Shown: positions 1-64,000 of the stretch, piece after piece | Position numbering within the stretch: position 1 is the first letter of the stretch | Layout of the letters: each line of letters starts with the position of its first letter | Assembly: GCF_002931075.1 (NCBI RefSeq) | Contig: NZ_PSTQ01000004.1 | Location: 1 to 64,000, forward strand | Origin: Pseudoclavibacter sp. AY1F1 | GTDB taxonomy: Bacteria; Actinomycetota; Actinomycetes; Actinomycetales; Microbacteriaceae | Direction of reading: 5' to 3' | DNA length: 64,000 bases | The notes under the pieces: generated by a model | What the model was told of the DNA's origin: nothing | Database searches by the model: none | Seen by the model: the letters and a program-made list of their open reading frames with translations, nothing else | Program-made: the position numbers and the translations under genes

Positions 1-605
1 CCGACCTCGACCCGATCTTCGTGCCCCACGTGCTCAACGAACTCGTGCACTCCCCCACGCAATTCGTGCACACGAGCGGCATCTGGCTGTTCGGCGACAA
101 CCAAGCCATCACGGAAGCCTCCGAGCCAGCCGCACCAGAAATCGTGGCGTGGCGCATCCCCATCGACCAACAGGTCATCAACAGCAACGTCAACACCGCT
201 ATCGTCGCACCCGCCGTCGTCTACGGCGGGCAGGGCGGCGTCACTCAGCTGCTCGCCGGCGACGGCTCCGCGCCCGTGCCGCTCGTCGGCGACGGCCGCC
301 AGCACTGGACACTTGTGCATGTCGACGACCTCGCCGAGCTGTACGTGCGCGTCCTCGAGAAGGGAGCGGCCGTCGGCTACGTCATCGGGGCGAGCGGCGA
401 GAACCCGACGGTTCGCGAGATCGCCGTGTCGGCCGGCACCTACGCCCCTCTGATCGAGGAGAACCCGGATGCGAGCCGCGCTCGACTCGGCGCACCATTC
501 GCGGACGCCCTCCTCCAAGACCAGGCAGCGACCGGCGAGTACGCCAGGGAAGCCTACGACTGGGCGCCGTCACACGGTGGCTGGCTCACGACGGACCGCG
601 CCTGA
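1..605 (+). CDS. NAD-dependent epimerase/dehydratase-like SDR protein, 5' end missing
   Basis: The reading frame is open from the first bases of the window (frame starting at base 3), so the N-terminal Rossmann part with the dinucleotide motif lies outside. About 200 residues are visible. They include a TSG-x-W-x-x-G strand typical of atypical (extended) short-chain dehydrogenases, the I-V-A-P-A-x-V-Y-G-G segment of the substrate pocket, and W-T-L-V-H-V-D-D-L-A, the usual SDR 'HVDDLA' signature near the C-terminus. Substrate and pathway cannot be told from this fragment. The first internal GTG (base 21) is not a credible start because the family-like sequence continues upstream of it. It is followed by an AraC regulator on the same strand with its own promoter. 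Confidence 0.8.
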   Translation, partial: DLDPIFVPHVLNELVHSPTQFVHTSGIWLFGDNQAITEASEPAAPEIVAWRIPIDQQVINSNVNTAIVAPAVVYGGQGGVTQLLAGDGSAPVPLVGDGRQHWTLVHVDDLAELYVRVLEKGAAVGYVIGASGENPTVREIAVSAGTYAPLIEENPDASRARLGAPFADALLQDQAATGEYAREAYDWAPSHGGWLTTDRA

Positions 606-654
606 GATCCAGACGCGCCGGTCGGTGCAGCCGCCAGCGTGCCGGCCGAATCCG

Positions 655-660
655 TAGGCT
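655..660 (+). promoter_or_regulatory. -10 hexamer TAGGCT, leaderless promoter of the AraC gene
   Basis: TAGGCT fits the actinobacterial TANNNT -10 consensus and ends 6 nt before the ATG, leaving no room for a Shine-Dalgarno site. A leaderless transcript is inferred; no -35 element is recognisable. Confidence 0.55.
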
Positions 661-666
661 CGCCCC

Positions 667-1458
667 ATGAGCACGATCGACGTGCCGGAAGTCGACCGGC
701 GCACCCTGCCCCTCTACGAGGCGGGGTCCGTCGAGGTGCCGTACGTCATCGACGGCATGGACGAGGCGATCAACCGCAACACGTTCTGGGAGGAGCACTC
801 CCACCCGACGCACGAGCTCATCTGGAACACGCGAGGCGCATCGTCGCTGACGGTCGGCTCCCGCACGTGGACGATCACGCCAGCGGTTGGCCTCTGGATT
901 CCCGCCGGAGTCCGCCACACTGCCTGGACGCCGGCCGGCACCTGGTACCGAACCGCGATGTTCAGCGTGCAGACCACGACCCCGATCGCAGACGAGCCCG
1001 TCGCCGTTGACGTGACCGATCTGCTGCGCCTCCTCCTCGATCGACTCGCCGAACCCGGACTCGACGACGCGTCGAGGTCGAAGACCGAGGCGATGGTGCT
1101 CGATATCCTCGCGCCCGCGCCGCACGAGCTTGTGCTTCGCATCCCGGAAGCCGAGTTGCTCATCCCCATCGTCCGGTCGTTGGAGGCGGATGTCCGGGAC
1201 GGGCGCACGCTCGAGGAGTGGTCGACGCAGCTGGGTGTGAGCGCCCGCACCATCACCCGCCAGTTCCAGTCAGAGACGGGCCTCGGTTTCAGCCGCTGGC
1301 TCGCAGCCGCCCGCATCCAGCGCGCCATCGTGCTGCTGACCGATGGCGAGAGCATTGACGAGATCGCGGCCGCGGTGGGGTTCAGATCGGCCAGCGCATT
1401 CGGCACGGCCTTCCGACGGGTGACGGGCACGAGCCCCGGGCGGTTCCGCGCGCAGTGA
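667..1458 (+). CDS. AraC-family transcriptional regulator
   Basis: A 263-residue DNA-binding regulator. The N-terminal half (about residues 20-110) is a cupin-like sensor domain with an H-S-H-x-T-H-E stretch and the conserved I-P-A-G-V-x-H-T turn. The C-terminal ~90 residues carry the two helix-turn-helix units of AraC proteins: S-A-R-T-I-T-R-Q-F in the first, then I-A-A-A-V-G-F-R-S-x-S-A-F and F-R-R-V-T-G-T-S-P-G-R-F in the second. The start is the ATG directly behind a TAGGCT hexamer. It sits upstream of, and in line with, the iron-siderophore importer, a common arrangement for regulators that sense the imported ligand. That link is inference, because the importer has its own iron-controlled promoter. 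Confidence 0.9.
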   Translation: MSTIDVPEVDRRTLPLYEAGSVEVPYVIDGMDEAINRNTFWEEHSHPTHELIWNTRGASSLTVGSRTWTITPAVGLWIPAGVRHTAWTPAGTWYRTAMFSVQTTTPIADEPVAVDVTDLLRLLLDRLAEPGLDDASRSKTEAMVLDILAPAPHELVLRIPEAELLIPIVRSLEADVRDGRTLEEWSTQLGVSARTITRQFQSETGLGFSRWLAAARIQRAIVLLTDGESIDEIAAAVGFRSASAFGTAFRRVTGTSPGRFRAQ

Positions 1459-1546
1459 GTCAACGCTGACGAGCGCCGTTCGTGTCCGTTTCGCGAAGAA
1501 TGCTGTCGGTTCGCCTCGATTGCAATGCCGCCCCGCGTCCTTTAGC

Positions 1547-1576
1547 TTTGGTAAGGCACGCCTAACAGGGTAAGAT
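1547..1576 (+). promoter_or_regulatory. DtxR/IdeR-type iron box overlapping a promoter
   Basis: Bases 1547-1565 match the 19-bp DtxR/IdeR operator consensus (TTAGGTTAGGCTAACCTAA) at 14 of 19 positions, including the outer GGT/AGGC and CCTAA blocks. A promoter TTGGTA - 17 bp - TAAGAT (1548-1553 and 1571-1576) is interleaved with it, so bound repressor would cover the -35 and spacer. This predicts iron-loaded repressor shut-off of the downstream importer. The match was made by eye against the known consensus. Confidence 0.75.
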
Positions 1577-1688
1577 CTAGAACCTGTCCGGCTGCCGCTG
1601 ACTTCGACTCCGCGCCCCACTTCTTCGCCGTCCCGCGGCGGACTTCGGCGTGCGGAAAACTCCTCAGCTCCACCCTCGAAAGGACACC

Positions 1689-2720
1689 ATGCCCCGCGCT
1701 TCCAAGCTCGTCGCCCTCGCCGCGACCGCGCTGCTCACGGCAGGCCTCGCCGCCTGCTCCACGACCCCGGCGACCGACGCCCCCGCGGGCGAGGCGAGCG
1801 GCGACTTCACGCCGATCACGATCGAGCACGCGCTCGGCACGACCGAGATCACTGAGAAGCCGGAGCGCATCGCGACGGTCAACTGGGCGAACCAGGAAGT
1901 TCCCCTTGCGCTCGGCGTCGTGCCCGTCGGCATGGCGCGCGCAGACTTCGGCGACGACAACGGCGACGGCATCCTCCCCTGGGTGAGCGAGAAGCTCGAA
2001 GAGCTCGGCGGAGAGACCCCCGTGCTCTTCGACGAGACCGACGGCGTCGACTTCGAAGCGGTCGCCGACACGAACCCCGACGTCATCCTGGCCGCCTACT
2101 CCGGCCTGACGCAGGAGGACTACAACACCCTCTCCGAGATCGCACCGGTCGTCGCGTACCCCGAGACGGCCTGGGCCACCTCCTGGCGCGACATGATCCG
2201 CCTCAACAGCCAGGGCATGGGGATGGACGCCGAAGGCGACGCGCTCATCACCGAACTCGAGGGCGAGATCGAGGCCACGGCCGCGAAGTACCCGTCCATC
2301 CAAGGCAAGAAGACGATGTTCCTGACGCACGTCGACGAAACCGACCTGAGCCAGGTCAGCTTCTACACGACACACGACACACGCAGCGCCTTCTTCGAAG
2401 ACCTCGGCATGGCCTTCCCGCAGAGCCTCGTCGATGCCTCGGCGAGCACCGACCAGTTCTCGCAGACAATCAGCGCCGAGCAGACCGACACGCTCGCCGA
2501 TGTCGAGATCATCGTCACCTACGGTGGCGAGGAGCTTGTCCAGACCCTGCAGGGCGACCCCGTGCTCTCTCAGATCCCCGCCGTCGCGAACGGCTCGATC
2601 GTCAACCTGCCAGGCACCGAGCCACTCGGCACGGCAGCGAACCCGACGCCGCTCTCCATCTCGTGGATCCTCGACGACTACGTCGCACTCCTCTCGCAGG
2701 CAGCCGACAAGGTCAAGTGA
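1689..2720 (+). CDS. Ferric-siderophore ABC transporter substrate-binding lipoprotein
   Basis: A 343-residue extracellular binding protein (FepB/FecB type, periplasmic-binding-protein fold with a long linking helix). It has a lipoprotein signal: basic start, hydrophobic stretch and lipobox L-A-A-C with the lipidated cysteine at residue 23. The ATG at 1689 is preferred over an upstream in-frame start because it follows GAAAGGA and gives a clean signal peptide. E-K-P-E-R-I-A-T-V at about residues 58-66 and I-L-A-A-Y-S-G-L-T are typical of iron-siderophore binding proteins. It is the first gene of the importer and lies about 110 bases below the iron box, so it should be made under iron starvation. 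The exact siderophore is not deducible. Confidence 0.93.
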   Translation: MPRASKLVALAATALLTAGLAACSTTPATDAPAGEASGDFTPITIEHALGTTEITEKPERIATVNWANQEVPLALGVVPVGMARADFGDDNGDGILPWVSEKLEELGGETPVLFDETDGVDFEAVADTNPDVILAAYSGLTQEDYNTLSEIAPVVAYPETAWATSWRDMIRLNSQGMGMDAEGDALITELEGEIEATAAKYPSIQGKKTMFLTHVDETDLSQVSFYTTHDTRSAFFEDLGMAFPQSLVDASASTDQFSQTISAEQTDTLADVEIIVTYGGEELVQTLQGDPVLSQIPAVANGSIVNLPGTEPLGTAANPTPLSISWILDDYVALLSQAADKVK

Positions 2721-3763
2721 CCCAGACCGCTCCTCCCCTAGCCGCCGGGGGTGTCGCCATCGTGCGACGCCCCCGGCGGCTGCGGGCGTTGTGGTTCGTC
2801 CTCGCGATCGCCACACTCGGCGCGCTGGTCGTCGTCTCCGTCATGATCGGCTCGCGAGACGTGAGCTGGGCGGATGCGGTGGCCGCGCTCGGCGGATCGA
2901 CCAACGGCTTCGACGAAGCTGCGGTGGCGAAGCGCATCCCCCGCACCTTCCTCGCCGTCGCCGTCGGAGCGGCACTCGGCGTCTCAGGCGCGGTCATGCA
3001 GGGCGTGACCCGCAACCCCCTCGCCGATCCGGGCATCCTCGGCGTCAACATGGGCGCATCCCTCGCCGTCGTGACGGGCATCGCGTACTTCGGTCTCACT
3101 TCGGCGTCGAGCTTCATCTGGGTCGCTATCACGGGGGCCGCCCTCGCGGCAATCTTCGTCTACGTCGTCGGCTCGCTGGGCCGCGGCGGCGCCACGCCGC
3201 TCAAGCTCGCCCTCGCCGGCGCCGCGACCTCGGCCGCGCTTGCCTCGTTCGTGACCGCCATCATCCTGCCGCGCGGCGACATCAGCCAGAGCGCCAGGTC
3301 CTGGCAGATCGGCGGAGTCGGCGGCGGCACCTGGGACAGCATCTCGCAGGTCCTCCCCTTCCTCGTCGTCGGCTTCCTCATCAGCCTCGTCTCAGCGAAG
3401 GGCCTCAACTCGCTTGCACTCGGCGACGACCTCGCGGCGGGCCTCGGCGAGCACGTCGCCATCACGCGAGGTGCCGCGGCTCTCGGCGCTGTTGTGCTGT
3501 GCGGCGCCGCAACCGCCGTCACAGGCCCCATCGCGTTTGTCGGCCTCGTCGTGCCGCACGCCTGCCGCCTCATGTTCGGCGTCGACCACCGCTGGGTGCT
3601 GCCGTTCTCCGCCGTCGTCGGCGCATCCCTGCTGACCGGTGCCGACGTACTCGGACGCATCCTGACCCGCCCCTCAGAGATCGACGTGGGCATCATCACG
3701 GCCATCATCGGAGCCCCCATCTTCATCTGGATCGTCCGCCGCTCGAAGCTGCGTGCCCTGTGA
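2717..3763 (+). CDS. Iron-siderophore ABC transporter permease (FecCD family), first subunit
   Basis: A 348-residue multi-spanning membrane protein with about nine or ten hydrophobic segments. G-A-A-L-G-V-S-G-A-V-M-Q-G-V-T-R-N-P-L-A-D-P is the FecCD signature that contacts the ATPase and lines the path, and there is a G-L-V-V-P-H-x-C-R segment near the C-terminus. The GTG start overlaps the stop of the binding-protein gene in a GTGA arrangement, so translation is probably coupled. An upstream in-frame start would only add sequence inside the lipoprotein gene. It pairs with the next gene to form the membrane channel. Confidence 0.93.
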   Translation: MTQTAPPLAAGGVAIVRRPRRLRALWFVLAIATLGALVVVSVMIGSRDVSWADAVAALGGSTNGFDEAAVAKRIPRTFLAVAVGAALGVSGAVMQGVTRNPLADPGILGVNMGASLAVVTGIAYFGLTSASSFIWVAITGAALAAIFVYVVGSLGRGGATPLKLALAGAATSAALASFVTAIILPRGDISQSARSWQIGGVGGGTWDSISQVLPFLVVGFLISLVSAKGLNSLALGDDLAAGLGEHVAITRGAAALGAVVLCGAATAVTGPIAFVGLVVPHACRLMFGVDHRWVLPFSAVVGASLLTGADVLGRILTRPSEIDVGIITAIIGAPIFIWIVRRSKLRAL

Positions 3764-4872
3764 CCGCAACTCGTGCATCCGGCCAGCGCTCCCCCGCATC
3801 GTCGCCGACGTCGCTGGCCCCCTCGTCTCCCAACTCGGCGATCGAGGCGACTGCGCGTGCTGTCGCCAGCAGCCGCAATCGCCGGGCTGCTCGGCGCCGC
3901 TTCACGATGCTCGTGCTTGTCGCACTCATCGCGATCGTCTTCGTTTTCTCGCTCATGTACGGGCAGACGTTCTATGGCATCGACCAGGTCATCGCCGTCC
4001 TCCTCGGCCAGGACGTGCAGGGAGCGAGCTTCACCGTCGGCCGCCTGCGCCTCCCCCGCGCCGTGCTCGCGATCCTCGCCGGCCTCGCGTTCGGACTCGC
4101 CGGAGTCACCTTCCAGACCATGCTGCGCAACCCGCTCGCGAGCCCCGACATCATCGGCATCTCCTCAGGTGCCAGCGCGGCGGCGGCCTTCGGCATCGTC
4201 ACGCTGTCGCTCGGCGCGAGCGAGGTGTCGTTCTTCGCGATCTTCGTCGGTCTCGGCGTCGCTCTCCTCATCTACGTGCTGTCGTTCAAGGGCGGCGTCA
4301 CGGGCACCCGCCTCATCCTGATCGGCATCGGGATCGCGGCGATGCTCGACAGCATCACGAACTACGTGCTCTCGCAGGCCGCGCAGTGGGACCTCCAGGA
4401 GGCGCTCCGCTGGCTCAACGGCAGCTTGAACGGCGCATCCTGGAACGCCATCGCACCGGTGGCCATCGCCATCGTCGTGCTCGTTCCGATCCTCCTCGCG
4501 CAAAGCCGCAACCTCTCCGCGACGCAGCTCGGCGACGACACGGCGGCGGCTCTCGGGGTGCGCGTCAACCGGACGCGGCTCATCGTCATCGTGACCGCAG
4601 TCGGCGTGCTGTCGTTCGCGACGGCGGCCGCGGGCCCGATCGCGTTCGTCGCGTTCCTCGCCGGCCCCATCGCGGCGCGGCTCTTCGGGGGCGGCGGCTC
4701 CCTGCTCATCCCCGCAGGCCTTGTCGGTGCCCTGCTCGTGCTCGTCGCCGACCTCGTCGGCCAGTTCCTGCTCGGCACCCGCTACCCAGTTGGCGTCGTC
4801 ACGGGCGTGCTCGGCGCGCCCTTCCTCATCTACCTGATCATCCGCACGAACCGCGCGGGAGGCTCGCTATGA
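3760..4872 (+). CDS. Iron-siderophore ABC transporter permease (FecCD family), second subunit
   Basis: A 370-residue membrane permease. After a hydrophilic, Ser/Ala-rich N-terminal tail of about 47 residues come the usual hydrophobic helices and the FecCD signature G-L-A-F-G-L-A-G-V-T-F-Q-T-M-L-R-N-P-L-A-S-P. The GTG start overlaps the preceding stop (GTGA); reading further upstream in this frame only produces an arginine-rich shadow of the first permease. The tail is longer than in many homologues, so a start further inside (for example the methionine before L-V-L-V-A-L-I-A) is possible, but the GTGA coupling favours the longer form. It forms a heterodimer with the previous subunit. Confidence 0.92.
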   Translation: MTATRASGQRSPASSPTSLAPSSPNSAIEATARAVASSRNRRAARRRFTMLVLVALIAIVFVFSLMYGQTFYGIDQVIAVLLGQDVQGASFTVGRLRLPRAVLAILAGLAFGLAGVTFQTMLRNPLASPDIIGISSGASAAAAFGIVTLSLGASEVSFFAIFVGLGVALLIYVLSFKGGVTGTRLILIGIGIAAMLDSITNYVLSQAAQWDLQEALRWLNGSLNGASWNAIAPVAIAIVVLVPILLAQSRNLSATQLGDDTAAALGVRVNRTRLIVIVTAVGVLSFATAAAGPIAFVAFLAGPIAARLFGGGGSLLIPAGLVGALLVLVADLVGQFLLGTRYPVGVVTGVLGAPFLIYLIIRTNRAGGSL

Positions 4873-5729
4873 CCGTCGACCACACTCTTACCGTCGAGAA
4901 GCTCACGCTCGGCTACGGCGACCGAGTTGTCATCGACGAGCTCGACCTCCTCGTGCCACCTGGCAAGGTGACCGCGATCGTCGGCGCGAACGCGTGCGGC
5001 AAGTCGACGCTGCTGCGCTCCATGTCGAGGCTCCTCTCGCCGCGAGACGGGCACGTGCTCCTCGACGGCCAGGAAGTGCACAAGACGCCGGCGAAGCAGC
5101 TGGCGCGGATGCTCGGGCTCCTACCGCAGTCTCCGATCGCCCCGGAGGGCATCACGGTCGCTGACCTCGTCGGCCGGGGCCGCCACCCGCACCAGAGCAT
5201 CCTCTCGAGGTGGAGCCACGACGACGACCTCGCGGTCGCGGCCGCCCTCGAGGCGACCGAGACCACGGCGCTCGCCGACCGGCACGTCGACGAGCTCTCC
5301 GGCGGGCAGCGGCAGCGAGTGTGGATCGCGATGGCCCTCGCACAGCAGACCGACCTCCTGCTCCTCGACGAGCCCACCACCTTCCTCGACGTGAGCCACC
5401 AGGTCGAGGTGCTCGACCTCCTCACCGACCTCAACCGCTCACGCGGGACGACAATCGTCATGGTCCTCCACGACCTCAACCTCGCCGCGCGCTACGCCGA
5501 CCACCTCATCGCGCTCGCCGACGGCGGCCTCCACGCGGCAGGCGAGCCAAGCGACGTGCTCACGGTCGACACCGTGCACGCCGTGTTCGGACTCGACAGC
5601 CTCGTCGTGGAGGACCCCGTTTCCGGCCGGCCGCTCATGGTGCCGATCGGCCGCCACCACTCGGCCGGCGCATCCGTCACGCACTCCGGAGGTTCATCCG
5701 CGACAATTGAGGCTCGCACAACCGTGTGA
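4869..5729 (+). CDS. Iron-siderophore ABC transporter ATP-binding protein (FepC/FecE type)
   Basis: A 286-residue ATPase that powers siderophore uptake. Visible motifs are Walker A G-A-N-A-C-G-K-S-T (residues 39-47; the N-A-C variant is common in this subfamily), Q-loop L-P-Q-S-P (about 85-89), signature L-S-G-G-Q-R-Q-R (about 143-150), Walker B L-L-L-L-D-E-P-T and the switch histidine in V-L-H-D-L-N. The ATG overlaps the stop of the second permease (ATGA), making it the fourth coupled gene of the importer. The last ~25 residues are variable. No terminator hairpin is obvious before the following umuD-like gene. Confidence 0.95.
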   Translation: MTVDHTLTVEKLTLGYGDRVVIDELDLLVPPGKVTAIVGANACGKSTLLRSMSRLLSPRDGHVLLDGQEVHKTPAKQLARMLGLLPQSPIAPEGITVADLVGRGRHPHQSILSRWSHDDDLAVAAALEATETTALADRHVDELSGGQRQRVWIAMALAQQTDLLLLDEPTTFLDVSHQVEVLDLLTDLNRSRGTTIVMVLHDLNLAARYADHLIALADGGLHAAGEPSDVLTVDTVHAVFGLDSLVVEDPVSGRPLMVPIGRHHSAGASVTHSGGSSATIEARTTV

Positions 5730-5784
5730 CTGGAGTGAGGCGGCAGCTGACCCGTCTCGCCTGATCAATGACAGGTGGCCGAGC

Positions 5785-6246
5785 ATGAGCGATGCTGGCG
5801 TCGAAGTCCTCGCCTCCGTCTCGCCGCCCGCTGAGGGCGGGACCAGCTCCGGGCAGCCGGCGCAACTCGCCGAGCGCGCAGACGAGGCCGTCCCGGCAGG
5901 CTTCCCGTCTCCAGCCCAGGGCTACTACTCGGGGCCCGTCGACCTCAACCGGCACCTCATCAACGACCCGGCGGCGACGTTCATCGTGCGCGTCAGCGGC
6001 GACAGCATGATCGGTGCTGGCATCTTCGACGGCGACGAAATCATCGTCGACCGGTCCCTGGAACCCCACGACGGCAACGTCGTGATCGCGGTCGTCGACG
6101 GCGAGCTCACCGTCAAGCGCCTACGCTTCGAGCGCGGCCGCGTGCGCCTCGTCCCCGAGAACCCCGCCTACGCCGACATCGTGCTCGAAGAGCTCAGCGA
6201 ACTCACCGTGTGGGGCGTCGTCACGAGGTGCCTGCACCGTGTCTGA
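5785..6246 (+). CDS. umuD: UmuD-like LexA-family autoprotease
   Basis: A 153-residue S24-family peptidase that, after RecA-stimulated self-cleavage, becomes the accessory subunit of an error-prone polymerase. The region F-P-S-P-A-x-x-Y aligns with the segment just after the UmuD cleavage site; here the predicted scissile bond is Ala38-Gly39. The serine nucleophile is in G-D-S-M (Ser74) and the general-base lysine in V-D-G-E-L-T-V-K-R (Lys111). The chosen ATG (M-S-D-A-G) gives the usual length; an upstream in-frame start would add 26 unrelated residues. It overlaps the polymerase gene by 8 bases. No actinobacterial SOS box (TCGAAC-N4-GTTCGA) was found upstream. Confidence 0.9.
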   Translation: MSDAGVEVLASVSPPAEGGTSSGQPAQLAERADEAVPAGFPSPAQGYYSGPVDLNRHLINDPAATFIVRVSGDSMIGAGIFDGDEIIVDRSLEPHDGNVVIAVVDGELTVKRLRFERGRVRLVPENPAYADIVLEELSELTVWGVVTRCLHRV

Positions 6247-7615
6247 GCCAAACGCCGTGAGCGAGGCGGGCGCCGTGAGCGAGGCGGGCACCGTGAGCGC
6301 CCGAACCCCAGGGCCTGCGCCCGACGCGACTCCCAGTGCGCCCCAGTCCGCGATCGCCATCGTCGACGCCAACAACTTCTACGCCTCCTGCGAGCGCATC
6401 TTCGACCCCAGCCTCGAGGGAAAGCCCATCGTGGTGCTCTCCAACAACGACGGATGCGTCATCGCGCGCTCCGAGGAAGCCAAAGCCGCGGGCATCCCGA
6501 TGGGAGCTCCCTGGCAGGCCATCGCGCCCGAAGCCGCGATGAAGGGCGTCGTCGCCCGCTCGAGCAACTACGAACTGTACGGCGACATCAACGCCCGCAC
6601 CATCGAGCTCCTCGGCCGGTACACGCCATCGCAGGAGGTGTACTCGATCGACGAGAGCTTCATCCGGCTACCGGGCAACCGCGGGGAGGCGCTCGCCGTC
6701 GCACGCGAGATCAGGGTGGCGATGCGCAAGCTCATCGGCATCCCCGTCAGCATCGGCATCGCCCCGAGCAAGACGCTCGCCAAGCTCGCGAACCGCGGCT
6801 CCAAGTCTGAGCCGTCACTCGGCGGGGTCTGCCACCTGGGCACTTACGGGCGCGAGCAGCTCAGCGGCATCCTCAGCAGCATCGACGTCGGGGACGTGTG
6901 GGGCGTGGGCCGCAAGATGGCCGCGAAATACGTGGGGCTCGGCATCCGCACCGCCCTCGACCTCCGCGAATCGTCGCCAACCGCCATCCGCCGCCGCTAC
7001 GGGGTCGTGCAGGAGCGAGTTGTGCAGGAGCTGCGCGGCATCGACTGCCTCCCGATCGACGAGGTTCCGTCGGAGCGCGAGCAGATCCAGTTCTCCAGAT
7101 CGTTTGCTGTGCCCATCTCGACGGTGCAGGAACTCGAGGAAGTGCTCTCCGTCTACACGCAACGCGCCTCGGCCCGCCTGCGGTCACAGGGTTCGCTCGC
7201 CAGGGCGATGAGCTGCTACGCGGCCACTTCCCCCTTCCGCGAGGGGCACGAGTCTCACGCCGTGTCTGTCGCCTTCCCAGAGCCCACCGACGACCCGGTT
7301 GTGCTGTTCCGAGCAGCCGCCGCGGCTCTCGGCCCTCAGCTGCGCAGCGACCTGAAGTACGTGCGGGTCGGAGTATCACTGTTCGAGTTCGTCGCTCGGG
7401 ACTCATACGCCGCACTCGACATTTTCGGAGAACGCAGCGAAGACCGGCGTGTGGGGGAAGCCCTCGACGCCGTCGCCGCGAGATTCGGGCGGGAGTCGCT
7501 CGGGCTCGGCGTCGCAGGGCTGCGCGGCGGACGAACCTGGACGATGCGTCGCGAGATGATCTCGCCGCGCGCCACAACCCATTGGGACGAGTTGGCCGTC
7601 GTGAAGGCTGAGTAG
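6239..7615 (+). CDS. umuC: Y-family DNA polymerase, UmuC type
   Basis: A 458-residue translesion polymerase. The catalytic palm begins with I-V-D-A-N-N-F-Y-A-S-C-E-R and continues with V-V-L-S-N-N-D-G-C and Y-S-I-D-E-S-F, which supply the metal-binding acidic residues. I-G-I-A-P-S-K-T-L-A-K-L-A-N marks the fingers/palm junction, and the C-terminal S-P-R-A-T-T-H-W-D-E-L is the DUF4113 tail of UmuC proteins. It follows umuD with an 8-base overlap, the standard SOS mutagenesis pair. The N-terminus is ambiguous: a near-exact 18-bp tandem repeat places further in-frame GTG codons at 6257, 6275 and 6293, before conserved sequence starts at about residue 38. Confidence 0.93.
   Translation: MSEPNAVSEAGAVSEAGTVSARTPGPAPDATPSAPQSAIAIVDANNFYASCERIFDPSLEGKPIVVLSNNDGCVIARSEEAKAAGIPMGAPWQAIAPEAAMKGVVARSSNYELYGDINARTIELLGRYTPSQEVYSIDESFIRLPGNRGEALAVAREIRVAMRKLIGIPVSIGIAPSKTLAKLANRGSKSEPSLGGVCHLGTYGREQLSGILSSIDVGDVWGVGRKMAAKYVGLGIRTALDLRESSPTAIRRRYGVVQERVVQELRGIDCLPIDEVPSEREQIQFSRSFAVPISTVQELEEVLSVYTQRASARLRSQGSLARAMSCYAATSPFREGHESHAVSVAFPEPTDDPVVLFRAAAAALGPQLRSDLKYVRVGVSLFEFVARDSYAALDIFGERSEDRRVGEALDAVAARFGRESLGLGVAGLRGGRTWTMRREMISPRATTHWDELAVVKAE
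6254..6298 (+). repeat. 18-bp tandem repeat at the umuC start
   Basis: Two identical 18-bp units (GCCGTGAGCGAGGCGGGC) and a half unit, each carrying an in-frame GTG. They encode repeated A-V-S-E-A-G and duplicate the possible start codon. Confidence 0.8.
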
Positions 7616-7809
7616 GCGACGGGACCTCTTGTTACACCCAAGTCACTTAGTTGAGACACTGCTTTCGCATATAGGTACTAAAATACTTCTTTGAAGTTGT
7701 TTCCAGTTCTGGGGATAACTGGCGAACGGGCTTGCGGGGAACGTTTCACGGGTGAGGAAGTTATCCACAACCCTGCGAATTGTCGGTGGTGGTGCGTAGT
7801 GTTTGGGGC
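7616..7809. promoter_or_regulatory. AT-richer intergenic region with two DnaA-box-like sites
   Basis: This gap is clearly poorer in GC than its neighbours, especially 7660-7705. It holds a perfect DnaA box TTATCCACA at 7761-7769 and an oppositely oriented one-mismatch copy TGGGGATAA at 7710-7718. A -10 hexamer TAGTGT (7797-7802) ends 7 nt before the ATG of the DUF222 gene, implying a leaderless transcript. No other origin features (clustered boxes, dnaA, dnaN, parAB) are near, so this is not called an origin. Confidence 0.55.
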
Positions 7810-9498
7810 ATGCAGCAGCACCGCGATGATGACGTTCCGGACCCTGGGTTTGACCCTTCGGATCCGGTGTCGGTCGCGGCGCGGCGGTCGGAGATTCTGG
7901 CGTTGGAGGAGGCTGCCGCGGCGATGCTCGCGGCGGGTACGGCGTTGCAGTTGCGGGCGCACGCGGCGGCGTACGAGTTCGGGCACGCGCTTGATCGTGC
8001 TGAGGGGTGCGCGGAGTCGGCGATGCATGTGCGCTCGATCGCGAACGAGGTGGGGTTGCTGGTGAGGCTCGCCGCTGGGACCGCGCAGGGGCACCTGGCG
8101 TCGGCGGCGGTGACGTTGCGGGAGTTCCCGGCGCTCACGTTCGCGCTCGAGGAGAATCTGGCGATGCCTGCGCAGGCTAGCACGCTTGCGAGCGTCGGGT
8201 TGAAGGTGAACCATGAGGATCCCGCGGAGCAGGTGCTGCGTCGGGCCGAGTTCCTGCAGGTCATGCTCGAGCGGGTGCGGCAGGAACCGTTGCCGCCCAA
8301 GGCTCTCCAGAAGGCGGCTGAGCGGGTCGCGGAGGAGCTCACCGGGGAGTCCATCGATCAGCGTTACGAGCGGGCGAAGAAACGCCGCCGCGCGAGCGTC
8401 GAGGACCTCGGCGACGGCATGAGCGTGCTGCGTGTGCTGATGAGCTCGTTTGTCGCGAACGCTGTCCTGGACCGGGCGCGGAAGCAGGGCAAAGCGATCA
8501 TCAAGGCACGCCCCAAGCCAGACGCCACGATCGAAGAGCCAGCGGACGGCGCGAACCCGGCAGCCGGCACGAGCGCTGCAGCGGGCACGAACTTGTCGGC
8601 CGGCGGGAACCTAGCAGCGGGCACGAGCATCAACGCGGCGGGCGGGGAAGACAGCGCGGACCATGCGCCCGACGAGCGCACCCTTGACCAGGTCATGTCG
8701 GACGTCATCGCGGACACGCTCCTCACGAGCGACCCCATGAACCCCTCGGCCACCGCCGCGAGAGGCATCCAAGCCACCGCGCACATCAGCATCCCGGCCA
8801 CGAGCATGCTGGCCGGCCCGAACAGTGGTGGCCCGAACACCGGCGGCCTCAACTCCGGCGGCCCAGGCGGCCGGGGCTTTGCTCCGGCGCTGCTGGATGG
8901 CATGTCGCCCATGCCGCTTGAAGAAGCGAAACGCCTCGCCGCCACCGCGCCGGCCTTCATTCGCGTCCTCACGCACCCCGTGACGGGTGCCGTGCAGGCC
9001 GTCGACTCGTACACGCCCACCGCCGCGATGCGCGCGTTCCTGCAAGCCCGCGACGTGCACTGCCGCTTCATCGGCTGCCGACAACCCGCCGCGAGATGCG
9101 AACTCGATCACACCATCGATCACCAGTACGGGGGCAAGACCGCCGTCTGGAACCTCAGCGACTTCTGCCTCGCGCACCACATCGTGAAACACCACACCGC
9201 CTGGCAAGTCAGACAGTTAGGCGGCGGGATCCTCGAGTGGACGACTCCGAGCGGGAAGGTCTACATCGACCGACCCGAACCCTACGGCGTGATCTTCACA
9301 CCAAGCGACGAACTCCCACGAATGGCTTCGGTGAGCCCACGCTCGGCGGCAGCAAGAACGGCAGATCGACAACCAGATCGACAACCAGAACTGGAACCGG
9401 AAACAACACCGGCGTCGGTGCCAGCACCGGGCGACGATCGACCGCCCGGCGGTGACTCGCCTCCGCGCGCCCTCACCGTTCAGCCACCGCCGTTCTAA
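7810..9498 (+). CDS. DUF222 / 13E12-repeat HNH endonuclease-like protein
   Basis: A 562-residue protein of the DUF222-HNH family, multicopy in many Micrococcales and mycobacteria; its biological role is unsettled. The N-terminal ~230 residues are the Ala/Glu-rich helical DUF222 domain. A low-complexity Gly/Ala/Asn linker (about residues 250-290 and 335-360) follows, then the HNH nuclease domain at about 417-463: C-x-x-x-x-C, E-L-D-H-T-I-D-H-Q-Y-G-G-K-T, N-L and C-x-x-H-H-x-x-K-H-H. The cysteines and HNH histidines look intact. The first 750 bases use codons ending in G or T more than neighbouring genes, which may point to transfer. The tail after the HNH domain is proline-rich and disordered. 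Confidence 0.9.
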   Translation: MQQHRDDDVPDPGFDPSDPVSVAARRSEILALEEAAAAMLAAGTALQLRAHAAAYEFGHALDRAEGCAESAMHVRSIANEVGLLVRLAAGTAQGHLASAAVTLREFPALTFALEENLAMPAQASTLASVGLKVNHEDPAEQVLRRAEFLQVMLERVRQEPLPPKALQKAAERVAEELTGESIDQRYERAKKRRRASVEDLGDGMSVLRVLMSSFVANAVLDRARKQGKAIIKARPKPDATIEEPADGANPAAGTSAAAGTNLSAGGNLAAGTSINAAGGEDSADHAPDERTLDQVMSDVIADTLLTSDPMNPSATAARGIQATAHISIPATSMLAGPNSGGPNTGGLNSGGPGGRGFAPALLDGMSPMPLEEAKRLAATAPAFIRVLTHPVTGAVQAVDSYTPTAAMRAFLQARDVHCRFIGCRQPAARCELDHTIDHQYGGKTAVWNLSDFCLAHHIVKHHTAWQVRQLGGGILEWTTPSGKVYIDRPEPYGVIFTPSDELPRMASVSPRSAAARTADRQPDRQPELEPETTPASVPAPGDDRPPGGDSPPRALTVQPPPF

Positions 9499-9584
9499 GC
9501 TCGCGGTCCGCACGTGGGCGCGGGAAGATCTGTCCGGCCCGCGGGGGGACAACCGCTGGCCCATCCGGTGCGTGCATCCCATGC

Positions 9585-9690
9585 GAATAGCTGCTAAGTG
9601 GGCCCTGGAGGAGCTGCGAAAGGGCCCTGGGCATGGCCGCGAAGTGCGGCTAGGAATAGCTGCGACGTGCGGCTGGGAATAGCTGCGAAA
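9585..9690 (+). repeat. 23-bp tandem repeat and related GAATAGCTGC copies
   Basis: Two adjacent 23-bp units (9644-9666 and 9667-9689) differ at two positions, and the core GAATAGCTGC occurs a third time at 9585-9594. The repeat runs into the ribosome-binding purine tract of the FrnE-like gene. Confidence 0.75.
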
Positions 9691-9704
9691 GGGGGCCTGT
9701 TGCA

Positions 9705-10433
9705 TTGCGTGTGACGACAGCAGCGCAGGACGCACCCCAGAACAGCCCGCAGGCCGGCTCAGAGCAGGCACCGATCCGCATCGACATCTGGTCGGACATC
9801 GCTTGCCCCTGGTGCTACATCGGGAAGCGCAAGCTGGAGAGCGGCATCGAGCAGTTCTCCGCGGGCGGCAACGCGCCAGCCATCGAGATCGAGTACCACA
9901 GCTACGAGCTCTCCCCCGATACGCCCATCGACTTCCACGGGTCGACGACGGAGTACCTCGCCGAGCGCAAGGGCCTTCCCGTCGTGCAGGTCGAGCAGAT
10001 GCTCGACCGAGTCACCGGAATCGCCAAGGACGTCGGCCTCGATTACGACTTCGACTCGGTGCAGCACGTGAACACCGTGCGCGCCCACGAACTCATCCAC
10101 TTCGCCAAGGCGAACGGCCGCCAACTCGAAGCGAAGGAGCGCCTCCTAAAGGCCTACTTCGTCGAGGGACAGGACCTCAGCGACATCGAAGTGCTCGCCG
10201 ACCTCGCCGCCGAACTCGGCCTCGACCGCGCCGCTGCCGTGTACGCTCTCGAAGAGCGCATCCACCACGACGATGTGCTCGCCGACCAGCAGCAGGCGCA
10301 GGCCTACGGCATCCAGGGCGTCCCGTTCTTCGTGATCGACGGCAAGTACGGCGTCTCCGGGGCACAAGAAGCGGCGACCTTCTCCGACGTCCTCACCAAG
10401 ATCACGAGCGACCGCGACGAGGTGACCGTATGA
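9705..10433 (+). CDS. DsbA-family oxidoreductase, FrnE type
   Basis: A 242-residue cytosolic thioredoxin-fold protein without a signal peptide. The redox motif is C-P-W-C (Cys34 and Cys37 counted from TTG), in the context D-I-W-S-D-I-A-C-P-W-C-Y-I-G-K-R. The helical insert of the FrnE subgroup follows, and the cis-proline strand is G-V-P-F-F-V-I-D at about residues 208-215. The TTG at 9705 lies 9 nt behind an AAAGGGGG tract; a GTG at 9711 is an equally plausible start but less well spaced. FrnE homologues are linked to disulfide handling and oxidative-stress tolerance. The next gene overlaps it by 4 bases. Confidence 0.9.
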   Translation: MRVTTAAQDAPQNSPQAGSEQAPIRIDIWSDIACPWCYIGKRKLESGIEQFSAGGNAPAIEIEYHSYELSPDTPIDFHGSTTEYLAERKGLPVVQVEQMLDRVTGIAKDVGLDYDFDSVQHVNTVRAHELIHFAKANGRQLEAKERLLKAYFVEGQDLSDIEVLADLAAELGLDRAAAVYALEERIHHDDVLADQQQAQAYGIQGVPFFVIDGKYGVSGAQEAATFSDVLTKITSDRDEVTV

Positions 10434-10660
10434 GGGCGGGCACCGCAGCGGACGCCAGCACGAACGCGCCCACGAGGCCCGCGGAGACGAACCTCGAGAC
10501 GGTTCTCCTTCTGGCAGACTTCCCCCAGGCGACTCCGCCGATGGAGTCCGGCCCCTCGCAGGCCGAGGCCCGTCAAACTGCAGAAGCGGCGACTCCGGGC
10601 GGCTTCACAATGCTCGGCGACGCGGGCACCGCCTGCGAAAGTGACGCCTGCCTGCTCTGA
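10430..10660 (+). CDS. Small protein with a cysteine-containing C-terminal tail, coupled to FrnE
   Basis: A 76-residue protein whose ATG overlaps the FrnE stop (ATGA), which strongly suggests it is translated. There are no membrane segments and no recognised domain. The only cysteines are in the last dozen residues, in the tail G-T-A-C-E-S-D-A-C-L-L, preceded by F-T-M-L-G-D. The pattern C-x4-C right after a thiol oxidoreductase suggests a redox partner or substrate, but that is inference. Base composition matches the neighbours. Downstream to 10812 is a cag/aca-rich low-complexity spacer. Confidence 0.65.
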   Translation: MRAGTAADASTNAPTRPAETNLETVLLLADFPQATPPMESGPSQAEARQTAEAATPGGFTMLGDAGTACESDACLL

Positions 10661-10812
10661 CAGACAGCCAGACAGACAGCGAGAGCGAGTTCGCTTCCTC
10701 AGACCGACAGCAGGACCAGCGTCTGCCACAAGGCTCGACCGGACAGACCCACACCCTTCTCCGCTTCGGCGCCTGGGCGCTGCCCGGGTTGCAGTGTGAT
10801 GAACTCTCCGAC

Positions 10813-11562
10813 ATGGGATTCACGAGTTTCGCGGCCGTCGGGGACAGCTTCACCGAGGGCGTCGGAGACGAGTTGCCGGGCGGTCAGGTCCGCGGCTGGG
10901 CCGACCTTGTTGCCCAGGGCCTCGCAGTCTCCTCACCAGAGCCGGTCACGTACGCGAACCTCGCCATCCGCGGACGCCTCCTCGACGCGATCCTCGAGGA
11001 GCAGCTGCCTGCCGCGATCGCCCTCAAACCGCAGCTGCTGAGCCTCAACGGGGGCGGAAACGACATCCTGCGCCCCCGCGTCTCCATCGACGCCGTCGCC
11101 CAGCGCCTCGTCGACGGGGCCAAGCAGGCACTGGACGCGGGCATCCACGTCATCCTCCTCTCGGGCGCCAACCCCTCAGACCACCTGCCGATGGGCAAGC
11201 GGATCAGCGCCCGCGGCGATGCGCTCGCGGCCGCCGTCCACGCGAAAATCCCGGCGCAGCCGGGCCTGACCTTCGTCGACAACTGGGCCGACCCCGAGCT
11301 CCGGCACCTCGACTACTGGTCGCGCGACCGCCTCCACATGGGAGCGAGCGGGCACCAGCGGGTTGCCGCAAACGTGCTCACGGCCCTCGAAGTGCCAGCG
11401 CCCGACTTCGGCCCGCAGGCCTCGAGCATCCAGCGTCCGCGCAATTCCGCGTACTGGCGCGAGTACGTCCTGCCCTGGATCGGCCGGCGCCTCACCGGCA
11501 GATCCTCCGGCGACACCCGCACGGCCAAGTACCCGACCCTCGAACGCGTCGTCACAGAGTAA
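10813..11562 (+). CDS. SGNH/GDSL-family hydrolase
   Basis: A 249-residue esterase/lipase-like hydrolase with the SGNH active-site blocks in order: block I A-V-G-D-S-F-T-E-G with nucleophile Ser12, block III G-G-G-N-D-I-L with the oxyanion Asn, and block V D-R-L-H-M-G-x-x-G-H supplying Asp and His. There is no signal peptide, so it is likely cytoplasmic. The C-terminal ~45 residues contain R-E-Y-V-L-P-W-I-G-R-R, common in actinobacterial members. The ATG starts directly before F-T-S-F-A-A-V-G-D-S; an upstream in-frame start would add 8 residues. The substrate is unknown. Confidence 0.92.
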   Translation: MGFTSFAAVGDSFTEGVGDELPGGQVRGWADLVAQGLAVSSPEPVTYANLAIRGRLLDAILEEQLPAAIALKPQLLSLNGGGNDILRPRVSIDAVAQRLVDGAKQALDAGIHVILLSGANPSDHLPMGKRISARGDALAAAVHAKIPAQPGLTFVDNWADPELRHLDYWSRDRLHMGASGHQRVAANVLTALEVPAPDFGPQASSIQRPRNSAYWREYVLPWIGRRLTGRSSGDTRTAKYPTLERVVTE

Positions 11563-11720
11563 GCACACGACACCTCGACGACGAGGGCCCCCTCCACAGG
11601 TCAAGTGGATGCGGCTGGCGGCGCGAGGTGGAGCGCACAGGGCCCGGCACGCCGGTAGCTGGGCCCGAGAGGCCGGCCCGAGAGACGAAGCCCCCCGAGG
11701 CCGGCCCGAGGCCAGGCACG

Positions 11721-12239
11721 CTACTTGTAGAAGCCCTCTCGGAGACGGACGCCGTGCTCGAGCCACACCTTCATGGCGGCCAGCATGCCGGTCCACCCCA
11801 TCGAGTTGCCAAACGCCGCCTTCGCACCGGAATCGGTGAGGCTCCAGGCCGACTCGCTGATCCGGACCCGCGTGCGGGCCCCGTCGTCGACCGGGTCGAA
11901 CTCGAACGTCGTCGTCGTGAAGCCCTGCCCGGCGCTGTCGTCCTCTGCATCCCACCGAACGACGATGCGGCTCGGCGAGACCGCCTCTACGACGTTGACG
12001 GGGAACGCCCCAGGGAAGTCAGCGAAGTCCCACTGCACCTCCGCTCCGGTCTCCAGCCGCCCCTTCGCGCCGCCCGTCGTGAAGTACTCGGAGAGGACTC
12101 TCGGGTCGGCGACCGCCTCGTACACCTCGCGCACGGGCTTCGAGATGAAGCCGGAGACCGTGAACCTCAGCGCCGTCAACGCACCACTCTCGCTCGCGCC
12201 GCCATCCCCACCAACGCTGCTCCTCGTGTCATCGCTCAT
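11721..12239 (-). CDS. SRPBCC (AHSA1/START-like) domain protein
   Basis: A 172-residue helix-grip-fold protein of the activator-of-Hsp90 homologue 1 family. After a Gly/Ser-rich leader of ~20 residues it shows I-S-K-P-V-R-E-V-Y-E-A-V-A-D-P, then G-A-E-V-x-W-D-F, and a C-terminal helix around G-W-T-G-M-L-A-A-M-K-V-W-L-E-H-G. The ATG is preceded by GAGAGAG at suitable spacing. Such proteins bind hydrophobic ligands in a deep cavity; no ligand can be predicted. It is convergent with the SGNH hydrolase, and the 158 bases between them hold GGCCCGAG repeats but no clear terminator. Confidence 0.9.
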   Translation of the reverse strand: MSDDTRSSVGGDGGASESGALTALRFTVSGFISKPVREVYEAVADPRVLSEYFTTGGAKGRLETGAEVQWDFADFPGAFPVNVVEAVSPSRIVVRWDAEDDSAGQGFTTTTFEFDPVDDGARTRVRISESAWSLTDSGAKAAFGNSMGWTGMLAAMKVWLEHGVRLREGFYK

Positions 12240-12390
12240 AAGAAAACTCTCTCATTCAGGCTTCATGCCGTATAGTGGCGGAGTCAACGCATGATCGCCC
12301 CGCTTCTCGCGGACATTCCAGATCTCGCTAGTTGCCATCCGTGCCACCGGATCCGTGGCCACCAGGACCCAAGTCCGAGACGCCGTTCCA

Positions 12391-12432
12391 CTCAACAGCA
12401 GACACTGCTCGCTCAACAGCAGACTCTGCTCG
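12391..12432 (+). repeat. 21-bp direct repeat with internal palindrome
   Basis: Two adjacent 21-bp units differ at one base. Each is centred on AGCAGAC(A/T)CTGCT, so either unit can form a short hairpin. It lies in a relatively AT-rich gap with no other gene signal. Confidence 0.7.
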
Positions 12433-12491
12433 CGAGGACGCTCTGCACAAGAGCTCACGGCTGACCAGCACGCGCCCACCCCGGCGCACAC

Positions 12492-12866
12492 ATGCTTGAA
12501 AGAAAGCGCCCCGCCAACGCAGGCGGGCTGCGCCGCAATGAAACGAAGAATCGCATCACACTCGCAATACCATTCACCCTGCCCGCACCTCGAGTCTCTT
12601 GGCGACAAGCCGACGACGACGTGTACGCGGCGACCATCAGCGACGAGTTCGCTGGCTTCATCACGATCGCAGACACCGGTCTGCACACGCTCCAGGGCCC
12701 TCAAGGCCAGAGCATCGGCGACTTCGGAACGCTCGACGAAGCCCAGGAGGCGCTCGCCGAGGCCCTGTTCCCGGTCGAACACGACCAATCCGACGTCGCG
12801 GCGGCACGACCGCGTCGCCGTCGCGCCGGGCGGCGGGGCCCCGTCAATGCCCGCACCGCCAGCTAG
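12492..12866 (+). CDS. Small hypothetical protein
   Basis: A 124-residue protein that I do not recognise by name. The middle (about residues 33-90) reads as a compact beta-rich domain: V-S-W-R-Q-A-D-D-D-V-Y, then E-F-A-G-F-I-T-I-A-D-T-G, G-D-F-G-T-L-D-E-A-Q-E-A-L. Small proteins with the same order (W-x-x-A-D, F-A-G-F, T-L-D-E-A) recur in actinobacteria. The tail is Arg-rich. The ATG at 12492 has no good Shine-Dalgarno site, and the first ~30 residues look unconserved, so the start is uncertain. Codon position bias over the core supports coding in this frame. Confidence 0.55.
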   Translation: MLERKRPANAGGLRRNETKNRITLAIPFTLPAPRVSWRQADDDVYAATISDEFAGFITIADTGLHTLQGPQGQSIGDFGTLDEAQEALAEALFPVEHDQSDVAAARPRRRRAGRRGPVNARTAS

Positions 12867-12921
12867 GACTCCACGTGGCGGGGCTCCGTCTCCGGATGCC
12901 CCGTCGCCTGCCTGAGGGTCC

Positions 12922-13149
12922 TCAGCTCGCCTCGGGAGCGTCGCGCTCCCCTAAAGCGTCACCGTCGGCCACCCTGACCGTCGGCGGTGCAACGGCCGGG
13001 TCCGTCGCGTCTTGATGCGCCTGGCCAGACAGCACAGGGTCCGGTCTCCAGCCGTGCGCGTGAAAGTGCGTGCTCTCTCCGGAGCCGCCCTCGTCTCTCC
13101 AGCGTTCCTCGCCCTCTAGGACTCCCTCGTCGAGGTTGACTTCACCCAT
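12922..13149 (-). CDS. Doubtful small ORF, acidic and His-containing
   Basis: A possible 75-residue protein beginning M-G-E-V-N-L-D-E-G-V-L-E-G-E-E-R, with an H-F-H-A-H-G stretch near the middle. The frame stays open further upstream (to 13320), but that part is Arg/Ser-rich and unlike a protein. There is no strong ribosome-binding site and no recognised domain. This is the only candidate gene in the 468-base stretch between the hypothetical protein and the lipoprotein; the remainder shows nothing I can interpret. Confidence 0.3.
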   Translation of the reverse strand: MGEVNLDEGVLEGEERWRDEGGSGESTHFHAHGWRPDPVLSGQAHQDATDPAVAPPTVRVADGDALGERDAPEAS

Positions 13150-13334
13150 GATCGTCGCCGCCTCACTGCGCTCGGATCTCGCGGGCAGCCGACTGCCACC
13201 CGACTCCTCCGAGGTAAGCACTCGAGGCTCCGAAGCGGATGCACGCGGGGCGAGCATCCGCTTCGCATCCTCACTCGCGCGGTCGCGGGTCCCGCTCCAG
13301 CCGCACAACCGGACGCGCACTCAGCCCCTGGGAG

Positions 13335-13760
13335 TTAGCCCTCCAACGGCTCAATGGCCGTGATCTTCGCCGACCACGGGCAGTACACGTCGCTTGTGAC
13401 GGTTCCGTCCTCGACGTACTCGGGAAGGCCGTCGCAGACCTCCGTCGTGAAGTCCGCGAACTCGAGCGTCGCCGGGTCAATGTGCCAGGTCCACGGCTCG
13501 TTCACCGAGGCGTCATCGCGCACGACGGTGCCGACGGGGATCGCCGCCACCTCCTCGCCGTCCAGGAGCTTCTGGGCGTGCTCGACGAGTTCTGGCGTCG
13601 CCAGCTCGACCCTGTAGGTCTGGTCGACGACCTGGAACGTGGCGACCGCCCGCGAGAGCGGCGCCTCGGGCTGGGCCGCGCATCCGCTCAGGGCGGCAAC
13701 CGCGCCGACCACCGCCAGCGGTGCAAGGGCGATGGATGCGACCCGACGGGTCTTGGACAT
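13335..13760 (-). CDS. BP74-domain-like lipoprotein
   Basis: A 141-residue exported lipoprotein with a basic start, a hydrophobic stretch and lipobox L-S-G-C (Cys about residue 27). The mature part is one compact domain: A-T-F-Q-V-V-D-Q-T-Y-R-V-E-L, then W-T-W-H-I-D-P, E-V-C-D-G-L-P and C-P-W-S-A-K-I. This order resembles the BP74 N-terminal domain found in bacterial secreted proteins and Dictyostelium BP74; I assign it from memory at moderate confidence. Two cysteines in the C-terminal half could pair. Its ATG overlaps the lipase stop (ATGA), so the two are translationally coupled and both destined for the cell surface. Confidence 0.75.
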   Translation of the reverse strand: MSKTRRVASIALAPLAVVGAVAALSGCAAQPEAPLSRAVATFQVVDQTYRVELATPELVEHAQKLLDGEEVAAIPVGTVVRDDASVNEPWTWHIDPATLEFADFTTEVCDGLPEYVEDGTVTSDVYCPWSAKITAIEPLEG

Positions 13761-15166
13761 CAGGAACCTCCGTTGTCGGGGACATGCTGCTCGAGCCAGC
13801 GTTCCAGCTCGGGAAGCGCTTCGTAGGCGATCGTGCCGTGGCTTGCGCCCGGCACCGTCACGGCATGGACGTCGACCCCGATCGACTCCTCGTGGGAGAC
13901 GAACGCCGCGGTGTCGGCGGGCAGCACCAACTCATCCGCGCTCCCTTGCGCGATGAAGAGGGGCGCCTCGAAGGCCTTCGACCCGGTCGAGTTCTCCGCG
14001 AGGAGTGTCGCCCAGGGCTCGACCGAGGTCGGGTCCTGCAGCGTGAAGTCGCCGACGAGCGGCTGCCCGATCTCGTGCAGCTCGGTGAGGCTGCTGAGCA
14101 GGCAGAGCGAGTTCATCTGCGCCACCTTCTCTATCGCGGGAGGAGTGAGGATGCTCGAAAGTTCGGCCCCCGGCACGCCCGCGTAGACCTCGGCGAAAGC
14201 CGGGAACGCGTACGCGCCGATCGTCACGCCCGAGATGTCGTCGAGGTGCGAGCCCATGAGCTTCGTCAGGTCGGCGGCGGGTGCTGCCGCCGCAACCGCC
14301 GCGATTTTGAGCTCTGGCGCATAGCTCGGGGCTTCCTGAGCCGCGAACAGCACAGCCTGGCCGCCCTGCGAGTGCCCCCAGAGCACAACCTCGGCCCCGG
14401 CCTCTGCTGCTTCGATCTGCTGCGCCGCGCGCACCGCGTCAAGCACGCTTCTGGCTGCCGTCTCCCCCACCAGATACGAATCCTGCCCGGCCTGCTTGCC
14501 GTCGGCCGTCTCGATGCCCATCCCCAGGTAATCGGTCGCGACAACCGCGTAACCGCGGTCCAGCATGAGGCGCAGCCCCTCGACGCCGATGAACGGGTCG
14601 AACGCCCGCGATGGCGCGCACGAGGGGTCGGTGCCGGTCGTGGGATGCCCCCAGGCGAGCACCGTGCGGCCCCCATCGGGTGCCTCCCCATCCGGCACGA
14701 CAACAACGCCCGTGACCAGCACCGGCGCGCCGTTCAGGTCGGTCGACGAGTACATGATGCGCCACGCCTGCGAGCCGATGGGTGTGCCGAGGAGCTGCTC
14801 GCTCCGCACGAGGGTCCCAGGCTGGCTCAGAACGCCGCCACCCGGCTGCTCGTAGAACGCGGCCAGCTCACCCTGTTCGATCGTGTCACCGCTCACGCGC
14901 AGCACCTCGGCGCCGACGACGATCGCGACGAGAGCGAGCACCCCGGTCACGATGAATGCGGCGACACGCTTCGGCGACCGAGCCCGAGGCGCAAAGCCCG
15001 CGGCACCTGCAGAACCCGCAGAGCGCGCAGAACCTGCGGAGCCCGCAGAGCGCGCAGAGCCCGCAGAGCCCGCAGAGCCCGCAGAACCTGCAGCAGCGCG
15101 GGTCGGACGGGTCGGGTTCGCCTGATGTGAAGAGTCCTGAGGTTGGTCCGGTGTCGTCTCTGCCAC
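13760..15166 (-). CDS. Membrane-anchored secretory lipase-type alpha/beta hydrolase
   Basis: A 468-residue alpha/beta hydrolase. The GTG at 15166 is chosen because AGGA lies 6 nt before it; the frame is open further upstream but that sequence is not protein-like. A disordered, Gly/Ser/Ala-repeat N-terminus is followed by one membrane segment (V-A-A-F-I-V-T-G-V-L-A-L-V). The extracellular part matches secretory lipases: G-H-P-T-T-G-T, nucleophile elbow G-H-S-Q-G-G-Q-A, acid in G-S-A-D-E-L-V-L-P and His in P-G-A-S-H-G-T. It probably cleaves lipid or other esters at the cell surface. It is first in a two-gene unit with the lipoprotein. Confidence 0.88.
   Translation of the reverse strand: MAETTPDQPQDSSHQANPTRPTRAAAGSAGSAGSAGSARSAGSAGSARSAGSAGAAGFAPRARSPKRVAAFIVTGVLALVAIVVGAEVLRVSGDTIEQGELAAFYEQPGGGVLSQPGTLVRSEQLLGTPIGSQAWRIMYSSTDLNGAPVLVTGVVVVPDGEAPDGGRTVLAWGHPTTGTDPSCAPSRAFDPFIGVEGLRLMLDRGYAVVATDYLGMGIETADGKQAGQDSYLVGETAARSVLDAVRAAQQIEAAEAGAEVVLWGHSQGGQAVLFAAQEAPSYAPELKIAAVAAAAPAADLTKLMGSHLDDISGVTIGAYAFPAFAEVYAGVPGAELSSILTPPAIEKVAQMNSLCLLSSLTELHEIGQPLVGDFTLQDPTSVEPWATLLAENSTGSKAFEAPLFIAQGSADELVLPADTAAFVSHEESIGVDVHAVTVPGASHGTIAYEALPELERWLEQHVPDNGGS
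15009..15098 (-). repeat. 9-bp tandem repeat inside the lipase gene
   Basis: Ten imperfect 9-bp units (plus-strand consensus GCAGAGCCC) encode the G-S-A / R-S-A repeats of the cytoplasmic N-terminal tail. The unit length keeps the reading frame. Confidence 0.85.
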
Positions 15167-15296
15167 GTGCGGTCCTGTTCTGAACTGGCCGAGCCTCCTG
15201 GCGCATCCGACTCGCATGCGCTCGAAGGTGAGCGAAGACGCAGCCAGCGGGGGTTCGGAGGCTACGAACTCAGTTTCGACCCGGCCGCGCGCCCGG

Positions 15297-16514
15297 TCAA
15301 GCGGAATGGGCAGGAGCGGGCGCCACCTGCGCGGCCGGCAACTCGCTCGCGCGCTCACCTCGGCGGAGCTCACCACCGGGCATGACGCCCGCGATCAGCA
15401 GCGCGGCGAGGCCCGCAAGCGTCACCGCGGCGCCGGCCCAGAGCGGCGAGGCGTAGCCGAGCCCGGCGGCTATGGTCAGCCCGCCGATCCACGCGCCGAA
15501 CGCGTTCCCGATGTTGAAGGCGGCGATGTTCGCGCCGGAGGCAAGCGTCGGGGCGTCACCGGCGAAGTTCATGATGCGCATCTGCAGTCCGGGGACCGTC
15601 GCGAACCCGAAGCCGCCCATGAGGACAAGCAGCACCAGCGTCGCGGCCTGGCTCGACGCGAGCAACGCGAATGCGACGAGGATCACGACGAGTCCGACGA
15701 GCAGGACCAGCAGGGAGCGCCCAAGGTTCCGGTCGGCCGCCCTGCCGCCGACGATATTGCCGACGAAGAGGCCGACGCCGAAGAGCACCAGCAGCCACGG
15801 CACGGTGGACGCAGCGAACCCGGACACCCCGGTGAGCGTGAACGCGATGTAGCTGAAGGCCCCGAACATGCCGCCGTATCCGAGCACCGTGACGATCATC
15901 GAGGCCCCCACCTGCCCGGACCGGAAGATGCGGAACTCCGCGAAGACGCTGCCCCCGCTCGTTCGTCCCGCCGTCGCGGGGATGAGCAGGGCGATGCCGA
16001 TGAGGGAGACGACGCCGATCACGGCGATCACCCAGAACGTCGAGCGCCAGCCCGCGGCTTGCCCGATGAACGTGCCGATCGGCACGCCGAGCACGTTGGC
16101 GACCGTGAGCCCCGCGAACATCAGCGAGATTGCTGCGGCCTTGCGATTCGCGGGAACCAGACTCGCTGCGACGACCGCCCCGATCCCGAAGAAAGCGCCG
16201 TGGCTGAGGGCCGCGACGATGCGCCCGAGCATCATCACCTCGTAGCTGGGAGCCATCGCCGAGAGTACGTTGCCCGCGATGAAGATCACCATGAGGCCAA
16301 CCAGCGCTTTCTTGCGATCGATGCGCGTTATGGCGACCGTGAGACCGATCGCTCCTACGGCGACAGCGAGCGCGTAGCCGGAGATCAGGTAGCCGGCGAC
16401 CGCCTCCGAGACGGCGAAGTCGGCGGCAACCTCTGGCAGCAACCCCATGATGACGAACTCGGTCAGCCCGATCCCGAACCCGCCGAGGGCAAGGGCGAAC
16501 AACGCGATAGGCAT
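15297..16514 (-). CDS. MFS drug/sugar efflux permease (AraJ/Bcr type)
   Basis: A 405-residue transporter with twelve predicted membrane helices. It starts M-P-I-A-L-F-A-L-A-L-G-G-F-G-I-G-L-T-E-F, typical of the AraJ/YdhP/Pbu efflux group, and has A-R-I-like charged loops after helix 2 (R-I-D-R-K-K-A-L) and G-R-I-V-A-A-L-S-H-G-A-F-F-G in helices 4-5. The ATG follows a GGGGGA ribosome site; upstream in-frame sequence is not protein-like. It is divergently arranged with a MarR regulator across a long inverted repeat, a standard layout for a repressor-controlled efflux pump. The exported compound is unknown. Confidence 0.92.
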   Translation of the reverse strand: MPIALFALALGGFGIGLTEFVIMGLLPEVAADFAVSEAVAGYLISGYALAVAVGAIGLTVAITRIDRKKALVGLMVIFIAGNVLSAMAPSYEVMMLGRIVAALSHGAFFGIGAVVAASLVPANRKAAAISLMFAGLTVANVLGVPIGTFIGQAAGWRSTFWVIAVIGVVSLIGIALLIPATAGRTSGGSVFAEFRIFRSGQVGASMIVTVLGYGGMFGAFSYIAFTLTGVSGFAASTVPWLLVLFGVGLFVGNIVGGRAADRNLGRSLLVLLVGLVVILVAFALLASSQAATLVLLVLMGGFGFATVPGLQMRIMNFAGDAPTLASGANIAAFNIGNAFGAWIGGLTIAAGLGYASPLWAGAAVTLAGLAALLIAGVMPGGELRRGERASELPAAQVAPAPAHSA

Positions 16515-16526
16515 ATTTCCCCCAGC

Positions 16527-16589
16527 GATATACGGCGTGTGCAGTAGTTGCACGCGCAACGAATAAGATGTTTGCACACGCGCTATATC
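16527..16589. promoter_or_regulatory. Long inverted repeat, probable MarR operator between divergent genes
   Basis: Arms 16527-16543 and 16573-16589 are 17 bp each and pair at 15 of 17 positions (core TGCACACGC and TATATC). A second near-palindrome GTTGC-ACGC-GCAAC (16547-16560) sits between them, so the motif TGCAC(A/G)CGC appears three times. The element covers the space between the MFS start and the MarR ribosome site. Binding by the MarR protein to shut both promoters is inferred. Confidence 0.7.
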
Positions 16590-16636
16590 CGCGCAAGTGG
16601 GGTACCATTCCCGGAGTACACACCCGAGGAGGACAC

Positions 16637-17083
16637 ATGGGAATTGCCGACGACGCCGTGGAGATCCGCGCACGCGGATGGCGCACGCTCGCCGCCCTGC
16701 ACGGACTCATCGAGATGGAACTCGAGCGCTCGCTGCAGCGCGAGCACAAGCTGTCGGTTGTCGAGTTCACCGTGCTCGACGCCCTCAGCCGCCAGGACGG
16801 ATGGCACATGCGGATGCGGCAGCTCGCCCGCGCCGCCGCCCTCTCGAGCAGCGCAACCACTCGCCTCGTGACCCGCCTGGAAGACAGAGAGCTACTCACC
16901 CGCATCCTCTGCGACGACGACCGCCGCGGCATCTACACCGAACTCACGCCCCTCGGCCGCGAGCTCCTCGAGCGAGCCCGACCCACCCACGACTCCGTGC
17001 TCGAGCAGTCACTCGCCGAGGCCGCAGAGGTACCGGAGCTCGCGCCGATCGTCGGGGCCCTGCACGCGGACGCCCTCGTCTAA
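16637..17083 (+). CDS. MarR-family transcriptional regulator
   Basis: A 148-residue winged-helix dimer. The DNA-binding region includes L-S-V-V-E-F-T-V-L-D-A-L-S, recognition helix A-A-L-S-S-S-A-T-T-R-L-V-T-R-L-E and wing D-D-D-R-R-G-I-Y-T-E-L-T-P-L-G, all typical of MarR proteins. The ATG has a very strong site, GAGGAGGA, 5 nt upstream. It probably represses itself and the divergent MFS gene and is relieved by a small aromatic ligand, as is usual in the family. Confidence 0.93.
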   Translation: MGIADDAVEIRARGWRTLAALHGLIEMELERSLQREHKLSVVEFTVLDALSRQDGWHMRMRQLARAAALSSSATTRLVTRLEDRELLTRILCDDDRRGIYTELTPLGRELLERARPTHDSVLEQSLAEAAEVPELAPIVGALHADALV

Positions 17084-17084
17084 T

Positions 17085-17156
17085 CCCAGCGCGTCGCCGT
17101 CCCCGTCTACCCCAGCGCGTCGCCGTCCCCGTCTACCCCAGCGCGTCGCCGTCCCG
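17085..17156 (+). repeat. 26-bp tandem repeat, 2.8 copies
   Basis: Two identical 26-bp units (17085-17110, 17111-17136) and a 19-base partial copy. They fill the gap between the MarR stop and the ABC-F start. Confidence 0.9.
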
Positions 17157-17186
17157 CGAGGCTCGCAAGTGAGCGACCATAGAGCA

Positions 17187-18836
17187 ATGACCGCAACCCT
17201 CGTCGCCAAGGACCTCGCCGGTGGCCACGACCACCGGACACTCTTCTCGTCGCTCAACCTCGTTGTCGCGCCAGGCGACGTCGTCGGCGTCGTGGGCGCG
17301 AACGGCGCGGGCAAGTCGACCCTGCTTCGGCTGCTCGCCGGCATCGACGAACCCCAGGAGGGCAGCGTCTCGCTCGCTCCCGCCGACGCCTTCATCGGCT
17401 GGCTGCCCCAAGAGCACGAGCGTGTCGCAGGCGAGACGGTGGCCCAGTACGTGGGCAGGCGCACTGGCACCACCGAGGCGACCAGGGAGATGGATGCGGC
17501 CGCCGAGGCCCTCGCGGAGGAAGCTGAGCCAGGCGCCCCAGACCCGGGCGACATCTACGCGGTCGCCCTCGAGCACTGGCTCGCGAGCGGCGCCGCCGAC
17601 CTCGAAGAGCGACTCCCGGCAGTCCTCGCCGAGCTTGGCCTCGAGCTGAGCGCAGAGGCCCTCATGACCTCGCTCTCCGGCGGCCAGGCCGCACGTGTCG
17701 GACTCGCGGCGCTCCTCCTCTCACGCTTCGATATTGTGCTGCTCGACGAGCCGACCAACGACCTCGACCTCGACGGTCTCGAACGGCTTGAGGCGTTCAT
17801 CCAGGGTCTCCGCGGTGGGGTTGTCGTCGTGAGCCACGACCGCGAGTTCCTCGCTCGCAGCGTCACCCGCGTACTGGAGCTCGACCTCGCACAGCACAGC
17901 AACCGCGTGTACGGCGGCGGGTACGAGGCCTTCCTCGAGGAACGCGCGACTGCGAAGCGCCACGCACGCGAAGAGTACGAGGAGTTCGCCGACAAGAAGG
18001 CCGACCTCGTGGGGCGCGCCCGCACGCAGCGCGAATGGTCCAGCCAGGGTGTCCGCAACGCCATGCGCAAGGCACCTGACAACGACAAGATCCGCCGGAA
18101 AGCCTCAAGCGAGTCGAGCGAGAAACAGGCGCAGAAGGTCCGCCAGATGGAGAGCCGCATCGCTCGCCTCGACGAGGTCGAGGAGCCCCGCAAGGAATGG
18201 CAGCTGCAATTCACCATCGGCACGGCACCTCGTTCCAGCTCCGTCGTCTCGACGCTGTCGCGCGCCGAGATCCAACTTGGCGACTTCACCTTCGGCCCCG
18301 TCTCCGTGCAGGTCGACGCCGGGGACCGCATCGGCATCACGGGGCCGAACGGCGCAGGCAAGTCGACCCTGCTCCGCCTGCTGCTCGGGCGCATCCAGCC
18401 GGACTCGGGAGCCGCGAGCCTCGGCTCGAGCGTCGCGATCGGTGAGATCGACCAAGCGAGGGCGGCCCTCACCGGGCCGGCTCCGCTGGCCGAACAGTTC
18501 GAAGCCCAGGTGCCGGACTGGCCGAGCGCGGAGGTGCGCACACTTCTCGCCAAGTTCGGCCTCAAGGCAGACCACGTCAGCCGCCGCGCCGACGAGCTCT
18601 CGCCCGGCGAGCGCACCCGGGCAGGCCTCGCGCTCCTGCAGGCTCGCGGCGTGAACCTCCTGGTCCTTGACGAGCCGACGAACCATCTCGATCTCGTCGC
18701 GATCGAGCAGCTCGAGCAAGCCCTCGAGAGCTACGAAGGCACCCTCCTGCTCGTCACCCACGACAGGCGGATGCTGGAGACCGTGCAACTGAATCGGGCC
18801 TGGCAAGTCGAGGGCGGGCAGCTCACCGAGCGCTGA
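17187..18836 (+). CDS. ABC-F subfamily ATPase
   Basis: A 549-residue soluble protein with two ATP-binding cassettes and no membrane domain. Cassette 1 has G-A-N-G-A-G-K-S-T, L-S-G-G-Q-A-A-R and L-L-D-E-P-T-N-D; cassette 2 has G-P-N-G-A-G-K-S-T, L-S-P-G-E-R-T-R and V-L-D-E-P-T-N-H. A charged, helical linker (about residues 250-330, rich in Lys/Arg/Glu) separates them. ABC-F proteins act on the ribosome as translation factors or antibiotic-protection proteins; the S-P-G-E second signature fits the ABC-F set. The ATG at 17187 (M-T-A-T-L-V-A-K-D-L) is preferred; GTG at 17169 would add six residues. It does not carry the features of a particular named resistance factor. Confidence 0.93.
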   Translation: MTATLVAKDLAGGHDHRTLFSSLNLVVAPGDVVGVVGANGAGKSTLLRLLAGIDEPQEGSVSLAPADAFIGWLPQEHERVAGETVAQYVGRRTGTTEATREMDAAAEALAEEAEPGAPDPGDIYAVALEHWLASGAADLEERLPAVLAELGLELSAEALMTSLSGGQAARVGLAALLLSRFDIVLLDEPTNDLDLDGLERLEAFIQGLRGGVVVVSHDREFLARSVTRVLELDLAQHSNRVYGGGYEAFLEERATAKRHAREEYEEFADKKADLVGRARTQREWSSQGVRNAMRKAPDNDKIRRKASSESSEKQAQKVRQMESRIARLDEVEEPRKEWQLQFTIGTAPRSSSVVSTLSRAEIQLGDFTFGPVSVQVDAGDRIGITGPNGAGKSTLLRLLLGRIQPDSGAASLGSSVAIGEIDQARAALTGPAPLAEQFEAQVPDWPSAEVRTLLAKFGLKADHVSRRADELSPGERTRAGLALLQARGVNLLVLDEPTNHLDLVAIEQLEQALESYEGTLLLVTHDRRMLETVQLNRAWQVEGGQLTER

Positions 18837-18839
18837 GGT

Positions 18840-19020
18840 ACACGCAGGCTGGCTGGCAGCGCAGGCAGCGCAGGCAGCGCAGGCAGGCTGGCTGGCTGGC
18901 TGGCTGGCAACGCAGGCTGGCTGGCAGACTGGCAGGTAGGGCGGGCACGCTGGCAGGCCGCGCAGGCAGGGCGGGCACGCTGGCACGCTGGCACGCCGCG
19001 CAGGCAGGCACGCGCGCAGG
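18840..19020 (+). repeat. GC-rich degenerate tandem repeat (GGCTGGCT / GCAGGCAG type)
   Basis: About 180 bases of short, interleaved repeats built from GGCTGGC, GCAGGCA and GGCACGCTGGCA. No open frame here looks like protein. It lies between the ABC-F stop and the phosphatase promoter. Confidence 0.85.
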
Positions 19021-19041
19021 CACCTCCAGTGGCACAGCGAT

Positions 19042-19047
19042 TAGGGT
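19042..19047 (+). promoter_or_regulatory. -10 hexamer TAGGGT, leaderless promoter
   Basis: TAGGGT ends 7 nt before the ATG of the phosphatase gene, the spacing expected for transcription starting at the start codon. Confidence 0.55.
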
Positions 19048-19054
19048 GACTCGC

Positions 19055-19792
19055 ATGGCCACCGTCATTCTCGTCCGGCACGGACGCACCACGGCGAACG
19101 CGAGCGGGCTGCTCGCTGGACGCACCCCAGGAGTCTTCCTCGACGAGACGGGCAGGTCGCAGGCCGCCGTGACCGGGGCGAGGCTCGCCGCCGTGCCGCT
19201 CGCGCGGCTCGTCACGAGCCCCCTCGAGCGCTGCATCGAGACGGCGGCCGCGATCCGCGCGCAGCAGCCCACCGCCCCCTTCGCTGACCCGCGCCTCGAG
19301 CCCACCCTCGACCTCATCGACGACAACATCACCGAATGCGGCTACGGCGCCTGGCAGAACCGGAAGCTCGCCGAGCTCGCCAAAGAAGAGCTCTGGGCGA
19401 CCGTGCAGACCCAGCCGTCTGCGGTGACCTTCCCAGATGGCGAATCGATGGCCACGATGCAGGCGAGGGCCGTCGCGGCCATCCGCCGCCACGACGCCGA
19501 GGTTGAGAAGGAGTTCGGGCCGGGCGCCGCCTGGGTCGCCGTCAGCCACGGAGACATCATCAAGTCGGTGCTCGCCGACGCGCTCGGGATGCACCTCGAC
19601 CTGTTCCAGCGCCTCGCCGTCGGCCCCGCATCCGTCTCGATCATCAGCTACGGCAAGGCACGCCCGAGCGTTCCCGTCATCAACTCCGACGCGGGAGACC
19701 TCTCCTGGCTGGCCCCGAGCGTGACTTCCGCGGCAGGCGCACCCCATTCGGGCGACGCGACCGTCGGTGGCGGCGCAGGCCGGGCCGCCTGA
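19055..19792 (+). CDS. Histidine phosphatase family protein (MSMEG_4193 type)
   Basis: A 245-residue phosphoglycerate-mutase-like phosphatase. The phospho-accepting histidine is in L-V-R-H-G-R-T-T-A-N (about His9), a second catalytic His in A-V-S-H-G-D-I-I-K, with P-L-E-R-C-I-E-T supplying an arginine. Length, order of motifs and gene context match the MSMEG_4193 'putative phosphomutase' group. In actinobacteria that group sits beside DUF3090 and SCO1664-family genes, often near mshC of mycothiol synthesis. All three are present here in that order; mshC is not in the window. The C-terminal ~35 residues are Gly/Ala-rich and probably disordered. Confidence 0.9.
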   Translation: MATVILVRHGRTTANASGLLAGRTPGVFLDETGRSQAAVTGARLAAVPLARLVTSPLERCIETAAAIRAQQPTAPFADPRLEPTLDLIDDNITECGYGAWQNRKLAELAKEELWATVQTQPSAVTFPDGESMATMQARAVAAIRRHDAEVEKEFGPGAAWVAVSHGDIIKSVLADALGMHLDLFQRLAVGPASVSIISYGKARPSVPVINSDAGDLSWLAPSVTSAAGAPHSGDATVGGGAGRAA

Positions 19793-19795
19793 GCA

Positions 19796-19801
19796 TAGGC
19801 T
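19796..19801 (+). promoter_or_regulatory. -10 hexamer TAGGCT, leaderless promoter of the DUF3090 gene
   Basis: TAGGCT lies just past the phosphatase stop and ends 7 nt before the DUF3090 ATG, so the gene may have its own start of transcription inside the cluster. Confidence 0.5.
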
Positions 19802-19808
19802 TGAACAC

Positions 19809-20417
19809 ATGACGACCCTCGTGCACGAATTCGACTGGCCGGACCGATTTGTCGTCGGCACGCTCGGCAAGCCCGGCGAGCGAACCTTCTACCTGCAAGC
19901 CCGCGACGGAGCCCGCGTCGTGAGCGTGATCCTCGAGAAAGAACAGTCGGCCCTTCTCGCTGAGAAAGTCGACGAGATCCTCGACCAGATCATGCTCGAA
20001 GACGGAAACCGCTATAGCGTTCCGAGCTCAACACCCATCGAGCTCATCGACGAGGAGCCGCTCGACACGCCAGTCGACGGCCGGTTCCGCGTCGGCACGA
20101 TCGGCCTCGGCTGGGAGCCCGCCACCGCGCAGGTCATCCTCGAGGTGATTCCCGTCGTCGAGGTTGAACTCGAGATCGACGCGGACGTCGACACGGAGGC
20201 CCTCGAGGCCGAACTCGCCCGCATGGCAGGACTCGACGAGCTCGTCGAAGCCGCCGAACCGGAGGAGCTCCTGCGCGTGCGCATCCCTGTTGGGTCGGCC
20301 AGAGCGTTCGCGAAGCGCACCCTCGAGATCGTCGGCGCCGGCCGGTCGCTGTGCCCGCGCTGCGGCCTCCCGATGGACCCGGAAGGCCACAACTGCCCGG
20401 CAGACGACGGCCTGTGA
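19809..20417 (+). CDS. DUF3090 family protein with C-terminal zinc ribbon
   Basis: A 202-residue actinobacterial conserved protein of unknown biochemical function. It contains [17 protein letters not shown] and V-G-T-I-G-L-G-W, both typical of DUF3090, and ends with a small metal site C-P-R-C-G-L-P-M-x-x-x-G-H-x-C-P. The strict synteny phosphatase - DUF3090 - SCO1664 suggests a shared role linked to phosphoryl transfer. The following gene overlaps it by 4 bases (GTGA), so the two products are probably made in fixed ratio. Confidence 0.92.
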
Positions 20418-21511
20418 CCGAACCCGAACCCGACGCGGACGCGGACGCGGACGCGCAGGCGCAGGCGAACGCGGACGCGGACGCGCAGGCGAACGCGAAC
20501 GCGCAGGCGAACGCGAACGCGCAGGCGAACGCGAACGCGCAGGCGAACGCGAACGCGCAGGCGAACGCGAACGCGCAGGCGAACGCGGACGCGCAGGCGA
20601 ACGCGGACGCGCAGGCGAACGCGGACGCGACGGCACCTGACTCAGACGCAGCCCAGCCCCATGCACAAGCACAGGCAGAAGCGCAGGCAGAGGCACAAGC
20701 GCGGGCAGAGGCAGTGGCAGTGGCAGTGGCAGAGCCTGGCCCCACGCTTGAGCTCACGGCGCGCGTCATGAGCGCCTCGAATGCGACGTTCGTCGGCACT
20801 TACACGGCTCCCGGCGCCGACCCGGTCGAGGTCGTCTACAAGCCCTCCCGGGGCGAGAAGCCGCTCTGGGACTTCCCCGGCAACGACCTCGCCAACCGGG
20901 AGGTCGCGGCCTATCTCGTCTCTGAAGCGCTCGGCTGGAACGTCGTGCCGCGCACCTGGCTCGGCGACGGCCAGTTCGGGCCGGGGATGCTCCAACTCTG
21001 GCAGGACGTCGACGAGTCCCAGGATGCGGTCGACCTCGTCGACGCGACGGAGCTCCCCGAAGCGGGATGGCGGACCGTCCTGACCGGCGAGGACGAAACC
21101 GGCCGCGAGGTTGTGCTCGTGCACGAGGACTCCCCCACGATCCGCCGCATGGCGATCTTCGATGCCATCATCAACAATGCCGACCGCAAGGGCGGCCACG
21201 TGCTCGCCATGACCGACGGGCACCGGTACGGCGTCGACCACGGCCTGTCCTTCCACGTGGAGCCAAAGCTGCGCACCGTGCTCTGGGGGTGGGTCGCCGA
21301 GCCATTCACGGATGAGGAAGCGGCGGGCATCCACAGGCTCCGCCAGGCACTCGACGACAAGCGTGATGATGGCCTCGGAGTGCAACTGGCCACGCTGCTC
21401 GCCGACGCCGAACTCGAGCAGCTCGCCGCACGCATCGACCGCCTGCTTGAGGACCGCGAATTCCCGGTCCCCGAGGGCGACATGCCGGCCGCCCCCTGGC
21501 CGCTCTTCTGA
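20414..21511 (+). CDS. SCO1664-family protein (phosphatidylinositol-kinase-like fold) with Ala/Gln/Asn repeat tail
   Basis: A 365-residue protein. Residues from about 115 on match the SCO1664 family, which resembles lipid and HipA-like kinases: V-V-Y-K-P-S-R-G-E provides an ATP-contacting lysine, [11 protein letters not shown] the catalytic loop, and G-V-D-H-G-L-S-F-H a metal-binding segment. Before it lies an N-terminal region of about 110 residues of almost pure low complexity: D-A repeats, then eight A-Q-A-N-A-(N/D) units, then A-Q-A-E and A-V repeats. Normal family members lack this extension as far as I know. The GTG start overlaps the DUF3090 stop. A later start (for example the GTG in the A-V-A-V-A-V stretch) would give a family-length protein and cannot be excluded. 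Confidence 0.85.
20483..20626 (+). repeat. 18-bp tandem repeat, eight units, inside the SCO1664-family gene
   Basis: Eight 18-bp units: five of GCGCAGGCGAACGCGAAC followed by three with a single A-to-G change in the last codon (Asn to Asp). Flanking hexamer and dodecamer repeats extend the low-complexity tract from about 20430 to 20730. The near-identity of units implies recent expansion. Confidence 0.95.
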
Positions 21512-21517
21512 GTTGCC

Positions 21518-21682
21518 GCCTGGAAGGAGTCGCAGCGCGGAAGAACTCGCAGTCCGGAAGAACTCGCAGGCAGGAGGACGTCGCAGCCTGGAGGACGTCA
21601 CAGGCAGGAGAACGTCACAGGCAGAAGGACGTCACAGGCAGAGGGACGTCGCAGGCTGGAGGACGTCACAGGCAGGAGGACG
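21518..21682 (+). repeat. 17-bp tandem repeat, nearly ten units
   Basis: Nine full units and one partial, consensus GGCAGGAGGACGTCACA, each carrying the palindrome GACGTC in most copies. It fills the space after the SCO1664-family gene. The unit length is not a multiple of three and no protein-like frame is present. Confidence 0.92.
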
Positions 21683-21722
21683 AGTCGCCACCAGCTTCGA
21701 GGTGGTTCCAAACCTACGGGCC

Positions 21723-21728
21723 TAGCTT
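21723..21728 (+). promoter_or_regulatory. -10 hexamer TAGCTT, leaderless promoter
   Basis: TAGCTT ends 6 nt before the ATG of the SRPBCC gene; no ribosome-binding site is present. Confidence 0.5.
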
Positions 21729-21734
21729 GGCGCC

Positions 21735-22193
21735 ATGACTAGCCCGGAAACCGCAGCCCAGCCCGAATTCACCCTCCGCCGGAACGTCACGGCACCCCGC
21801 GATCGTGTCTGGCGCGCATGGACGGACCCCGCAGAGCTCACCCACTGGCACCATCCCGCCAAGGTCTCGACACCTCTCGACACAATCGTCCTCGACGTCC
21901 GCGAGAGCGGTGCGTACCACTACACGATGGTCAACGACGAGAACGGCGACGAGTACCCGACTGCCGGCACCTACCTCCTGGTCGATGAGGGCAAGCGCCT
22001 CGTCTTCACGTGGGGCCTGCCGGAAGACGACCCTGCAGAGTCCCCCGTCGTGAGCGTCGATCTTGCACCAAGCGGGGACGCGACCGAGGTCATCCTGCAC
22101 GTGCGCGGCATCGCGGGCGAGCCGGGTGATGACAACGTCTACGACGGCTGGACCGAGGCGCTCGAGAACCTGGCCGCGCATCTCGAGCCCTGA
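21735..22193 (+). CDS. SRPBCC (AHSA1-like) domain protein
   Basis: A 152-residue helix-grip protein. It begins F-T-L-R-R-N-V-T-A-P-R-D-R-V-W-R-A-W-T-D-P-style sequence, the classical AHSA1 opening, with W-H-H-P, G-x-Y-H-Y-T-M and a C-terminal D-G-W-T-E-A-L-E-N-L helix. It probably binds a small hydrophobic ligand; function unknown. It is separate from the flanking operons: a leaderless promoter precedes it and an A-rich degenerate spacer (22200-22260) follows. Confidence 0.9.
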   Translation: MTSPETAAQPEFTLRRNVTAPRDRVWRAWTDPAELTHWHHPAKVSTPLDTIVLDVRESGAYHYTMVNDENGDEYPTAGTYLLVDEGKRLVFTWGLPEDDPAESPVVSVDLAPSGDATEVILHVRGIAGEPGDDNVYDGWTEALENLAAHLEP

Positions 22194-22269
22194 CGAAGCC
22201 ACAATCCAACCCACAGACGAACCTGAAGACAAACCCGAAAACGAAGCCACAGACAAGTGAACGCACGGT

Positions 22270-22312
22270 TTGCCTGAACCGCAACCTCGAGTACTCTATC
22301 GATAATCGATAG
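22270..22312 (+). promoter_or_regulatory. Promoter plus 17-bp palindrome upstream of the DUF2975/XRE pair
   Basis: A promoter TTGCCT - 16 bp - TACTCT (22270-22275, 22292-22297) is immediately followed by the perfect palindrome CTATCGAT-A-ATCGATAG (22296-22312). The palindrome covers the expected transcription start, an ideal repressor position. The XRE protein encoded two genes down is the obvious candidate binder. Confidence 0.65.
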
Positions 22313-22343
22313 AAATACATCGTTGGCCAGTAGGAGGTCCGCC

Positions 22344-22829
22344 ATGGGCGCCGTCACCATCACCGCCTTGAAGGTTCTCATTGCGCTGTCGCTCGCGGGC
22401 TCCCTGGTCGTCCAGCTGCTGTTGCTCCCGCTTGTGTGGGCTGACCTGGCAGGAACACCCTCGGTGGCCCGCGTCGCGTTGGTGGCCCTCGCCGCCATCT
22501 TCGTCTTCACCCTGCAGGCCAGCGCGGTCTGCATCTGGCGCCTCCTCACGATGGTCCGCCGGGGCTCGGTCTTCTCGCAGGGCGCCTTCCGCTACGTCGA
22601 TACGATCATCGGCGCCATCGCCGTGGCCGCCTTGACGATCCTGATCCTCGCGATTCTGCTTGCGCCCGGCGCCGCCGCCCCTGGCTTCATCGGCCTGCTC
22701 TGCGGCGCCGCGCTCGTCACGTTCGGCGGGGCCCTCCTCATGGTGGTCATGCGCATGCTCCTCCGTCTCGCAACTCTGCGCGAAACGGAAGCGCAAACCC
22801 TCCGCAGCGAGCTCGACGAGGTCATCTGA
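22344..22829 (+). CDS. DUF2975 family membrane protein
   Basis: A 161-residue integral membrane protein with four predicted helices and a short C-terminal charged tail (L-R-E-T-E-A-Q-T-L-R-S-E-L-D-E-V). It matches DUF2975 in length and in the pairing with a small Cro/C1-type regulator, an arrangement seen in Firmicutes (YozG type) and actinobacteria. The ATG has a perfect Shine-Dalgarno site TAGGAGGT 5 nt upstream, in contrast to the leaderless neighbours. Function is unknown; such pairs are thought to act in membrane-stress or regulatory circuits. Its stop overlaps the regulator start (TGATG). Confidence 0.88.
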   Translation: MGAVTITALKVLIALSLAGSLVVQLLLLPLVWADLAGTPSVARVALVALAAIFVFTLQASAVCIWRLLTMVRRGSVFSQGAFRYVDTIIGAIAVAALTILILAILLAPGAAAPGFIGLLCGAALVTFGGALLMVVMRMLLRLATLRETEAQTLRSELDEVI

Positions 22830-23044
22830 TGGCGATCGCGATCGACATCGACGTCATGCTCGCGCGTCGCAAGATGTCCGTCGGCGAGCTCGCCGAGCGG
22901 GTCGGCATCACGCCCGCCAACCTCGCCGTCCTCAAGAACGGCCGGGCCAAAGCCGTGCGCTTCACAACCTTGGAGGCACTCTGCGAGGCCCTGGACTGCC
23001 AGCCGGGCGAGCTCCTCCGCTGGGAGCCAGCCTCGACAGGGTGA
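22829..23044 (+). CDS. Cro/C1-type (XRE, YozG-like) helix-turn-helix regulator
   Basis: A 71-residue protein consisting almost only of one HTH domain: M-S-V-G-E-L-A-E-R-V-G-I-T-P-A-N-L-A-V-L-K-N-G-R-A-K with the C-terminal A-L-D-C-Q-P-G-E-L-L-R-W typical of the group. Start and upstream stop overlap as TGATG, so it is co-translated with the membrane protein, which may sequester or control it. It probably binds the palindrome in front of the pair. Confidence 0.92.
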   Translation: MAIAIDIDVMLARRKMSVGELAERVGITPANLAVLKNGRAKAVRFTTLEALCEALDCQPGELLRWEPASTG

Positions 23045-23125
23045 CAGGGGCGACCGAGTACCAGATTCTGCGGTACGACAGATTCGAGCGCGAGGACAAC
23101 TCCCCTCTGCCGCTTCCGGTGGCTG

Positions 23126-24340
23126 CTAGCCGCGGGGCTTCAGCACGACCTTGATGCACCCGTCCTGCTTCTTCTGGAAGACGTCATACAGGCGGGGCGC
23201 GTCCTCAAGCGGAACCCGATGCGTCACGAGGTCCTCTGTGCCGAGCGGGTCGCTCGCATCCTCGACAAGCGGCAGCAGCTCGGGAATCCACCGCTGCACG
23301 TTGCACTGCCCCATGCGGAGCGTGAGCTGCTTGTCGAACATCGTCATGAGCGGCATGGGGTCTGCAACTCCCGCGTACACACCGCTCAGCGAGACCGTTC
23401 CTCCGCGGCGCACAGCGTCGAGGGCCAGCATGAGCGCCGAGAGCCGATCGACGCCGACCGTTTCGATGACCTTCTTCGCGATCGTGTCCGGCAGCAGGCC
23501 TGCACCCTTCTGCGCGAGCCCGGCCAGGCCTGCCAGGCCAGCACCCGCGGCGGGACCGGCGCCGATGCCGTGCGCTTCCAGACCAACCGCGTCCACGACC
23601 GAGTCCGGGCCGCGACCACCTGTCGCCTCCCGGAGCGCGTCCGCCGTCGCCTCGTCGAAGTCGAAGACCTCGACCCCATAGCGCTCCGCGAGCGCACGGC
23701 GCTCCGGCACCGGGTCGACGCCAAGCACTCGGTACCCGAGGTGCTTGCCGATGCGAGCTGCGAACTGACCGACCGGCCCGAGACCGAGCACCGCGAGCGT
23801 TCCACCCTCCGGAACTTCGGCGTACCGCACCCCTTGCCACGCCGTCGGGAGGATGTCGCTGAGGAACAGGTAGCGCTCATCGGACAGCGCGTGCCCGACC
23901 TTGATCGCGTTGTTGTCCGCGAGACGCACCCGGAGGAACTCGGCCTGCCCGCCTGGCACCGAGCCGTAAAGCTCCGTGTAGCCGTAGAGGGCAGCTCCAG
24001 TCCCCTGGTCGCGGTTCTGCGTGACGTCGCACTGCGTCGACAGCCCGGAATGGCACATCTCGCATTCTCCGCAGGCGATCACGAACGGCACAACGACCCG
24101 GTCCCCGACGGCCAGCTTCGTGACACCTTCGCCCACCTCCTCGACGATCCCCATGGTCTCGTGGCCGAGGATGTCGCCCTTCTCGAGGAACGGCCCGAAC
24201 ACGCTGTACAGGTGCAGGTCGGATCCGCAGATCGCGGCCGACGTCACTCTGATGATGATGTCGCCCGCATCCTCAATCGACGGCTTGGGGACCGTCTCGA
24301 TCTCGACCTTGCCATTCGACTGCCATGTCAATGCACGCAC
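23126..24340 (-). CDS. Zinc-dependent alcohol dehydrogenase (formaldehyde-dehydrogenase-like)
   Basis: A 404-residue medium-chain dehydrogenase. Catalytic zinc ligands are in A-A-I-C-G-S-D-L-H and G-H-E-T-M-G; the structural zinc is bound by C-G-E-C-x-x-C-x7-C (family C-x2-C-x2-C-x7-C pattern). The NAD(P) site is V-L-G-L-G-P-V-G-Q-F. Domain order and the long C-terminal insert match the glutathione-independent formaldehyde-dehydrogenase-like subgroup. The GTG start (V-R-A-L-T-W) lies 7 nt behind AGAGGA; the upstream in-frame extension is not protein-like. The insert contains a hydrophobic G-A-G-L-A-G-L-A-G-L-A repeat that may be local. The physiological alcohol is unknown. Confidence 0.92.
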   Translation of the reverse strand: MRALTWQSNGKVEIETVPKPSIEDAGDIIIRVTSAAICGSDLHLYSVFGPFLEKGDILGHETMGIVEEVGEGVTKLAVGDRVVVPFVIACGECEMCHSGLSTQCDVTQNRDQGTGAALYGYTELYGSVPGGQAEFLRVRLADNNAIKVGHALSDERYLFLSDILPTAWQGVRYAEVPEGGTLAVLGLGPVGQFAARIGKHLGYRVLGVDPVPERRALAERYGVEVFDFDEATADALREATGGRGPDSVVDAVGLEAHGIGAGPAAGAGLAGLAGLAQKGAGLLPDTIAKKVIETVGVDRLSALMLALDAVRRGGTVSLSGVYAGVADPMPLMTMFDKQLTLRMGQCNVQRWIPELLPLVEDASDPLGTEDLVTHRVPLEDAPRLYDVFQKKQDGCIKVVLKPRG

Positions 24341-24515
24341 CGGAGTTCCTCTCGTCGGGGGCGATGTACCTTCGGGGTGGTGTACCCCTCCCGAGGCTAC
24401 GGAGGCCCGCGTCGTGGCGCGACGGGGTTGACTTCCCAGCCGGTACACGGGGCGAGGCACCGCACATGCCGCGTGCGCCGCCCAAGGGATGCTCGCAACC
24501 GCGTCGGCGACACGG

Positions 24516-24521
24516 TAGCGT
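24516..24521 (+). promoter_or_regulatory. -10 hexamer TAGCGT, leaderless promoter
   Basis: TAGCGT ends 7 nt before the GTG of the DinB-like gene. Confidence 0.5.
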
Positions 24522-24528
24522 CGGTCTG

Positions 24529-25146
24529 GTGAGCCGACAGAAGACGCACTGGGAGATCGTGCACGCCGAGCGGCGTGCCCTCGCGGACGACCTCACCCCC
24601 TTGAGTGACAAGGAATGGGCCACCCCTTCACTCTGCACCGGATGGACGGTGCATGACGTGCTCGCCCACCTCGTGAACGACGCGACGACAACTCGCCTCA
24701 GCTTCGTCGCGCAACTGGCGGCGGCCCGCTTCGATTTCGATGCGCTCAACCAGCGCGGCGTCGAGTCAGAGCGTCGAGCACGCCCGCTGGATACGCTGGC
24801 CAGGTTCCGCGAGGTCGCCGACCGCACCTCCAGCGCCCCGACGCCAGCCGCGACGCGCTACGTGGAGGCCATCGTGCACGGCGAGGACATCCGCCGCCCG
24901 CTTGGCATCGCGCACACCTACCCCGTCGACGCCGTCCTCGAGGCCATCGTGCACCAACGCAAGACGCCCGTCGCGATGGGCGGTGGGCGCGAGCTCGCCG
25001 CCGGCCGCCGCCTCGTCGTCACAGACGCGGGCACCACTGCCGCAAATCCCCTCTCGCTCGGCCAGGGGCCGGCCGTTCGGGGCACCGCCATCGACCTGCT
25101 CCTCTGGCTGAGCGGTCGCGATATCGCACCGGAGGCGATCTCATGA
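24529..25146 (+). CDS. Maleylpyruvate isomerase family / DinB-like mycothiol-dependent protein
   Basis: A 205-residue protein of the actinobacterial TIGR03083-type family, related to mycothiol-dependent maleylpyruvate isomerase and the DinB four-helix fold. Characteristic are S-L-C-T-G-W-T-V-H-D-V-L-A-H-L-V near the N-terminus (metal-binding histidine) and Y-V-E-A-I-V-H-G-E-D-I-R-R-P-L in the middle. The GTG start lies right behind the -10 hexamer; longer frames upstream have no support. It overlaps the kinase gene by 4 bases (ATGA). The reaction is unknown; the family typically uses mycothiol as cofactor or detoxification thiol. Confidence 0.87.
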   Translation: MSRQKTHWEIVHAERRALADDLTPLSDKEWATPSLCTGWTVHDVLAHLVNDATTTRLSFVAQLAAARFDFDALNQRGVESERRARPLDTLARFREVADRTSSAPTPAATRYVEAIVHGEDIRRPLGIAHTYPVDAVLEAIVHQRKTPVAMGGGRELAAGRRLVVTDAGTTAANPLSLGQGPAVRGTAIDLLLWLSGRDIAPEAIS

Positions 25147-26114
25147 GCACCCGACACGCATCCACCGATGGCAGTCACGTTTCGATGACTGGCGGCGACG
25201 GCGCGAGCACCCTCGTGATCGGTGAAGCACTCGTCGACCTCCTTCCCGGCGACGCGAGCTCTCCGGACGGCCGGGCGCTCCCGGGCGGCTCCCCCATGAA
25301 CGTCGCCGTGGGCCTCGCCCGCCTCGGGCACCGCTCCCAGCTCGCCGCACGCCTCGCCGACGACCAACTCGGTCGCCTCGTGCTCACCCACCTCGAGGAA
25401 TCGGGCGTCACCCTCGTCGACGGTGCGTTCGATGGGCAACGCACCTCGACCGCGAGAGCCACCTTGGACGAGCACGGCAGCGCAAGCTACGAGTTCGACC
25501 TCGACTTCTCGCTGCCAACGCCCGACCTCGCGGGTCTCGACCTTCTGCACACCGGTTCGATCGGCGCAGTCGTCGAACCAGGCGCTGCCGTCGTCCGCGC
25601 CGCTTTCTCCGACGCCAGGGAGCGCGGCGGGATCCTCACGAGCTACGACCCCAACGTGCGCGCGGCCATCATGGGCGAGCGCGACTCCGTGCGGGCGCGC
25701 GTCGAATCGCTTGTCGCCCTCAGCCACGTCGTGAAGCTCAGCGACGAAGACGCCGAGTGGCTCTACCCGGACCTCTCCCCCTCTGAGGTCCTGCAGCGGT
25801 TCGTGGAGCTCGGCGCTCGACTCGCCGTCATGACTCGCGGCGGCGACGGCGCGCTCGCGCGCACTCGCGACCGCGAGCTCGCCGTGCAGGCGCCGCCCGT
25901 GCGGGTCGTCGACACTGTCGGGGCGGGCGACGCCTTCATGTCGGGCCTCCTGCACGCTGTGTCGACCCCGAGCATCCGCCGCGGGCTCCTCGACGGCCAA
26001 CCTGACACGAGCTGGGTAGATGCGGCCCTCGCGACGGCCGCCCGCAGCGCTGCCGTGACGGTCGCGCGCGCCGGAGCGAACCCACCCTGGCCGCAGGAAC
26101 TCGCCGGCAACTGA
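25143..26114 (+). CDS. PfkB-family carbohydrate kinase (fructokinase-like)
   Basis: A 323-residue ribokinase-fold sugar kinase. The N-terminal PfkB signature is P-G-G-S-P-M-N-V-A-V-G-L-A-R-L-G and the C-terminal one D-T-V-G-A-G-D-A-F-M-S-G-L-L, containing the catalytic aspartate and anion hole. K-L-S-D-E-D-A-E-W-L-Y is typical of fructokinases. About 20 extra residues precede the conserved start V-I-G-E-A-L-V-D. The ATG overlaps the stop of the DinB-like gene. Phosphorylation of fructose or a related ketose is likely; the substrate is not certain. Confidence 0.92.
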   Translation: MSTRHASTDGSHVSMTGGDGASTLVIGEALVDLLPGDASSPDGRALPGGSPMNVAVGLARLGHRSQLAARLADDQLGRLVLTHLEESGVTLVDGAFDGQRTSTARATLDEHGSASYEFDLDFSLPTPDLAGLDLLHTGSIGAVVEPGAAVVRAAFSDARERGGILTSYDPNVRAAIMGERDSVRARVESLVALSHVVKLSDEDAEWLYPDLSPSEVLQRFVELGARLAVMTRGGDGALARTRDRELAVQAPPVRVVDTVGAGDAFMSGLLHAVSTPSIRRGLLDGQPDTSWVDAALATAARSAAVTVARAGANPPWPQELAGN

Positions 26115-26159
26115 CCTGGGACTGCAGCACGTCGGAACCTGATGCGGACCGGCGAGCAT

Positions 26160-26270
26160 CTTGTGCGTGACATGCGAGACCTGGGTAGCCGACCCAGCCC
26201 ACGTAGTCCAGGTAGCCCACGTAGCCCCGACCCAGCCCACTAGCCGACGCAGCGAACAGAGCCCACAGAG
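26160..26270 (+). repeat. Degenerate GTAGCCCA / CCGACCCAGCCCA repeats
   Basis: A C-rich low-complexity stretch with repeated CCGACCCAGCCCAC and GTAGCCCA words between the kinase and TauE-like genes. No gene is supported here. Confidence 0.7.
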
Positions 26271-26373
26271 CCCCGGCCGGATACCCGTTGTGGAGCCTGC
26301 GCCACGCCGCGGGAGGCGTATCCGGAGACATCGCCACCTTGTCGGCACAACAGGACAAATCGCAGATCGGGCC

Positions 26374-26379
26374 TAGACT
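26374..26379 (+). promoter_or_regulatory. -10 hexamer TAGACT, leaderless promoter
   Basis: TAGACT ends 6 nt before the GTG of the TauE-like permease gene. Confidence 0.5.
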
Positions 26380-26385
26380 CGTTGA

Positions 26386-27138
26386 GTGCTCGAGCTGCTC
26401 CCCCAACTGCCCGCATTCGCCTGGGCGCTGCTCGCGGTCGCCGCCTTCGCCGTCGGCATCTCGAAGACCGCTCTCCCCGGAGTCACGACCCTGTCGGTCG
26501 CGACCTTCGCCGCTGTCCTCCCCGCCAAGCAGTCCACCGGCGCGCTCCTGGTGCTGCTCATCGTCGGCGACATGTTCGCCCTCTGGACTTACCGGCGCCA
26601 CGCTGACTGGCCCACGCTCGTCAAGCTCATCCCGGCTGTCGCCGTCGGTCTGCTCGCAGGTGCCGCGTTCCTCGCCTTCGCCGACGACGACTGGGTGCGA
26701 CGCGTCATCGGCATCATCCTGCTCGTCCTCGTGGCGATCACCGTGTGGCGCCGCTACCGCACCCCGGAGACGCCGAGCGACCGAGCCGCCAAGGTCGCGC
26801 GAGCCAGCTACGGCTCGCTCGGCGGGTTCACGACGATGGTCGCCAACGCCGGCGGGCCCGTCATGTCGATGTATTTCCTCGCCGCCAAGTTCCCTGTCAA
26901 GGCCTTCCTGGGCACCGCCGCCTGGTTCTTCGCGATCGTCAACATAGCGAAGCTGCCGTTCTCGATCGGCTTGGGCCTCATCACGCCGGGCACCCTGGTT
27001 TTAGACCTGCTCCTCGTGCCGCTCCTCATCGGAGGTGCCTTCCTTGGCCGCTGGCTCGCGCCGCGCCTCAGCCAGAAGCTCTTCGACCGCATCGTGCTGG
27101 TGCTGACGATCGCCGGCGCCGTCTACCTGCTCGTGTAG
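26386..27138 (+). CDS. TauE/SafE-family sulfite exporter-like permease
   Basis: A 250-residue membrane protein with about eight hydrophobic helices and the duplicated TauE/SafE architecture. Signature-like parts are A-V-G-I-S-K-T-A-L-P-G-V in the first half and G-S-L-G-G-F-T-T-M-V-A-N-A-G-G-P-V in the second. The GTG start is right behind the -10 hexamer. The family exports sulfite, sulfonates or related small organic anions. No sulfur-metabolism gene adjoins it, so the cargo is open. Confidence 0.92.
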   Translation: MLELLPQLPAFAWALLAVAAFAVGISKTALPGVTTLSVATFAAVLPAKQSTGALLVLLIVGDMFALWTYRRHADWPTLVKLIPAVAVGLLAGAAFLAFADDDWVRRVIGIILLVLVAITVWRRYRTPETPSDRAAKVARASYGSLGGFTTMVANAGGPVMSMYFLAAKFPVKAFLGTAAWFFAIVNIAKLPFSIGLGLITPGTLVLDLLLVPLLIGGAFLGRWLAPRLSQKLFDRIVLVLTIAGAVYLLV

Positions 27139-27254
27139 CGCAGGCACCCAGGCTGCCCCGTGTGCCCGCGACACCGGGCCTCGCCAGCCGGCTCGCGCAC
27201 GCCCACTGCGGTGTAGTACGCCGAGAGAAGCGGCGGGCGACGCGGCGGGAGACG

Positions 27255-27500
27255 CTACGACGAGCGCCGGAAAAGCCCCTTCAGTCGCGACATGTGGCGA
27301 TCCGTGAATTCGTTCGAGAGCTTCATCGTCTCGGCCGTCAGGTTGCCGCCCGCCATGATGGAACGGAGCGTCGCCTCGGCCCGCTCCTGCTGAGTCGGGG
27401 TGCGTTGCGCGCCGGAAGCGGCGGCCCCGTCGACCCCGCGCTCGCGCTCGTGCTCCAGCTCGCTCTCGCGCGCGCTCGGGACCTGCTCAGCATCAACCAT
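27255..27500 (-). CDS. Small hypothetical protein
   Basis: An 81-residue soluble protein with a charged N-terminal half and a helical C-terminus: Q-Q-E-R-A-E-A-T-L-R-S-I-M-A-G-G-N-L-T-A-E-T-style sequence followed by L-K-G-L-F-R-R. The ATG at 27500 is chosen; the open frame extends to 27545 but the extra residues look unrelated. No domain is recognised and the ribosome site is weak. Confidence 0.5.
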   Translation of the reverse strand: MVDAEQVPSARESELEHERERGVDGAAASGAQRTPTQQERAEATLRSIMAGGNLTAETMKLSNEFTDRHMSRLKGLFRRSS

Positions 27501-27605
27501 GACGGCAAGGCTACACAGCAGCTCGACTTCGCCGTTCGCCCGCACCGCAGCCGAGGAAGTGCGCCCGTCAGGGGGCCGATGGGCTGTGCTCGCCAGGGGT
27601 GCCCG

Positions 27606-28637
27606 TCAGGCCGCGCCAGCCGCATCCCCCTCGCAGACGCCCCCGAATTCCCGGAGCCAGCGGATGCCGACCTCGCGAGTACGCAGCACCCCCTTGTACT
27701 CAGCCATGTCGTCCGGCAGCTCCTCGAGCACTTCCGCCGTGCGTGCCGCCCACTCTGACACCGTGGCGAGAGCCGCGAACGGCAGAAGGTAGCTGCGGAT
27801 CAGGAACATGATGGCGTTCGATTCGGGCAGGCGGATGAGGTGCTGCACCTCGGTGCGAAGATGCAGCCGTTCGCCGACCGCAGCGAGAGGACCATCCACG
27901 AGCGACGTCCGGTCAGGGCCCCACTCCGGATAGGTCTCCGTCGACGTGTCGAGCTTCCCGTCGACCGTGAGCGTCCAGTTGGTGCGCCGGAAGCTCTGCC
28001 CCGGCTCGAGGCGCATGAGGAACTCCTGCGCGCGCGGGATGACGCCCTCGTCGTGCACGCGAGGAACCGGGCCGTGGATCTCGAGGAACGACATGCCGAC
28101 GTCGAATCCGAACGACCAGTCCGCGGCGAACGTCACGAGGCCGGCATCCGCCCACAGCTCGCCGTCGCGCTGATCAAGGAGCACGATGTCTTCCTGGATT
28201 TGCTGACCGATGAAGCCGAGCGGGCCCTCAGGCATCGACGACGCTTCGCCTACGGCGAAGCAGCGGTCAACGCCGAGGAGGCCGTTGTGCCAATGCCACC
28301 CGCCGCCCTCTCGCGTGAGGCTCATGTGCTCCGGGTACGCCTCGGCGAGCTGCTCCATGAGCACGAACATCGCGTCCCACGCGGCCGGGACCATGTGCGG
28401 CAGGCACTGCAGCCGAGACGGGTCATCGCTCAGGATGCGGGCTCGCTCGGCGAGCTCACCCCGATACGCGTGGTCGATGTCGACCGGATGCTCGCCCCAG
28501 GAACCGGCGGCCGTGGCGCGGGGCACGGATGCCGGCTCCACGTTGGTGCTGTAGCGGTAGGTCTCCTTCGGGAACGGGAACGGGAAGGCGGCGACTGCGA
28601 CGGAGTGGTCGACCTCGCCGGGGATGGATGCGGTCAC
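27606..28637 (-). CDS. Haem-dependent oxidative N-demethylase family protein (DUF3445)
   Basis: A 343-residue protein of the DUF3445 family, whose characterised members are haem-containing oxygenase components acting in dimethylamine oxidation in Pseudomonas. Diagnostic stretches are L-P-H-M-V-P-A-A-W-D-A-M near residue 80, V-Q-E-D-I-like Q-E-D-I-V-L-L, F-A-A-D-W-S-F-G-F-D-V-G, R-R-T-N-W-T-L-T and a conserved R-S-Y-L-L-P. The GTG overlaps the reductase stop (GTGA), making it last in a four-gene coupled operon with its likely electron donor. The expected reaction is O2- and NAD(P)H-dependent removal of a methyl group from a secondary amine; the true substrate here is unproven. Confidence 0.88.
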   Translation of the reverse strand: MTASIPGEVDHSVAVAAFPFPFPKETYRYSTNVEPASVPRATAAGSWGEHPVDIDHAYRGELAERARILSDDPSRLQCLPHMVPAAWDAMFVLMEQLAEAYPEHMSLTREGGGWHWHNGLLGVDRCFAVGEASSMPEGPLGFIGQQIQEDIVLLDQRDGELWADAGLVTFAADWSFGFDVGMSFLEIHGPVPRVHDEGVIPRAQEFLMRLEPGQSFRRTNWTLTVDGKLDTSTETYPEWGPDRTSLVDGPLAAVGERLHLRTEVQHLIRLPESNAIMFLIRSYLLPFAALATVSEWAARTAEVLEELPDDMAEYKGVLRTREVGIRWLREFGGVCEGDAAGAA

Positions 28638-29623
28638 AGTTCAAGCTCCAGGATCTCGCCTCGCGGGCGGGAGACGCACGGCATGAGGCAGTCGCCGCGG
28701 CCCTTCTCCTCATCGGTGAGGAAGCTGTCGCGGTGCTCGATGCCCGCGGTGTCCTTGTCCCCGGAGCCTGGGCGCACTCGGACGGCGACGCGGCACTCAC
28801 CGCAGACGCCCTGCCTGCAGAGGTTCGGCACGGGCACGTTCTCGGCGAGCAGCGCGTCGAGGAGAGTGGTGCCTGACTCGACACGGATCGTGCGTCCAAG
28901 GCGCAGCAACTTCGCATCGAAGGGCTCGCCCGGCTCGAGAGCGGGGGCAGTGAAGGCCTCGGCGTGGACGCGCGAGTCCGGCCAGCCGGCCGCCCCGGCC
29001 GCGCTCGTCACGGCCTCGATCATGGCGACCGGACCGCACACGTAGAGGTGCGCCCCCAGCGGCTGGTCGATGAGGGCAGCTGCGAGGTGCGCGCGCAGCT
29101 CTCCGCGGCTGCCGCAGACCGTGAGGCGTCCCCCGCTCAGTTCCTCAAGCTCTTCGCGGTGCGCTCCCCCGCCCTCCCCGTGCGCATAGACCACCTCGAA
29201 GGAGCGGCCCCACTCGGCGGCCGCCCTCGCGTGCGAGAGGATCGGGGTGACGCCGATGCCGCCCGCGATCAGCAGGTGGTGCCGCGCAGAGAGCACGGGT
29301 GGGAACGCACTCGACGGCGCACTGGCCGTGACCGAGTCGCCTGGCTGCAGGCCGTGCATCCACCGCGAACCCCCACGCCCCGCCTCGTCGAGTCGGACCG
29401 AGATCGAGTAGGACTCGGGGCGCCGACCTGGTCCAGTGAGTGAGTAGGAGTTGCGGGCGGGCGCGGCGCCCGGAACCTGAGCCCCGACCTGCACGGCGAT
29501 GCTGCTGCCGGGCGCAAACGACGGCAGCGTGCGCTCGCTCGGGTCGCGGAGCGTCAACGCGCGCACCCCGCCCCCGAGTTCTGTGATGCCGGCCACAACA
29601 AGCTCGAGCATCACAGCACTCAT
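28634..29623 (-). CDS. PDR/VanB-type oxidoreductase (FMN/NAD(P)H, 2Fe-2S)
   Basis: A 329-residue one-component reductase. The N-terminal half has the flavin-binding barrel (N-S-Y-S-L-T, then S-I-S-V-R), the middle the NAD(P)-binding fold (G-G-I-G-V-T-P-I-L and Y-V-C-G-P-V-A-M-I), and the C-terminus a plant-type ferredoxin cluster C-R-Q-G-V-C-G-E-C plus a distant Cys in D-C-L-M-P-C. It passes electrons from NAD(P)H to the neighbouring haem oxygenase component. ATGA and GTGA overlaps tie it to the genes on both sides. Confidence 0.93.
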   Translation of the reverse strand: MSAVMLELVVAGITELGGGVRALTLRDPSERTLPSFAPGSSIAVQVGAQVPGAAPARNSYSLTGPGRRPESYSISVRLDEAGRGGSRWMHGLQPGDSVTASAPSSAFPPVLSARHHLLIAGGIGVTPILSHARAAAEWGRSFEVVYAHGEGGGAHREELEELSGGRLTVCGSRGELRAHLAAALIDQPLGAHLYVCGPVAMIEAVTSAAGAAGWPDSRVHAEAFTAPALEPGEPFDAKLLRLGRTIRVESGTTLLDALLAENVPVPNLCRQGVCGECRVAVRVRPGSGDKDTAGIEHRDSFLTDEEKGRGDCLMPCVSRPRGEILELEL

Positions 29624-30390
29624 GCGAAAGCCAGCTGGCTCGGCTCGCGCGCGGGCTGCGGCGTGGCAGCGAGCTCCGCGTCAGCGAAATACCCCAGGTA
29701 CGCGCCCTGTCGGCGCGAGAAGTGGTAGTAGATGGTGAGCTGCAGGCCGCAGCCAGCGCACGTCACAGTCCCGTTCGCCGCGCCAGTCCCGTTCGCCGCG
29801 CCAGTCCCGTTCGCCGCGCCAGGGCCGAGCGTCTTCGACTGACAGTGCCCGCAGGAGACGAGGACCCGGCCAACTTCAGATGCCGGAGGGGCGAGTACAA
29901 GCGTGATCTCCTCGTCGAGCACTCCGGCTTCGTGCAGGATCGCGCGCAGCGCCCCGAGCGAGGGCTCGTCGCCGACGACCCGAAACCGCCACCCGGTTCT
30001 GGCCTCGGCGAGCGCCGCGGCGATGCGGTCTCGCGAAGCGCGCGAGGCCGCAGTGGCGAGCTCGACCACCGTGCCATGGCCGCGATCCGCTGGCGCCTCG
30101 CCCGTTGCCAGGACACCGGCGCTCACGTCTGGACGCCCCTCCGCCCCGACGAGGAACGTGATCGTGCGAGCCGCGAAGGCTCCCTCGAAGGCGGGCCTGC
30201 CGGCATCGCGGCTTCCCGCGTCCAGCATCCGGCGCCACCTTGAGGAGCTCGTGGCCGTCGCGCTCACACCCGGCGCCGTGTCCAGGCCGAGCACAGTGCC
30301 CGGGGTCGGCGCGACCGGGTTCGCACCTGTCGTCTCACATTCCGTCTCACGTTCCGTGACACCTGCTGCCGCTCCCGTCGTCGCTCCCAT
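29620..30390 (-). CDS. DmmA-like subunit of dimethylamine monooxygenase, zinc-ribbon C-terminus
   Basis: A 256-residue protein. An unconserved N-terminal ~50 residues is followed by a domain with F-R-V-V-G-D-E-P-S-L and an acidic, aliphatic strand E-I-T-L-V-L. The C-terminus carries two metal-type knuckles, S-C-G-H-C-Q and C-A-G-C-G-L-Q-L, ending in Y-Y-H-F-S-R-R-Q-G-A-Y-L-G-Y. That last block is the hallmark of DmmA-family proteins encoded with DUF3445 oxygenases. Between the knuckles an 18-bp tandem repeat inserts three copies of G-A-A-N-G-T, lengthening the loop. Start is the ATG 5 bases below the cupin stop; subunit naming is from memory. Confidence 0.82.
   Translation of the reverse strand: MGATTGAAAGVTERETECETTGANPVAPTPGTVLGLDTAPGVSATATSSSRWRRMLDAGSRDAGRPAFEGAFAARTITFLVGAEGRPDVSAGVLATGEAPADRGHGTVVELATAASRASRDRIAAALAEARTGWRFRVVGDEPSLGALRAILHEAGVLDEEITLVLAPPASEVGRVLVSCGHCQSKTLGPGAANGTGAANGTGAANGTVTCAGCGLQLTIYYHFSRRQGAYLGYFADAELAATPQPAREPSQLAFA
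29767..29820 (-). repeat. 18-bp tandem repeat, three units, inside the DmmA-like gene
   Basis: Three identical 18-bp units encoding G-A-A-N-G-T between the two cysteine knuckles. Frame is preserved. Confidence 0.92.
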
Positions 30391-30395
30391 GATCG

Positions 30396-30797
30396 TCAGG
30401 GAGCGACGGAGCGGTGGCCGACGTAGAAGGCGAGCGCCGAGTCCTCGGTGCTGAAGAGGATGCGGGAGCCCTTCGGGAAGAAGATGGCGTCCCGCGGACC
30501 CGCGAACGAGACCTGACCCGTATCCACGTTCTCGAGACGGAAGGTGCCGGAGAGCACCACCTTCATCTCGTCGTAGTCGTAGAAGTAGTCGAGCGGCGCG
30601 TCGGTGTGGGTGAGCGCGAAGTAGCCCGCCGACATGGCGGAGCCGTCAGGGTTCGAGTAGACGTCGGCGATGTACCCGTCAGTGCCCGGGTACTGCTCGA
30701 GCGGCATGCGCGGGAGGTCAGCCCAGAAGTCCGGCGTCACCCTGAACGGAGGGATAGCCGTGGTCACGGCGTCGATGCTCATGAATTCAGTGCTCAT
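30396..30797 (-). CDS. Cupin-domain protein (ethanolamine-utilisation EutQ-like)
   Basis: A 133-residue single-domain cupin. The fold is shown by F-A-L-T-H-T-D-A-P-L-D-Y-F-Y-D-Y-D-E-M-K-V-V-L-S-G-T-F-style sequence and G-P-R-D-A-I-F-F-P-K-G-S. A glutamate in the first cupin motif is retained, while the His pair is partly replaced by Tyr/Asp, so metal binding is uncertain. Starts at 30797 or 30782 are both possible. It is the first gene of the amine-monooxygenase operon, 5 bases from the next start. A role in substrate binding or regulation is inferred from position only. Confidence 0.8.
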   Translation of the reverse strand: MSTEFMSIDAVTTAIPPFRVTPDFWADLPRMPLEQYPGTDGYIADVYSNPDGSAMSAGYFALTHTDAPLDYFYDYDEMKVVLSGTFRLENVDTGQVSFAGPRDAIFFPKGSRILFSTEDSALAFYVGHRSVAP

Positions 30798-30947
30798 GAA
30801 CCCAGTATCGAGTGAACGTCGTTTCCTCCGTGTAAACGGTGGTGGTCGATCTGGTTCCCGTTCGAGCACACACGCGGGCCCGGGATGCAGGCAGAGCTGC
30901 GTGCGCGATACGGGGTCGGCATACGGGCTGGGATACGGACCGGGATC

Positions 30948-31334
30948 TCAGGCGTCGTGGGCATCCAGAGCGTCGAGCTCGGCCAGCGCCGTCCGCGCCC
31001 GCTCGAGGCGTGCCGCCTCAGGCTCCTCCCACCAGCGCGGCCCGCGCTCGCCCAGCCCGTGCTTCGCGAGGCCGACCCGCTTGCGCGAGGCCGCGACCGC
31101 CTCCTCATCACCACGGCGCTTCGCGGCACCCACCCCGGATCGCGCCCGCCCGAGATGCGACTTCAGCCGCTCCACCAACTCAGCGGGCAGGCTCGGGTCG
31201 GTGCGCCGCCAGCGGCGGCCCTTCACGATCAGCCAACGTTCATCGTCGATCGCCGAGTCCGACTCAGCGTCAGCGTCAGCGTCAGCGTCAGCGTCAGTGT
31301 GACGTTCCGGCTCGCCAGCGCGCTTGATGGCCAT
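30948..31334 (-). CDS. Conserved small basic protein (annotated elsewhere as 'biopolymer transporter Tol')
   Basis: A 128-residue protein. The core starts D-D-E-R-W-L-I-V-K-G-R-R-W-R-R-T-D-P-S-L-P and continues with a basic helix (L-K-S-H-L-G-R-A-R-S-G-V) and G-L-G-E-R-G-P-R-W-W-E. This architecture is widespread in actinobacteria, where it often carries the misleading name 'biopolymer transporter Tol'; it is soluble and its function is unknown. The N-terminal tail is a D-A repeat from an expanded hexanucleotide. On the minus strand the ATG lies 6 nt behind a TAGTGT hexamer (31346-31341), again a leaderless layout. Confidence 0.78.
   Translation of the reverse strand: MAIKRAGEPERHTDADADADADAESDSAIDDERWLIVKGRRWRRTDPSLPAELVERLKSHLGRARSGVGAAKRRGDEEAVAASRKRVGLAKHGLGERGPRWWEEPEAARLERARTALAELDALDAHDA
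31261..31300 (-). repeat. Hexanucleotide repeat (GTCAGC) coding for a D-A tail
   Basis: Six or seven consecutive GTCAGC units on the plus strand, read on the minus strand as Ala-Asp repeats near the N-terminus of the small basic protein. Confidence 0.85.
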
Positions 31335-31384
31335 ACGCCGACACTACGCGCGTACGACCATCAAGCGAGGGCACCGACTACCGA

Positions 31385-32914
31385 TCAGCGCGTGACACCA
31401 ACTGCACCGTCGACGCGACGCGGGATGCCGAGCGGATTCGCTTCCTTGAGACCATCGGGAAGCAGAGCTTCGGGGAACCCCTGGTAAGCAACCGGCCTCA
31501 GGAACCGGAAGACTGCAGCCGCCCCGACCGACGTGGTTGCGGGTGCCGTTGTCGCCGGGTACGGTCCACCGTGCTGCTGTGCGTAGGTCACGGAGACGCC
31601 CGTCGACCACTGGTTCCAGAGAACGCGGCCGGCTTTCTCCTGTGCGAGCTGCACGAGCTCGCGCACGCTCTCGATCGCCGTATCCGCTTCCTCACCGAAG
31701 ACGCTGACCGTGAGCTGTCCAGCGAATTCGCGGAGAATGCGCACCTGGTCGACCTCGTCGTTGTACGTGACAACAACTGCGGCCGGACCGAAGTGCTCCT
31801 CAGCCAGCTCCGCAGCATGCTCGAGGAAGGTGTTGGCGTCGGTGCTGTACAGCGAGAGCCCGCGAGCACCAGCCGGGGTCCCGTCGGCGTGGGCGAGCGT
31901 CGTCAGCTTGGGGTTGCCGTGCAGCCATTCGAGAGACCGCTCGAACCCGGACTCGATTCGAGCGTTCAGAAGCCTGTGCGTCTCGAGCTGCTGGATCTCC
32001 TGGAGTTCGGCCAGCAACGGGCTGCCCGCGGGTACAACCAGGACGCCCGGCTTGGTGCACAGCTGGCCTGAGCTGCCGGCGACGGCAGCAAGGAACCCCG
32101 CCGCGATCTCGGTCGCCCGCGTGTCGGCTGCGGCGCGCGTCACGAACACCGGGTTGACGCTTCCGAGCTCACCGAAGAAGGGAATCGGCTCTTCACGCGA
32201 TGCAGCGAGGTCGAAGAGGGCCCGGCCGCCCGCGATCGAGCCAGTGAATGAGGCGGCCTTCAGCGCGGGATGCAGAAGAGCCCTGCGTCCGTTCTCGGTT
32301 CCGGTCACGAGGGCAAATGTGCCTTCGGGGGCGCCTACCGCGCGCAGCGCAGTCGTGACGACAGCTGCAGTCGCGACCGAGAGCTCGACATGGCCAGAGT
32401 GCGCCTTGACGATGACGGGGCACCCCGCCGCGAGAGCCGATGCGGTGTCTCCGCCAGCGACGCTGAACGCGAAGGGGAAGTTGCTCGCGGCGAAGACCAG
32501 GGCAGGACCGACGGCGACGAGGTGCCGCCTCAGGTCCGGGCGCGGGGCCCCCATCGGCCAGTTCACGTCGGCGTGGTCGATGGTCGCCTGCGAGAGCTGG
32601 CCAGCCTCAAGCTCATCAGCGAAGAACCTAAGCTGGAACGTCGTGCGTGCCAGCTCGCCCTTCAAACGCCCCTCGAGGAGGTTCGTCTCTCGCATGGCGA
32701 TCGAAATCAGGCTCCCTGCGGAATCGTCGAGGGCGTCGGCAACGAGGCGGAGAGCGGTGGCTCGGCCGGCCGCCGAGGTTGCACCCCAGACACGGGATGC
32801 TCGAGCGGCACGATCAACAAGCTGATCCACAACCGCATCTGCATCCACCCTGGCCGCGTCAGCCGCCGGTGCCGAGGCTGCGTCGACGACGGTCAGGTCG
32901 GGGCCGCCCGTCAC
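31385..32914 (-). CDS. Alpha-ketoglutarate semialdehyde dehydrogenase (aldehyde dehydrogenase family, NADP+)
   Basis: A 509-residue aldehyde dehydrogenase of the 2,5-dioxovalerate group. It shows F-A-A-S-N-F-P-F-A-F-S-V-A-G-G-D-T-A-S-A-L-A-type cofactor entrance, K-A-H-S-G-H, F-T-G-S, the catalytic glutamate in F-G-E-L-G-S-V-N-P and the catalytic cysteine in S-S-G-Q-L-C-T-K-P-G. The K-A-H and G-E-L-G-S-x-N-P variants separate this group from general aldehyde dehydrogenases. It oxidises 2,5-dioxopentanoate to 2-oxoglutarate. Its GTG overlaps the stop of the kdgD-like gene, whose product makes the same aldehyde. Confidence 0.92.
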   Translation of the reverse strand: MTGGPDLTVVDAASAPAADAARVDADAVVDQLVDRAARASRVWGATSAAGRATALRLVADALDDSAGSLISIAMRETNLLEGRLKGELARTTFQLRFFADELEAGQLSQATIDHADVNWPMGAPRPDLRRHLVAVGPALVFAASNFPFAFSVAGGDTASALAAGCPVIVKAHSGHVELSVATAAVVTTALRAVGAPEGTFALVTGTENGRRALLHPALKAASFTGSIAGGRALFDLAASREEPIPFFGELGSVNPVFVTRAAADTRATEIAAGFLAAVAGSSGQLCTKPGVLVVPAGSPLLAELQEIQQLETHRLLNARIESGFERSLEWLHGNPKLTTLAHADGTPAGARGLSLYSTDANTFLEHAAELAEEHFGPAAVVVTYNDEVDQVRILREFAGQLTVSVFGEEADTAIESVRELVQLAQEKAGRVLWNQWSTGVSVTYAQQHGGPYPATTAPATTSVGAAAVFRFLRPVAYQGFPEALLPDGLKEANPLGIPRRVDGAVGVTR

Positions 32915-33870
32915 GCTGTCGCTCCGCTGAGCGCCGCGGTTGAGACCCCCGTGAGTGCCGACGTGCGGTCGACCAGCGCTTGCAGGTCGTCTGCGTCAAC
33001 CTGCGTCAGGCGCTGCAGCGGTGGACGGACAGTGCCGCCGTCTCGGCCGACAGCGTCAAGCCCGGCCTTGACGATCGAGACGCCGTAGCCTTTCTCCCGG
33101 TCTCGGATGTCGAGGTAGGGGATGACGAACTCGTTGAGCTTCTCGTAGACCGTCTTGCGGTCATTCGCGAGCACATCACGGTGGAAGTCGAGCGCGAACT
33201 CCGGGAGGAAGTTGCAGAGCGCAGACGAGTAGGTGTTGAAGCCGAGCTGGAGGAGCGGGAGCGCGAAGGTCTCGGCGGTCGGGAGCCCGCCGATGTACAT
33301 GAGGCGATCACCGAGGCGGGCGTAGATGCGGGCCATGGCCTCGATGTCGCCGATGCCGTCCTTGAAGCCGACGAAGTTCGGGTTCCGCTCGGCCAGGATT
33401 TCAACCGACTCGGCGGAGAGGATGGCGTTGGCACGGTTGTAGACGATCACACCGAGAGATGTGGCGCGGCACACAGCCTCAACGTGGGCGACGAGACCCG
33501 CCTGCGACCCCTCAGTCAAGTACGGGGGCAGCAGCAGGATTCCGTCGGCGCCCTGCACTTCAGCGTCGGCCGCCTGCTGCGTCGCCACCGCAGTGGCGCC
33601 GGTCGCTGGCGCCACGATCGGCAGGCGGCCGCCGACCTCGTCGACCGCGACGGAGACGACGCGACGGACCTCTTCAGTCGTGAGCGAGAACCCCTCGCCC
33701 GTCCCACCGGCGACGAACAGCCCAGCCAAGGAGAACCCCGACTGCCAGTCGAGGTGCTGACGGTAGCGGTCTTCGTCGACCTGAAGAGCTTCGGTGAAGT
33801 GCGTCACCGGGAAGGTGAGCAGGCCGCCCTTGAGTGTGGCGGCGAGATCTGTTGGGTGCAGTGCTGACAC
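32911..33870 (-). CDS. kdgD: 5-dehydro-4-deoxyglucarate dehydratase
   Basis: A 319-residue class-I aldolase-fold enzyme of the DHDPS superfamily that decarboxylates and dehydrates 5-dehydro-4-deoxy-D-glucarate to 2,5-dioxopentanoate. KdgD-specific segments are G-L-L-T-F-P-V-T-H-F, F-V-A-G-G-T-G-E-G-F-S-L, L-L-P-P-Y-L-T-E-G-S-Q, V-I-V-Y-N-R-A-N-A with the conserved Tyr, and V-G-F-K-D-G-I-G-D-I-E with the Schiff-base Lys. The GTG at 33870 has AAAGG 8 nt upstream; that site lies in a predicted hairpin. The glucarate dehydratase that would supply its substrate is not in the window. A related pyrroline-carboxylate deaminase is less likely given these motifs. Confidence 0.93.
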   Translation of the reverse strand: MSALHPTDLAATLKGGLLTFPVTHFTEALQVDEDRYRQHLDWQSGFSLAGLFVAGGTGEGFSLTTEEVRRVVSVAVDEVGGRLPIVAPATGATAVATQQAADAEVQGADGILLLPPYLTEGSQAGLVAHVEAVCRATSLGVIVYNRANAILSAESVEILAERNPNFVGFKDGIGDIEAMARIYARLGDRLMYIGGLPTAETFALPLLQLGFNTYSSALCNFLPEFALDFHRDVLANDRKTVYEKLNEFVIPYLDIRDREKGYGVSIVKAGLDAVGRDGGTVRPPLQRLTQVDADDLQALVDRTSALTGVSTAALSGATA

Positions 33871-33876
33871 GGTGTT

Positions 33877-33933
33877 GCCTTTCGTAGGTCCGCGGCGGAA
33901 CTGCGCCGACGCCGCGACTCGGTAACGAAAGGC
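33877..33933 (-). promoter_or_regulatory. Two-stem leader hairpin enclosing the kdgD ribosome-binding site
   Basis: In the kdgD leader, outer arms of 9 bp (33925-33933 with 33877-33885, GCCTTTCGT/ACGAAAGGC) and inner arms of 7 bp (33910-33916 with 33891-33897, CGCGGCG/CGCCGCG) are all perfect. The 3' outer arm contains the AAAGG ribosome site, 6 bases before the GTG. The fold would hide it. It may equally be a protein-bound operator. Confidence 0.55.
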
Positions 33934-33998
33934 TAGGCAACGCCATTGATGCCTGTCCAAGTGCATTCGGACATGATCAGATGCCGTAGAGGTATCGA

Positions 33999-34856
33999 CT
34001 ACTCGGGGAAGAGACTGGAGGCTTCCAACGCCGCGAGGGCACGGTGAATAAGCGCCCGGTGCTCGTCACGACGCCAGATGGCGTGGAGCTCAACGGGGTA
34101 CGGGTCGTGCGTCAGGATGGGCTTGAAACTCACCTGACTGAAGCCAAGCATCGAGGCCGACTCCGGCACGATGGCGATTCCGCGGCCGGCGGCCACGAGG
34201 CCGACCAGAGAGAGGATCTGGCTCACCGTGTGGGTGTACTTCCAGCGCGAGACCGGCAGCATGCGCACGACGATGTCGTAGAAGTAGCGAGCGTTCACGG
34301 GGTCGTGCATGATGAGGTCTTCGTTCGCGAGATCGTCGACCGTCAGTGGTCGATTGCGTCGGGCGAGCGGATGCTGCGCGGGCACAGCGACCACGAGCCC
34401 CTCACGAACCAGGAGCTTCGAGGAGTAGACGGCCGGGTCCACTGGTGGCCGCGCCAGCGCGAGGTCGATCTCCCCCTTGGCGAGCGCCGCCAGCTGGTCG
34501 CGCGTGACCATCTCACGGAGGTCGACGCTGACGTCGGGCAGGACCTCCTCGAGGCGGTTAATCACGGCGCCGAGCAGCACAAATGAGCTCGACGCCGTGA
34601 TTCCCAACCGCAAGACGCCGCTTGATCCTGCCGCGACGGTCCTGGCGATCTCGGGCGCCCCATCCGCCACGGCAATCAGCCGGCGGGCCTCAGCGAGGAA
34701 GGCCTCGCCGGCATCCGTGAGTTCGACGCGCCGATTGCTTCTCGCGAAGAGCTGCACGCCGATGGTCGCCTCGAGGCGCTGAATCTGGCGGCTCAGCGGC
34801 GGCTGCGTCATGCGGAGCCTGTCCGCGGCGCGACCGAAATGGAGCTCTTCCGCCAC
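33999..34856 (-). CDS. LysR-family transcriptional regulator, N-terminal start unclear
   Basis: A 285-residue regulator counted from the only canonical in-frame start (GTG at 34856). The winged HTH reads E-E-L-H-F-G-R-A-A-D-R-L-R-M-T-Q-P-P-L-S-R-Q-I-Q-R-L-E, and the C-terminal effector domain has the usual two-lobe pattern with D-L-A-L-A-R-P-P. Family-like sequence (S-L-D-Q-V-R-A-F-I-A) continues for about ten codons upstream of that GTG before an in-frame TAG. There is no ATG, GTG or TTG there, so either an unusual start (such as ATC) is used or helix 1 is clipped. It is placed to control the aldarate genes below it or the divergent importer. Confidence 0.85.
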   Translation of the reverse strand: MAEELHFGRAADRLRMTQPPLSRQIQRLEATIGVQLFARSNRRVELTDAGEAFLAEARRLIAVADGAPEIARTVAAGSSGVLRLGITASSSFVLLGAVINRLEEVLPDVSVDLREMVTRDQLAALAKGEIDLALARPPVDPAVYSSKLLVREGLVVAVPAQHPLARRNRPLTVDDLANEDLIMHDPVNARYFYDIVVRMLPVSRWKYTHTVSQILSLVGLVAAGRGIAIVPESASMLGFSQVSFKPILTHDPYPVELHAIWRRDEHRALIHRALAALEASSLFPE

Positions 34857-34940
34857 AGCGATGAAGGCGCGTACCTGATCAAGTGAGTAGGAGATGCCGA
34901 AAACCTACCACTCCCCGCGCGAACGAGGCAGCCGTCCAAG

Positions 34941-35435
34941 CTAGGCGGCTGGGCGGAGCCCGACCACGAGTTCGATCTCCACCAGCGCGTCCGCCGGCAG
35001 CCTCGGCACGCCGAGCGCCGTGCGCGCATGGCGGCCCGCTTCTCCGAGCGCCGCGACAAGGAACTTCGACGCCCCCTCGATGACGCTCGGATGCTGCACG
35101 AAGCCCGGCGCGCTCGCCACGTAGCCGTTCAACTTAAGCACCCTGGCCACCCGTTCGAGCCCAACGGCCCGATCCAGTTGCGCGATCGCGTTCGCGGCGC
35201 AGAGCTGCGCGGCCGCGATTCCGTCGTCGATCGTAGGGCCGTCGCCGACAACACCCTGGAACGCGACGGCCCCGTCCAGCTTCGGGATCTGCCCGGAGAC
35301 GAAGGCGATATCGCCCCACACCACAACCGTGTCATAGGTGTAGGACGCGTCGGCGGGCTTGGGGAGCTCCACCCCCATCCCAGCGAGCCTCTCCTGTACC
35401 TCGCGAGCAAACGCCGCACCGTCTTCTGTGGTCAT
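34941..35435 (-). CDS. RidA-family protein
   Basis: A 164-residue YjgF/YER057c/UK114 protein, the trimeric fold that hydrolyses reactive enamine/imine intermediates or binds related metabolites. Seen are V-V-V-W-G-D-I-A-F-V-S-G-Q-I-P, C-A-A-N-A-I-A-Q-L-D, and a C-terminal R-T-A-L-G-V-P-x-L-P-x-x-A-L-V-E-I-E. It belongs to the ~150-residue subgroup (YoaB-like) that has an alternate residue where canonical RidA has its substrate-binding Arg in the P-x-R motif; that Arg cannot be placed confidently. The ATG follows GAGGAGAGGA. It is close to the LysR gene on the same strand. Confidence 0.9.
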   Translation of the reverse strand: MTTEDGAAFAREVQERLAGMGVELPKPADASYTYDTVVVWGDIAFVSGQIPKLDGAVAFQGVVGDGPTIDDGIAAAQLCAANAIAQLDRAVGLERVARVLKLNGYVASAPGFVQHPSVIEGASKFLVAALGEAGRHARTALGVPRLPADALVEIELVVGLRPAA

Positions 35436-35754
35436 CTCGTCGATTCCTCTCCTCGTGTGATTACGTTCTCGTTACGGACCGATTACCGGGCACGCTACGT
35501 CGCGCGCCGCCGCCAAGTCCAAGACCACCTCGGACCCAGTCAATACCTTGCCTGCATGACGTAGAGCTCCGAGGGCGAATGTAAATCGATACCCTTACGG
35601 CAAGATTCCATGCCCAGTGGGTGTTAGACAGGCATCGACGACGGCTCCAATACTGAGTCAACACATCAGGCACCTCACCGGCGAGGTCAGCCGATCACAT
35701 GCCACGCAGGAAGTCCCCCTTCCCCAATCGCACCGCAATCGAATTGGAGCAGCC
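35436..35754. other. 319-base divergent control region, no gene
   Basis: This separates RidA (minus) from the importer operon (plus). The stretch 35570-35640 is AT-richer and holds the likely importer promoter and any LysR site. No sharp palindrome was found. CCTC-ACCGGC-GAGG (near 35677) is a minor hairpin. A thiamine (TPP) riboswitch was looked for because of the binding-protein type and not found. Confidence 0.5.
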
Positions 35755-36624
35755 ATGAACCAGGCCGTCAAAGACTGGAACCAGGCGCCGAGCACCGCCG
35801 CCATCGCGGCAGCGGGCCCACAGCCACCGCGCGACACGTCTTCACCTCGCGCCACACGACGTCGACTTCCCGTCGGCGTCAGCAACGCTCTCAAGGCGGT
35901 CGTCGGGCTCCTGGGAGTGCTCGCGATCTGGGAAGTCGTCGTCCTCGTCTTCCAGCTGCCGTCTTACCTCCTCGTCGGCCCGCTGTCGGCCTTCGCCGAA
36001 TTGGCGGCCCGCCCCGAGTACTTCCTCTCGAACGCCTTCATTACGCTTCAGGAGGCCCTCGCCGGCTTCGCTCTCGGCACCGCACTCGGCGTCGTGTGCG
36101 GCGCGATCCTCTACTACATCCCCGCGATGAGGCATTTCCTCTACCCCACGCTCATCGCCATCGACACGATCCCCAAGGTCGCGCTCGCGCCGCTCTTCAT
36201 CGTCTGGTTCGGCTTCGGCTTCGAGTCGAAGGCCTTCGTCGCGATGGCGATCGCCTTCTTCCCGCTTGTCATCAACACCTTCGACGGCTTGGCTTCAGTG
36301 CCCCACGAACTCAAGGAGCTCGCCCACATCAACAAGGCGAGCAAATGGATGCAGGCCACCAAGATCGAGTTCATCTACGCACTGCCCTCGATCTTCACCG
36401 GCGCGAAGATCTCGATCTCGCTCGCAGTTGGTGGCGCCGTCGTCGGCGAGTTCATCGCGGGCTCCGCAGGCCTCGGCTACGTCATCCTCCTGGCGAACAG
36501 CCAAGTGGACCTGGCCTCGATGTTCGCGGCCTTCATGGTGCTCGCCGCCATCTCGCTTGTCCTCTTCTACCTCATCAATCTGCTCTCCGTGAAGCTGCTG
36601 CCGTGGCGCAGCAACCTCAAGTAA
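35755..36624 (+). CDS. ABC transporter permease, NitT/TauT (SsuC/TauC) type
   Basis: A 289-residue inner-membrane permease with about six helices after a Pro/Arg-rich cytoplasmic tail of ~45 residues. The ATPase-contact (EAA) loop is visible around E-L-K-E-L-A-H-I-N-K-A-S-K-W, and P-L-F-I-V-W-F-G-F-G and G-E-F-I-A-G-S-A-G-L-G-Y are typical of nitrate/taurine/aliphatic-sulfonate permeases. The ATG follows TTGGAG. It is the first gene of permease - binding protein - ATPase - M24 hydrolase. Confidence 0.93.
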   Translation: MNQAVKDWNQAPSTAAIAAAGPQPPRDTSSPRATRRRLPVGVSNALKAVVGLLGVLAIWEVVVLVFQLPSYLLVGPLSAFAELAARPEYFLSNAFITLQEALAGFALGTALGVVCGAILYYIPAMRHFLYPTLIAIDTIPKVALAPLFIVWFGFGFESKAFVAMAIAFFPLVINTFDGLASVPHELKELAHINKASKWMQATKIEFIYALPSIFTGAKISISLAVGGAVVGEFIAGSAGLGYVILLANSQVDLASMFAAFMVLAAISLVLFYLINLLSVKLLPWRSNLK

Positions 36625-36745
36625 CCGCTCCCCCGTCACAGACTCCCCTCTCCCACCCATCCACAACTCGCCAAGCAGGCACGGCAGGCACGACACCGCC
36701 GTCGCACACTCCCATGCCGCAAGGCAGAAACGATTTGAGGCCATC

Positions 36746-37795
36746 ATGACCACCACACGCACTCGGCGCACACTCCTCGCAGGCGCCGCCCTCGCATCCA
36801 CCGCACTCGTCCTGAGCGGATGCTCGGGGGCCGGCGCATCAACCGGCCAGGACGTCACCCTGATGCTCGACGTGGCCGCGCTCCCCAAGCACGCCCCCTT
36901 CTACGCCGCAGTGTCTGAAGGATTCTTCGAGGAGGCGGGGATCGACCTCGAGATCATGGCCGGTTCCGGGTCGGGAAACACCGTCACCTCGGTCGACACT
37001 GGACGCGTCGACTTCGGCTGGGCCGACTACGGCGTCACGATCCTGAACCAGGGCGAGGGCGCCAAGGTCAAGCAGGTGAACCTGGTCCAGGGCCAGAGCG
37101 CCTACGCGACCATCGCTCTCCCCGACAGTGGCATCGAGGACTGGGACGACCTCAAGGGCAAGACTGTCGCGACAGAAGCCGCCGGAGCCCCCGCCAAGAT
37201 GTGGCCAGCCGTCGTCGAGGCCGCGGGCCTCAGCGAAGGCGATGTCGAGATCGTGGCCGCCACCGGCGAGTCCAAGATCCCCGGCCTCCTCGCCAAGCAG
37301 TGGGACGCCAACATCTCGCTCTTCGTCTCAGACCAGCCGGTGCTCATCGGCCAGGGCATCGACCCCGTGGTCCTCAAGTGGGCCGACGTGGGCGTCAGCT
37401 ACTACGGCAACGGCATCGTCGCCTCCGACGAGACACTCGCGAACGACCCCGAGCTCGTGACGAGCTTCAACACCGCCCTCTCCCGCGGTCTCATCTGGTC
37501 ATGCCAGAACCCGTCGCTCGCTGCGGCCGACTTCATGGAGCAGGTCCCCGGCTTCGAGCAGGCCACCGTGGAAGCCGCCATCGAAGCCCAGTGCAGCGTC
37601 ACCTGGACCCCTGAAAACGAGGAACTCGGCTTCGGATCCATGAGCGACGAGGGCGTGCAGAAGTTCATCGATCTGGCTGGCACCTACCTCGGTCTCGCCG
37701 ACCCCGACTCGCTGAGCCCAGCTGACGTCTACACGAACGAGTTCATCACCCCGATCGCCGTCGACGAGGTCATCACCTCGCCGCGCGCCGAGTAA
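36746..37795 (+). CDS. ABC transporter substrate-binding lipoprotein (NMT1/SsuA-like)
   Basis: A 349-residue extracellular binding protein. Signal: T-R-R-T-L-L-A-G-A-A-L-A-S-T-A-L then lipobox L-S-G-C. The mature part opens with L-M-L-D-V-A-A-L-P-K-H-A-P-F-Y-A-A, the start of the NMT1/THI5-like fold, followed by G-F-F-E-E-A-G-I-D-L-E. Such proteins carry nitrate, sulfonates, pyrimidine precursors, cyanate, phthalate-like acids and others. The ligand cannot be read from sequence; co-transcription with a peptidase-fold hydrolase suggests an amide or amino-acid derivative. Confidence 0.92.
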   Translation: MTTTRTRRTLLAGAALASTALVLSGCSGAGASTGQDVTLMLDVAALPKHAPFYAAVSEGFFEEAGIDLEIMAGSGSGNTVTSVDTGRVDFGWADYGVTILNQGEGAKVKQVNLVQGQSAYATIALPDSGIEDWDDLKGKTVATEAAGAPAKMWPAVVEAAGLSEGDVEIVAATGESKIPGLLAKQWDANISLFVSDQPVLIGQGIDPVVLKWADVGVSYYGNGIVASDETLANDPELVTSFNTALSRGLIWSCQNPSLAAADFMEQVPGFEQATVEAAIEAQCSVTWTPENEELGFGSMSDEGVQKFIDLAGTYLGLADPDSLSPADVYTNEFITPIAVDEVITSPRAE

Positions 37796-37819
37796 CCCGA
37801 CCGGAATCTGGAGAAGACC

Positions 37820-38599
37820 ATGACGCAAGCACCAGTCATCAGTGTCAAGAACGTCGGCATGACCTACGAGTCCCGCGACGGAGTCAGCAACACCGTCCTC
37901 AAGGGCTGCGAGTTCGATGTCGCCCCCGGCGAATTCGTCTCGATCGTCGGACAGTCGGGCGGCGGCAAGACGACGCTCCTGAAGATCATCTCCGGCCTCG
38001 TCTCCAACACCGAAGGCGAAGTCCTCGTCCGCGGGAAGGACGTCAGCGACGCGCTCCGCGACATCGCCATGGTGTTCCAGAGCCCGGTGCTCCTCCCCTG
38101 GCGGAACAACCTCGACAACGTCATGCTGCCTATGGAGTTCCGCAAGAAGGCGACCAAAGAGGCCAAGGCTCATGCGCTCGAGCTCCTCGAGCTTGTTGGC
38201 CTCGGAGACAAGGCGAAGAAGTACTCCTCGGAGCTTAGCGGTGGCATGCAGCAGCGCGTGGCCATCTGCCGCGCACTTGTCTCCCACCCCGAGATCCTGC
38301 TCATGGACGAACCGTTCGGCGCACTGGATGCGATGACCCGCGACAGCATGAACATCGAGTTGCAGCGGATCTGGCAGGAGACGAAGCGCAGCGTGCTCTT
38401 CGTGACGCACAGCATCCCGGAAGCCGTCTGGCTGGGTGACCGAGTTGTTGTCGTAGGCGACCGGCCCGGCCGGATCATCGCCGACATCCGCATCGATCTC
38501 CCGCGGCCGCGCACCAAGGAGCACCGCTACTCCGAGGCGTTTGCCGAGTACGTCTCCGAGGTCGAATCCCTCATCGGCGTCTCCGGCGCCATCAGCTGA
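37820..38599 (+). CDS. ABC transporter ATP-binding protein, NitT/TauT type
   Basis: A 259-residue ATPase: Walker A G-Q-S-G-G-G-K-T-T, Q-loop V-F-Q-S-P-V-L-L-P-W (the L-L-P-W ending is typical of SsuB/TauB), signature L-S-G-G-M-Q-Q-R, Walker B L-L-M-D-E-P-F-G-A-L-D and switch V-T-H-S-I-P-E-A. A ribosome site (GGAGAAG) lies 8 nt before the ATG. It energises the permease two genes upstream. Confidence 0.95.
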   Translation: MTQAPVISVKNVGMTYESRDGVSNTVLKGCEFDVAPGEFVSIVGQSGGGKTTLLKIISGLVSNTEGEVLVRGKDVSDALRDIAMVFQSPVLLPWRNNLDNVMLPMEFRKKATKEAKAHALELLELVGLGDKAKKYSSELSGGMQQRVAICRALVSHPEILLMDEPFGALDAMTRDSMNIELQRIWQETKRSVLFVTHSIPEAVWLGDRVVVVGDRPGRIIADIRIDLPRPRTKEHRYSEAFAEYVSEVESLIGVSGAIS

Positions 38600-38666
38600 C
38601 CTTCGCACCACTTCAGACCCAACTCCCCCGAAAGGGCCCCAACTTCCCCCGAAAGGAAGGACTCCC

Positions 38667-40319
38667 ATGCTCCGTATCCTGAGCAACGCAAAGACTGTTG
38701 AAGAGCGCTACGGCTTCCGCCCCCAGGACAGCCTCCTCTTCAGCGCCATCCGGCTCGACTCCCACCCGTTTGTCACGCCCCTCATCGTGGAGGGAGGCGA
38801 GAAGGACATCCTGCTCGTTCGCCAGCAGGAGCAGGGCAACGTGCTCTCCGCCGGTGTCCCTGCCGAGAGCATCCGCTTCTACGAACCGTGGGTGACGATC
38901 GACGCGCGCATCGTCGAGGATTGGCCGGCCTCGCCGTCGCTCCCCGCACTCGTGAAGGAGCTCTCGGGCGATGACGGCATTGAGCTCGATTCCAACGCCC
39001 CGTACGTGCACTACCTCGCCCTCACCGGCGAAGTCGCCGTGACCGTCACGCCCTCGACGGCGCCCGCCGTCACCGTCTACGAAGTAGACCAGGACCTCGT
39101 GAAGACCCGGTTCGCGCAGTGGCGCGCGCAGGGCGTCGCCGTCGCCACCAGACTCATCGCCGACGTGCCCCACCTCGCAGGGCTCGAAGCCGACCTGGGG
39201 GCCGACGCCGACAGCCGATTCGACGGACTCACCGGCCTCGGTGAGGAGCTCGGGGTCACCGCCGCGCTCCTCTCTTCCCCACCCAACTTCAGCGAATCCA
39301 CCGGCACCCGTGCCCAGTCCAGCGAGATCGCACTCTGGCTCGCCGAAGGCAATCGTGTCCTGGTGATCGCGGAAGCCTCCAACCGCGGAGTCGCGGGCAC
39401 GCCACTCGGCAGCTTCGACTCGGCGGCCGACGCCATCCACCACTTCGCTGGCGCCGCGCATCTGGCCTTCGAAGAGCAGTGGGAGACGACGGCGCTCGCG
39501 CTCGCGCTCACGGAACGAGGGATCACCCTCACCTCGGCGTCTCGCCCCCTCGGATCCTGGCGCGATGTGCGCGACCACGAAGACCTCGCCTTCCACGTCA
39601 TCGCCGCACGCGCGAGCGTCACGGCGATCGAGGCGGCCGTCGCCTGGGCTCACGAGCAGCTCGACGCAGGAATCGACACCAACGAGCGCGAAATGTACGC
39701 CGTGTACCTGGGCGCGCTGGACGCCTTCCGACGCGACAACGGTATCCCCTTCGCCATCGAGCCGTACTTCACGAACCTGCACTCCTCGAGCCGAATGCTC
39801 TTCCCTGGGCCTCCCGTCGACTTCCCCCTCAACTCCGAGACGAAGTGCATCCAGCTCGACGCCGGGGTCAAGATCACGATCGACGGCGTGACCGTCGCCA
39901 CGTCCGACATGGCTCGCTCCGTGCTTCGTAGCGAAGAGGGCAAGGAGGCGTACGAGATTCTCACGAAGGCGGTCCGTGAGGGCATCATCGCGACCCTGCG
40001 GCCAGGAGTCATCTGCGAGGACGTCCACGCCAGCACGCTCGACTACCTTGAGGCGGTCCTGCCGCGCATGATCGAGATCGGGCTGCTCGGCCCCGAGGTC
40101 GATTTCAACACCGAGTACCGGAAGCGCAACGTCGGCCACCTCATGGGCAAGCAGGAATCGTTTGCCAATGAGCTCCGCCCCGGCTACACGCACGAGCTCG
40201 CCGTCGGCTCGTACGGCGCCGCCGAGATCCCGTGGCGCTACGGAGAGCACGCGATCGGCACCGAGGACCTCTGGTTCATCGGCAGCGAGCGCACCTACAA
40301 CCTCACACTCGCTGACTAG
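38667..40319 (+). CDS. M24-family (creatinase/aminopeptidase fold) metallohydrolase
   Basis: A 550-residue protein, longer than ordinary Xaa-Pro peptidases (~360-450). The first ~300 residues form an unusual N-terminal part; the pita-bread catalytic domain follows. Probable metal ligands are Asp in Q-L-D-A-G-V, Asp in A-T-S-D-M-A-R, His in V-G-H-L-M-G-K, and Glu in G-T-E-D-L-W and I-G-S-E-R. The family includes peptidases, creatinase, ectoine hydrolase and DMSP lyase, so the reaction is open. The ATG follows GAAAGGAAGGA. It is the last gene of the importer operon, before a strong hairpin, so it probably acts on what is imported. Confidence 0.85.
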   Translation: MLRILSNAKTVEERYGFRPQDSLLFSAIRLDSHPFVTPLIVEGGEKDILLVRQQEQGNVLSAGVPAESIRFYEPWVTIDARIVEDWPASPSLPALVKELSGDDGIELDSNAPYVHYLALTGEVAVTVTPSTAPAVTVYEVDQDLVKTRFAQWRAQGVAVATRLIADVPHLAGLEADLGADADSRFDGLTGLGEELGVTAALLSSPPNFSESTGTRAQSSEIALWLAEGNRVLVIAEASNRGVAGTPLGSFDSAADAIHHFAGAAHLAFEEQWETTALALALTERGITLTSASRPLGSWRDVRDHEDLAFHVIAARASVTAIEAAVAWAHEQLDAGIDTNEREMYAVYLGALDAFRRDNGIPFAIEPYFTNLHSSSRMLFPGPPVDFPLNSETKCIQLDAGVKITIDGVTVATSDMARSVLRSEEGKEAYEILTKAVREGIIATLRPGVICEDVHASTLDYLEAVLPRMIEIGLLGPEVDFNTEYRKRNVGHLMGKQESFANELRPGYTHELAVGSYGAAEIPWRYGEHAIGTEDLWFIGSERTYNLTLAD

Positions 40320-40338
40320 ATCCTGGCAATGACGGCAT

Positions 40339-40377
40339 CGCCGGGTTCCCTTGCCTCACGGCAACGGGGACCCGGCG
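40339..40377 (+). terminator. Strong hairpin terminator after the importer/M24 operon
   Basis: Outer arms CGCCGGGTTCCC (40339-40350) and GGGGACCCGGCG (40366-40377) pair over 12 bp with one G-U; inner arms TTGCC and GGCAA pair around a TCAC loop. No T-run follows, which is common for actinobacterial terminators. Confidence 0.8.
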
Positions 40378-40585
40378 AATGTCGTTTCGAGGCGCCGACG
40401 ACACGCGACGAAACGAACTGCACCGAAACAACCACTCGGTCGGTTTCGTCGTACACTTCAGAGTCGATTCAGGGGGACCGATCCCCCAGGCGAGCCCTGG
40501 GTCGTGGGACGAGCATCCTCGTTCCCGAAGTCACAGCGCGACGAGAATTCGCATTTCCCGTACGCCCACCCTCCTAGGAGCATTC

Positions 40586-41350
40586 ATGACCACCGATGTT
40601 GCAATCGCCGACGTCGCGATCGAATCCGATCCGTCGACGACGAGCCGTCTCGCCGCCGAGTTCTTCGGCACCTTCCTCCTCGTGTTCGGCGTCATCAGCG
40701 CCGCCATCTTCGCCGCAGCCAACGGCGTCGCCGACACCGGCATCGGCTGGGTCGGCGTCTCGCTCGCGGTCGGCATCACCGTGATCGCCGGCGCGTACGC
40801 CGTCGGCCACATCTCCGGCGGCCACTTCAACCCCGCCGTCACGATCGGAGCGGCCGCGGCCGGCCGCTTCGCGTGGAAGGACGTGCCGCTGTACGTCGTC
40901 GCTCAGATCCTCGGCGGCATCCTCGCCACGACCTTCGTCTTCCTCATCGCCTCCAACGGCCCAGACGGCTTCCTCGCGGCGGCTCAGGAGGGCGGCTTCG
41001 CATCGAACGGATACGGCGAGGCGTCTCCCGGCGGCTTCGGACTCGTCGCGGTCATCGTGACGGAGATCGTCGCAACCGCGCTCTTCCTCTACGTCATCCT
41101 CGGCGTCACCGACCGTCGCGCGCCGAGCGGCTTCGCTCCCCTCGCGATCGGCCTCGCGCTCACGCTCTTCCACCTCATGACGATCCCCGTGTCGAACGCG
41201 TCGCTCAACCCGGCCCGTTCCATCGCGACGGCCGTCTTCGGCGGCTCGGTACCGCTCTCGCAGGTGTGGGTCTTCATACTCGCCCCCATCGTCGGAGCGC
41301 TCATCGCGGGCTTCACCTACAAGTCGCTCTTCGAGGGCCTGCGCAAGTAG
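40586..41350 (+). CDS. Aquaporin (MIP family, AqpZ-like)
   Basis: A 254-residue channel with six helices and two half-helices. The NPA boxes are H-F-N-P-A-V-T in the first half and S-L-N-P-A-R-S in the second; the Arg after the second box is the selectivity-filter arginine. The first motif G-G-H-F-N-P-A and short loops suit a water channel rather than a glycerol facilitator. ATG follows TAGGAG. A hydrophilic extension of about 17 residues precedes helix 1. Its own promoter is likely (TACACT at 40452-40457), since the upstream operon is terminated. Confidence 0.93.
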   Translation: MTTDVAIADVAIESDPSTTSRLAAEFFGTFLLVFGVISAAIFAAANGVADTGIGWVGVSLAVGITVIAGAYAVGHISGGHFNPAVTIGAAAAGRFAWKDVPLYVVAQILGGILATTFVFLIASNGPDGFLAAAQEGGFASNGYGEASPGGFGLVAVIVTEIVATALFLYVILGVTDRRAPSGFAPLAIGLALTLFHLMTIPVSNASLNPARSIATAVFGGSVPLSQVWVFILAPIVGALIAGFTYKSLFEGLRK

Positions 41351-41376
41351 CAGCACCAGCACCGTGCGGTCTCGAG

Positions 41377-41410
41377 CGGGGCGGCAACAGCAGCAGCTGT
41401 TGCCGCCCCG
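41377..41410. terminator. Perfect 15-bp hairpin between convergent genes
   Basis: Arms CGGGGCGGCAACAGC and GCTGTTGCCGCCCCG pair perfectly around a 4-base AGCA loop, between the aquaporin and the G6PDH-like gene. Symmetric, so it can end transcripts from both sides. Confidence 0.88.
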
Positions 41411-41462
41411 TCCGCTTCCGGTCGAACGCGGGCGGGGTAGGCGAGACATTGCCAGACACGAA

Positions 41463-42797
41463 CTAGACCTCGGACCCCCGCGTTCCCGCCGCGTATTCGT
41501 CAAGGCCCTTCGTGTCGCCCTTCGTGTCCTGCTCCCACGCGTCGAGCACCGGCGTCACGATGCGCCAGAGCTCCTCGGCGACGTCACCGCGCACCGACAG
41601 GAGCGTGTTGCCGGCCAGCATTCCGGCGATGACCCTCGCGTACGGGTCTGCGCTGTTGTCACCCGCGGGGGCACGGAGCTGGATGCGCGTCGGCGGCGTC
41701 CCATCGTCGCCCGGCGTCAGGATCATCTCCTGTCGAGCACCGCCGATGCCCTTCGCGGAACGCAACACAAACGGCACGTCACGCCACCTCGGAGTGTCCA
41801 CCCGTAGCGTTATCTCCGCGAGCGTCTCCGTGTTCCGGGCGACGTCCACGTCCTCCTCGTCGACGTAGGCCGGGAGCCGTTTGCCTCCGACCTCACCGGC
41901 CGTGTACCGGGCCCGGCGAGCCGAGACCGGGCTGTCGTCCCACACCTTGACGGCCCGCAGCACCTCGGCCACCGCATCGCCGACGGCCCCGGCGTGCTCA
42001 CCGGGGTGCTCCATCGCCGCGAGCGCGAGGATGAGCAGGAGGTGGCTCTGCAGCATGTCCCGGAGCGCGCCGGTCTCGTCGTAGAAGGCGCCGCGCCCCT
42101 CGATGCCCAGCTCCTCTTCGAAGATGATCTCGACGCGACCTGGACCGGCGTGCGGTCCCGGACCGGCACCACCATGCTCGCCGGCAGCGTGCGGGCGGAC
42201 GACGCCACTCTGCTCGATGAGTTCGCGCGACCGGATCAGCTCCACAGCGGTCGGCGTTCCCAGGAAGTGGTCGATCCGCCAGAGACGCTCCTCAGGAATC
42301 ACCTCGGCAAGGGCCCTGTTGAGTTCCCGCGCGTCAGCCTCGTTCTCGCCGAATGGCTTCTCGATGGCGATCCTCAGGTCATCGGGGAGCTCCAGCTCGG
42401 CAAGAGCGGCCGCCACTTTGCGGCCCATCGCGGGCGGCAGGGCGATGTAGAGCAGGGGCGAGCTCGGGCACTCCTCGAGGAGCTCGCGCAGCTCGTCGGC
42501 CGAAGATGCATCGGTCTGCACGAACTCGGACCTCGACACGAGGCCGTCGATCGTCGCCTGTGAGACGCCAGCGCCCTCGAGGCTCCGTTCGACGACACCC
42601 CGCCATTCGTCCCGCGACTGCGCCGTGCGGGCCGCGCCGATGACGTGCACTTCGACCTCCGGGCTCGCGTCGACGACGCGCGCGATCCCTGGGAGCAGGA
42701 AGCGCTCGGTCAGATCACCACCCGCGCCGAGAATGGCGATCGTCCGCGCGACTCGGCCGTCGATGGCGACCTCTGGAATATTGACAGTCGTGCGCAT
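41463..42797 (-). CDS. Glucose-6-phosphate dehydrogenase-like protein, divergent
   Basis: A 444-residue homologue of G6PDH. The N-terminal dinucleotide site is I-L-G-A-G-G-D-L-T-E-R-F-L (family G-A-S-G-D-L-T). The substrate motif reads R-I-D-H-F-L-G-T-P where canonical enzymes have R-I-D-H-Y-L-G-K-E, so the phosphate-binding lysine is absent. The catalytic His context (G-R-G-A-F-Y-D-E-T-G-A-L-R-D-M-L-Q-S-H) is kept. A Gly/His-rich insert (E-H-G-G-A-G-P-G-P-H) interrupts the middle. The ATG follows GGGAGGT; the longer frame upstream is repeat-derived. It is likely a paralogue with altered activity rather than the housekeeping zwf. Confidence 0.8.
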   Translation of the reverse strand: MRTTVNIPEVAIDGRVARTIAILGAGGDLTERFLLPGIARVVDASPEVEVHVIGAARTAQSRDEWRGVVERSLEGAGVSQATIDGLVSRSEFVQTDASSADELRELLEECPSSPLLYIALPPAMGRKVAAALAELELPDDLRIAIEKPFGENEADARELNRALAEVIPEERLWRIDHFLGTPTAVELIRSRELIEQSGVVRPHAAGEHGGAGPGPHAGPGRVEIIFEEELGIEGRGAFYDETGALRDMLQSHLLLILALAAMEHPGEHAGAVGDAVAEVLRAVKVWDDSPVSARRARYTAGEVGGKRLPAYVDEEDVDVARNTETLAEITLRVDTPRWRDVPFVLRSAKGIGGARQEMILTPGDDGTPPTRIQLRAPAGDNSADPYARVIAGMLAGNTLLSVRGDVAEELWRIVTPVLDAWEQDTKGDTKGLDEYAAGTRGSEV

Positions 42798-43956
42798 AGG
42801 ACCTCCCGGTGGTAGCTGGCGTCGTGCTGGCTGGTTTCGTGCTGGCTGGCTTCGTGGTGGCTTGCTCAGTGGTGGCTGGCGTCGTGCTGGCTGGCTTCGT
42901 GGTGGCTTGCTCATCCGGCGCGAGACTACGCGCCCACGCCCGGGAATCGGCCGGTCGCTGCTGCTCGGACGGCCTCGGACGGCCTCGAACGGCCTCGAAC
43001 GGCGACGAGCGAGGCACGATGGCGTAGTCGAACTCGCCGACGTAGCGGAACACGTCTCCGAGCAGGGGCGCCCGCAGCCGAACGTCCACGCACTGGCGGC
43101 CATCGCCGTCGGGATGCGCGCGCTCGTCGAGCGTCATCGTCACGATGCGCGGCAGCGGCACACGAAGCGTGCCGAGCCCGGGTGCGACCGCCCTCCCCCG
43201 CGCCCGTGCGGCGCTCCGCGCTGCCGGCACTCGCATCCGCACGGTCGGCACGCGCATCCGTACGGCCGGCACTCGCATCCGCACGGTCGGCACGCGCATC
43301 CGGAGCGCCAACCGCGTTGACCGCATCCGCAAGCCTCCATCGTGCACGGTGAGTTCAAGCTCGACCTCCAGCCCCCGACGACGGCCGAGCGCGTCGACGA
43401 GGCGCACGGATCCGTCCGCGCCACGCACGACCCGCATGGTGTCCTCCATGACCCGCGTGACCCGCTGGAAGGTGAACTCGCGCCGAGCCGAGAGCGCGCC
43501 GGCACCCGCAGGCGTGTTGACCACCGCGAACGGCACGTCGCGCCCGCGTTCCGGAAAGAGGATGCGACGCCATGCGAGCCAGGCGAACACCGGCCGCAGC
43601 GCTCGGTGTCGGGACCCGGCCCACGAGTACACGCCGTGACCCCGGCCCTCGTAACCGGGTGGGAGTGCGCCGAAGTACCGACGCAGCTGCGGATGAAGCC
43701 GGGCGATGTCCTCGCCGAGAACCCGTTCGTAGACCGAGAGTTCCAGCAAATCACCGCGATTGGTGTCGCGAATCAGGCCCGGCTCACCCGTCCTGCCAGC
43801 CTCACCCATCAGGCCCGACTCACCCGTCCTGCCAGCCTCACCCATCAGGCCCGACTCGCTCGTCAGGCCCGGCTCACCCGTCAGGCCCGGCTCACCCGTC
43901 AGGCCCGGCTCGCTCGTCAGGCCCAGCTCACCCGTCAGGCCAGCCTCACGCTTCAT
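42715..43956 (-). CDS. DUF4166 protein with three internal tandem-repeat tracts
   Basis: A 413-residue protein. The DUF4166 core (about residues 75-330) begins S-V-Y-E-R-V-L-G-E-D-I-A-R-L-H-P-Q-L-R-R-Y-F-G and includes G-R-G-H-G-V-Y and L-F-P-E-R-G-R-D-V-P-F. DUF4166 often partners with TIGR01777 epimerases, as it does across the promoter here. Repeats swell the protein: ten T-G-E-P-G-L units at the N-terminus, M-R-V-P-(T/A)-V-R in the middle, and T-K-P-A-S repeats at the C-terminus. The C-terminal tail runs 83 bases into the G6PDH-like gene in another frame, an unusually long same-strand overlap, so the last ~80 residues may be a by-product of repeat growth. Its ATG overlaps the TetR stop (ATGA). 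Confidence 0.75.
   Translation of the reverse strand: MKREAGLTGELGLTSEPGLTGEPGLTGEPGLTSESGLMGEAGRTGESGLMGEAGRTGEPGLIRDTNRGDLLELSVYERVLGEDIARLHPQLRRYFGALPPGYEGRGHGVYSWAGSRHRALRPVFAWLAWRRILFPERGRDVPFAVVNTPAGAGALSARREFTFQRVTRVMEDTMRVVRGADGSVRLVDALGRRRGLEVELELTVHDGGLRMRSTRLALRMRVPTVRMRVPAVRMRVPTVRMRVPAARSAARARGRAVAPGLGTLRVPLPRIVTMTLDERAHPDGDGRQCVDVRLRAPLLGDVFRYVGEFDYAIVPRSSPFEAVRGRPRPSEQQRPADSRAWARSLAPDEQATTKPASTTPATTEQATTKPASTKPASTTPATTGRSYAHDCQYSRGRHRRPSRADDRHSRRGW
42809..42913 (-). repeat. 15-bp tandem repeat, seven units
   Basis: Seven imperfect 15-bp units (plus-strand type GTGCTGGCTGGCTTC) coding T-K-P-A-S / T-T-P-A-T in the DUF4166 tail, just upstream of the G6PDH-like start. Confidence 0.9.
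43228..43303 (-). repeat. 21/42-bp tandem repeat inside the DUF4166 gene
   Basis: Three full 21-bp units and a partial one; units 1 and 3 are identical, giving a 42-bp higher-order period. They encode R-M-R-V-P-T-V / R-M-R-V-P-A-V. Confidence 0.92.
43774..43953 (-). repeat. 18-bp tandem repeat, ten units, at the DUF4166 N-terminus
   Basis: Ten 18-bp units (type CAGGCCCGGCTCACCCGT) encode T-G-E-P-G-L and variants directly after the start codon. Two units occur as an alternating pair, implying block duplication. Confidence 0.93.
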
Positions 43957-44693
43957 GCCCGGATGGACCCGGCGAGCGCCAGGAGCTCCCGCAGCGGTGC
44001 GCGCACGACGGGGATCCGTGTGAGCGGAAGTGTCATGCGCAGCAGGTTGAGGGCGCGGTCGAGGATGCCCCGTGTGCGAGTCTGGCCGGGCGTCGGATCG
44101 TAGACCCACAGGAGCGCCAGCAGCAGGTGGCTCAGCACGAGCACCTGCGGGAGGCCCGCCCTGAACTCGTCAGGCAGCGGCGACTTCGCGCCCTCAACGG
44201 CGCGTTCGAAGAGCCCCCGGATCACCGCGAGCGCCGGCGCCGATTCCTCGGAGAGTGGGTTGATGGGCGAGCGGGGCGACACGGAGGCTGCGAGGAATTC
44301 CGGGGCGTGCGGGTGGTACGGCTCGAGCTGCTCGAGCCCCGTGCGGTAGACGATGGCGAGGCGGTCGACGAGGTCGCGTTCCCCTTCCAGCTGCGGCTCG
44401 GCGGTGTCAGCATGCGCCTCCTGCACGTCGAGGTACAGCTCCTGGACGAGGTGGTTCTTCGTCGCGAAGTGGTAGTTCGTGGTGCCGACCGATACCCCGG
44501 CTTCCTCGGCGATGCGACGGAGCGTCGTCGCTTCGTACCCGCGCTCGCGGAAGGAACGGAGCGCGACGTCGCGGATGAGGGCCCTGGTGCGCTCACGTTT
44601 CGTGGGCCACGCTGACGGCTCGCCAGCCCGGCCATCCGGCCTTTCTGACTCGACCGACTCTTCGCGACCAGCACCAGATTCAAAACTGAACAT
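43953..44693 (-). CDS. TetR-family transcriptional regulator
   Basis: A 246-residue regulator. After a charged leader of ~30 residues, the HTH reads R-T-R-A-L-I-R-D-V-A-L-R-S-F-R-E-R-G-Y-E-A-T-T-L-style sequence, then I-A-E-E-A-G-V-S-V-G-T-T-N-Y-H-F-A-T-K, the classic TetR recognition helix. The C-terminal ligand/dimer domain is helical and not diagnostic. The ATG lies within a 14-bp palindrome, so the protein probably represses itself and the divergent epimerase gene. Its stop overlaps the DUF4166 start (ATGA). Confidence 0.93.
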   Translation of the reverse strand: MFSFESGAGREESVESERPDGRAGEPSAWPTKRERTRALIRDVALRSFRERGYEATTLRRIAEEAGVSVGTTNYHFATKNHLVQELYLDVQEAHADTAEPQLEGERDLVDRLAIVYRTGLEQLEPYHPHAPEFLAASVSPRSPINPLSEESAPALAVIRGLFERAVEGAKSPLPDEFRAGLPQVLVLSHLLLALLWVYDPTPGQTRTRGILDRALNLLRMTLPLTRIPVVRAPLRELLALAGSIRA

Positions 44694-44712
44694 GTTCAGA
44701 AAGTACTACACT
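44686..44712. promoter_or_regulatory. 14-bp palindrome and leaderless -10 between TetR and epimerase genes
   Basis: CTGAACATGTTCAG (44686-44699) is a perfect palindrome that includes the TetR start codon. TACACT (44707-44712) ends 7 nt before the divergent ATG and is the probable -10 of the epimerase gene. A bound TetR dimer would block both directions. Confidence 0.7.
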
Positions 44713-44719
44713 CGACCCC

Positions 44720-45781
44720 ATGGAGCACCAGAGCCACGCCAAGCAGGGCGACGCTACAGCGGACCACGCCGAGCGGAGCCACTCCGGACAGGACCACGGC
44801 CAGTCGGGAAGGGCCCGCGTTGTCATCGCCGGAGCGAGTGGGTTCTTGGGTCGTGCGCTCGTCGCCGCCTTCGAGGGCGACGGCTGGGAGGTTGTCCGCG
44901 TCGGGCGCCGAGAGTCGGTGCGCTGGGGCGATCGCGACGCGATCGAGCGGGCCGTCGACGGCGCCGACGTGCTCATCAACCTGGCAGGCAAGTCCGTCAA
45001 CTGCCGCTACAACAACGCCAACCGGAACGAGATCCTGCGCTCCCGCGTCGAGACGACCGCCGAGCTCGGGAGAGCCGTTGCAGCTGTGTCCGCCCCTCCC
45101 CGGGTCTGGTTCAACGCATCCACCGCCACCATCTACCGCCACGCGACCGACCGCCCGAACACTGAAGCCGAAGGTGAACTCGGCAAGGGCTTCTCCGTCG
45201 ACGTCGCCCGCAGCTGGGAGCGCGTCTTCTTCGAGGGCGAGCTGCCAGGCACCCGACGCGTCGCGCTCCGCATGGCGATCGTGCTCGGCGACGGGCCCGC
45301 CGCCAGCACGCTGTTCACCCTCGCCCGCTTGGGACTCGGCGGGCCGAACATCGACGGCTGGGCACCGAACCACCGCCGATACCGGGGCATCGGCCTCACG
45401 CCCAGTGGCGACGGCAGTGCTCCGCAGTACCGAACGCGGGGGCGGCAGAAGTTCAGCTGGGTGCACGTCGACGACGTCGTCGGGTCCGTTCGGTTCCTCC
45501 TCGAGCGCGACGACCTCGACGGGGTCGTCAACGTCAGCAGCCCGAACCCGAGCGACAACCGCACGCTCATGGCGGGCATCCGCCGGGTTGTGCGCGCCCC
45601 CTTCGGAATCCCCTCCTGGCGGTGGATGCTCGAGCCCGCCATGGCCGTCCTGCGCACCGAGCCGGAGCTCATCCTGAAGAGCCGATGGGTCATGCCAGAG
45701 CGACTGACGGATGCCGGCTACCACTTCGAGCACCCGGAACTCAACCCCGTGCTGCGGCTGGTGGCAAGGGAGTTAGGCTGA
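44720..45781 (+). CDS. TIGR01777-family NAD-dependent epimerase (SDR39U1-like) with DUF1731 tail
   Basis: A 353-residue extended SDR. A His/Gln-rich leader of ~30 residues precedes the dinucleotide motif V-I-A-G-A-S-G-F-L-G-R-A. L-I-N-L-A-G-K-S-V-N-C-R-Y is the TIGR01777 signature, followed by N-A-S-T-A-T-I-Y-R-H and W-V-H-V-D-D-V-V-G. The DUF1731 C-terminal domain includes R-W-V-M-P-E-R-L-T-D-A-G-Y-x-F. The second motif in related proteins reads Y-G; here Ser/Thr-Ile-Tyr is present. Substrate unknown. Leaderless start behind TACACT. Confidence 0.92.
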   Translation: MEHQSHAKQGDATADHAERSHSGQDHGQSGRARVVIAGASGFLGRALVAAFEGDGWEVVRVGRRESVRWGDRDAIERAVDGADVLINLAGKSVNCRYNNANRNEILRSRVETTAELGRAVAAVSAPPRVWFNASTATIYRHATDRPNTEAEGELGKGFSVDVARSWERVFFEGELPGTRRVALRMAIVLGDGPAASTLFTLARLGLGGPNIDGWAPNHRRYRGIGLTPSGDGSAPQYRTRGRQKFSWVHVDDVVGSVRFLLERDDLDGVVNVSSPNPSDNRTLMAGIRRVVRAPFGIPSWRWMLEPAMAVLRTEPELILKSRWVMPERLTDAGYHFEHPELNPVLRLVARELG

Positions 45782-45824
45782 GCCGCCCCACTCCCCTCGG
45801 CAGGTTCGGAGACCTCTCCCCTCG

Positions 45825-46808
45825 ATGACGCACGCCACCGCACGCCTCGCGCACTTCGCGGAGTTCTTCGCATCCAGCGGCGACCCTGAGACCAACACTC
45901 GCGCCGACGCCACCACCGACGGCGACGCCACCACCGCAGCCACCGCCGTCATCAGCCCGGATGCCGACGACCGGCCCATCGGTCTCGCAATCGGCAACTG
46001 CCAGGCCGAGTCGCTCCGCCTGGCCCTCGGCGACGATGTCCGTTTCGTGCGCACACCGCCGGTGCACGAGCTCGAAGCCAGCGACCTCCCCCACCTCGAG
46101 TCCTGGCTCTCACGGGCGAGCTTCCTCGTCTCCCAGCCGATCCGTGACGACTACCACGGGCTGCCCGTCGGCACGAGACAGCTCACCGCGCAGTTGCGAG
46201 CAGGGGCGCGAACGGTGCTCTTCCCCGTCATCCGCTTCGCGGGGCTCTACCCGTTCCAGGCGATCGTCCGCCCACCCTCCGACACCTCACTGGTGCCGCC
46301 ACTTGTCCCGTACCACGACCTCCGGACGCTGGCAGAGGCCGCCGGTGCCGACCCGCTGCCCGGCAGCGCGTCGCCCGCCGCGGTCCTGGCGGTCGCCGCC
46401 GAGTCGGTCTCGCAGCTGCGGACTCGAGAAGACCACCACGGCACGGTGTCCGTCTCGGACCTGTTCGCCCACCCCTCGTTCGCGCAGGCCCGCACCATCA
46501 ACCACCCAGGGAACCCGATCTGGCTCGAGACGGCGCGCCGGGTTCGAGACGGGCTCGGCCTGCCGGAGATGGAGCTCTCCCTGGAGCGCGAGATCTTGAA
46601 CTCCATCCACGCCCCGCGTGAGCAGTCGGTCATCGATGCCTGGGGGCTCCCCGACAAGGCAACCGCCTCGTGGACGGTCAACGGCCAATCCATCGACACC
46701 GAGCGCATCCGGGCCGCGCACCTCGACTGGTACGCGAAGCATCCGGACGCCGTCGCGGCGGGCCTCGCCAGACACGGCGCGACCATGCACACACTGAGGG
46801 CGATATGA
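45825..46808 (+). CDS. WcbI-family polysaccharide biosynthesis putative acetyltransferase
   Basis: A 327-residue protein. After ~45 variable residues the WcbI-type opening I-G-L-A-I-G-N-C-Q-A-E-S-L-R-L-A-L appears, with the G-N-C-Q motif that holds the active centre. F-L-V-S-Q-P-I-R-D-D-Y and F-P-V-I-R-F-A-G-L-Y-P, N-H-P-G-N-P-I-W are also typical. WcbI from Burkholderia binds CoA and is needed for capsule. It is first of three coupled genes with two glycosyltransferases. Confidence 0.85.
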   Translation: MTHATARLAHFAEFFASSGDPETNTRADATTDGDATTAATAVISPDADDRPIGLAIGNCQAESLRLALGDDVRFVRTPPVHELEASDLPHLESWLSRASFLVSQPIRDDYHGLPVGTRQLTAQLRAGARTVLFPVIRFAGLYPFQAIVRPPSDTSLVPPLVPYHDLRTLAEAAGADPLPGSASPAAVLAVAAESVSQLRTREDHHGTVSVSDLFAHPSFAQARTINHPGNPIWLETARRVRDGLGLPEMELSLEREILNSIHAPREQSVIDAWGLPDKATASWTVNGQSIDTERIRAAHLDWYAKHPDAVAAGLARHGATMHTLRAI

Positions 46809-47782
46809 GCGCCGCTCCCCTGCTGCTGCACCGAGACGACGAGACCCACGGCGTCGACCAGTACGCGCGAGCGGTTGCGACGGCCGTCGCAAAGCTCGAC
46901 GTCGAAGTCACCTACCGCAGCGCGCACGGGCTCGACTCCTCGCAGCTCGCCCACGTGCACTTCACCGACCGACTCTGGGGCAGCAGCCCGGAGCGAGCCG
47001 CGGAGCGCTTCGAGCGCCTCGCCGCGCGAGGTCCGGTGAGCGTCACGCTGCACGACGTTCCGCAGTCCTCCGACGGCAGTCGCGGCTTCCCGCGCCGCAC
47101 CGAGTGCTACCGGCGGGTCGTGCAAGCCGCCGCTGGCACCGTCTGCAACAGCGCGCACGAGCAGCGCCTGCTCGAGGTCGCCCTCGGCCGTCACGTCGCG
47201 GTGCACGTCGTGCCGCTGCCCGCGCAGCCCCCGCAGCCGCGGGCCGCCGACTGGCGCCCGAGCGACGAGGTCGCCGTGCTCGGCTTCTACTACCCGGGCA
47301 AGGGGCACCTGGAAGTCGTCGAGGCCGTCGCGGCGCTGCCCGTCGAGAGCAGGCCGCGCGTCGTGGCGCTGGGGTGCGCCTCGTCAGGCCACGAGCAGGA
47401 GCTGCTCGACCTCGGGCGGCACGCGGCGCAGCTCGGTGTCGATTTCACGAGCACGGGCTTCCTGTCGACTGCGGAGCGCCTTGCTCGCAGTCGGGCCGTC
47501 GCCGTGCCGATCATCGCCCACCAGCATGTCTCGGCCTCGGGTTCGCTCACCGACTGGCTCTCGGCCGGGCGCAGGCCATTGACGGTCGACTCCGACTACT
47601 TCCGTGAGATGGATGCCATCCGTCCCGAGACGATGCACCTCGTGCGCCCGGGACACCTCGCCGAGGAGCTGCAGGCGGCGCTCATGCATCCGGAATCGAC
47701 CTGGCTCGACGAAGCCACGTCGACCTCCCCGAGCCTCGAAGAGATCGCGCGGGCCTACCTCAGCTGGTGGGCCGAGCTGTGA
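46805..47782 (+). CDS. Glycosyltransferase, GT-B/GT4-like
   Basis: A 325-residue protein with two Rossmann-like halves. L-A-H-V-H-F-T-D-R-L-W and V-S-V-T-L-H-D-V-P in the acceptor half, and V-L-G-F-Y-Y-P-G-K-G-H-L-E-V-V-E-A-V in the donor half, resemble family 4 transferases. The C-terminal G-S-L-T-D-W-L-S-A-G-R-R-P-L-T replaces the usual G-x-x-E-A-x-A-x-G-x-P-V motif. ATGA and GTGA overlaps couple it to WcbI and GT2. Sugar and acceptor are unknown. Confidence 0.8.
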   Translation: MSAAPLLLHRDDETHGVDQYARAVATAVAKLDVEVTYRSAHGLDSSQLAHVHFTDRLWGSSPERAAERFERLAARGPVSVTLHDVPQSSDGSRGFPRRTECYRRVVQAAAGTVCNSAHEQRLLEVALGRHVAVHVVPLPAQPPQPRAADWRPSDEVAVLGFYYPGKGHLEVVEAVAALPVESRPRVVALGCASSGHEQELLDLGRHAAQLGVDFTSTGFLSTAERLARSRAVAVPIIAHQHVSASGSLTDWLSAGRRPLTVDSDYFREMDAIRPETMHLVRPGHLAEELQAALMHPESTWLDEATSTSPSLEEIARAYLSWWAEL

Positions 47783-49212
47783 CGCGGGACGCGGCGAGTC
47801 CACCGCCGTTCGGCCGCTCCGTGCCAGGAAACCGCTGGGACCTCGTGGATTCACGCGAGGCCACGGAATCAGCATCCGCCCGGTCCGTGTCCGTCATCGT
47901 CGCCCACTTCGAGCAGCAGACGGAGTTGGATCGCACCCTCGCCGCCCTCGCGCGGCAGACGCACCCGGCGCACCTGCTCGAGGTCATCGTCGTCGACGAC
48001 GGCTCACGCGAGCCGCCGGTCGTCCCCTCCGGCGTCCGGCTGCTCGTGCAGGAGAACCTCGGCTTCCGGGCCGGGGCGGCGCGCAACCTCGGCGCACGAA
48101 ACGCGACGGGCGAGATCCTCTGCTTCCTCGACGCCGACACGTCGCCGGAGCCCGAGTACGTGACCCGGATGGCGGCACTCCCGTCGGTGCTGCCCGAGGC
48201 GGTCGTCGCGGGTCACCGCAAGCACGCTGACTTCGCGGGGGTGGATGCGCAGGCGCCGGTCGAGGTGGCGGGTCCCGCACGTGAGCTGCCCGAGCCGGCC
48301 TGGCTTGCCGCCGCCTACCGGGACTCTGGGAACCTGTTGGAGGCCGACAACCGCTCGTACCGGTTTGTCATCGGCGCCGTGTTCTCGTGCACGCGCTGGT
48401 TCTTCGCCGAGACCGCGGGCTTCGACGAGGACTTCCTCGGCTACGGCGGCGAGGACTGGGAGTGGTCGCACCGAGCGTGGCTGGCTGGCGCAGTGCTGGC
48501 CCACGAGCCGTCGGCCGTCGCCTGGCACGACGGGCCAGACTGGGCGGGTCGGAGCGCCGAGGACACGAACCGACAAGAGCAGAAGAACCGCGAGACGCTC
48601 ATGCTCGCGCAGAAGATCGGCGTCGACGGTTCACGCCCGCTGGCGCTCCGCACGGCGGCCACCGACGTCGTCGTCGTCCTCCATTCCGCGCCGAGCGCGG
48701 GCGCGGCCTTCGTGTGCGTCGACACCCTGTTGGCCCAGCTCCCCCACGCGACCGTGGTGGTCCCGGCCGAGGTGCATCCGGTCTTCGGCCCGGACCAACG
48801 TGTGGTCCCGGCCACCGGACAGCTTCCGCGGGGACGGGTCCGCATCGATCTGAGCGCGGCCGTGCACTTCGGCGAGACTGGGCAGGCTATGGCCGAGTCC
48901 GAGTCCGAGTCCGAGCCCGAGCCCAAGCCCAAGCCCAAGTCCGAGCCCGAGCCCGAGTCCGAGTCCGAGCCGTCGGGGATAGGAGAATCTGCACTGCAGT
49001 GCGCGGTCGCGCAGGTCGGCGTCTCGGACCTCGGCACGGTGCGCCTGGGCCCCCACGTCGTCGTGAGCTCCGAACGTGCGTTGCGCCGCGCAGAACGTTG
49101 GGGGCCGAAGGCAGGCTGGCGGACCGCCCAGGGCTCCGATGGCTCGATCACCGTCATCCCTGGCGACGTCAGCGTCGCGGCTCACCTCGGCGGCTGGCTG
49201 GCGCTCGGCTGA
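47779..49212 (+). CDS. Glycosyltransferase family 2 protein with acidic repeat linker
   Basis: A 477-residue protein. The GT-A domain (about residues 35-285) has V-I-V-V-D-D-G-S-R, the metal-binding C-F-L-D-A-D-T-S and G-G-E-D-W-E-W, the last resembling the galactosyltransferase C-terminal motif. It is followed by a second region (290-370) with its own alpha/beta pattern, a charged S-E-S-E / P-E-P-K linker from hexanucleotide repeats (about 372-398), and a conserved-looking C-terminal part. There are no membrane helices. It probably adds sugars to a surface glycan with its two upstream partners. Confidence 0.87.
   Translation: MTRDAASPPPFGRSVPGNRWDLVDSREATESASARSVSVIVAHFEQQTELDRTLAALARQTHPAHLLEVIVVDDGSREPPVVPSGVRLLVQENLGFRAGAARNLGARNATGEILCFLDADTSPEPEYVTRMAALPSVLPEAVVAGHRKHADFAGVDAQAPVEVAGPARELPEPAWLAAAYRDSGNLLEADNRSYRFVIGAVFSCTRWFFAETAGFDEDFLGYGGEDWEWSHRAWLAGAVLAHEPSAVAWHDGPDWAGRSAEDTNRQEQKNRETLMLAQKIGVDGSRPLALRTAATDVVVVLHSAPSAGAAFVCVDTLLAQLPHATVVVPAEVHPVFGPDQRVVPATGQLPRGRVRIDLSAAVHFGETGQAMAESESESEPEPKPKPKSEPEPESESEPSGIGESALQCAVAQVGVSDLGTVRLGPHVVVSSERALRRAERWGPKAGWRTAQGSDGSITVIPGDVSVAAHLGGWLALG
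48893..48970 (+). repeat. Hexanucleotide repeats in the GT2 gene
   Basis: About thirteen GAGTCC/GAGCCC/AAGCCC hexamers encode Glu-Ser, Glu-Pro and Lys-Pro dipeptides in a linker. Confidence 0.88.
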
Positions 49213-49241
49213 CTCCCGCCGTGATGTCCGGCGCAGCCGGG

Positions 49242-49562
49242 TCAGTCGCCGGCCGCGCCCTCCCCTGGCAGCTTGCCGCGCCACTTGGGATCGAATTCCG
49301 GATGCGGCTCCCAGGTCGCGGCGAGCGTCACGATCAGCTGCAGGCTGAGCCGTTCGCCTTCGCTTGCCGGGTCAGCACCGAACAGGTACTCGAGGGCCTT
49401 CTCCTCCTCGTCGGCGCCGAGCAACCAGTCGACGATGTCGTCCTCCTCACCGCCGGAGACGACCTCTTCGGCGACGCGGAGCAGCCGGCGGTAGGCGAGC
49501 TCGACCGCCGGCGGGAGCGCGCCCTCGGCGAGCCGAGCCATCACGAATTGCTTCGGGTTCAT
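49242..49562 (-). CDS. Hypothetical acidic protein
   Basis: A 106-residue soluble protein, strongly acidic in the middle (V-V-S-G-G-E-E-D-D-I-V-D-W and G-A-D-E-E-E-K-A-L-E-Y). It begins M-N-P-K-Q-F-V-M-A-R-L-A-E-G and ends P-E-F-D-P-K-W-R-G-K-L. No domain is recognised. It faces the GT2 gene convergently and the ABC exporter divergently. Codon bias is consistent with coding. Confidence 0.6.
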   Translation of the reverse strand: MNPKQFVMARLAEGALPPAVELAYRRLLRVAEEVVSGGEEDDIVDWLLGADEEEKALEYLFGADPASEGERLSLQLIVTLAATWEPHPEFDPKWRGKLPGEGAAGD

Positions 49563-49770
49563 GCGCTCATTCTGTCCTCGCGGAGCACGGACCGGCCGTG
49601 AGGGGGGCGAAATTCTCGAATGTAGGGAAAAATGGGAAGGTCGCCCTCACCTTGGGCGTCGCGCAGTGGAGCGTTCGCTCATCTTGGGCACCTCGCATCC
49701 GGAGCATCTCGCAGTCGGAGGGCACCGTCCGAGAGCAACTCACTGCACCGCACAGCCAGGAGGCCACCGC

Positions 49771-51519
49771 GTGACAGCAGCGCAGACGACCGGGCCGCGG
49801 CGCCTCATCGTGCAGACGGCGATGAGCGTCAAGCGCTGGCTGGCGCCGGCGACCGCGCTCTTCGTGTCGCACCAGCTGTGCGAGGTCGCCGTGCCCGTCG
49901 TCGTCGGGCTGGTCATCGACCGCGGCATCGTCGACCGTGACGTACCCCAGCTCGCGGTGTGGCTCGCCGTCCTCGTCGGCGTCTTCGTCCTGCTCGCCTG
50001 GTCCTACCGAGCTGGCGTCTACTTCCTCGTGCACGGTATCCAGCGCGCCCACCACGCCCTGCGGATGCGCGTCAGCGAGCGCACCCTCGACCCGCGCGGG
50101 TTCGGCGACCGGCAGCGGCCCACCGGCGAACTGCTTGGCATCGGCGGCTCTGACGTGCAGCGGGTCGCGTTTGGCGGGCTCCTCTTCGTGCATCCCGCGG
50201 CCGAGCTGGCAGCCGTGATCGCCGCCGGGGCCGTGCTCGTCAGCATCGCGTGGCCGCTCGGGCTCGCCGTCATCCTCGGCGGCCCCGCCTTCCTGCTTCT
50301 CCTCGACCGCTTCGGCAGGCACTTGCGGACGAGGGCAGAAGACCAGCAGCGTCTCACCGCCGACTCAGCGTCGCTCGCGGCGAACGCCATCGCCGGGTTC
50401 CGCACGCTGACGGCTCTCGGCGCGACCGGGCGAGCGTCCCGCGGCTACGCGCAGGCAAGCGAGCGGGCCCGCGTCGCGGCCATCGCCACACGCCGCGCGG
50501 AAGCATGGTTCGTCGCCGTCTCCAGCACCGCGACAGGCATCTTCGTCGTCGCGATCGGCGTCATCGCCGCTTTCCTCGCCTTCCAGGGCACCATCACGGT
50601 CGGCCAGCTCATCACCGTCGTCGGCGTCGTGCAGGTCGTCATGGGTCCCATGGAAGCCCTCGCCGTCAACGTCGGCGCCGTTTGGGCGCGCGCGGGAGCC
50701 TCCTCGAAGCGAGTGCTGTCGCTGCTGCAGGCCCCCTACGCGCGGGAGCCGCGACTCGGCGAGCAGGTGGCCGGCGCCCCCGACGCGGGTCGTCCGCTTC
50801 CCGGTGCCACCCTGGCTCCCGCATCCACCCCGCCCCCTGCGCTCTCGGTCACCGGGCTCACGGGCGAGCACCTCCGGGAGCTGCAGTTCACCGTCGAGCG
50901 AGGCGAGATCGTGGGCGTCGTCGCAGAAGCTCACGACGCGGCCGAGCTCGTCAGCCTGCTCGGCGGGCGCATCCACCCATCCGGGGGCTCCATCAAGGTC
51001 GACGGATTGCCCCTCGACGAAGTCGACGCCAACCGCCTCCACGAACTCGTGACCGCCGCCCCGCACGCCGCCCACACCGTGCCCGGCACCGTCGCGGCCA
51101 ACGTCGTCGGCATCGGGAGCTGGTCGCGGTTCCCCGACGACGCCCTCACCGCGGCGGCATTCGAAGACGTGCTCGACCAGCTCCCGCAGGGAGTCCGCAC
51201 TCCGCTTGGCGGTGCCGGCCGCACCCTGTCCGGCGGCCAACGTCAGCGCCTCGCGCTCGCCAGGGCCCTCGCGGCACCCGCCCCGGTCCTCGTGCTCCAC
51301 GAGCCGACCGGCTCCATCGACGCCGTCACCGAACAGCACATCGGCGAGCGGATGCGGTCTGCGACGGCCGCCCGCGCGACGGTCGTCGTGTGCTCCAACC
51401 CGCAGCTGCTTGTCCGTGCCGACCGCGTGCTCGTTCTGCGGGGCGGTGCACTCGCCGCAGAGGGAACCCACGACGAGCTCCTCGCGAAACACCCGCCCTA
51501 CTCGGAGGCAATCGGATGA
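49771..51519 (+). CDS. ABC exporter half-transporter A, with degenerate ATP site but intact signature
   Basis: A 582-residue exporter subunit: an ABC type-1 membrane domain (residues ~1-320) and an ATPase domain. Where Walker A should be (about 376-390) the sequence is G-V-V-A-E-A-H-D-A-A-E-L, with no G-K-S/T. Walker B is V-L-V-L-H-E-P-T (Asp to His) and the switch histidine is replaced (V-V-C-S-N-P). The signature L-S-G-G-Q-R-Q-R is perfect. So this subunit cannot form its own ATP-binding face but can complete that of its partner. GTG follows CAGGAGG. The second subunit begins 16 bases downstream. Confidence 0.92.
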   Translation: MTAAQTTGPRRLIVQTAMSVKRWLAPATALFVSHQLCEVAVPVVVGLVIDRGIVDRDVPQLAVWLAVLVGVFVLLAWSYRAGVYFLVHGIQRAHHALRMRVSERTLDPRGFGDRQRPTGELLGIGGSDVQRVAFGGLLFVHPAAELAAVIAAGAVLVSIAWPLGLAVILGGPAFLLLLDRFGRHLRTRAEDQQRLTADSASLAANAIAGFRTLTALGATGRASRGYAQASERARVAAIATRRAEAWFVAVSSTATGIFVVAIGVIAAFLAFQGTITVGQLITVVGVVQVVMGPMEALAVNVGAVWARAGASSKRVLSLLQAPYAREPRLGEQVAGAPDAGRPLPGATLAPASTPPPALSVTGLTGEHLRELQFTVERGEIVGVVAEAHDAAELVSLLGGRIHPSGGSIKVDGLPLDEVDANRLHELVTAAPHAAHTVPGTVAANVVGIGSWSRFPDDALTAAAFEDVLDQLPQGVRTPLGGAGRTLSGGQRQRLALARALAAPAPVLVLHEPTGSIDAVTEQHIGERMRSATAARATVVVCSNPQLLVRADRVLVLRGGALAAEGTHDELLAKHPPYSEAIG

Positions 51520-51535
51520 TCACGGAGACAGCCGG

Positions 51536-53410
51536 ATGAGCACTGAGACTCCAGCCGAGACCCCACCGGTGACCCCAGCTCACAAGGCCCCGTCGCTCCC
51601 CATCGCGAACGGGCGCCGCTCGGCGCGCCTGGCGTGGCACCTGCTGACCCTGCGTCCGTGGATGCTGGTGCTCGCGGTCCTGCTCCTCGGCGCCGCGGCA
51701 GGTGCAGCCCTGCTGGTACCCGCCGGGCTCGGGCGCCTCGTCGACGCCGTCACGGGCGTCGACCACAGTCTGCCCGGCACAGCGCTCCTGCTCGTCGCGG
51801 GGGTCGCAGGCAGCGCTGCTCTCGGGGCCCTCGGCTCGATGGCCCTCGCCGCGGTTCTGGAAACGGCCCTCGCCCGCCTCCGAGAGGACTTCGTCGCCGC
51901 AGCCCTCTCGCTCCCCGCTGTGCTGGTCGACGAGGTCGCCGACGGCGAGCTCGTCTCCCGAGCAACCGACGACGTCGACACGGTCGGCGAGGTCACGACC
52001 GGCGCCGTGCCCGCCGTCGTCTCGGCGGGCCTCGCCGTCGTCGCCACCGGCATCGGCCTCGCCGTCCTGAACCCGCTGTTCCTGCTTGCCATGCTGACGG
52101 TCATCCCCGTGCACGCGTTCGCCCTCAGGCGTTACCTCCGCAAGGCTCCCCGCCTCTACGCCGCCGAGCGCGTCGCCGTCGCGTCGCGCTCCCGCGAGAT
52201 GGTCTCGGCCATCCAGGCGCTGCCGACCGTGCACGCGTACGGGTGGGGCGGCGCGGTCACCGAACGCATCCGGACACGCTCGTGGAACGTTCTCAGGTGG
52301 GCGCTGCGTACGCGCATCGTGCAGAGCCGCTTCGGGTTCCGCATGAACATGGCCGAGGCCGTCGGCCTCACCTCCGTGCTCATCGTCGGCGCCTGGCTCG
52401 CGTTCACGGGCGCCGCGACGATCGGCGAGGTCACGACGGCCGCGCTGCTCTTCCAGGCGCTCTTCGGGCCGTTCATCTCGCTCCTCATGCTCGTCGACGA
52501 CCTGCAGTCAGCTGGAGCGTCCCTCGCCAGAGTCGCCGGGGTCATCCAGCTCGCGCCGGCGCCAAGCGCAGCCTCGGCGCAAGCCTCGGGTATCGCGAGC
52601 GCTCTCGCTGGGGCCGCTTCGGGCGAATCGCACGCCCCGCACATCGAGCTGCGCGACGTCGAGGCCGCCTACCCTGGGCGCCCGGCCGTGCTCTGGATCG
52701 ACGAGCTGCGCATCCCTGCCGGACAGCGCATCGCCGTCGTCGGCTCTTCTGGCGCGGGCAAGAGCACGCTCGCCCGCGTGCTCATGGGGCTGCTCGAGGT
52801 CAGGGCGGGGCACGTCGAGGTCGGCGGACTCGATCCGGCGTTCATGGGCGAGCTCGAGCGCGCGCGTCGAGTCGTGATGGTCAGCCAGGATGTGCACGTG
52901 TTCTCGGGGACGCTCCGCCACAACCTGCTCATCGCGCGGGAGACGGCGAACGACCAAGAGCTGCAGGATGCGCTCGAGAAGGTCGCAGGTCCTGGTTGGC
53001 GGCACACGTTCGCCGAAGGCCTCGAGACCCTGATCGGCGAGGGCAACGCCGAACTGAGCGCGACGGATGCACACCGCCTCGCCCTCGCCCGCGCGCTTGT
53101 CACGCGCGCCCCCATCGTGATCCTCGACGAGGCCACCGCTGACGCCGACACCGCAGACGCTCGCGCCCTCGAGGCCGCGGCCAGGCGGGCCCTCGAGGGC
53201 CGCACGGTCGTGACCATCGCCCATCACCTCACGCAGGCGAGCAGCGCTGAGCGCGTGCTTGTCATGGAGCACGGGCGCATCGTCGAGGACGGAACCCACG
53301 ACGAGCTGCTCGACGTCGAGGGTCCGTATCGCGAGCTCTGGGCCGCCTGGACCTCGCACCGCCCACGGCGAGATCAACGTGAGGATGCGACTCCAGGGAC
53401 CCAGCGCTGA
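51536..53410 (+). CDS. ABC exporter half-transporter B, with intact Walker motifs but broken signature
   Basis: A 624-residue partner subunit. The membrane domain spans about residues 35-340. The ATPase domain has normal Walker A G-S-S-G-A-G-K-S-T (about 402-410), Q-loop M-V-S-Q-D, Walker B I-V-I-L-D-E-A-T and switch V-T-I-A-H-H, but the signature is L-S-A-T-D instead of L-S-G-G-Q. This is complementary to subunit A: Walker A/B of B with the signature of A makes one complete site, the other being dead. Export of a lipid, peptide or drug is likely; such pairs (CydDC-like or TM287/288-like) vary. The C-terminus is variable and enters a repeat tract. Confidence 0.92.
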   Translation: MSTETPAETPPVTPAHKAPSLPIANGRRSARLAWHLLTLRPWMLVLAVLLLGAAAGAALLVPAGLGRLVDAVTGVDHSLPGTALLLVAGVAGSAALGALGSMALAAVLETALARLREDFVAAALSLPAVLVDEVADGELVSRATDDVDTVGEVTTGAVPAVVSAGLAVVATGIGLAVLNPLFLLAMLTVIPVHAFALRRYLRKAPRLYAAERVAVASRSREMVSAIQALPTVHAYGWGGAVTERIRTRSWNVLRWALRTRIVQSRFGFRMNMAEAVGLTSVLIVGAWLAFTGAATIGEVTTAALLFQALFGPFISLLMLVDDLQSAGASLARVAGVIQLAPAPSAASAQASGIASALAGAASGESHAPHIELRDVEAAYPGRPAVLWIDELRIPAGQRIAVVGSSGAGKSTLARVLMGLLEVRAGHVEVGGLDPAFMGELERARRVVMVSQDVHVFSGTLRHNLLIARETANDQELQDALEKVAGPGWRHTFAEGLETLIGEGNAELSATDAHRLALARALVTRAPIVILDEATADADTADARALEAAARRALEGRTVVTIAHHLTQASSAERVLVMEHGRIVEDGTHDELLDVEGPYRELWAAWTSHRPRRDQREDATPGTQR

Positions 53411-53545
53411 CGCAGACGCAGACGCAGACACAGACACAGGCACTGACGCAGACACAGATCACAGACTCGACGCAGACTCTGACACTGACACTGACACTGA
53501 CACTGACACACGCAGACGCAGACACAGACGCAGACGCAGACAGGT
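53400..53545 (+). repeat. Hexanucleotide-type repeat GACGCA / GACACT
   Basis: About 145 bases of GACGCA, GACACA and GACACT units, starting at the exporter stop codon and filling the gap to the hemerythrin gene. Not coding in a protein-like frame. Confidence 0.9.
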
Positions 53546-53584
53546 TGCCGCTTCGGTTCGGGCAGCTTTGTGGACGCGCTTCCC

Positions 53585-54055
53585 CTACAGCGGCCCGAGC
53601 ACGGCCGCCGGGTCCGCGTCGAGGGCGAGCGTCTCCAGTACCTCGAGCAGCTGCCGCTCCTCGTAGCGGAAATGCGACTCCATGATCGCGGCGATGCCCT
53701 CGAGGTGCCGGTCGAGCGCGCTCGGCGACTCCCCAGCATCCACGGCAGTCTGCAGGCCACCGATCAGGTGCCCGATCATGGAATGGTCCTGCTGCAAGTA
53801 TGCGAGCGTGCCGCGCAGCTCAGGATGCGCCTCCGCGATCGCGGGGAACAGCTCACGGTCTTCGCCGCGGTGGTGCCCGTCAAGCGCCGTGCAGAACCCG
53901 TGGCAATAGAGCAGCAGGTCCCTCGTGGCCGGTTCTGCCTGCTCGCCGCGCTTGACCGCTTCCTGCGTGACGGCGAGAGCCTTCCGTAGTCGACCGTGCA
54001 CGGCCCGGAGCTCACTGCTCCAGGCGACAAGCCGGTCCTTCTCCTGTGCGCTCAT
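53585..54055 (-). CDS. Hemerythrin HHE-domain protein
   Basis: A 156-residue four-helix di-iron protein. Candidate iron ligands in order are His in A-V-H-G-R-L, His in L-D-G-H-H-R-G-E-D-R-E-L-F-P with its Glu, His in Q-Q-D-H-S-M-I, and His/Glu in S-H-F-R-Y-E-E. This fits the HHE family that binds O2, NO or reactive species. There is no signal, so it is cytoplasmic. The ribosome site is weak. Neighbouring genes do not reveal its role. Confidence 0.9.
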   Translation of the reverse strand: MSAQEKDRLVAWSSELRAVHGRLRKALAVTQEAVKRGEQAEPATRDLLLYCHGFCTALDGHHRGEDRELFPAIAEAHPELRGTLAYLQQDHSMIGHLIGGLQTAVDAGESPSALDRHLEGIAAIMESHFRYEERQLLEVLETLALDADPAAVLGPL

Positions 54056-54224
54056 CTTGGATCGCCCTCAGTCACGAGAGGGCGAAGGGTGTGACGACAT
54101 CATCGCCGTTCTCCTTCGATTCGGCGCCTCCATGCCTGACACGAACTGCCACCGGCACGCGACGCTCCGACCAGGATAGCGATGCGAGCGCGGGCACGCA
54201 GCAGCCGAGTGCAACGCGGACGGC

Positions 54225-54230
54225 TACGCT
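54225..54230 (+). promoter_or_regulatory. -10 hexamer TACGCT, leaderless promoter
   Basis: TACGCT ends 7 nt before the ATG of the pentapeptide-repeat gene. Confidence 0.5.
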
Positions 54231-54237
54231 CGACGCC

Positions 54238-54873
54238 ATGACCGCCGCCGACAGCAAAACCCTGCGCGAACGCTGGACCTCCCAGGAGCTCTCGACGCTG
54301 CGCACCCAGCTCGCTCGCCTCGCCGAGGTCGCGCCAGGCCCGCACCGGCTCACCCCGAGCTGGCACGACGCAGCATCCGCGACCACCGACCTGCGCGGGC
54401 TCCAGACGGGCAGCCTCGGGGTGCGCATCACGCACCTCGAGCTCTCGGACGTGGACGCCAGCGGGCTCGTCGGCGGACTCACCGTCACCAACAGCACGCT
54501 CACGCACGTCCGCTTCCAGGACGCGAAGCTCACGGCGCACACGCGACTCGAGGGCTCATTCCGTGCCTGCTCGTTTGCGGCGGCCAACATCCCGCAGGCC
54601 TCAATCGGGCCCGAGGTCACCGACTGCAACTTCGCGAACGCCAAGCTCCGACGACTCCGTGCCGTCCCCGGAACGGTCTTCTCGAACTGCGACTTCAGCG
54701 GCGCCGAGCTATCCGGCGCCGAGTTCACCAACACGCGCTTCGTCGACTGCGGCTTCACCGGCGCGAAGCTCAACGCCGCGAGCACATTCCGTGGATGTAC
54801 GTTCGTTGGCGCGGCCCCGAAGTTCGGGAAAGCGAGCGAGACGGGCACGAAGATCGAGCCGCTTGCCGACTGA
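54238..54873 (+). CDS. Pentapeptide-repeat protein
   Basis: A 211-residue protein. Residues ~45-200 follow the A(D/N)LXX spacing of a right-handed beta-helix, clearest in the second half: C-N-F-A-N-A-K-L-R, C-D-F-S-G-A-E-L-S-G-A-E-F, C-G-F-T-G-A-K-L-N, C-T-F-V-G-A. There are several Cys at repeat edges. No catalytic motif or membrane segment. Some such proteins mimic DNA and protect gyrase; others have no known role. Start behind TACGCT; longer upstream frames are unsupported. Confidence 0.87.
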   Translation: MTAADSKTLRERWTSQELSTLRTQLARLAEVAPGPHRLTPSWHDAASATTDLRGLQTGSLGVRITHLELSDVDASGLVGGLTVTNSTLTHVRFQDAKLTAHTRLEGSFRACSFAAANIPQASIGPEVTDCNFANAKLRRLRAVPGTVFSNCDFSGAELSGAEFTNTRFVDCGFTGAKLNAASTFRGCTFVGAAPKFGKASETGTKIEPLAD

Positions 54874-55122
54874 ACCCCTCTGCCACGCCCGACCGGGCCA
54901 GCACGGCGCGAGTCATAGCAAAGTCATACGGTTCGGGGAGGGCTGACGCCCGCCTCACAGAGTCGCGCGACCCGTGACACCTCCTGACCCCGCGGGGCGA
55001 GCGAGCCGGGCCCGTCCCCGTGAACCTCGCCTCTCAGGCCAAACTCTTGACCCGGCGCGTCCCCCGGGACGCTCGCAGCAACCGCGGCTCTCGTCATTCA
55101 GGTTCCGGCTCGCCTCCATTCC

Positions 55123-55128
55123 TAGCGT
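55123..55128 (+). promoter_or_regulatory. -10 hexamer TAGCGT, leaderless promoter
   Basis: TAGCGT ends 7 nt before the ATG of the DoxX-family gene. Confidence 0.5.
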
Positions 55129-55135
55129 CGAGCGC

Positions 55136-55588
55136 ATGTCAACTTCAGCGAACGCCGCTCTGCTCATTCTCCGCATCGCCCTCGGCGCCACCATGCTGCT
55201 GCACGGCATCCAGAAGCTCACCACGACCGGAATCGGCGGGGTCCAGGAGATGCTCGCCGGCCTCGGTGTGCCCCTCTCCGACGTGGCCGGCGCGGCACTC
55301 CCCTTCGTCGAGATCGTCGCGGGGGCCCTCCTCCTCGTCGGCCTGTTCACACGCGTCGCCGCCGCGCTCCTTGTGGTCGTCTCCCTCGGAGCCATGTTCA
55401 CGGTGCACTTCGCTGCCGGTTTCTTCGCCCAGGACGGCGGCTACGAATTTGTCCTCGTGCTTGCCCTCCTCGGTATCGCGCTCACACTGACGGGTGGCGG
55501 ACGCTGGGCCGCGGATGCTCTCATCCGTCGCCCGCGCAGCGCTTCCGTGCAGCACCCCGAGCGTCGCGCGGCACCCCAGCCCGCCTGA
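55136..55588 (+). CDS. DoxX-family membrane protein
   Basis: A 150-residue protein with four hydrophobic helices. L-L-I-L-R-I-A-L-G-A-T-M-L-L-H-G-I-Q-K-L opens the DoxX domain; G-G-V-Q-E-M-L-A-G-L-G-V-P and P-F-V-E-I-V-A-G-A-L-L-L-V-G-L-F-T-R follow in the expected order. In mycobacteria DoxX works with superoxide dismutase and a thiosulfate sulfurtransferase at the membrane; no such partner is adjacent here. The C-terminal ~20 residues are basic. Confidence 0.92.
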   Translation: MSTSANAALLILRIALGATMLLHGIQKLTTTGIGGVQEMLAGLGVPLSDVAGAALPFVEIVAGALLLVGLFTRVAAALLVVVSLGAMFTVHFAAGFFAQDGGYEFVLVLALLGIALTLTGGGRWAADALIRRPRSASVQHPERRAAPQPA

Positions 55589-55751
55589 GTCGCGTCGGAC
55601 ATCGCCGAGAAAGCTAGCCTGCCTAACAAAATAAGGCGGGTCGGCAAGGGCGAGAAGCCGAAGTCGCGATACGGTCCAATCCACCGGCTTCCCCTGCTCC
55701 GAACTTCCTCGTACACGGGCGCGACAGCCCGGCGCGCGAAAGGCGGCTGCA

Positions 55752-57617
55752 GTGCTGGAATCCTCCACTCCACTCCTCGTGGGCCCCGACAGCATCGGCG
55801 GCCCCGAGGGGTACCGGAACGTCACCGACCTGCTTGTCCGCCGCACCGAGAAGGCTCCGGACCACGCCGCCTTCGAAGTGCCCACAGACCCCGATGACCC
55901 GTCGGCGCCGTGGCGCCGGGTGTCGACCCTCGAGTACACGAACACGGTGCGTTCGGTCGCCAAGGGCCTCGTCGCGCTCGGCGTTCGGCCGGGCGACGCG
56001 ATCGCGATCATGGCACCGACCCGGTACGAGTGGGCTGTCGCCGACTTGGCCGTCTGGTTCGCAGGCGGTGTTGTTGTCCCGATCTACGAGACGTCGGCGC
56101 CCACGCAGGTCTCGGCGATCATCCACGACGCCGAGGTTGTCCTCGCGTTCGGCGGCAGCGCACAGCACGTGAGCCTCCTCGAGGCTCCCCTCAACGAGCG
56201 AGGCACTGGCACGCTCGGCGTGTGGTCGATGGATGCGAGCTACGGCCTGAACGACGGCCGCGACCTTGCGCGGCTCGCGGTCCTCGGCAGCGGGGTGGCA
56301 GACGAGGCGCTCGAGGAGCGTCGCCTGTTCGCAACTCCCGACTCCCCCGCGACGATCGTGTACACGTCCGGCACAACCGGGGAGCCCAAGGGGGCCGTGC
56401 TCACGCACAACAACTTCTTGGGTCAGGTGCTCAACATCGCCGCCGCCTACGGCGAGGTCGTGCACCCCGCCGGCAACACCATCATCTTCCTGCCGCTCGC
56501 CCACGTCCTCGCGCGCGGCCTGCAGCTCATCTGCCTCGCGAGCGGCATGCGCATCGCGCACCTCGCCGACCCTGCCGCCGTCGTCGGCACCCTCGGGCAG
56601 CTCAAGCCGACGTTCCTCGTCGTCGTGCCCCGCGTCCTCCAGAAGATCCAGGCGGCCGCCGGCACGAAGGCGGCGGCAAGCGGACTCGGCAAGGTCTGGG
56701 CAGCAGCGCAGCGTTCCGCCGTCGAGTGGGGCGACTTCCGCGAGACGGCGACCTCAACCCAGCGCGCGCCGCTCGGCCTCCGCGTCCGCCACGGCGCGTT
56801 CGACCGGCTCTTCTTCAGCCGCCTCCGCCAGGTCATGGGCGGCCGCGTCACCCACGTGCTGTCCGGCGGCGCGACCCTCGACGCCGACCTCTCCCTGTTC
56901 TTCGGCGGCATCGGCGTGCCAGTCATCGAGGGCTACGGGCTCACCGAGACCACCGCGCCCCTCACCGGCAACCTGCCGAGCGACATCCGCTCCGGCACCG
57001 TCGGACGGCCCCTCCCCGGGTCGACGGTTCGCATCAGCGACGACGGAGAGATCCTCGCCCGCGGCATCGGCGTGTTCAGCGGCTACCGCAACCCGGAGCA
57101 CAACCGCGACGCGTTCATCGACGGGTTCTTCAGGACCGGCGACCTCGGCCGCCTCGACGAGCAGGGGCGCGTGATCCTCGAGGGGCGCCTGAAGGACGTC
57201 ATCGTGACCTCCAACGGGAAGACCATCGTCCCGACGAGGTGGGAGTCGTCTGTCGAGTCGGACTCGCTCGTCTCGCACGCCGTCATGATCGGCGAGGGAC
57301 GCAACTACCTTTCGGCGCTCATCATCCTCGATCCCGAGGCGCTCGCCGAGTTCTCCGCGGAGGCCGCCGCGGTCGCGCACCCGAGCGCCGACGCTCACGA
57401 ACTGCTGACGATCGCCGACGCGAAAGCACGCGAGCACGTGCAGGGCGCGGTCGACCGCGCAAACGAGCTCGTCGCGCGTAGCGAGCAGGTGCGCCGCTTC
57501 ACGCTCATCGCGACTGACCTCGACGACCCGACGTTCGTCACCCCGACGCTGAAGCTCAAGCGGGCCGCAGTCCTGCAGCGCAGCACCGACGTCGTCGACG
57601 CGCTCTACTCCTCCTAG
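55752..57617 (+). CDS. Long-chain fatty acid-CoA ligase (AMP-binding, FACL15-like)
   Basis: A 621-residue adenylate-forming enzyme that activates fatty acids as acyl-CoA. The P-loop-like AMP motif is I-V-Y-T-S-G-T-T-G-E-P-K-G-A-V, the linker motif Y-G-L-T-E-T-T-A-P, the hinge F-R-T-G-D-L-G, and the C-terminal domain carries D-V-I-V-T-S-N-G-K-T-I-V-P with the catalytic lysine. Length and G-N-L-P-S-D-I-R-S-G-T-V-G-R-P-L match the actinobacterial FadD15 group. GTG start after the N-terminal open frame. It lies 163 bases below DoxX; a specific lipid pathway cannot be assigned. Confidence 0.94.
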   Translation: MLESSTPLLVGPDSIGGPEGYRNVTDLLVRRTEKAPDHAAFEVPTDPDDPSAPWRRVSTLEYTNTVRSVAKGLVALGVRPGDAIAIMAPTRYEWAVADLAVWFAGGVVVPIYETSAPTQVSAIIHDAEVVLAFGGSAQHVSLLEAPLNERGTGTLGVWSMDASYGLNDGRDLARLAVLGSGVADEALEERRLFATPDSPATIVYTSGTTGEPKGAVLTHNNFLGQVLNIAAAYGEVVHPAGNTIIFLPLAHVLARGLQLICLASGMRIAHLADPAAVVGTLGQLKPTFLVVVPRVLQKIQAAAGTKAAASGLGKVWAAAQRSAVEWGDFRETATSTQRAPLGLRVRHGAFDRLFFSRLRQVMGGRVTHVLSGGATLDADLSLFFGGIGVPVIEGYGLTETTAPLTGNLPSDIRSGTVGRPLPGSTVRISDDGEILARGIGVFSGYRNPEHNRDAFIDGFFRTGDLGRLDEQGRVILEGRLKDVIVTSNGKTIVPTRWESSVESDSLVSHAVMIGEGRNYLSALIILDPEALAEFSAEAAAVAHPSADAHELLTIADAKAREHVQGAVDRANELVARSEQVRRFTLIATDLDDPTFVTPTLKLKRAAVLQRSTDVVDALYSS

Positions 57618-57633
57618 ACAAGATCTTCACCTT

Positions 57634-57676
57634 CTCAACGACACCACCCCCTGGCTCAACGACACCATTCCCCTGG
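57634..57676 (+). repeat. 21/22-bp direct repeat between ligase and DUF1295 genes
   Basis: Two adjacent copies of CTCAACGACACCA..CCCCTGG, 21 and 22 bp. They lie just upstream of the DUF1295 ribosome site. Confidence 0.85.
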
Positions 57677-57706
57677 CGTTCACCGCTTCGAGAGGCAACA
57701 ACCAGC

Positions 57707-58627
57707 ATGAGCAGCGAGACCACCGCGAACGGCACGACCGCAGGCAGCAAGAACCGCGCGACGATCATCACGATCGCTATCGCCGTCATCATCGGGGCGC
57801 TCGTGGCCCTCGCCGGAAGTCAGGGCGGCGCACAGCTGGCGGGCTTCCCGCTGTACGGCTGGGCAGTCGCGGCGGCATTCCTGATCCAGGTCATCGTGTA
57901 CCTGCCGTCGGCGGTAGCCAAGACGGAACGGTTCTTCGACCTCACGGGCAGTGCGACGTTCATCGTCGTGACCGTCGGGCTCCTCATCGCCTCCCCGTCT
58001 CCGGATGCGCGCTCATGGATCCTCGGAGCCATGGTCATCCTGTGGGCCATCCGCCTCGGCTCGTTCCTGTTCGCCCGCATCCATCGTTCCGGGTCGGACG
58101 ACCGCTTCGACGACATTAAGGGCAACAAGCTGCGCTTCCTGCGCGTCTGGGTCATGCAGGGGCTCTGGGTGAGCCTCACCGCCGCGGCAGCGTGGATCGC
58201 GATCGCCGGCGGCGTCGAGGACCGCGAGCCCATCGGCTGGCTCGCCATCCTCGGCATCGTGATCTGGGCGGCGGGCTTCGTGATCGAGGTCACGGCCGAC
58301 CTGCAAAAGAACGCGTTCAAGGCGGACCCGGCCAACACAGGCCGCTTCATCCGCACCGGCCTCTGGTCGCGCTCGCGCCACCCCAACTACTTCGGCGAGA
58401 TCCTGCTCTGGGTCGGCGTCGCCGTCGTGGCGGCCCCGGTACTCGTGGGGTGGCAGTGGATCGCCCTCATCTCGCCGATCTTCGTGACGCTCCTGCTCTC
58501 GCGCGTCAGCGGCGTTCCCCTCCTTGAGGCCAAGGCCGACAAGAAGTGGGGCGGCCAGGCCGACTACGAGGAGTACAAGCGCACGACGCCGGTGCTCCTG
58601 CCGCGGCTCACGAGTCCGAAGAGCTAG
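57707..58627 (+). CDS. DUF1295 membrane protein (steroid-5-alpha-reductase-like)
   Basis: A 306-residue integral membrane protein with about seven hydrophobic helices after a 20-residue polar tail. The C-terminal domain has F-I-R-T-G-L-W-S-R-S-R-H-P-N-Y-F-G-E-I, the R-H-P-N-Y-x-G-E motif of the steroid reductase/isoprenylcysteine methyltransferase superfamily that binds NADPH or SAM, and E-E-Y-K-R-T-T-P-V-L-L-P near the end. Substrate unknown. ATG after GAGAGG. Its end overlaps the convergent small membrane gene by 20 bases. Confidence 0.9.
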   Translation: MSSETTANGTTAGSKNRATIITIAIAVIIGALVALAGSQGGAQLAGFPLYGWAVAAAFLIQVIVYLPSAVAKTERFFDLTGSATFIVVTVGLLIASPSPDARSWILGAMVILWAIRLGSFLFARIHRSGSDDRFDDIKGNKLRFLRVWVMQGLWVSLTAAAAWIAIAGGVEDREPIGWLAILGIVIWAAGFVIEVTADLQKNAFKADPANTGRFIRTGLWSRSRHPNYFGEILLWVGVAVVAAPVLVGWQWIALISPIFVTLLLSRVSGVPLLEAKADKKWGGQADYEEYKRTTPVLLPRLTSPKS

Positions 58628-58838
58628 CTTCCGGTCCCGAGCGGCGCTTGGCAGCGCGGTACAGGATCGCCCCCACGGCGATGCCGAGAACGAGTCCGAC
58701 GCCGAGGCCGATGGCCCAGCTGTCGAGGATGAGGGCGAGGCCAACGCCGACCGCAAGTCCGACGGCGATTCCTGTGCCCATCTGCGTGGACCCGTTGGAG
58801 CCCCCACCTCGGGTGTTGTCATGCTGCATGCTGCTCAT
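58608..58838 (-). CDS. Small glycine-zipper membrane protein
   Basis: A 76-residue protein with a polar N-terminus (D-N-T-R-G-G-G-S-N) and two closely spaced hydrophobic helices rich in glycine at regular spacing (G-T-G-I-A-V-G-L-A-V-G-V-G-L-A and G-L-G-V-G-L-V-L-G-I-A-V-G), then a basic stop-transfer R-A-A-K-R-R. The start at 58838 is favoured by GGAGA 4 nt upstream; two in-frame starts lie further upstream. Likely an oligomeric membrane protein of unknown role. Confidence 0.7.
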   Translation of the reverse strand: MSSMQHDNTRGGGSNGSTQMGTGIAVGLAVGVGLALILDSWAIGLGVGLVLGIAVGAILYRAAKRRSGPEASSSDS

Positions 58839-58950
58839 GTCATCTCCCATCGTCGTTTCCGTTGCGTTCAACGCTACGGAGCCGACGCCCGCCCGGCTTC
58901 CCCCGGGCGGCCGACATCGCTCCCCCGTACGTCGGAGATCGCGCAGACTT

Positions 58951-59174
58951 GAGTCGTTGAGTCGCTGGGTCGCTGAGCCACCGAGCCGCTGGGCCGCTGA
59001 GTCGCTGGGTCGCTGAGCCGCCGAGCCACTGAGTCGCTGAGCCGCCGAGCCGCCGAGCCACTGAGTCGCTGAGCCGCTGAGCCACCGAGCCGCTGGGTCG
59101 CTGAGCCGCTGAGCCGCTGAGTCGCTGAGTCGCTCAGCCGCCGGGTCGCTGAGCCGCTCAGTCGCTCAGTCGCG
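58951..59174 (+). repeat. 8-bp tandem repeat, 28 units
   Basis: Twenty-eight consecutive units of consensus GAG(T/C)CGCT, all exactly 8 bp long, with scattered single changes. It accounts for most of the 403-base gap between two minus-strand genes. The period is not a multiple of three. The flanks (58839-58950, 59175-59241) hold no gene or clear hairpin. Confidence 0.95.
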
Positions 59175-59241
59175 GCGGCGGGTTCCCGGACGAGGTCTCG
59201 CATCTGCTCGCGCAGTCCTCGCCGGGCCCGACTCGCGCTCG

Positions 59242-60678
59242 CTACTCGATGCGCGCCGCGGCCACCCCCGACTCTGGGCGCTTCGCCAGCACCCGTTGCC
59301 GGAGTGCGCAGGCGACCGCGATGACGGCAACCAGCCCCACCGTGGCCAGGAACTGCTCGCGAGCGCCAGCGCTGAACAGGGTCAGCGTCACGATTCCCGC
59401 GAGCAGCACGCCGGCGAGCACCGTGAGCACGGGGAATCCGGGCATGCGCGCCGCGAGCTGCTCGCCACGCGCATCCGCTCGGCGGCGGAGCACGAACTGG
59501 GATGCGGTCACCGTCGCCCACAGGACAACCAGCGTCGATCCCACGATGTTGAGCAGCGTGGGCAGCACGGTCTCTGGCGCCAGGAAGTTGAAGATCACCG
59601 TGATGAAGCCGAACGCGACCGAGCAGAGCACGGCGACGCGCGGGGCACCGTTTGCGGCGATACGGCTCACCGCGCCCGGTGCGAAGCGGCGCTCCGACAG
59701 CGAGAAGATGATGCGCGATGCGCCGTACAGGTTCGCGTTGAGCGCTGATAGCAGCGCCACGACAACCACGACCGACATGATCACGTCGACGCCGGGGATG
59801 TGCGTCAGGGCGAGCACGGCGGCAAATGGCCCAGCCGCGACAGTCTCGCTGTTCCACGGCAGGCACGCGACGATGATGAAGATCGACCCGATGTAGAAGA
59901 CGAGGATGCGCCACATCACGCTGCGCACCGCGCGGCGGATGCTCACGGCCGGGTCACGCGATTCGGCGGACGCGATCGCGATGATCTCGGTGCCCCCGAA
60001 CGTGAACATGACCACGAGGAGCGCCGCCGAGATGCCGAGGAGCCCCTCGGGCGCGAAGCCGCCGTGCTCGACGAGGTTGCCGAGGCCGGGCGAGGGGACC
60101 CCGGGGAGGAGGCCGAACATCATCATGGCGCCGATGCCGAGGAAGATGATGATCGCGGCGACCTTGAGGATCGCGAACCAGAACTCGAACGAGCCGTAGT
60201 GTCGCACGCCGAGCAGGTTCACGAGGGTGAAGCCCGCCATGAAGACGAACGCCCACACTCCTTGCGGCACGGCGGGGGTCCAGGCCGCGACGATTGCCGC
60301 GGCTCCGGTTGCCTCGGCCGCGATGACGACCACGAGCTGCACCCAGTACAGCCAGCCGAGGGTTGCGCCCGCCGTGGCCCCGAAAGCCTTCTCCGCGAAC
60401 ACGGAGAAGGCCCCGCTCTGCGGATCGTTGGCGGCCATCTCGGCGAGCATGAACATGATGAGGATCACGAGGAAGCCCGCGACCGCGTAGGAGATGAGGA
60501 CCGCGGGCCCAGCCACGGCGATCGCCTGACCCGACCCGATGAAGAGCCCGGCCCCGATCGCGCCTCCCAGCCCCATCATCGTGAGTTGTCGCGGCGAGAG
60601 GGACTGGTGGAGGCGCCTGCCTGCTCCCAGCGCGTCTTCGTGACTGTTCGGCGTTGCTGTCGACTTCGTTGTCGTCAT
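59242..60678 (-). CDS. Amino-acid permease (APC family, GABA/aromatic type)
   Basis: A 478-residue transporter with twelve predicted helices. Q-L-T-M-M-G-L-G-G-A-I-G-A-G-L-F-I-G-S-G opens helix 1 with the unwound G-A-G-L-F substrate loop, and F-T-F-G-G-T-E-I-I-A-I-A-S-A-E-S forms helix 6, both conserved in AAT/APC permeases. The ATG lies behind AAGGAAA; longer upstream frames are unsupported. It starts 14 bases after the aminotransferase stop, so the two are co-transcribed: aminotransferase first, permease second. Confidence 0.93.
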   Translation of the reverse strand: MTTTKSTATPNSHEDALGAGRRLHQSLSPRQLTMMGLGGAIGAGLFIGSGQAIAVAGPAVLISYAVAGFLVILIMFMLAEMAANDPQSGAFSVFAEKAFGATAGATLGWLYWVQLVVVIAAEATGAAAIVAAWTPAVPQGVWAFVFMAGFTLVNLLGVRHYGSFEFWFAILKVAAIIIFLGIGAMMMFGLLPGVPSPGLGNLVEHGGFAPEGLLGISAALLVVMFTFGGTEIIAIASAESRDPAVSIRRAVRSVMWRILVFYIGSIFIIVACLPWNSETVAAGPFAAVLALTHIPGVDVIMSVVVVVALLSALNANLYGASRIIFSLSERRFAPGAVSRIAANGAPRVAVLCSVAFGFITVIFNFLAPETVLPTLLNIVGSTLVVLWATVTASQFVLRRRADARGEQLAARMPGFPVLTVLAGVLLAGIVTLTLFSAGAREQFLATVGLVAVIAVACALRQRVLAKRPESGVAAARIE

Positions 60679-60691
60679 GTGCTCGATTTCC

Positions 60692-61834
60692 TTAGGCGTG
60701 AACGGGCGTGTGAGTGGCTGCGGGAGCTGACGCCTGCACTGATGCCGGCACGGACGCCAGCTCGGATGCTGGCACGGATGCGAGGGCGCGCACGATCGCG
60801 GCAACGGATGCCGCCTCGCCGATGGAGATGCGGACGCCCTCACCGGGGAATGCCCGCGCGGAGATCGAGTGCGCCGCGAGCGTCTCCTCGACGGCGGCCG
60901 TCGCCGCTCCGGTCTTCACCCAGACGAAGTTCGCCGAGGACCGAACGACTGGTAGCCCCAGGCGCTCGAGTTCCGTCGTGAGCTCGCCTCTGCGCACGAC
61001 GAGGGTGTCTACCCTGGCCTGGAGCTCGGCCTCGGCTTCGAGCGAGGCCACTGCGGCGGCCTGCGCGAGGGCGGTCACGGCAAACGGGATGGCGGTCTTG
61101 CGCAGTTCCGCGACGACCTCCGCGGGTGCGATCGCGTAGCCGACTCGGAGCCCAGCGAGCCCGTACGCCTTCGAGAAGGTGTGGAGCACGGCCACGTTGT
61201 CGTAGCGACGGAAGAGGTCGAGTCCGACGGCCGAGTTCGGATCCGTGTTGAAGTGCACGTAGGCCTCGTCGACGACGACCAGGACGCGCGACGGAACCGT
61301 CTGCAGGAACTCGTCGAGCGCATCCGCCGAGACGGTGGTGCCCGTCGGGTTGTTCGGGTTGCAGATGAAGATGACCCGGGTGCGGTCGGTGACGGCGGCG
61401 GCCATGGCCGGCAGGTCGTGGGCGGAATCGTCGCCAAGCGGCACCTCGACGGGGACGGCACCCGCGACCCTCGTGAGGATCGGGTAGGCCTCGAACGAGC
61501 GCCACGCGTACATGACCTCGTCGCCCTCACTCGTGAGAGCGTGGATGATCTGCGCTGCGACCTCAACCGATCCGGCTCCGAGCGCGATCTGCTCGGGCTC
61601 GACGTCGAACCGGGTACCGAGGGCGCTCAGCAGTTCAGGGGCTGCGATCTGCGGGTAGGTGCTGATTGACGCCCCGAGCGCATCCCTGATCGCCGCCTCG
61701 ACTGCCGGCAGCGGCGGGAACGGGTTCTCATTCGACGAGAGTTTGAACGGTGTGACGTCGGCTCGAGCGATGGGTGGCTTGCCTGCCCTGTAGGGCGGCA
61801 CTAGCTCCAGGCCTCGACGGAAAGTTCTGATCAT
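60692..61834 (-). CDS. Class I/II aminotransferase (histidinol-phosphate / aromatic type)
   Basis: A 380-residue PLP enzyme of the HisC/Pat group. L-S-S-N-E-N-P-F-P-P is the N-terminal substrate loop; I-C-N-P-N-N-P-T-G-T, V-V-V-D-E-A-Y-V-H-F and the PLP-lysine box H-T-F-S-K-A-Y-G-L-A-G-L-R-V-G-Y are all intact; the C-terminal Arg is in G-E-G-V-R-I-S-I-G. Context (permease and Lrp, no his genes) favours aromatic amino acids over histidinol phosphate. The last ~25 residues are an A-S-V-P-A-S repeat tail. The ATG follows GAGAGAGAC. Confidence 0.9.
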   Translation of the reverse strand: MIRTFRRGLELVPPYRAGKPPIARADVTPFKLSSNENPFPPLPAVEAAIRDALGASISTYPQIAAPELLSALGTRFDVEPEQIALGAGSVEVAAQIIHALTSEGDEVMYAWRSFEAYPILTRVAGAVPVEVPLGDDSAHDLPAMAAAVTDRTRVIFICNPNNPTGTTVSADALDEFLQTVPSRVLVVVDEAYVHFNTDPNSAVGLDLFRRYDNVAVLHTFSKAYGLAGLRVGYAIAPAEVVAELRKTAIPFAVTALAQAAAVASLEAEAELQARVDTLVVRRGELTTELERLGLPVVRSSANFVWVKTGAATAAVEETLAAHSISARAFPGEGVRISIGEAASVAAIVRALASVPASELASVPASVQASAPAATHTPVHA

Positions 61835-61927
61835 GAACGCTGTCTCTCTCACTCCGGTGTGCGATTGCTCAGCATCACCGTAGGCTCGAGATTCGAAGCC
61901 AGCAACATGCGCAGTCAGAGTCACGCA

Positions 61928-61972
61928 ATCTGTACGATTCTTCAGACTCTGCGGCCTATCGGCTATACAGAT
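61928..61972. promoter_or_regulatory. Lrp-gene promoter with inverted ATCTGTA/TACAGAT half-sites
   Basis: A promoter TTCAGA - 17 bp - TATACA (61941-61946, 61964-61969) faces the Lrp gene. Perfect 7-bp inverted half-sites ATCTGTA (61928-61934) and TACAGAT (61966-61972) flank it 31 bases apart, a spacing suited to a multimeric Lrp protein. Confidence 0.6.
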
Positions 61973-61992
61973 CGCTTACCTTGGAGGACATC

Positions 61993-62466
61993 ATGGATCA
62001 ACTTGACCTCGCGCTCATCGAGCTTCTCGACGCGCATCCCGGGCTCCCCGTGGTCGAGTACGCGCGACGCCTCAGCGTGGCCCGCGCAACCGTCCAGTCA
62101 CGCCTCGATCGCCTCCACTCGCGCGGCGTCATCGAGTCGATGTCACCGCGCATCAGCCTCGTCGCGCTCGGCTATCCGGTGCTCGCCGTCTGCACGATCC
62201 AGATTCGACAGTCGAGCACCCACGCGCTTGTTTACGAGAGCCTCCAGGCCATCCCGGAACTGCTCGAGCTGCACACGATCACGGGCGAGGACGACATGAT
62301 GGCGAAGTTCGCGGCGCGCTCGACCGACGATCTGCAGCGCGTCTTCGACGCGATCTCCACGATTCCGGCGATCTCCCGCACCAAAACCTCGATCGCGATG
62401 AAGAGCTACGTCAACGACCGCACGCGTCCGCTTCTGCGGAAGATAGTCCAGGGCGGGGACCGCTAG
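61993..62466 (+). CDS. Lrp/AsnC-family transcriptional regulator
   Basis: A 157-residue regulator. N-terminal HTH: V-V-E-Y-A-R-R-L-S-V-A-R-A-T-V-Q-S-R-L-D-R-L then G-V-I-E. C-terminal RAM ligand domain: L-H-T-I-T-G-E-D-D-M-M-A-K with the family's conserved G-x-x-D. The ATG is preceded by GGAGGA; an in-frame TTG at 61981 is within that site. It is divergent from the aminotransferase-permease pair, its probable target with an amino acid as effector. Confidence 0.93.
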   Translation: MDQLDLALIELLDAHPGLPVVEYARRLSVARATVQSRLDRLHSRGVIESMSPRISLVALGYPVLAVCTIQIRQSSTHALVYESLQAIPELLELHTITGEDDMMAKFAARSTDDLQRVFDAISTIPAISRTKTSIAMKSYVNDRTRPLLRKIVQGGDR

Positions 62467-62475
62467 GCGCAGGAG

Positions 62476-62535
62476 ACAAACGGGGACAACCAGGGACAAA
62501 CGGGGACAAACGGGGACAAACAGGGACAAACAGGG
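62476..62535 (+). repeat. 10-bp tandem repeat, six units
   Basis: Six exact-length units ACAAAC(G/A)GGG between the Lrp gene and the convergent membrane-protein gene. Confidence 0.93.
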
Positions 62536-62559
62536 CTCGAACGACCACCTTCGCGCCGC

Positions 62560-62778
62560 TCAGCTTCCCTTTCTCCCGCCGACGCCGTAGACGATGATCG
62601 CGGAGATGGGGATCGCGAGGAAGAACACCCACGCCCAGCCCCATCCTCCCGCGAGAAGTCCGATGAGGAGGAACGCGGCGAGGGCGAGGAGTGGCACGAT
62701 CGCGACGATCGCGACGCCGGTGCGGCCACCGAGCGGCTGCTTGCGGGCAAGTGGGTTCGAAGAGTCGTCGATGCTCAT
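62560..62778 (-). CDS. Small two-helix membrane protein
   Basis: A 72-residue protein: polar N-terminus (M-S-I-D-D-S-S-N-P-L-A-R), two hydrophobic helices (I-V-A-I-V-P-L-L-A-L-A-A-F-L and W-A-W-V-F-F-L-A-I-P-I-S-A-I-I) and a short basic tail V-G-G-R-K-G-S. It resembles PLDc_N-type or DUF-type small membrane proteins but is not identified. The start at 62778 follows GGAGCC. Function unknown. Confidence 0.65.
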   Translation of the reverse strand: MSIDDSSNPLARKQPLGGRTGVAIVAIVPLLALAAFLLIGLLAGGWGWAWVFFLAIPISAIIVYGVGGRKGS

Positions 62779-62949
62779 GAGAAGGCTCCGATGGATTCGG
62801 TGGGACCTGGCAGGGGGATGCGCAGCGACGGCATTCACGTGGGCTGACGATCGGCTTCACGTGAGCAGGGTCCTGACGCCGCGAGAACGATGGAGCACTT
62901 CATTGTGCGCGCGTCGATCGCTCGGCGTCTAGACCCAAACCCGTATTCG

Positions 62950-63441
62950 CTAGTGCGCAGCCAGCTTCTCGGACAGCTCGCCAAGGGCCTCGGTCACGGC
63001 GCCCCAGCCCTCGGAGAAGCCGAGGTCGGCGTGGAGGGCGCGCGCTGCCGCGTCGGTGTGGCGTGCGACTGCGACGTACTCTGTGCCGTCCGGATGCTCG
63101 TTGAAGGAGATCTCGGCCACCATCGAGATCGGGGCGGGCGCGGCTGGGCGCAACGCCGACGTCACAGCGTTCGTGAAGACCAACCGCGACTCCGCTTCCA
63201 CAACCAGGAAGATGCCGTCCGTGTGCGGCACGAACGTCTCGCCATCGTCGCTCATCTGCGTGACGAATGCGCCGCCTGGCCGAACGTCGAGCCGCTCGAC
63301 GCGCGACTGCGTGGGGGCGGGGGTCCACCACGTCGCGAGGTGCTCCGGCGTGGTCCACGCGCGCCAGACGACACCGCGTGGTGCGTGGATCACGCGGGTC
63401 AGCGTGAGGTCGAGTTCGGGGTTGAATGCTGCAGCGCTCAT
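62950..63441 (-). CDS. SRPBCC (AHSA1-like) domain protein
   Basis: A 163-residue protein: L-T-L-T-R-V-I-H-A-P-R-G-V-V-W-R-A-W-T-T-P-E-style start, W-W-T-P, the R-P-G-G-A-F strand, and a C-terminal helix G-W-G-A-V-T-E-A-L-G-E-L. This is the polyketide-cyclase/CalC group often paired with an ArsR regulator, which is absent here. ATG after AGGAGC. It is the third SRPBCC protein in the window; the three are not close copies. Confidence 0.9.
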   Translation of the reverse strand: MSAAAFNPELDLTLTRVIHAPRGVVWRAWTTPEHLATWWTPAPTQSRVERLDVRPGGAFVTQMSDDGETFVPHTDGIFLVVEAESRLVFTNAVTSALRPAAPAPISMVAEISFNEHPDGTEYVAVARHTDAAARALHADLGFSEGWGAVTEALGELSEKLAAH

Positions 63442-63557
63442 GGTGCTCCTGATCTGAGATGACGAACAGCCCGATCCTGGCAGACTGCGAGCTCGCGGTC
63501 GACCAGGATCGGGCAGAATCAGGATTCAGTTCCGCTGAGCCTGAAGCTCAAGCTCTG

Positions 63558-64000
63558 CTATTCGACGAGCTTGCCCTCGACGGAGACCTCGCCGATGAGC
63601 TCGGCGATCTCGGCGAGAACCGGTGGGATCGCCTCGCGCGTGATGCCGCCCTTCGGGGACCACACGAGGTTGACCTGCATGGCCGGGTCGAGTTCGGGGA
63701 AGTCGCTTCGGTTGTGGCACCCGCGAGTCTCGCGACGCTCGAGGGCCGCCTCGAGGGTTGCGCGGGCGGCCAGCGCGGACGATTTGAGGTCGAAGGCGTG
63801 AGCGAGGTCCTGGAATCCGGCGATGTCGGGGTGGATGCCGACGTCCTCCATGCGCGACTCGATCTGGTCGAGCGCTGCGATGCCAGCCTTGAGCCCTTCC
63901 TCGTCGCGCACGACACCCGCGTACTCGGTCATCGTGTCGCGGATGGCGCGCTGCAGGGCGCGCACGTTCTCGCGCCCGTCGGCAGACAGGAGGTCATCGA
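63558..64000 (-). CDS. Fumarate reductase/succinate dehydrogenase flavoprotein, C-terminal part
   Basis: The frame is open through the window edge (bases 63558-63998 in frame), so only the last ~146 residues are seen. R-A-L-Q-R-A-I-R-D-T-M-T-E-Y-A-G-V-V-R-D-like sequence is the helical C-terminal domain of SdhA/FrdA and related flavoproteins. R-R-E-T-R-G-C-H-N-R-S-D-F-P corresponds to the conserved R-x-E-S-R-G-x-H motif. Q-V-N-L-V-W is typical of the actinobacterial SdhA-like subgroup. FAD-binding and active-site residues lie outside the window. Confidence 0.82.
   Translation of the reverse strand, partial: DDLLSADGRENVRALQRAIRDTMTEYAGVVRDEEGLKAGIAALDQIESRMEDVGIHPDIAGFQDLAHAFDLKSSALAARATLEAALERRETRGCHNRSDFPELDPAMQVNLVWSPKGGITREAIPPVLAEIAELIGEVSVEGKLVE

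Follow-up and report, generated by a model that had tools for sequence, protein, structure and literature searches.

A cupin-led four-gene operon of Pseudoclavibacter sp. AY1F1 probably encodes an actinobacterial dimethylamine monooxygenase

Four open reading frames (ORFs) were found on the minus strand at positions 30797–27606 of the window, the 64,000-nucleotide stretch of Pseudoclavibacter sp. AY1F1 DNA that was analyzed. They encode in this order an EutQ-like small cupin (30396–30797; 133 amino acid residues, ATG start), a DmmA-like zinc-ribbon subunit (29620–30390; 256 residues, ATG start), a DmmB-like flavin/NAD(P)/2Fe-2S reductase (28634–29623; 329 residues, ATG start) and the DmmC/DUF3445 protein HODM alpha (27606–28637; 343 residues, GTG start), the presumed catalytic subunit. 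A gap of 5 bases lies between the cupin gene and dmmA, and 4-base overlaps join dmmA to the reductase gene (ATGA) and the reductase gene to that of HODM alpha (GTGA). These coordinates bear out the coupled four-gene operon that a sequence-only reading had described earlier. Searches for a sigma-70-like promoter and for a terminator gave no match; chance alone would produce 0.2 and 0.9, respectively.

In a profile search, HODM alpha matched PF11927 with 221.4 bits (cut-off 25). It also matched the solved HODM structure 5LTE with an E value of 5e-101 across residues 13–332, which is nearly its full length. H188 of HODM alpha was invariant in all 32 proteins chosen for alignment, and 5LTE carries identical residues at the positions aligned to H188, R261 and E263. 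H188 is a candidate haem ligand. PMC8694187 describes 5LTE as a Pseudomonas mendocina protein with haem-b and a PAS region at 155–290. The reductase matched PF22290, the DmmA-like_N domain (73.3 bits, cut-off 33), Fer2 PF00111 (41.7 bits, cut-off 21) and PF00175 (32.3 bits, above the cut-off). The profiles, the 5LTE match and the synteny described below all back the assignment to the dimethylamine-type haem N-demethylating monooxygenase family.

The DmmA-like protein exceeded the curated cut-offs of both NF041259 (80.8 bits, cut-off 60) and PF22289 (43.7 bits, cut-off 27.4), so its earlier identification held up in the profile check. Its residues C180, H182, C183, C211, C214 and H223 were invariant among 38 sequences chosen for alignment, and a fold search with this protein gave no match at E ≤ 0.001. 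Both Gordonia proteins scanned have HODM fused to a DmmA-like C-terminal domain. A repeat search found a tandem repeat inside the DmmA-like gene at 29766–29822 on the minus strand, with an 18-bp unit in 3.2 copies and a 100% match, which lengthens the loop separating two Cys pairs. The repeat exists as noted before, but it is not the distinctive feature it was taken for: among three aligned congeners, dmmA of two (L003 and L005) lacks it and that of the third (L004) has a different insert. The repeat-lengthened loop was rejected as a functional hallmark and is local variation.

The cupin matched the EutQ profile PF06249 with 45.3 bits (cut-off 21) and, at 38.9 bits, did not reach the EutQ equivalog NF012001 (cut-off 193). 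Its AF2 model had a mean pLDDT of 89.5. The closest folds were EutQ of Salmonella and C. difficile (2pyt, Z 14.5, 26% identity, rmsd 2.2 over 112 aligned residues; 4axo, Z 14.4, 25% identity), and non-EutQ cupins ranked lower, at Z 13.4 and below. No other EutQ-family gene was found in the genome. Metal-dependent cupin enzymes have conserved His metal ligands in two cupin motifs. Among 53 cupins chosen for alignment, no His occupied an invariant or nearly invariant column, and a standard metal cupin enzyme was therefore rejected. The cupin is probably metal-free, as judged by an alignment test that covered His and leaves room for other ligands.

The related loci compared were the best 80 of 143 confirmed relatives, which biases the set towards loci of the window's kind. 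ORFs that were called by a GC-position score in this analysis are approximate. Among these best 80, the order dmmA-reductase-HODM was kept in 78 and a cupin gene lay upstream in 54. As the gene order is kept in dozens of loci, the arrangement is not due to chance. The leading cupin, which had also been called distinctive, is indeed present but is not specific to the window: it is common in the related loci surveyed, and EutQ cupins had been reported near actinobacterial methylamine genes before (PMC5023230). Homologs of glnT or mgsC were found in the same stretch in 41 of the best 80 loci, 40 of them with the cupin. Directly after HODM, a copper amine oxidase gene was found in an Arthrobacter locus (L076) and a HUMPS/OMPdecase-family gene in a Pseudarthrobacter locus (L054).

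In a family sample of 401 genomes, HODM was found in 90 and the cupin in 74, all 74 of which also had HODM. In a class sample of 394 genomes, which partly overlaps with the family sample and contains the window's genome, HODM was found in 24, and all nine genomes with the cupin, the window's own included, had HODM. This linkage (74 of 74 genomes in the family sample) makes the role of the cupin directly testable. It also argues against the cupin being an ordinary neighbor that is inherited along with the operon and has no part in amine oxidation. Such a neighbor would fit the 26 of the best 80 loci without an upstream cupin, at least one of which ends at a contig edge, the 16 of 90 HODM genomes in the family sample without a cupin (two of which, G500 (L108) and G668 (L107), were fetched beyond the count), and the relatedness of the sampled genomes to each other. 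However, of the five cases in which the cupin gene is located away from HODM, three were inspected (G749 and G681 were left out), and in each of these genomes the cupin gene had a Tmm-like gene as well as a GcvT protein nearby; an ordinary neighbor is rather improbable. The cupin can accompany more than one type of HODM: in G412 (L106), the cupin gene is followed, in a changed order, by genes for the reductase, the DmmA-like protein and a 47% identical HODM.

The sequence-only reading had found no other methylamine-pathway gene nearby and had thus suggested another N-alkyl substrate. No methylamine gene was found among the four further genes scanned (26386–33966), but other contigs of the genome carry such genes. 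Homologs of glnT (60% identity), mgsA (54%), mgsB (62%) and mgsC (86%) are located on another contig; the query sequences came from loci of Prescottella, Williamsia, Gordonia and Rhodococcus. A Tmm-like flavin monooxygenase was 63% identical to the one encoded beside a cupin gene of G195 and 58% identical to the oxidoreductase adjoining the R. etli dmm operon; its label comes from comparison with locus-neighbor genes. The operon, the Tmm-like gene and the glnT-mgsABC-like cluster are on separate contigs. Because the genome holds the latter two, the argument for another substrate is weakened.

Several other genes were looked for. The PF01571 search of the genome gave a single match, which we take to be YgfZ by its motif, and no TMAO demethylase or DmmD was recognized. 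A sarcosine-oxidase-type N-methylglutamate dehydrogenase was not recognized in the genome, the FAD oxidase of the Rhodococcus-type cluster had no close homolog there (best match 31% over residues 7–212), and no copper amine oxidase was found. With none of TMAO demethylase, DmmD, N-methylglutamate dehydrogenase and copper amine oxidase recognized, methylamine use is incomplete on paper. In a study of the transcriptome under nitrogen starvation (PMC4222082), ratios between 7 and 16 are given for the M. smegmatis genes amt1, glnT, FwdC-like and glutamate-synthase-like, and by analogy the glnT-mgsABC-like cluster may serve general nitrogen scavenging.

It is unlikely, though worth weighing, that the same enzyme type is tuned to another N-methyl substrate, such as trimethylamine, TMAO or a larger N-methylamine. 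HODM may then carry out the missing demethylation in actinobacteria that have a TMA monooxygenase and no Tdm. Consistent with this, the window's genome has the Tmm-like gene and no GcvT-type Tdm was found in it, and the cupin gene adjoins Tmm-like genes in L094, L095, L096 and L109. Moreover, a second, divergent HODM (42–48% identical to that of the window) lies beside the first, taken as the best-scoring copy per locus, in 30 of the best 80 loci, which makes substrate divergence within the family plausible. However, HODM of the window falls outside the clade of second copies with 100/100 support, closely matches 5LTE, which is a dimethylamine enzyme, and in its relatives is found beside methylamine-assimilation-type genes. 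A second HODM copy as part of this system was considered, but the genome of the window holds a single HODM.

Gene loss in the lineage was also considered. In the 19-kb locus of P. helvolus DSM 20419 (L002), neither the cupin gene nor dmmA was found, and only the end of the reductase gene remains before HODM. Together with the repeat expansion inside dmmA of the window and the scattered partner genes, this would fit an operon that is decaying or redundant and has no present role. Such decay is very improbable, as the window has four open ORFs with coupled junctions, and L003, L004 and L005 have all four genes, with cupins 92–95% and HODMs 91–93% identical to those of the window.

From the gene content, family membership, synteny and partner genes observed, we infer with a probability of about 0.8 that the operon codes for a dimethylamine monooxygenase of the DmmABC/HODM type in an actinobacterial form, for which haem, substrate and catalysis are predicted from sequence. 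Dimethylamine is our best guess for the substrate. The reductase would pass electrons from NAD(P)H via flavin to its 2Fe-2S cluster, and the PAS-fold haem protein would use them with O2 to oxidize a methyl group of dimethylamine, yielding methylamine and formaldehyde, with the DmmA zinc-ribbon protein as partner subunit. Methylamine would probably be passed on to the type III glutamine synthetase and the mgsABC-like cluster on the other contig, mainly for nitrogen. The cupin would be an accessory of methylated-amine oxidation, most likely in product handling (formaldehyde or an iminium/methylamine intermediate) or in binding the amine as a sensor or chaperone. A more specific proposal, which is doubtful, is that in actinobacteria a metal-free cupin replaces the THF-dependent DmmD and catches formaldehyde or the carbinolamine/iminium for a mycothiol or ribulose monophosphate route; the formaldehyde might, with the same doubt, come from Dmm, Tmm/Tdm and methylamine oxidase. 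A simple replacement of DmmD is weakened by the GcvT protein that also lies near the cupin in L094, L095, L109 and L056.

If this assignment is correct, dimethylamine demethylation by a haem-PAS enzyme is also an actinobacterial trait, found in 24 of 394 class-sample genomes, and its actinobacterial form is often built differently, with a cupin instead of the folate protein. The system of the window would be an actinobacterial DmmABC of a broad group. No paper was found on dimethylamine monooxygenase together with DUF3445 or on an oxidative N-demethylase with a cupin, and the titles found for DUF3445 alone concern other subjects. The enzyme family and EutQ cupins near methylamine genes are already known: in 2015, PMC5023230 described EutQ cupins of Arthrobacter and Mycobacterium whose genes neighbor Tmo/Mao genes. 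These cupins are of the same family by name and in the same gene company as the cupin of the window. The candidate TMAO demethylase of that study is a ferredoxin/flavodoxin gene, and no separate dimethylamine monooxygenase was found there. The order cupin-dmmA-reductase-HODM-copper amine oxidase in L076 fits its gene numbers (EutQ 2727, "Tmd" 2725 and Mao 2723). Judged by these numbers, the candidate is probably a DmmB-like reductase. If the assignment is correct, this offers a simpler reading of the 2015 proposal, in which the gene suggested for TMAO demethylase would probably encode the reductase of the enzyme discussed here.

Compared with HODM of P. mendocina (5LTE/5LTH/5LTI), the system of the window is actinobacterial, and no THF-binding GcvT protein was found in its genome except the YgfZ-like one. 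Different from EutQ of Salmonella and C. difficile, the cupin of the window lies outside any ethanolamine operon. Similar to DmmDABC of Ruegeria pomeroyi and relatives, the window has the order dmmA, dmmB-like reductase gene and dmmC; R. pomeroyi dmmABC alone converted dimethylamine to methylamine at 1:1 in E. coli (PMC5520151). Different from DmmDABC, however, the operon of the window lacks dmmD, which has the GcvT fold (no PF01571 match in the four proteins), and begins with the EutQ-like cupin gene. The dmm operons of R. etli, Aquabacterium and Cupriavidus all contain an aminomethyltransferase gene, which opens two of these operons and closes the third; none has an annotated cupin. Thus, the cupin of the window occupies the place that dmmD has in two of the three proteobacterial operons compared.

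Four coupled genes on the minus strand of the window encode a small cupin (30797-30396), a DmmA-like zinc-ribbon protein (30390-29620), a flavin/2Fe-2S reductase (29623-28634) and a DUF3445 protein (28637-27606). The dmmA/reductase and reductase/DUF3445 junctions overlap by 4 bases, and a gap of 5 bases separates cupin and dmmA. Profile searches assigned the cupin to EutQ, identified DmmA-like_N, Fer2 and NAD_binding_1 domains in the reductase and gave an HODM_asu-like match (221 bits) for the DUF3445 protein, while the zinc-ribbon protein matched DmmA families above the curated cut-offs. By sequence, the sole solved relative of the DUF3445 protein was the haem-dependent oxidative N-demethylase HODM (residues 13-332 matched, 5e-101). 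These profiles, the HODM match and the kept gene order uphold the family call of the sequence-only reading, a dimethylamine-type N-demethylating monooxygenase. Identification of the operon as an actinobacterial DmmABC is well supported by sequence comparison; with its cupin, it represents a variant form of an enzyme already known. The lengthened DmmA loop, which had been regarded as distinctive, was not retained as such, as its 18-bp tandem repeat (29766-29822) was judged incidental. Upstream of the operon (31385-33966) are genes for an aldehyde dehydrogenase and a 5-dehydro-4-deoxyglucarate dehydratase of a glucarate-type sugar acid pathway, the latter matching TIGR03249 barely over its cut-off. 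In addition, a hexamer repeat (31264-31297, 5.7 perfect copies) encodes an Asp-Ala run in a small minus-strand ORF (31334-30948) without a match in Pfam or NCBIfam.

Scanning one genome per species confirmed 143 HODM relatives, of which the best 80 were taken as the locus set. All 80 loci were actinobacterial by title, 78 kept the dmmA-reductase-HODM order and 54 had a same-strand upstream cupin. The 26 loci without an upstream cupin were mostly from Mycolicibacterium/Mycobacterium; they included one with a partial cupin cut by the contig end (L021) and one with the cupin downstream (L033). In P. helvolus DSM 20419 (L002, 6700-10029), the operon was reduced to a remnant: HODM was still there, but most of the reductase was gone, leaving its 3' part, and unrelated sequence stood in place of cupin and dmmA. 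The order was altered in L106 (G412, 8388-11755), where the reductase came directly after the cupin, ahead of the DmmA-like gene, and a 47% HODM came last. In a tree of 32 HODM proteins, the window and L004 clustered with seven Nocardiaceae/Gordoniaceae sequences, apart from other Micrococcales (support 94/89, below the star limit of the tree tool), which hints at transfer. A second, divergent HODM gene, 42-48% identical to that of the window, adjoined the first in 30 of the 80 loci (e.g., L012, L027, L070 and L077); often accompanied by its own reductase, it possibly serves another substrate. In both Gordonia loci scanned (L032, 8908-10494; L041, 8950-10479), a single reading frame joins HODM alpha to a C-terminal domain resembling DmmA, suggesting that the two subunits may be in contact; further Gordonia loci have ORFs of 504-532 aa that, by size, may be similar fusions.

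The cupin was closely linked to HODM. In the class sample (n = 394), HODM was found in 24 genomes and the cupin in 9, including the window's own, all 9 being among the 24 (p 2e-12); in the family sample (n = 401), all 74 cupin genomes were among the 90 with HODM (Fisher p 2e-65), leaving 16 with HODM and no cupin, where both statistics ignore kinship and the E-value limits differ (1e-8 for cupin, 1e-20 for HODM). Of 77 cupin genes, 72 (in 69 genomes) were followed on their own strand by HODM at a distance of no more than 5 kb. Three of the remaining five were inspected, and all three were a few kilobases from genes for a monooxygenase like trimethylamine monooxygenase (Tmm) and a GcvT-type protein; in L095, DUF1989, GCV_T and FMO-like domains were confirmed near the cupin. 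Moreover, G195 carried three cupin copies, one adjoining a Tmm-like gene and one adjoining reductase-HODM. Thus, the cupin accompanies methylated-amine oxidation generally, rather than dimethylamine alone. EutQ was the nearest fold to the cupin model (pLDDT 89.5), and Y71, Y73, Y75, D76, E77 and K79 were common to 53 aligned cupins, across which no invariant histidine was found. The role of the cupin is a testable question raised by the operon.

Genes of methylamine-assimilation type were often in the same stretch as the operon. Homologs of glnT (type III glutamine synthetase) or mgsC (FMN-glutamate-synthase) were found in 41 of the best 80 loci, 40 of them with an upstream cupin; mgsA (class II glutamine amidotransferase), mgsB (GXGXG), mgsC and glnT are named by likeness. 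Among 64 loci of at least 16 kb, 36 had both cupin and glnT/mgsC, 9 cupin alone, 1 glnT/mgsC alone and 18 neither (Fisher p 2e-8, kinship ignored). In L076, an amino-acid-permease-family gene precedes the operon and a copper amine oxidase directly follows it; by gene listing, a similar permease ORF lies ahead of the cupin in L054, L057 and L079. On a plasmid of Candidatus Mycobacterium methanotrophicum (L110, 8989-11830), cupin, dmmA, reductase and HODM, the last absent from the gene table, lie amid transposase genes and are followed by an APC permease.

The window's own genome has one HODM and one EutQ-family gene, each within the operon. Its contig C5 carries a glnT-mgsA-mgsB-mgsC-like cluster, whose glnT passes TIGR03105, and contig C8 an FMO-like flavin monooxygenase, a putative trimethylamine monooxygenase that shares 63% identity with the G195 counterpart located near a cupin and 58% with the oxidoreductase adjoining the Rhizobium etli dmm operon. 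Both weaken the earlier argument that a lack of methylamine genes nearby points to another N-alkyl substrate. However, the pathway is incomplete, as searches of this genome found no copper amine oxidase, no GcvT-type DmmD or Tdm (TMAO demethylase) and nothing closely related to the FAD oxidase that Rhodococcus-type clusters contain. The single PF01571 match is presumably YgfZ, judged from its KGCYRGQE motif.

In PMC5023230, cupins of the EutQ type, with no function assigned, had already been reported in the neighbourhood of Tmo and Mao genes, and a ferredoxin-flavodoxin gene was put forward as TMAO demethylase (Tmd). The gene numbers given there for strain 31Y (Mao 2723, Tmd 2725, EutQ 2727) match the cupin-dmmA-reductase-HODM-amine oxidase order of L076, so the candidate Tmd is probably a DmmB-like reductase; the Tmd-EutQ spacing of two also holds in 35W, M(A)-N2 and Mycobacterium 141, not in 155. 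No treatment of the cupin-dmm operon as such was found in searches of one open-access library.

In PMC5520151, dmmABC alone was enough for activity, and DmmD was suggested to conjugate formaldehyde with H4F. Among the best 80 loci, the R. etli DmmD query found a relative only in L056 (32%, adjoining a Tmm-like gene). A 71% relative was found in L100, the operon of the actinobacterial genome G203, which has no cupin match. Plasmids with HODM numbered 149, mostly proteobacterial by organism counts, and four plasmids, a Paracoccus one among them, had a cupin match; a Mycobacterium plasmid was on both lists. Strict replacement of DmmD by the cupin is not established, because some cupins have a GcvT protein close by as well, and operons of the Mycolicibacterium type lack both in their vicinity. 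In L100 (4086-9409), dmmD-dmmA-reductase-HODM stands in proteobacterial order, facing a Tmm-like gene, and transfer of this set is possible. In the proteobacterial dmm operons of R. etli, Aquabacterium and Cupriavidus, none with an annotated cupin, an aminomethyltransferase gene adjoins dmmA-reductase-DUF3445 in all three, first in R. etli and Aquabacterium and last in Cupriavidus, and the distribution of cupin and DmmD fits a replacement of the latter by the former.
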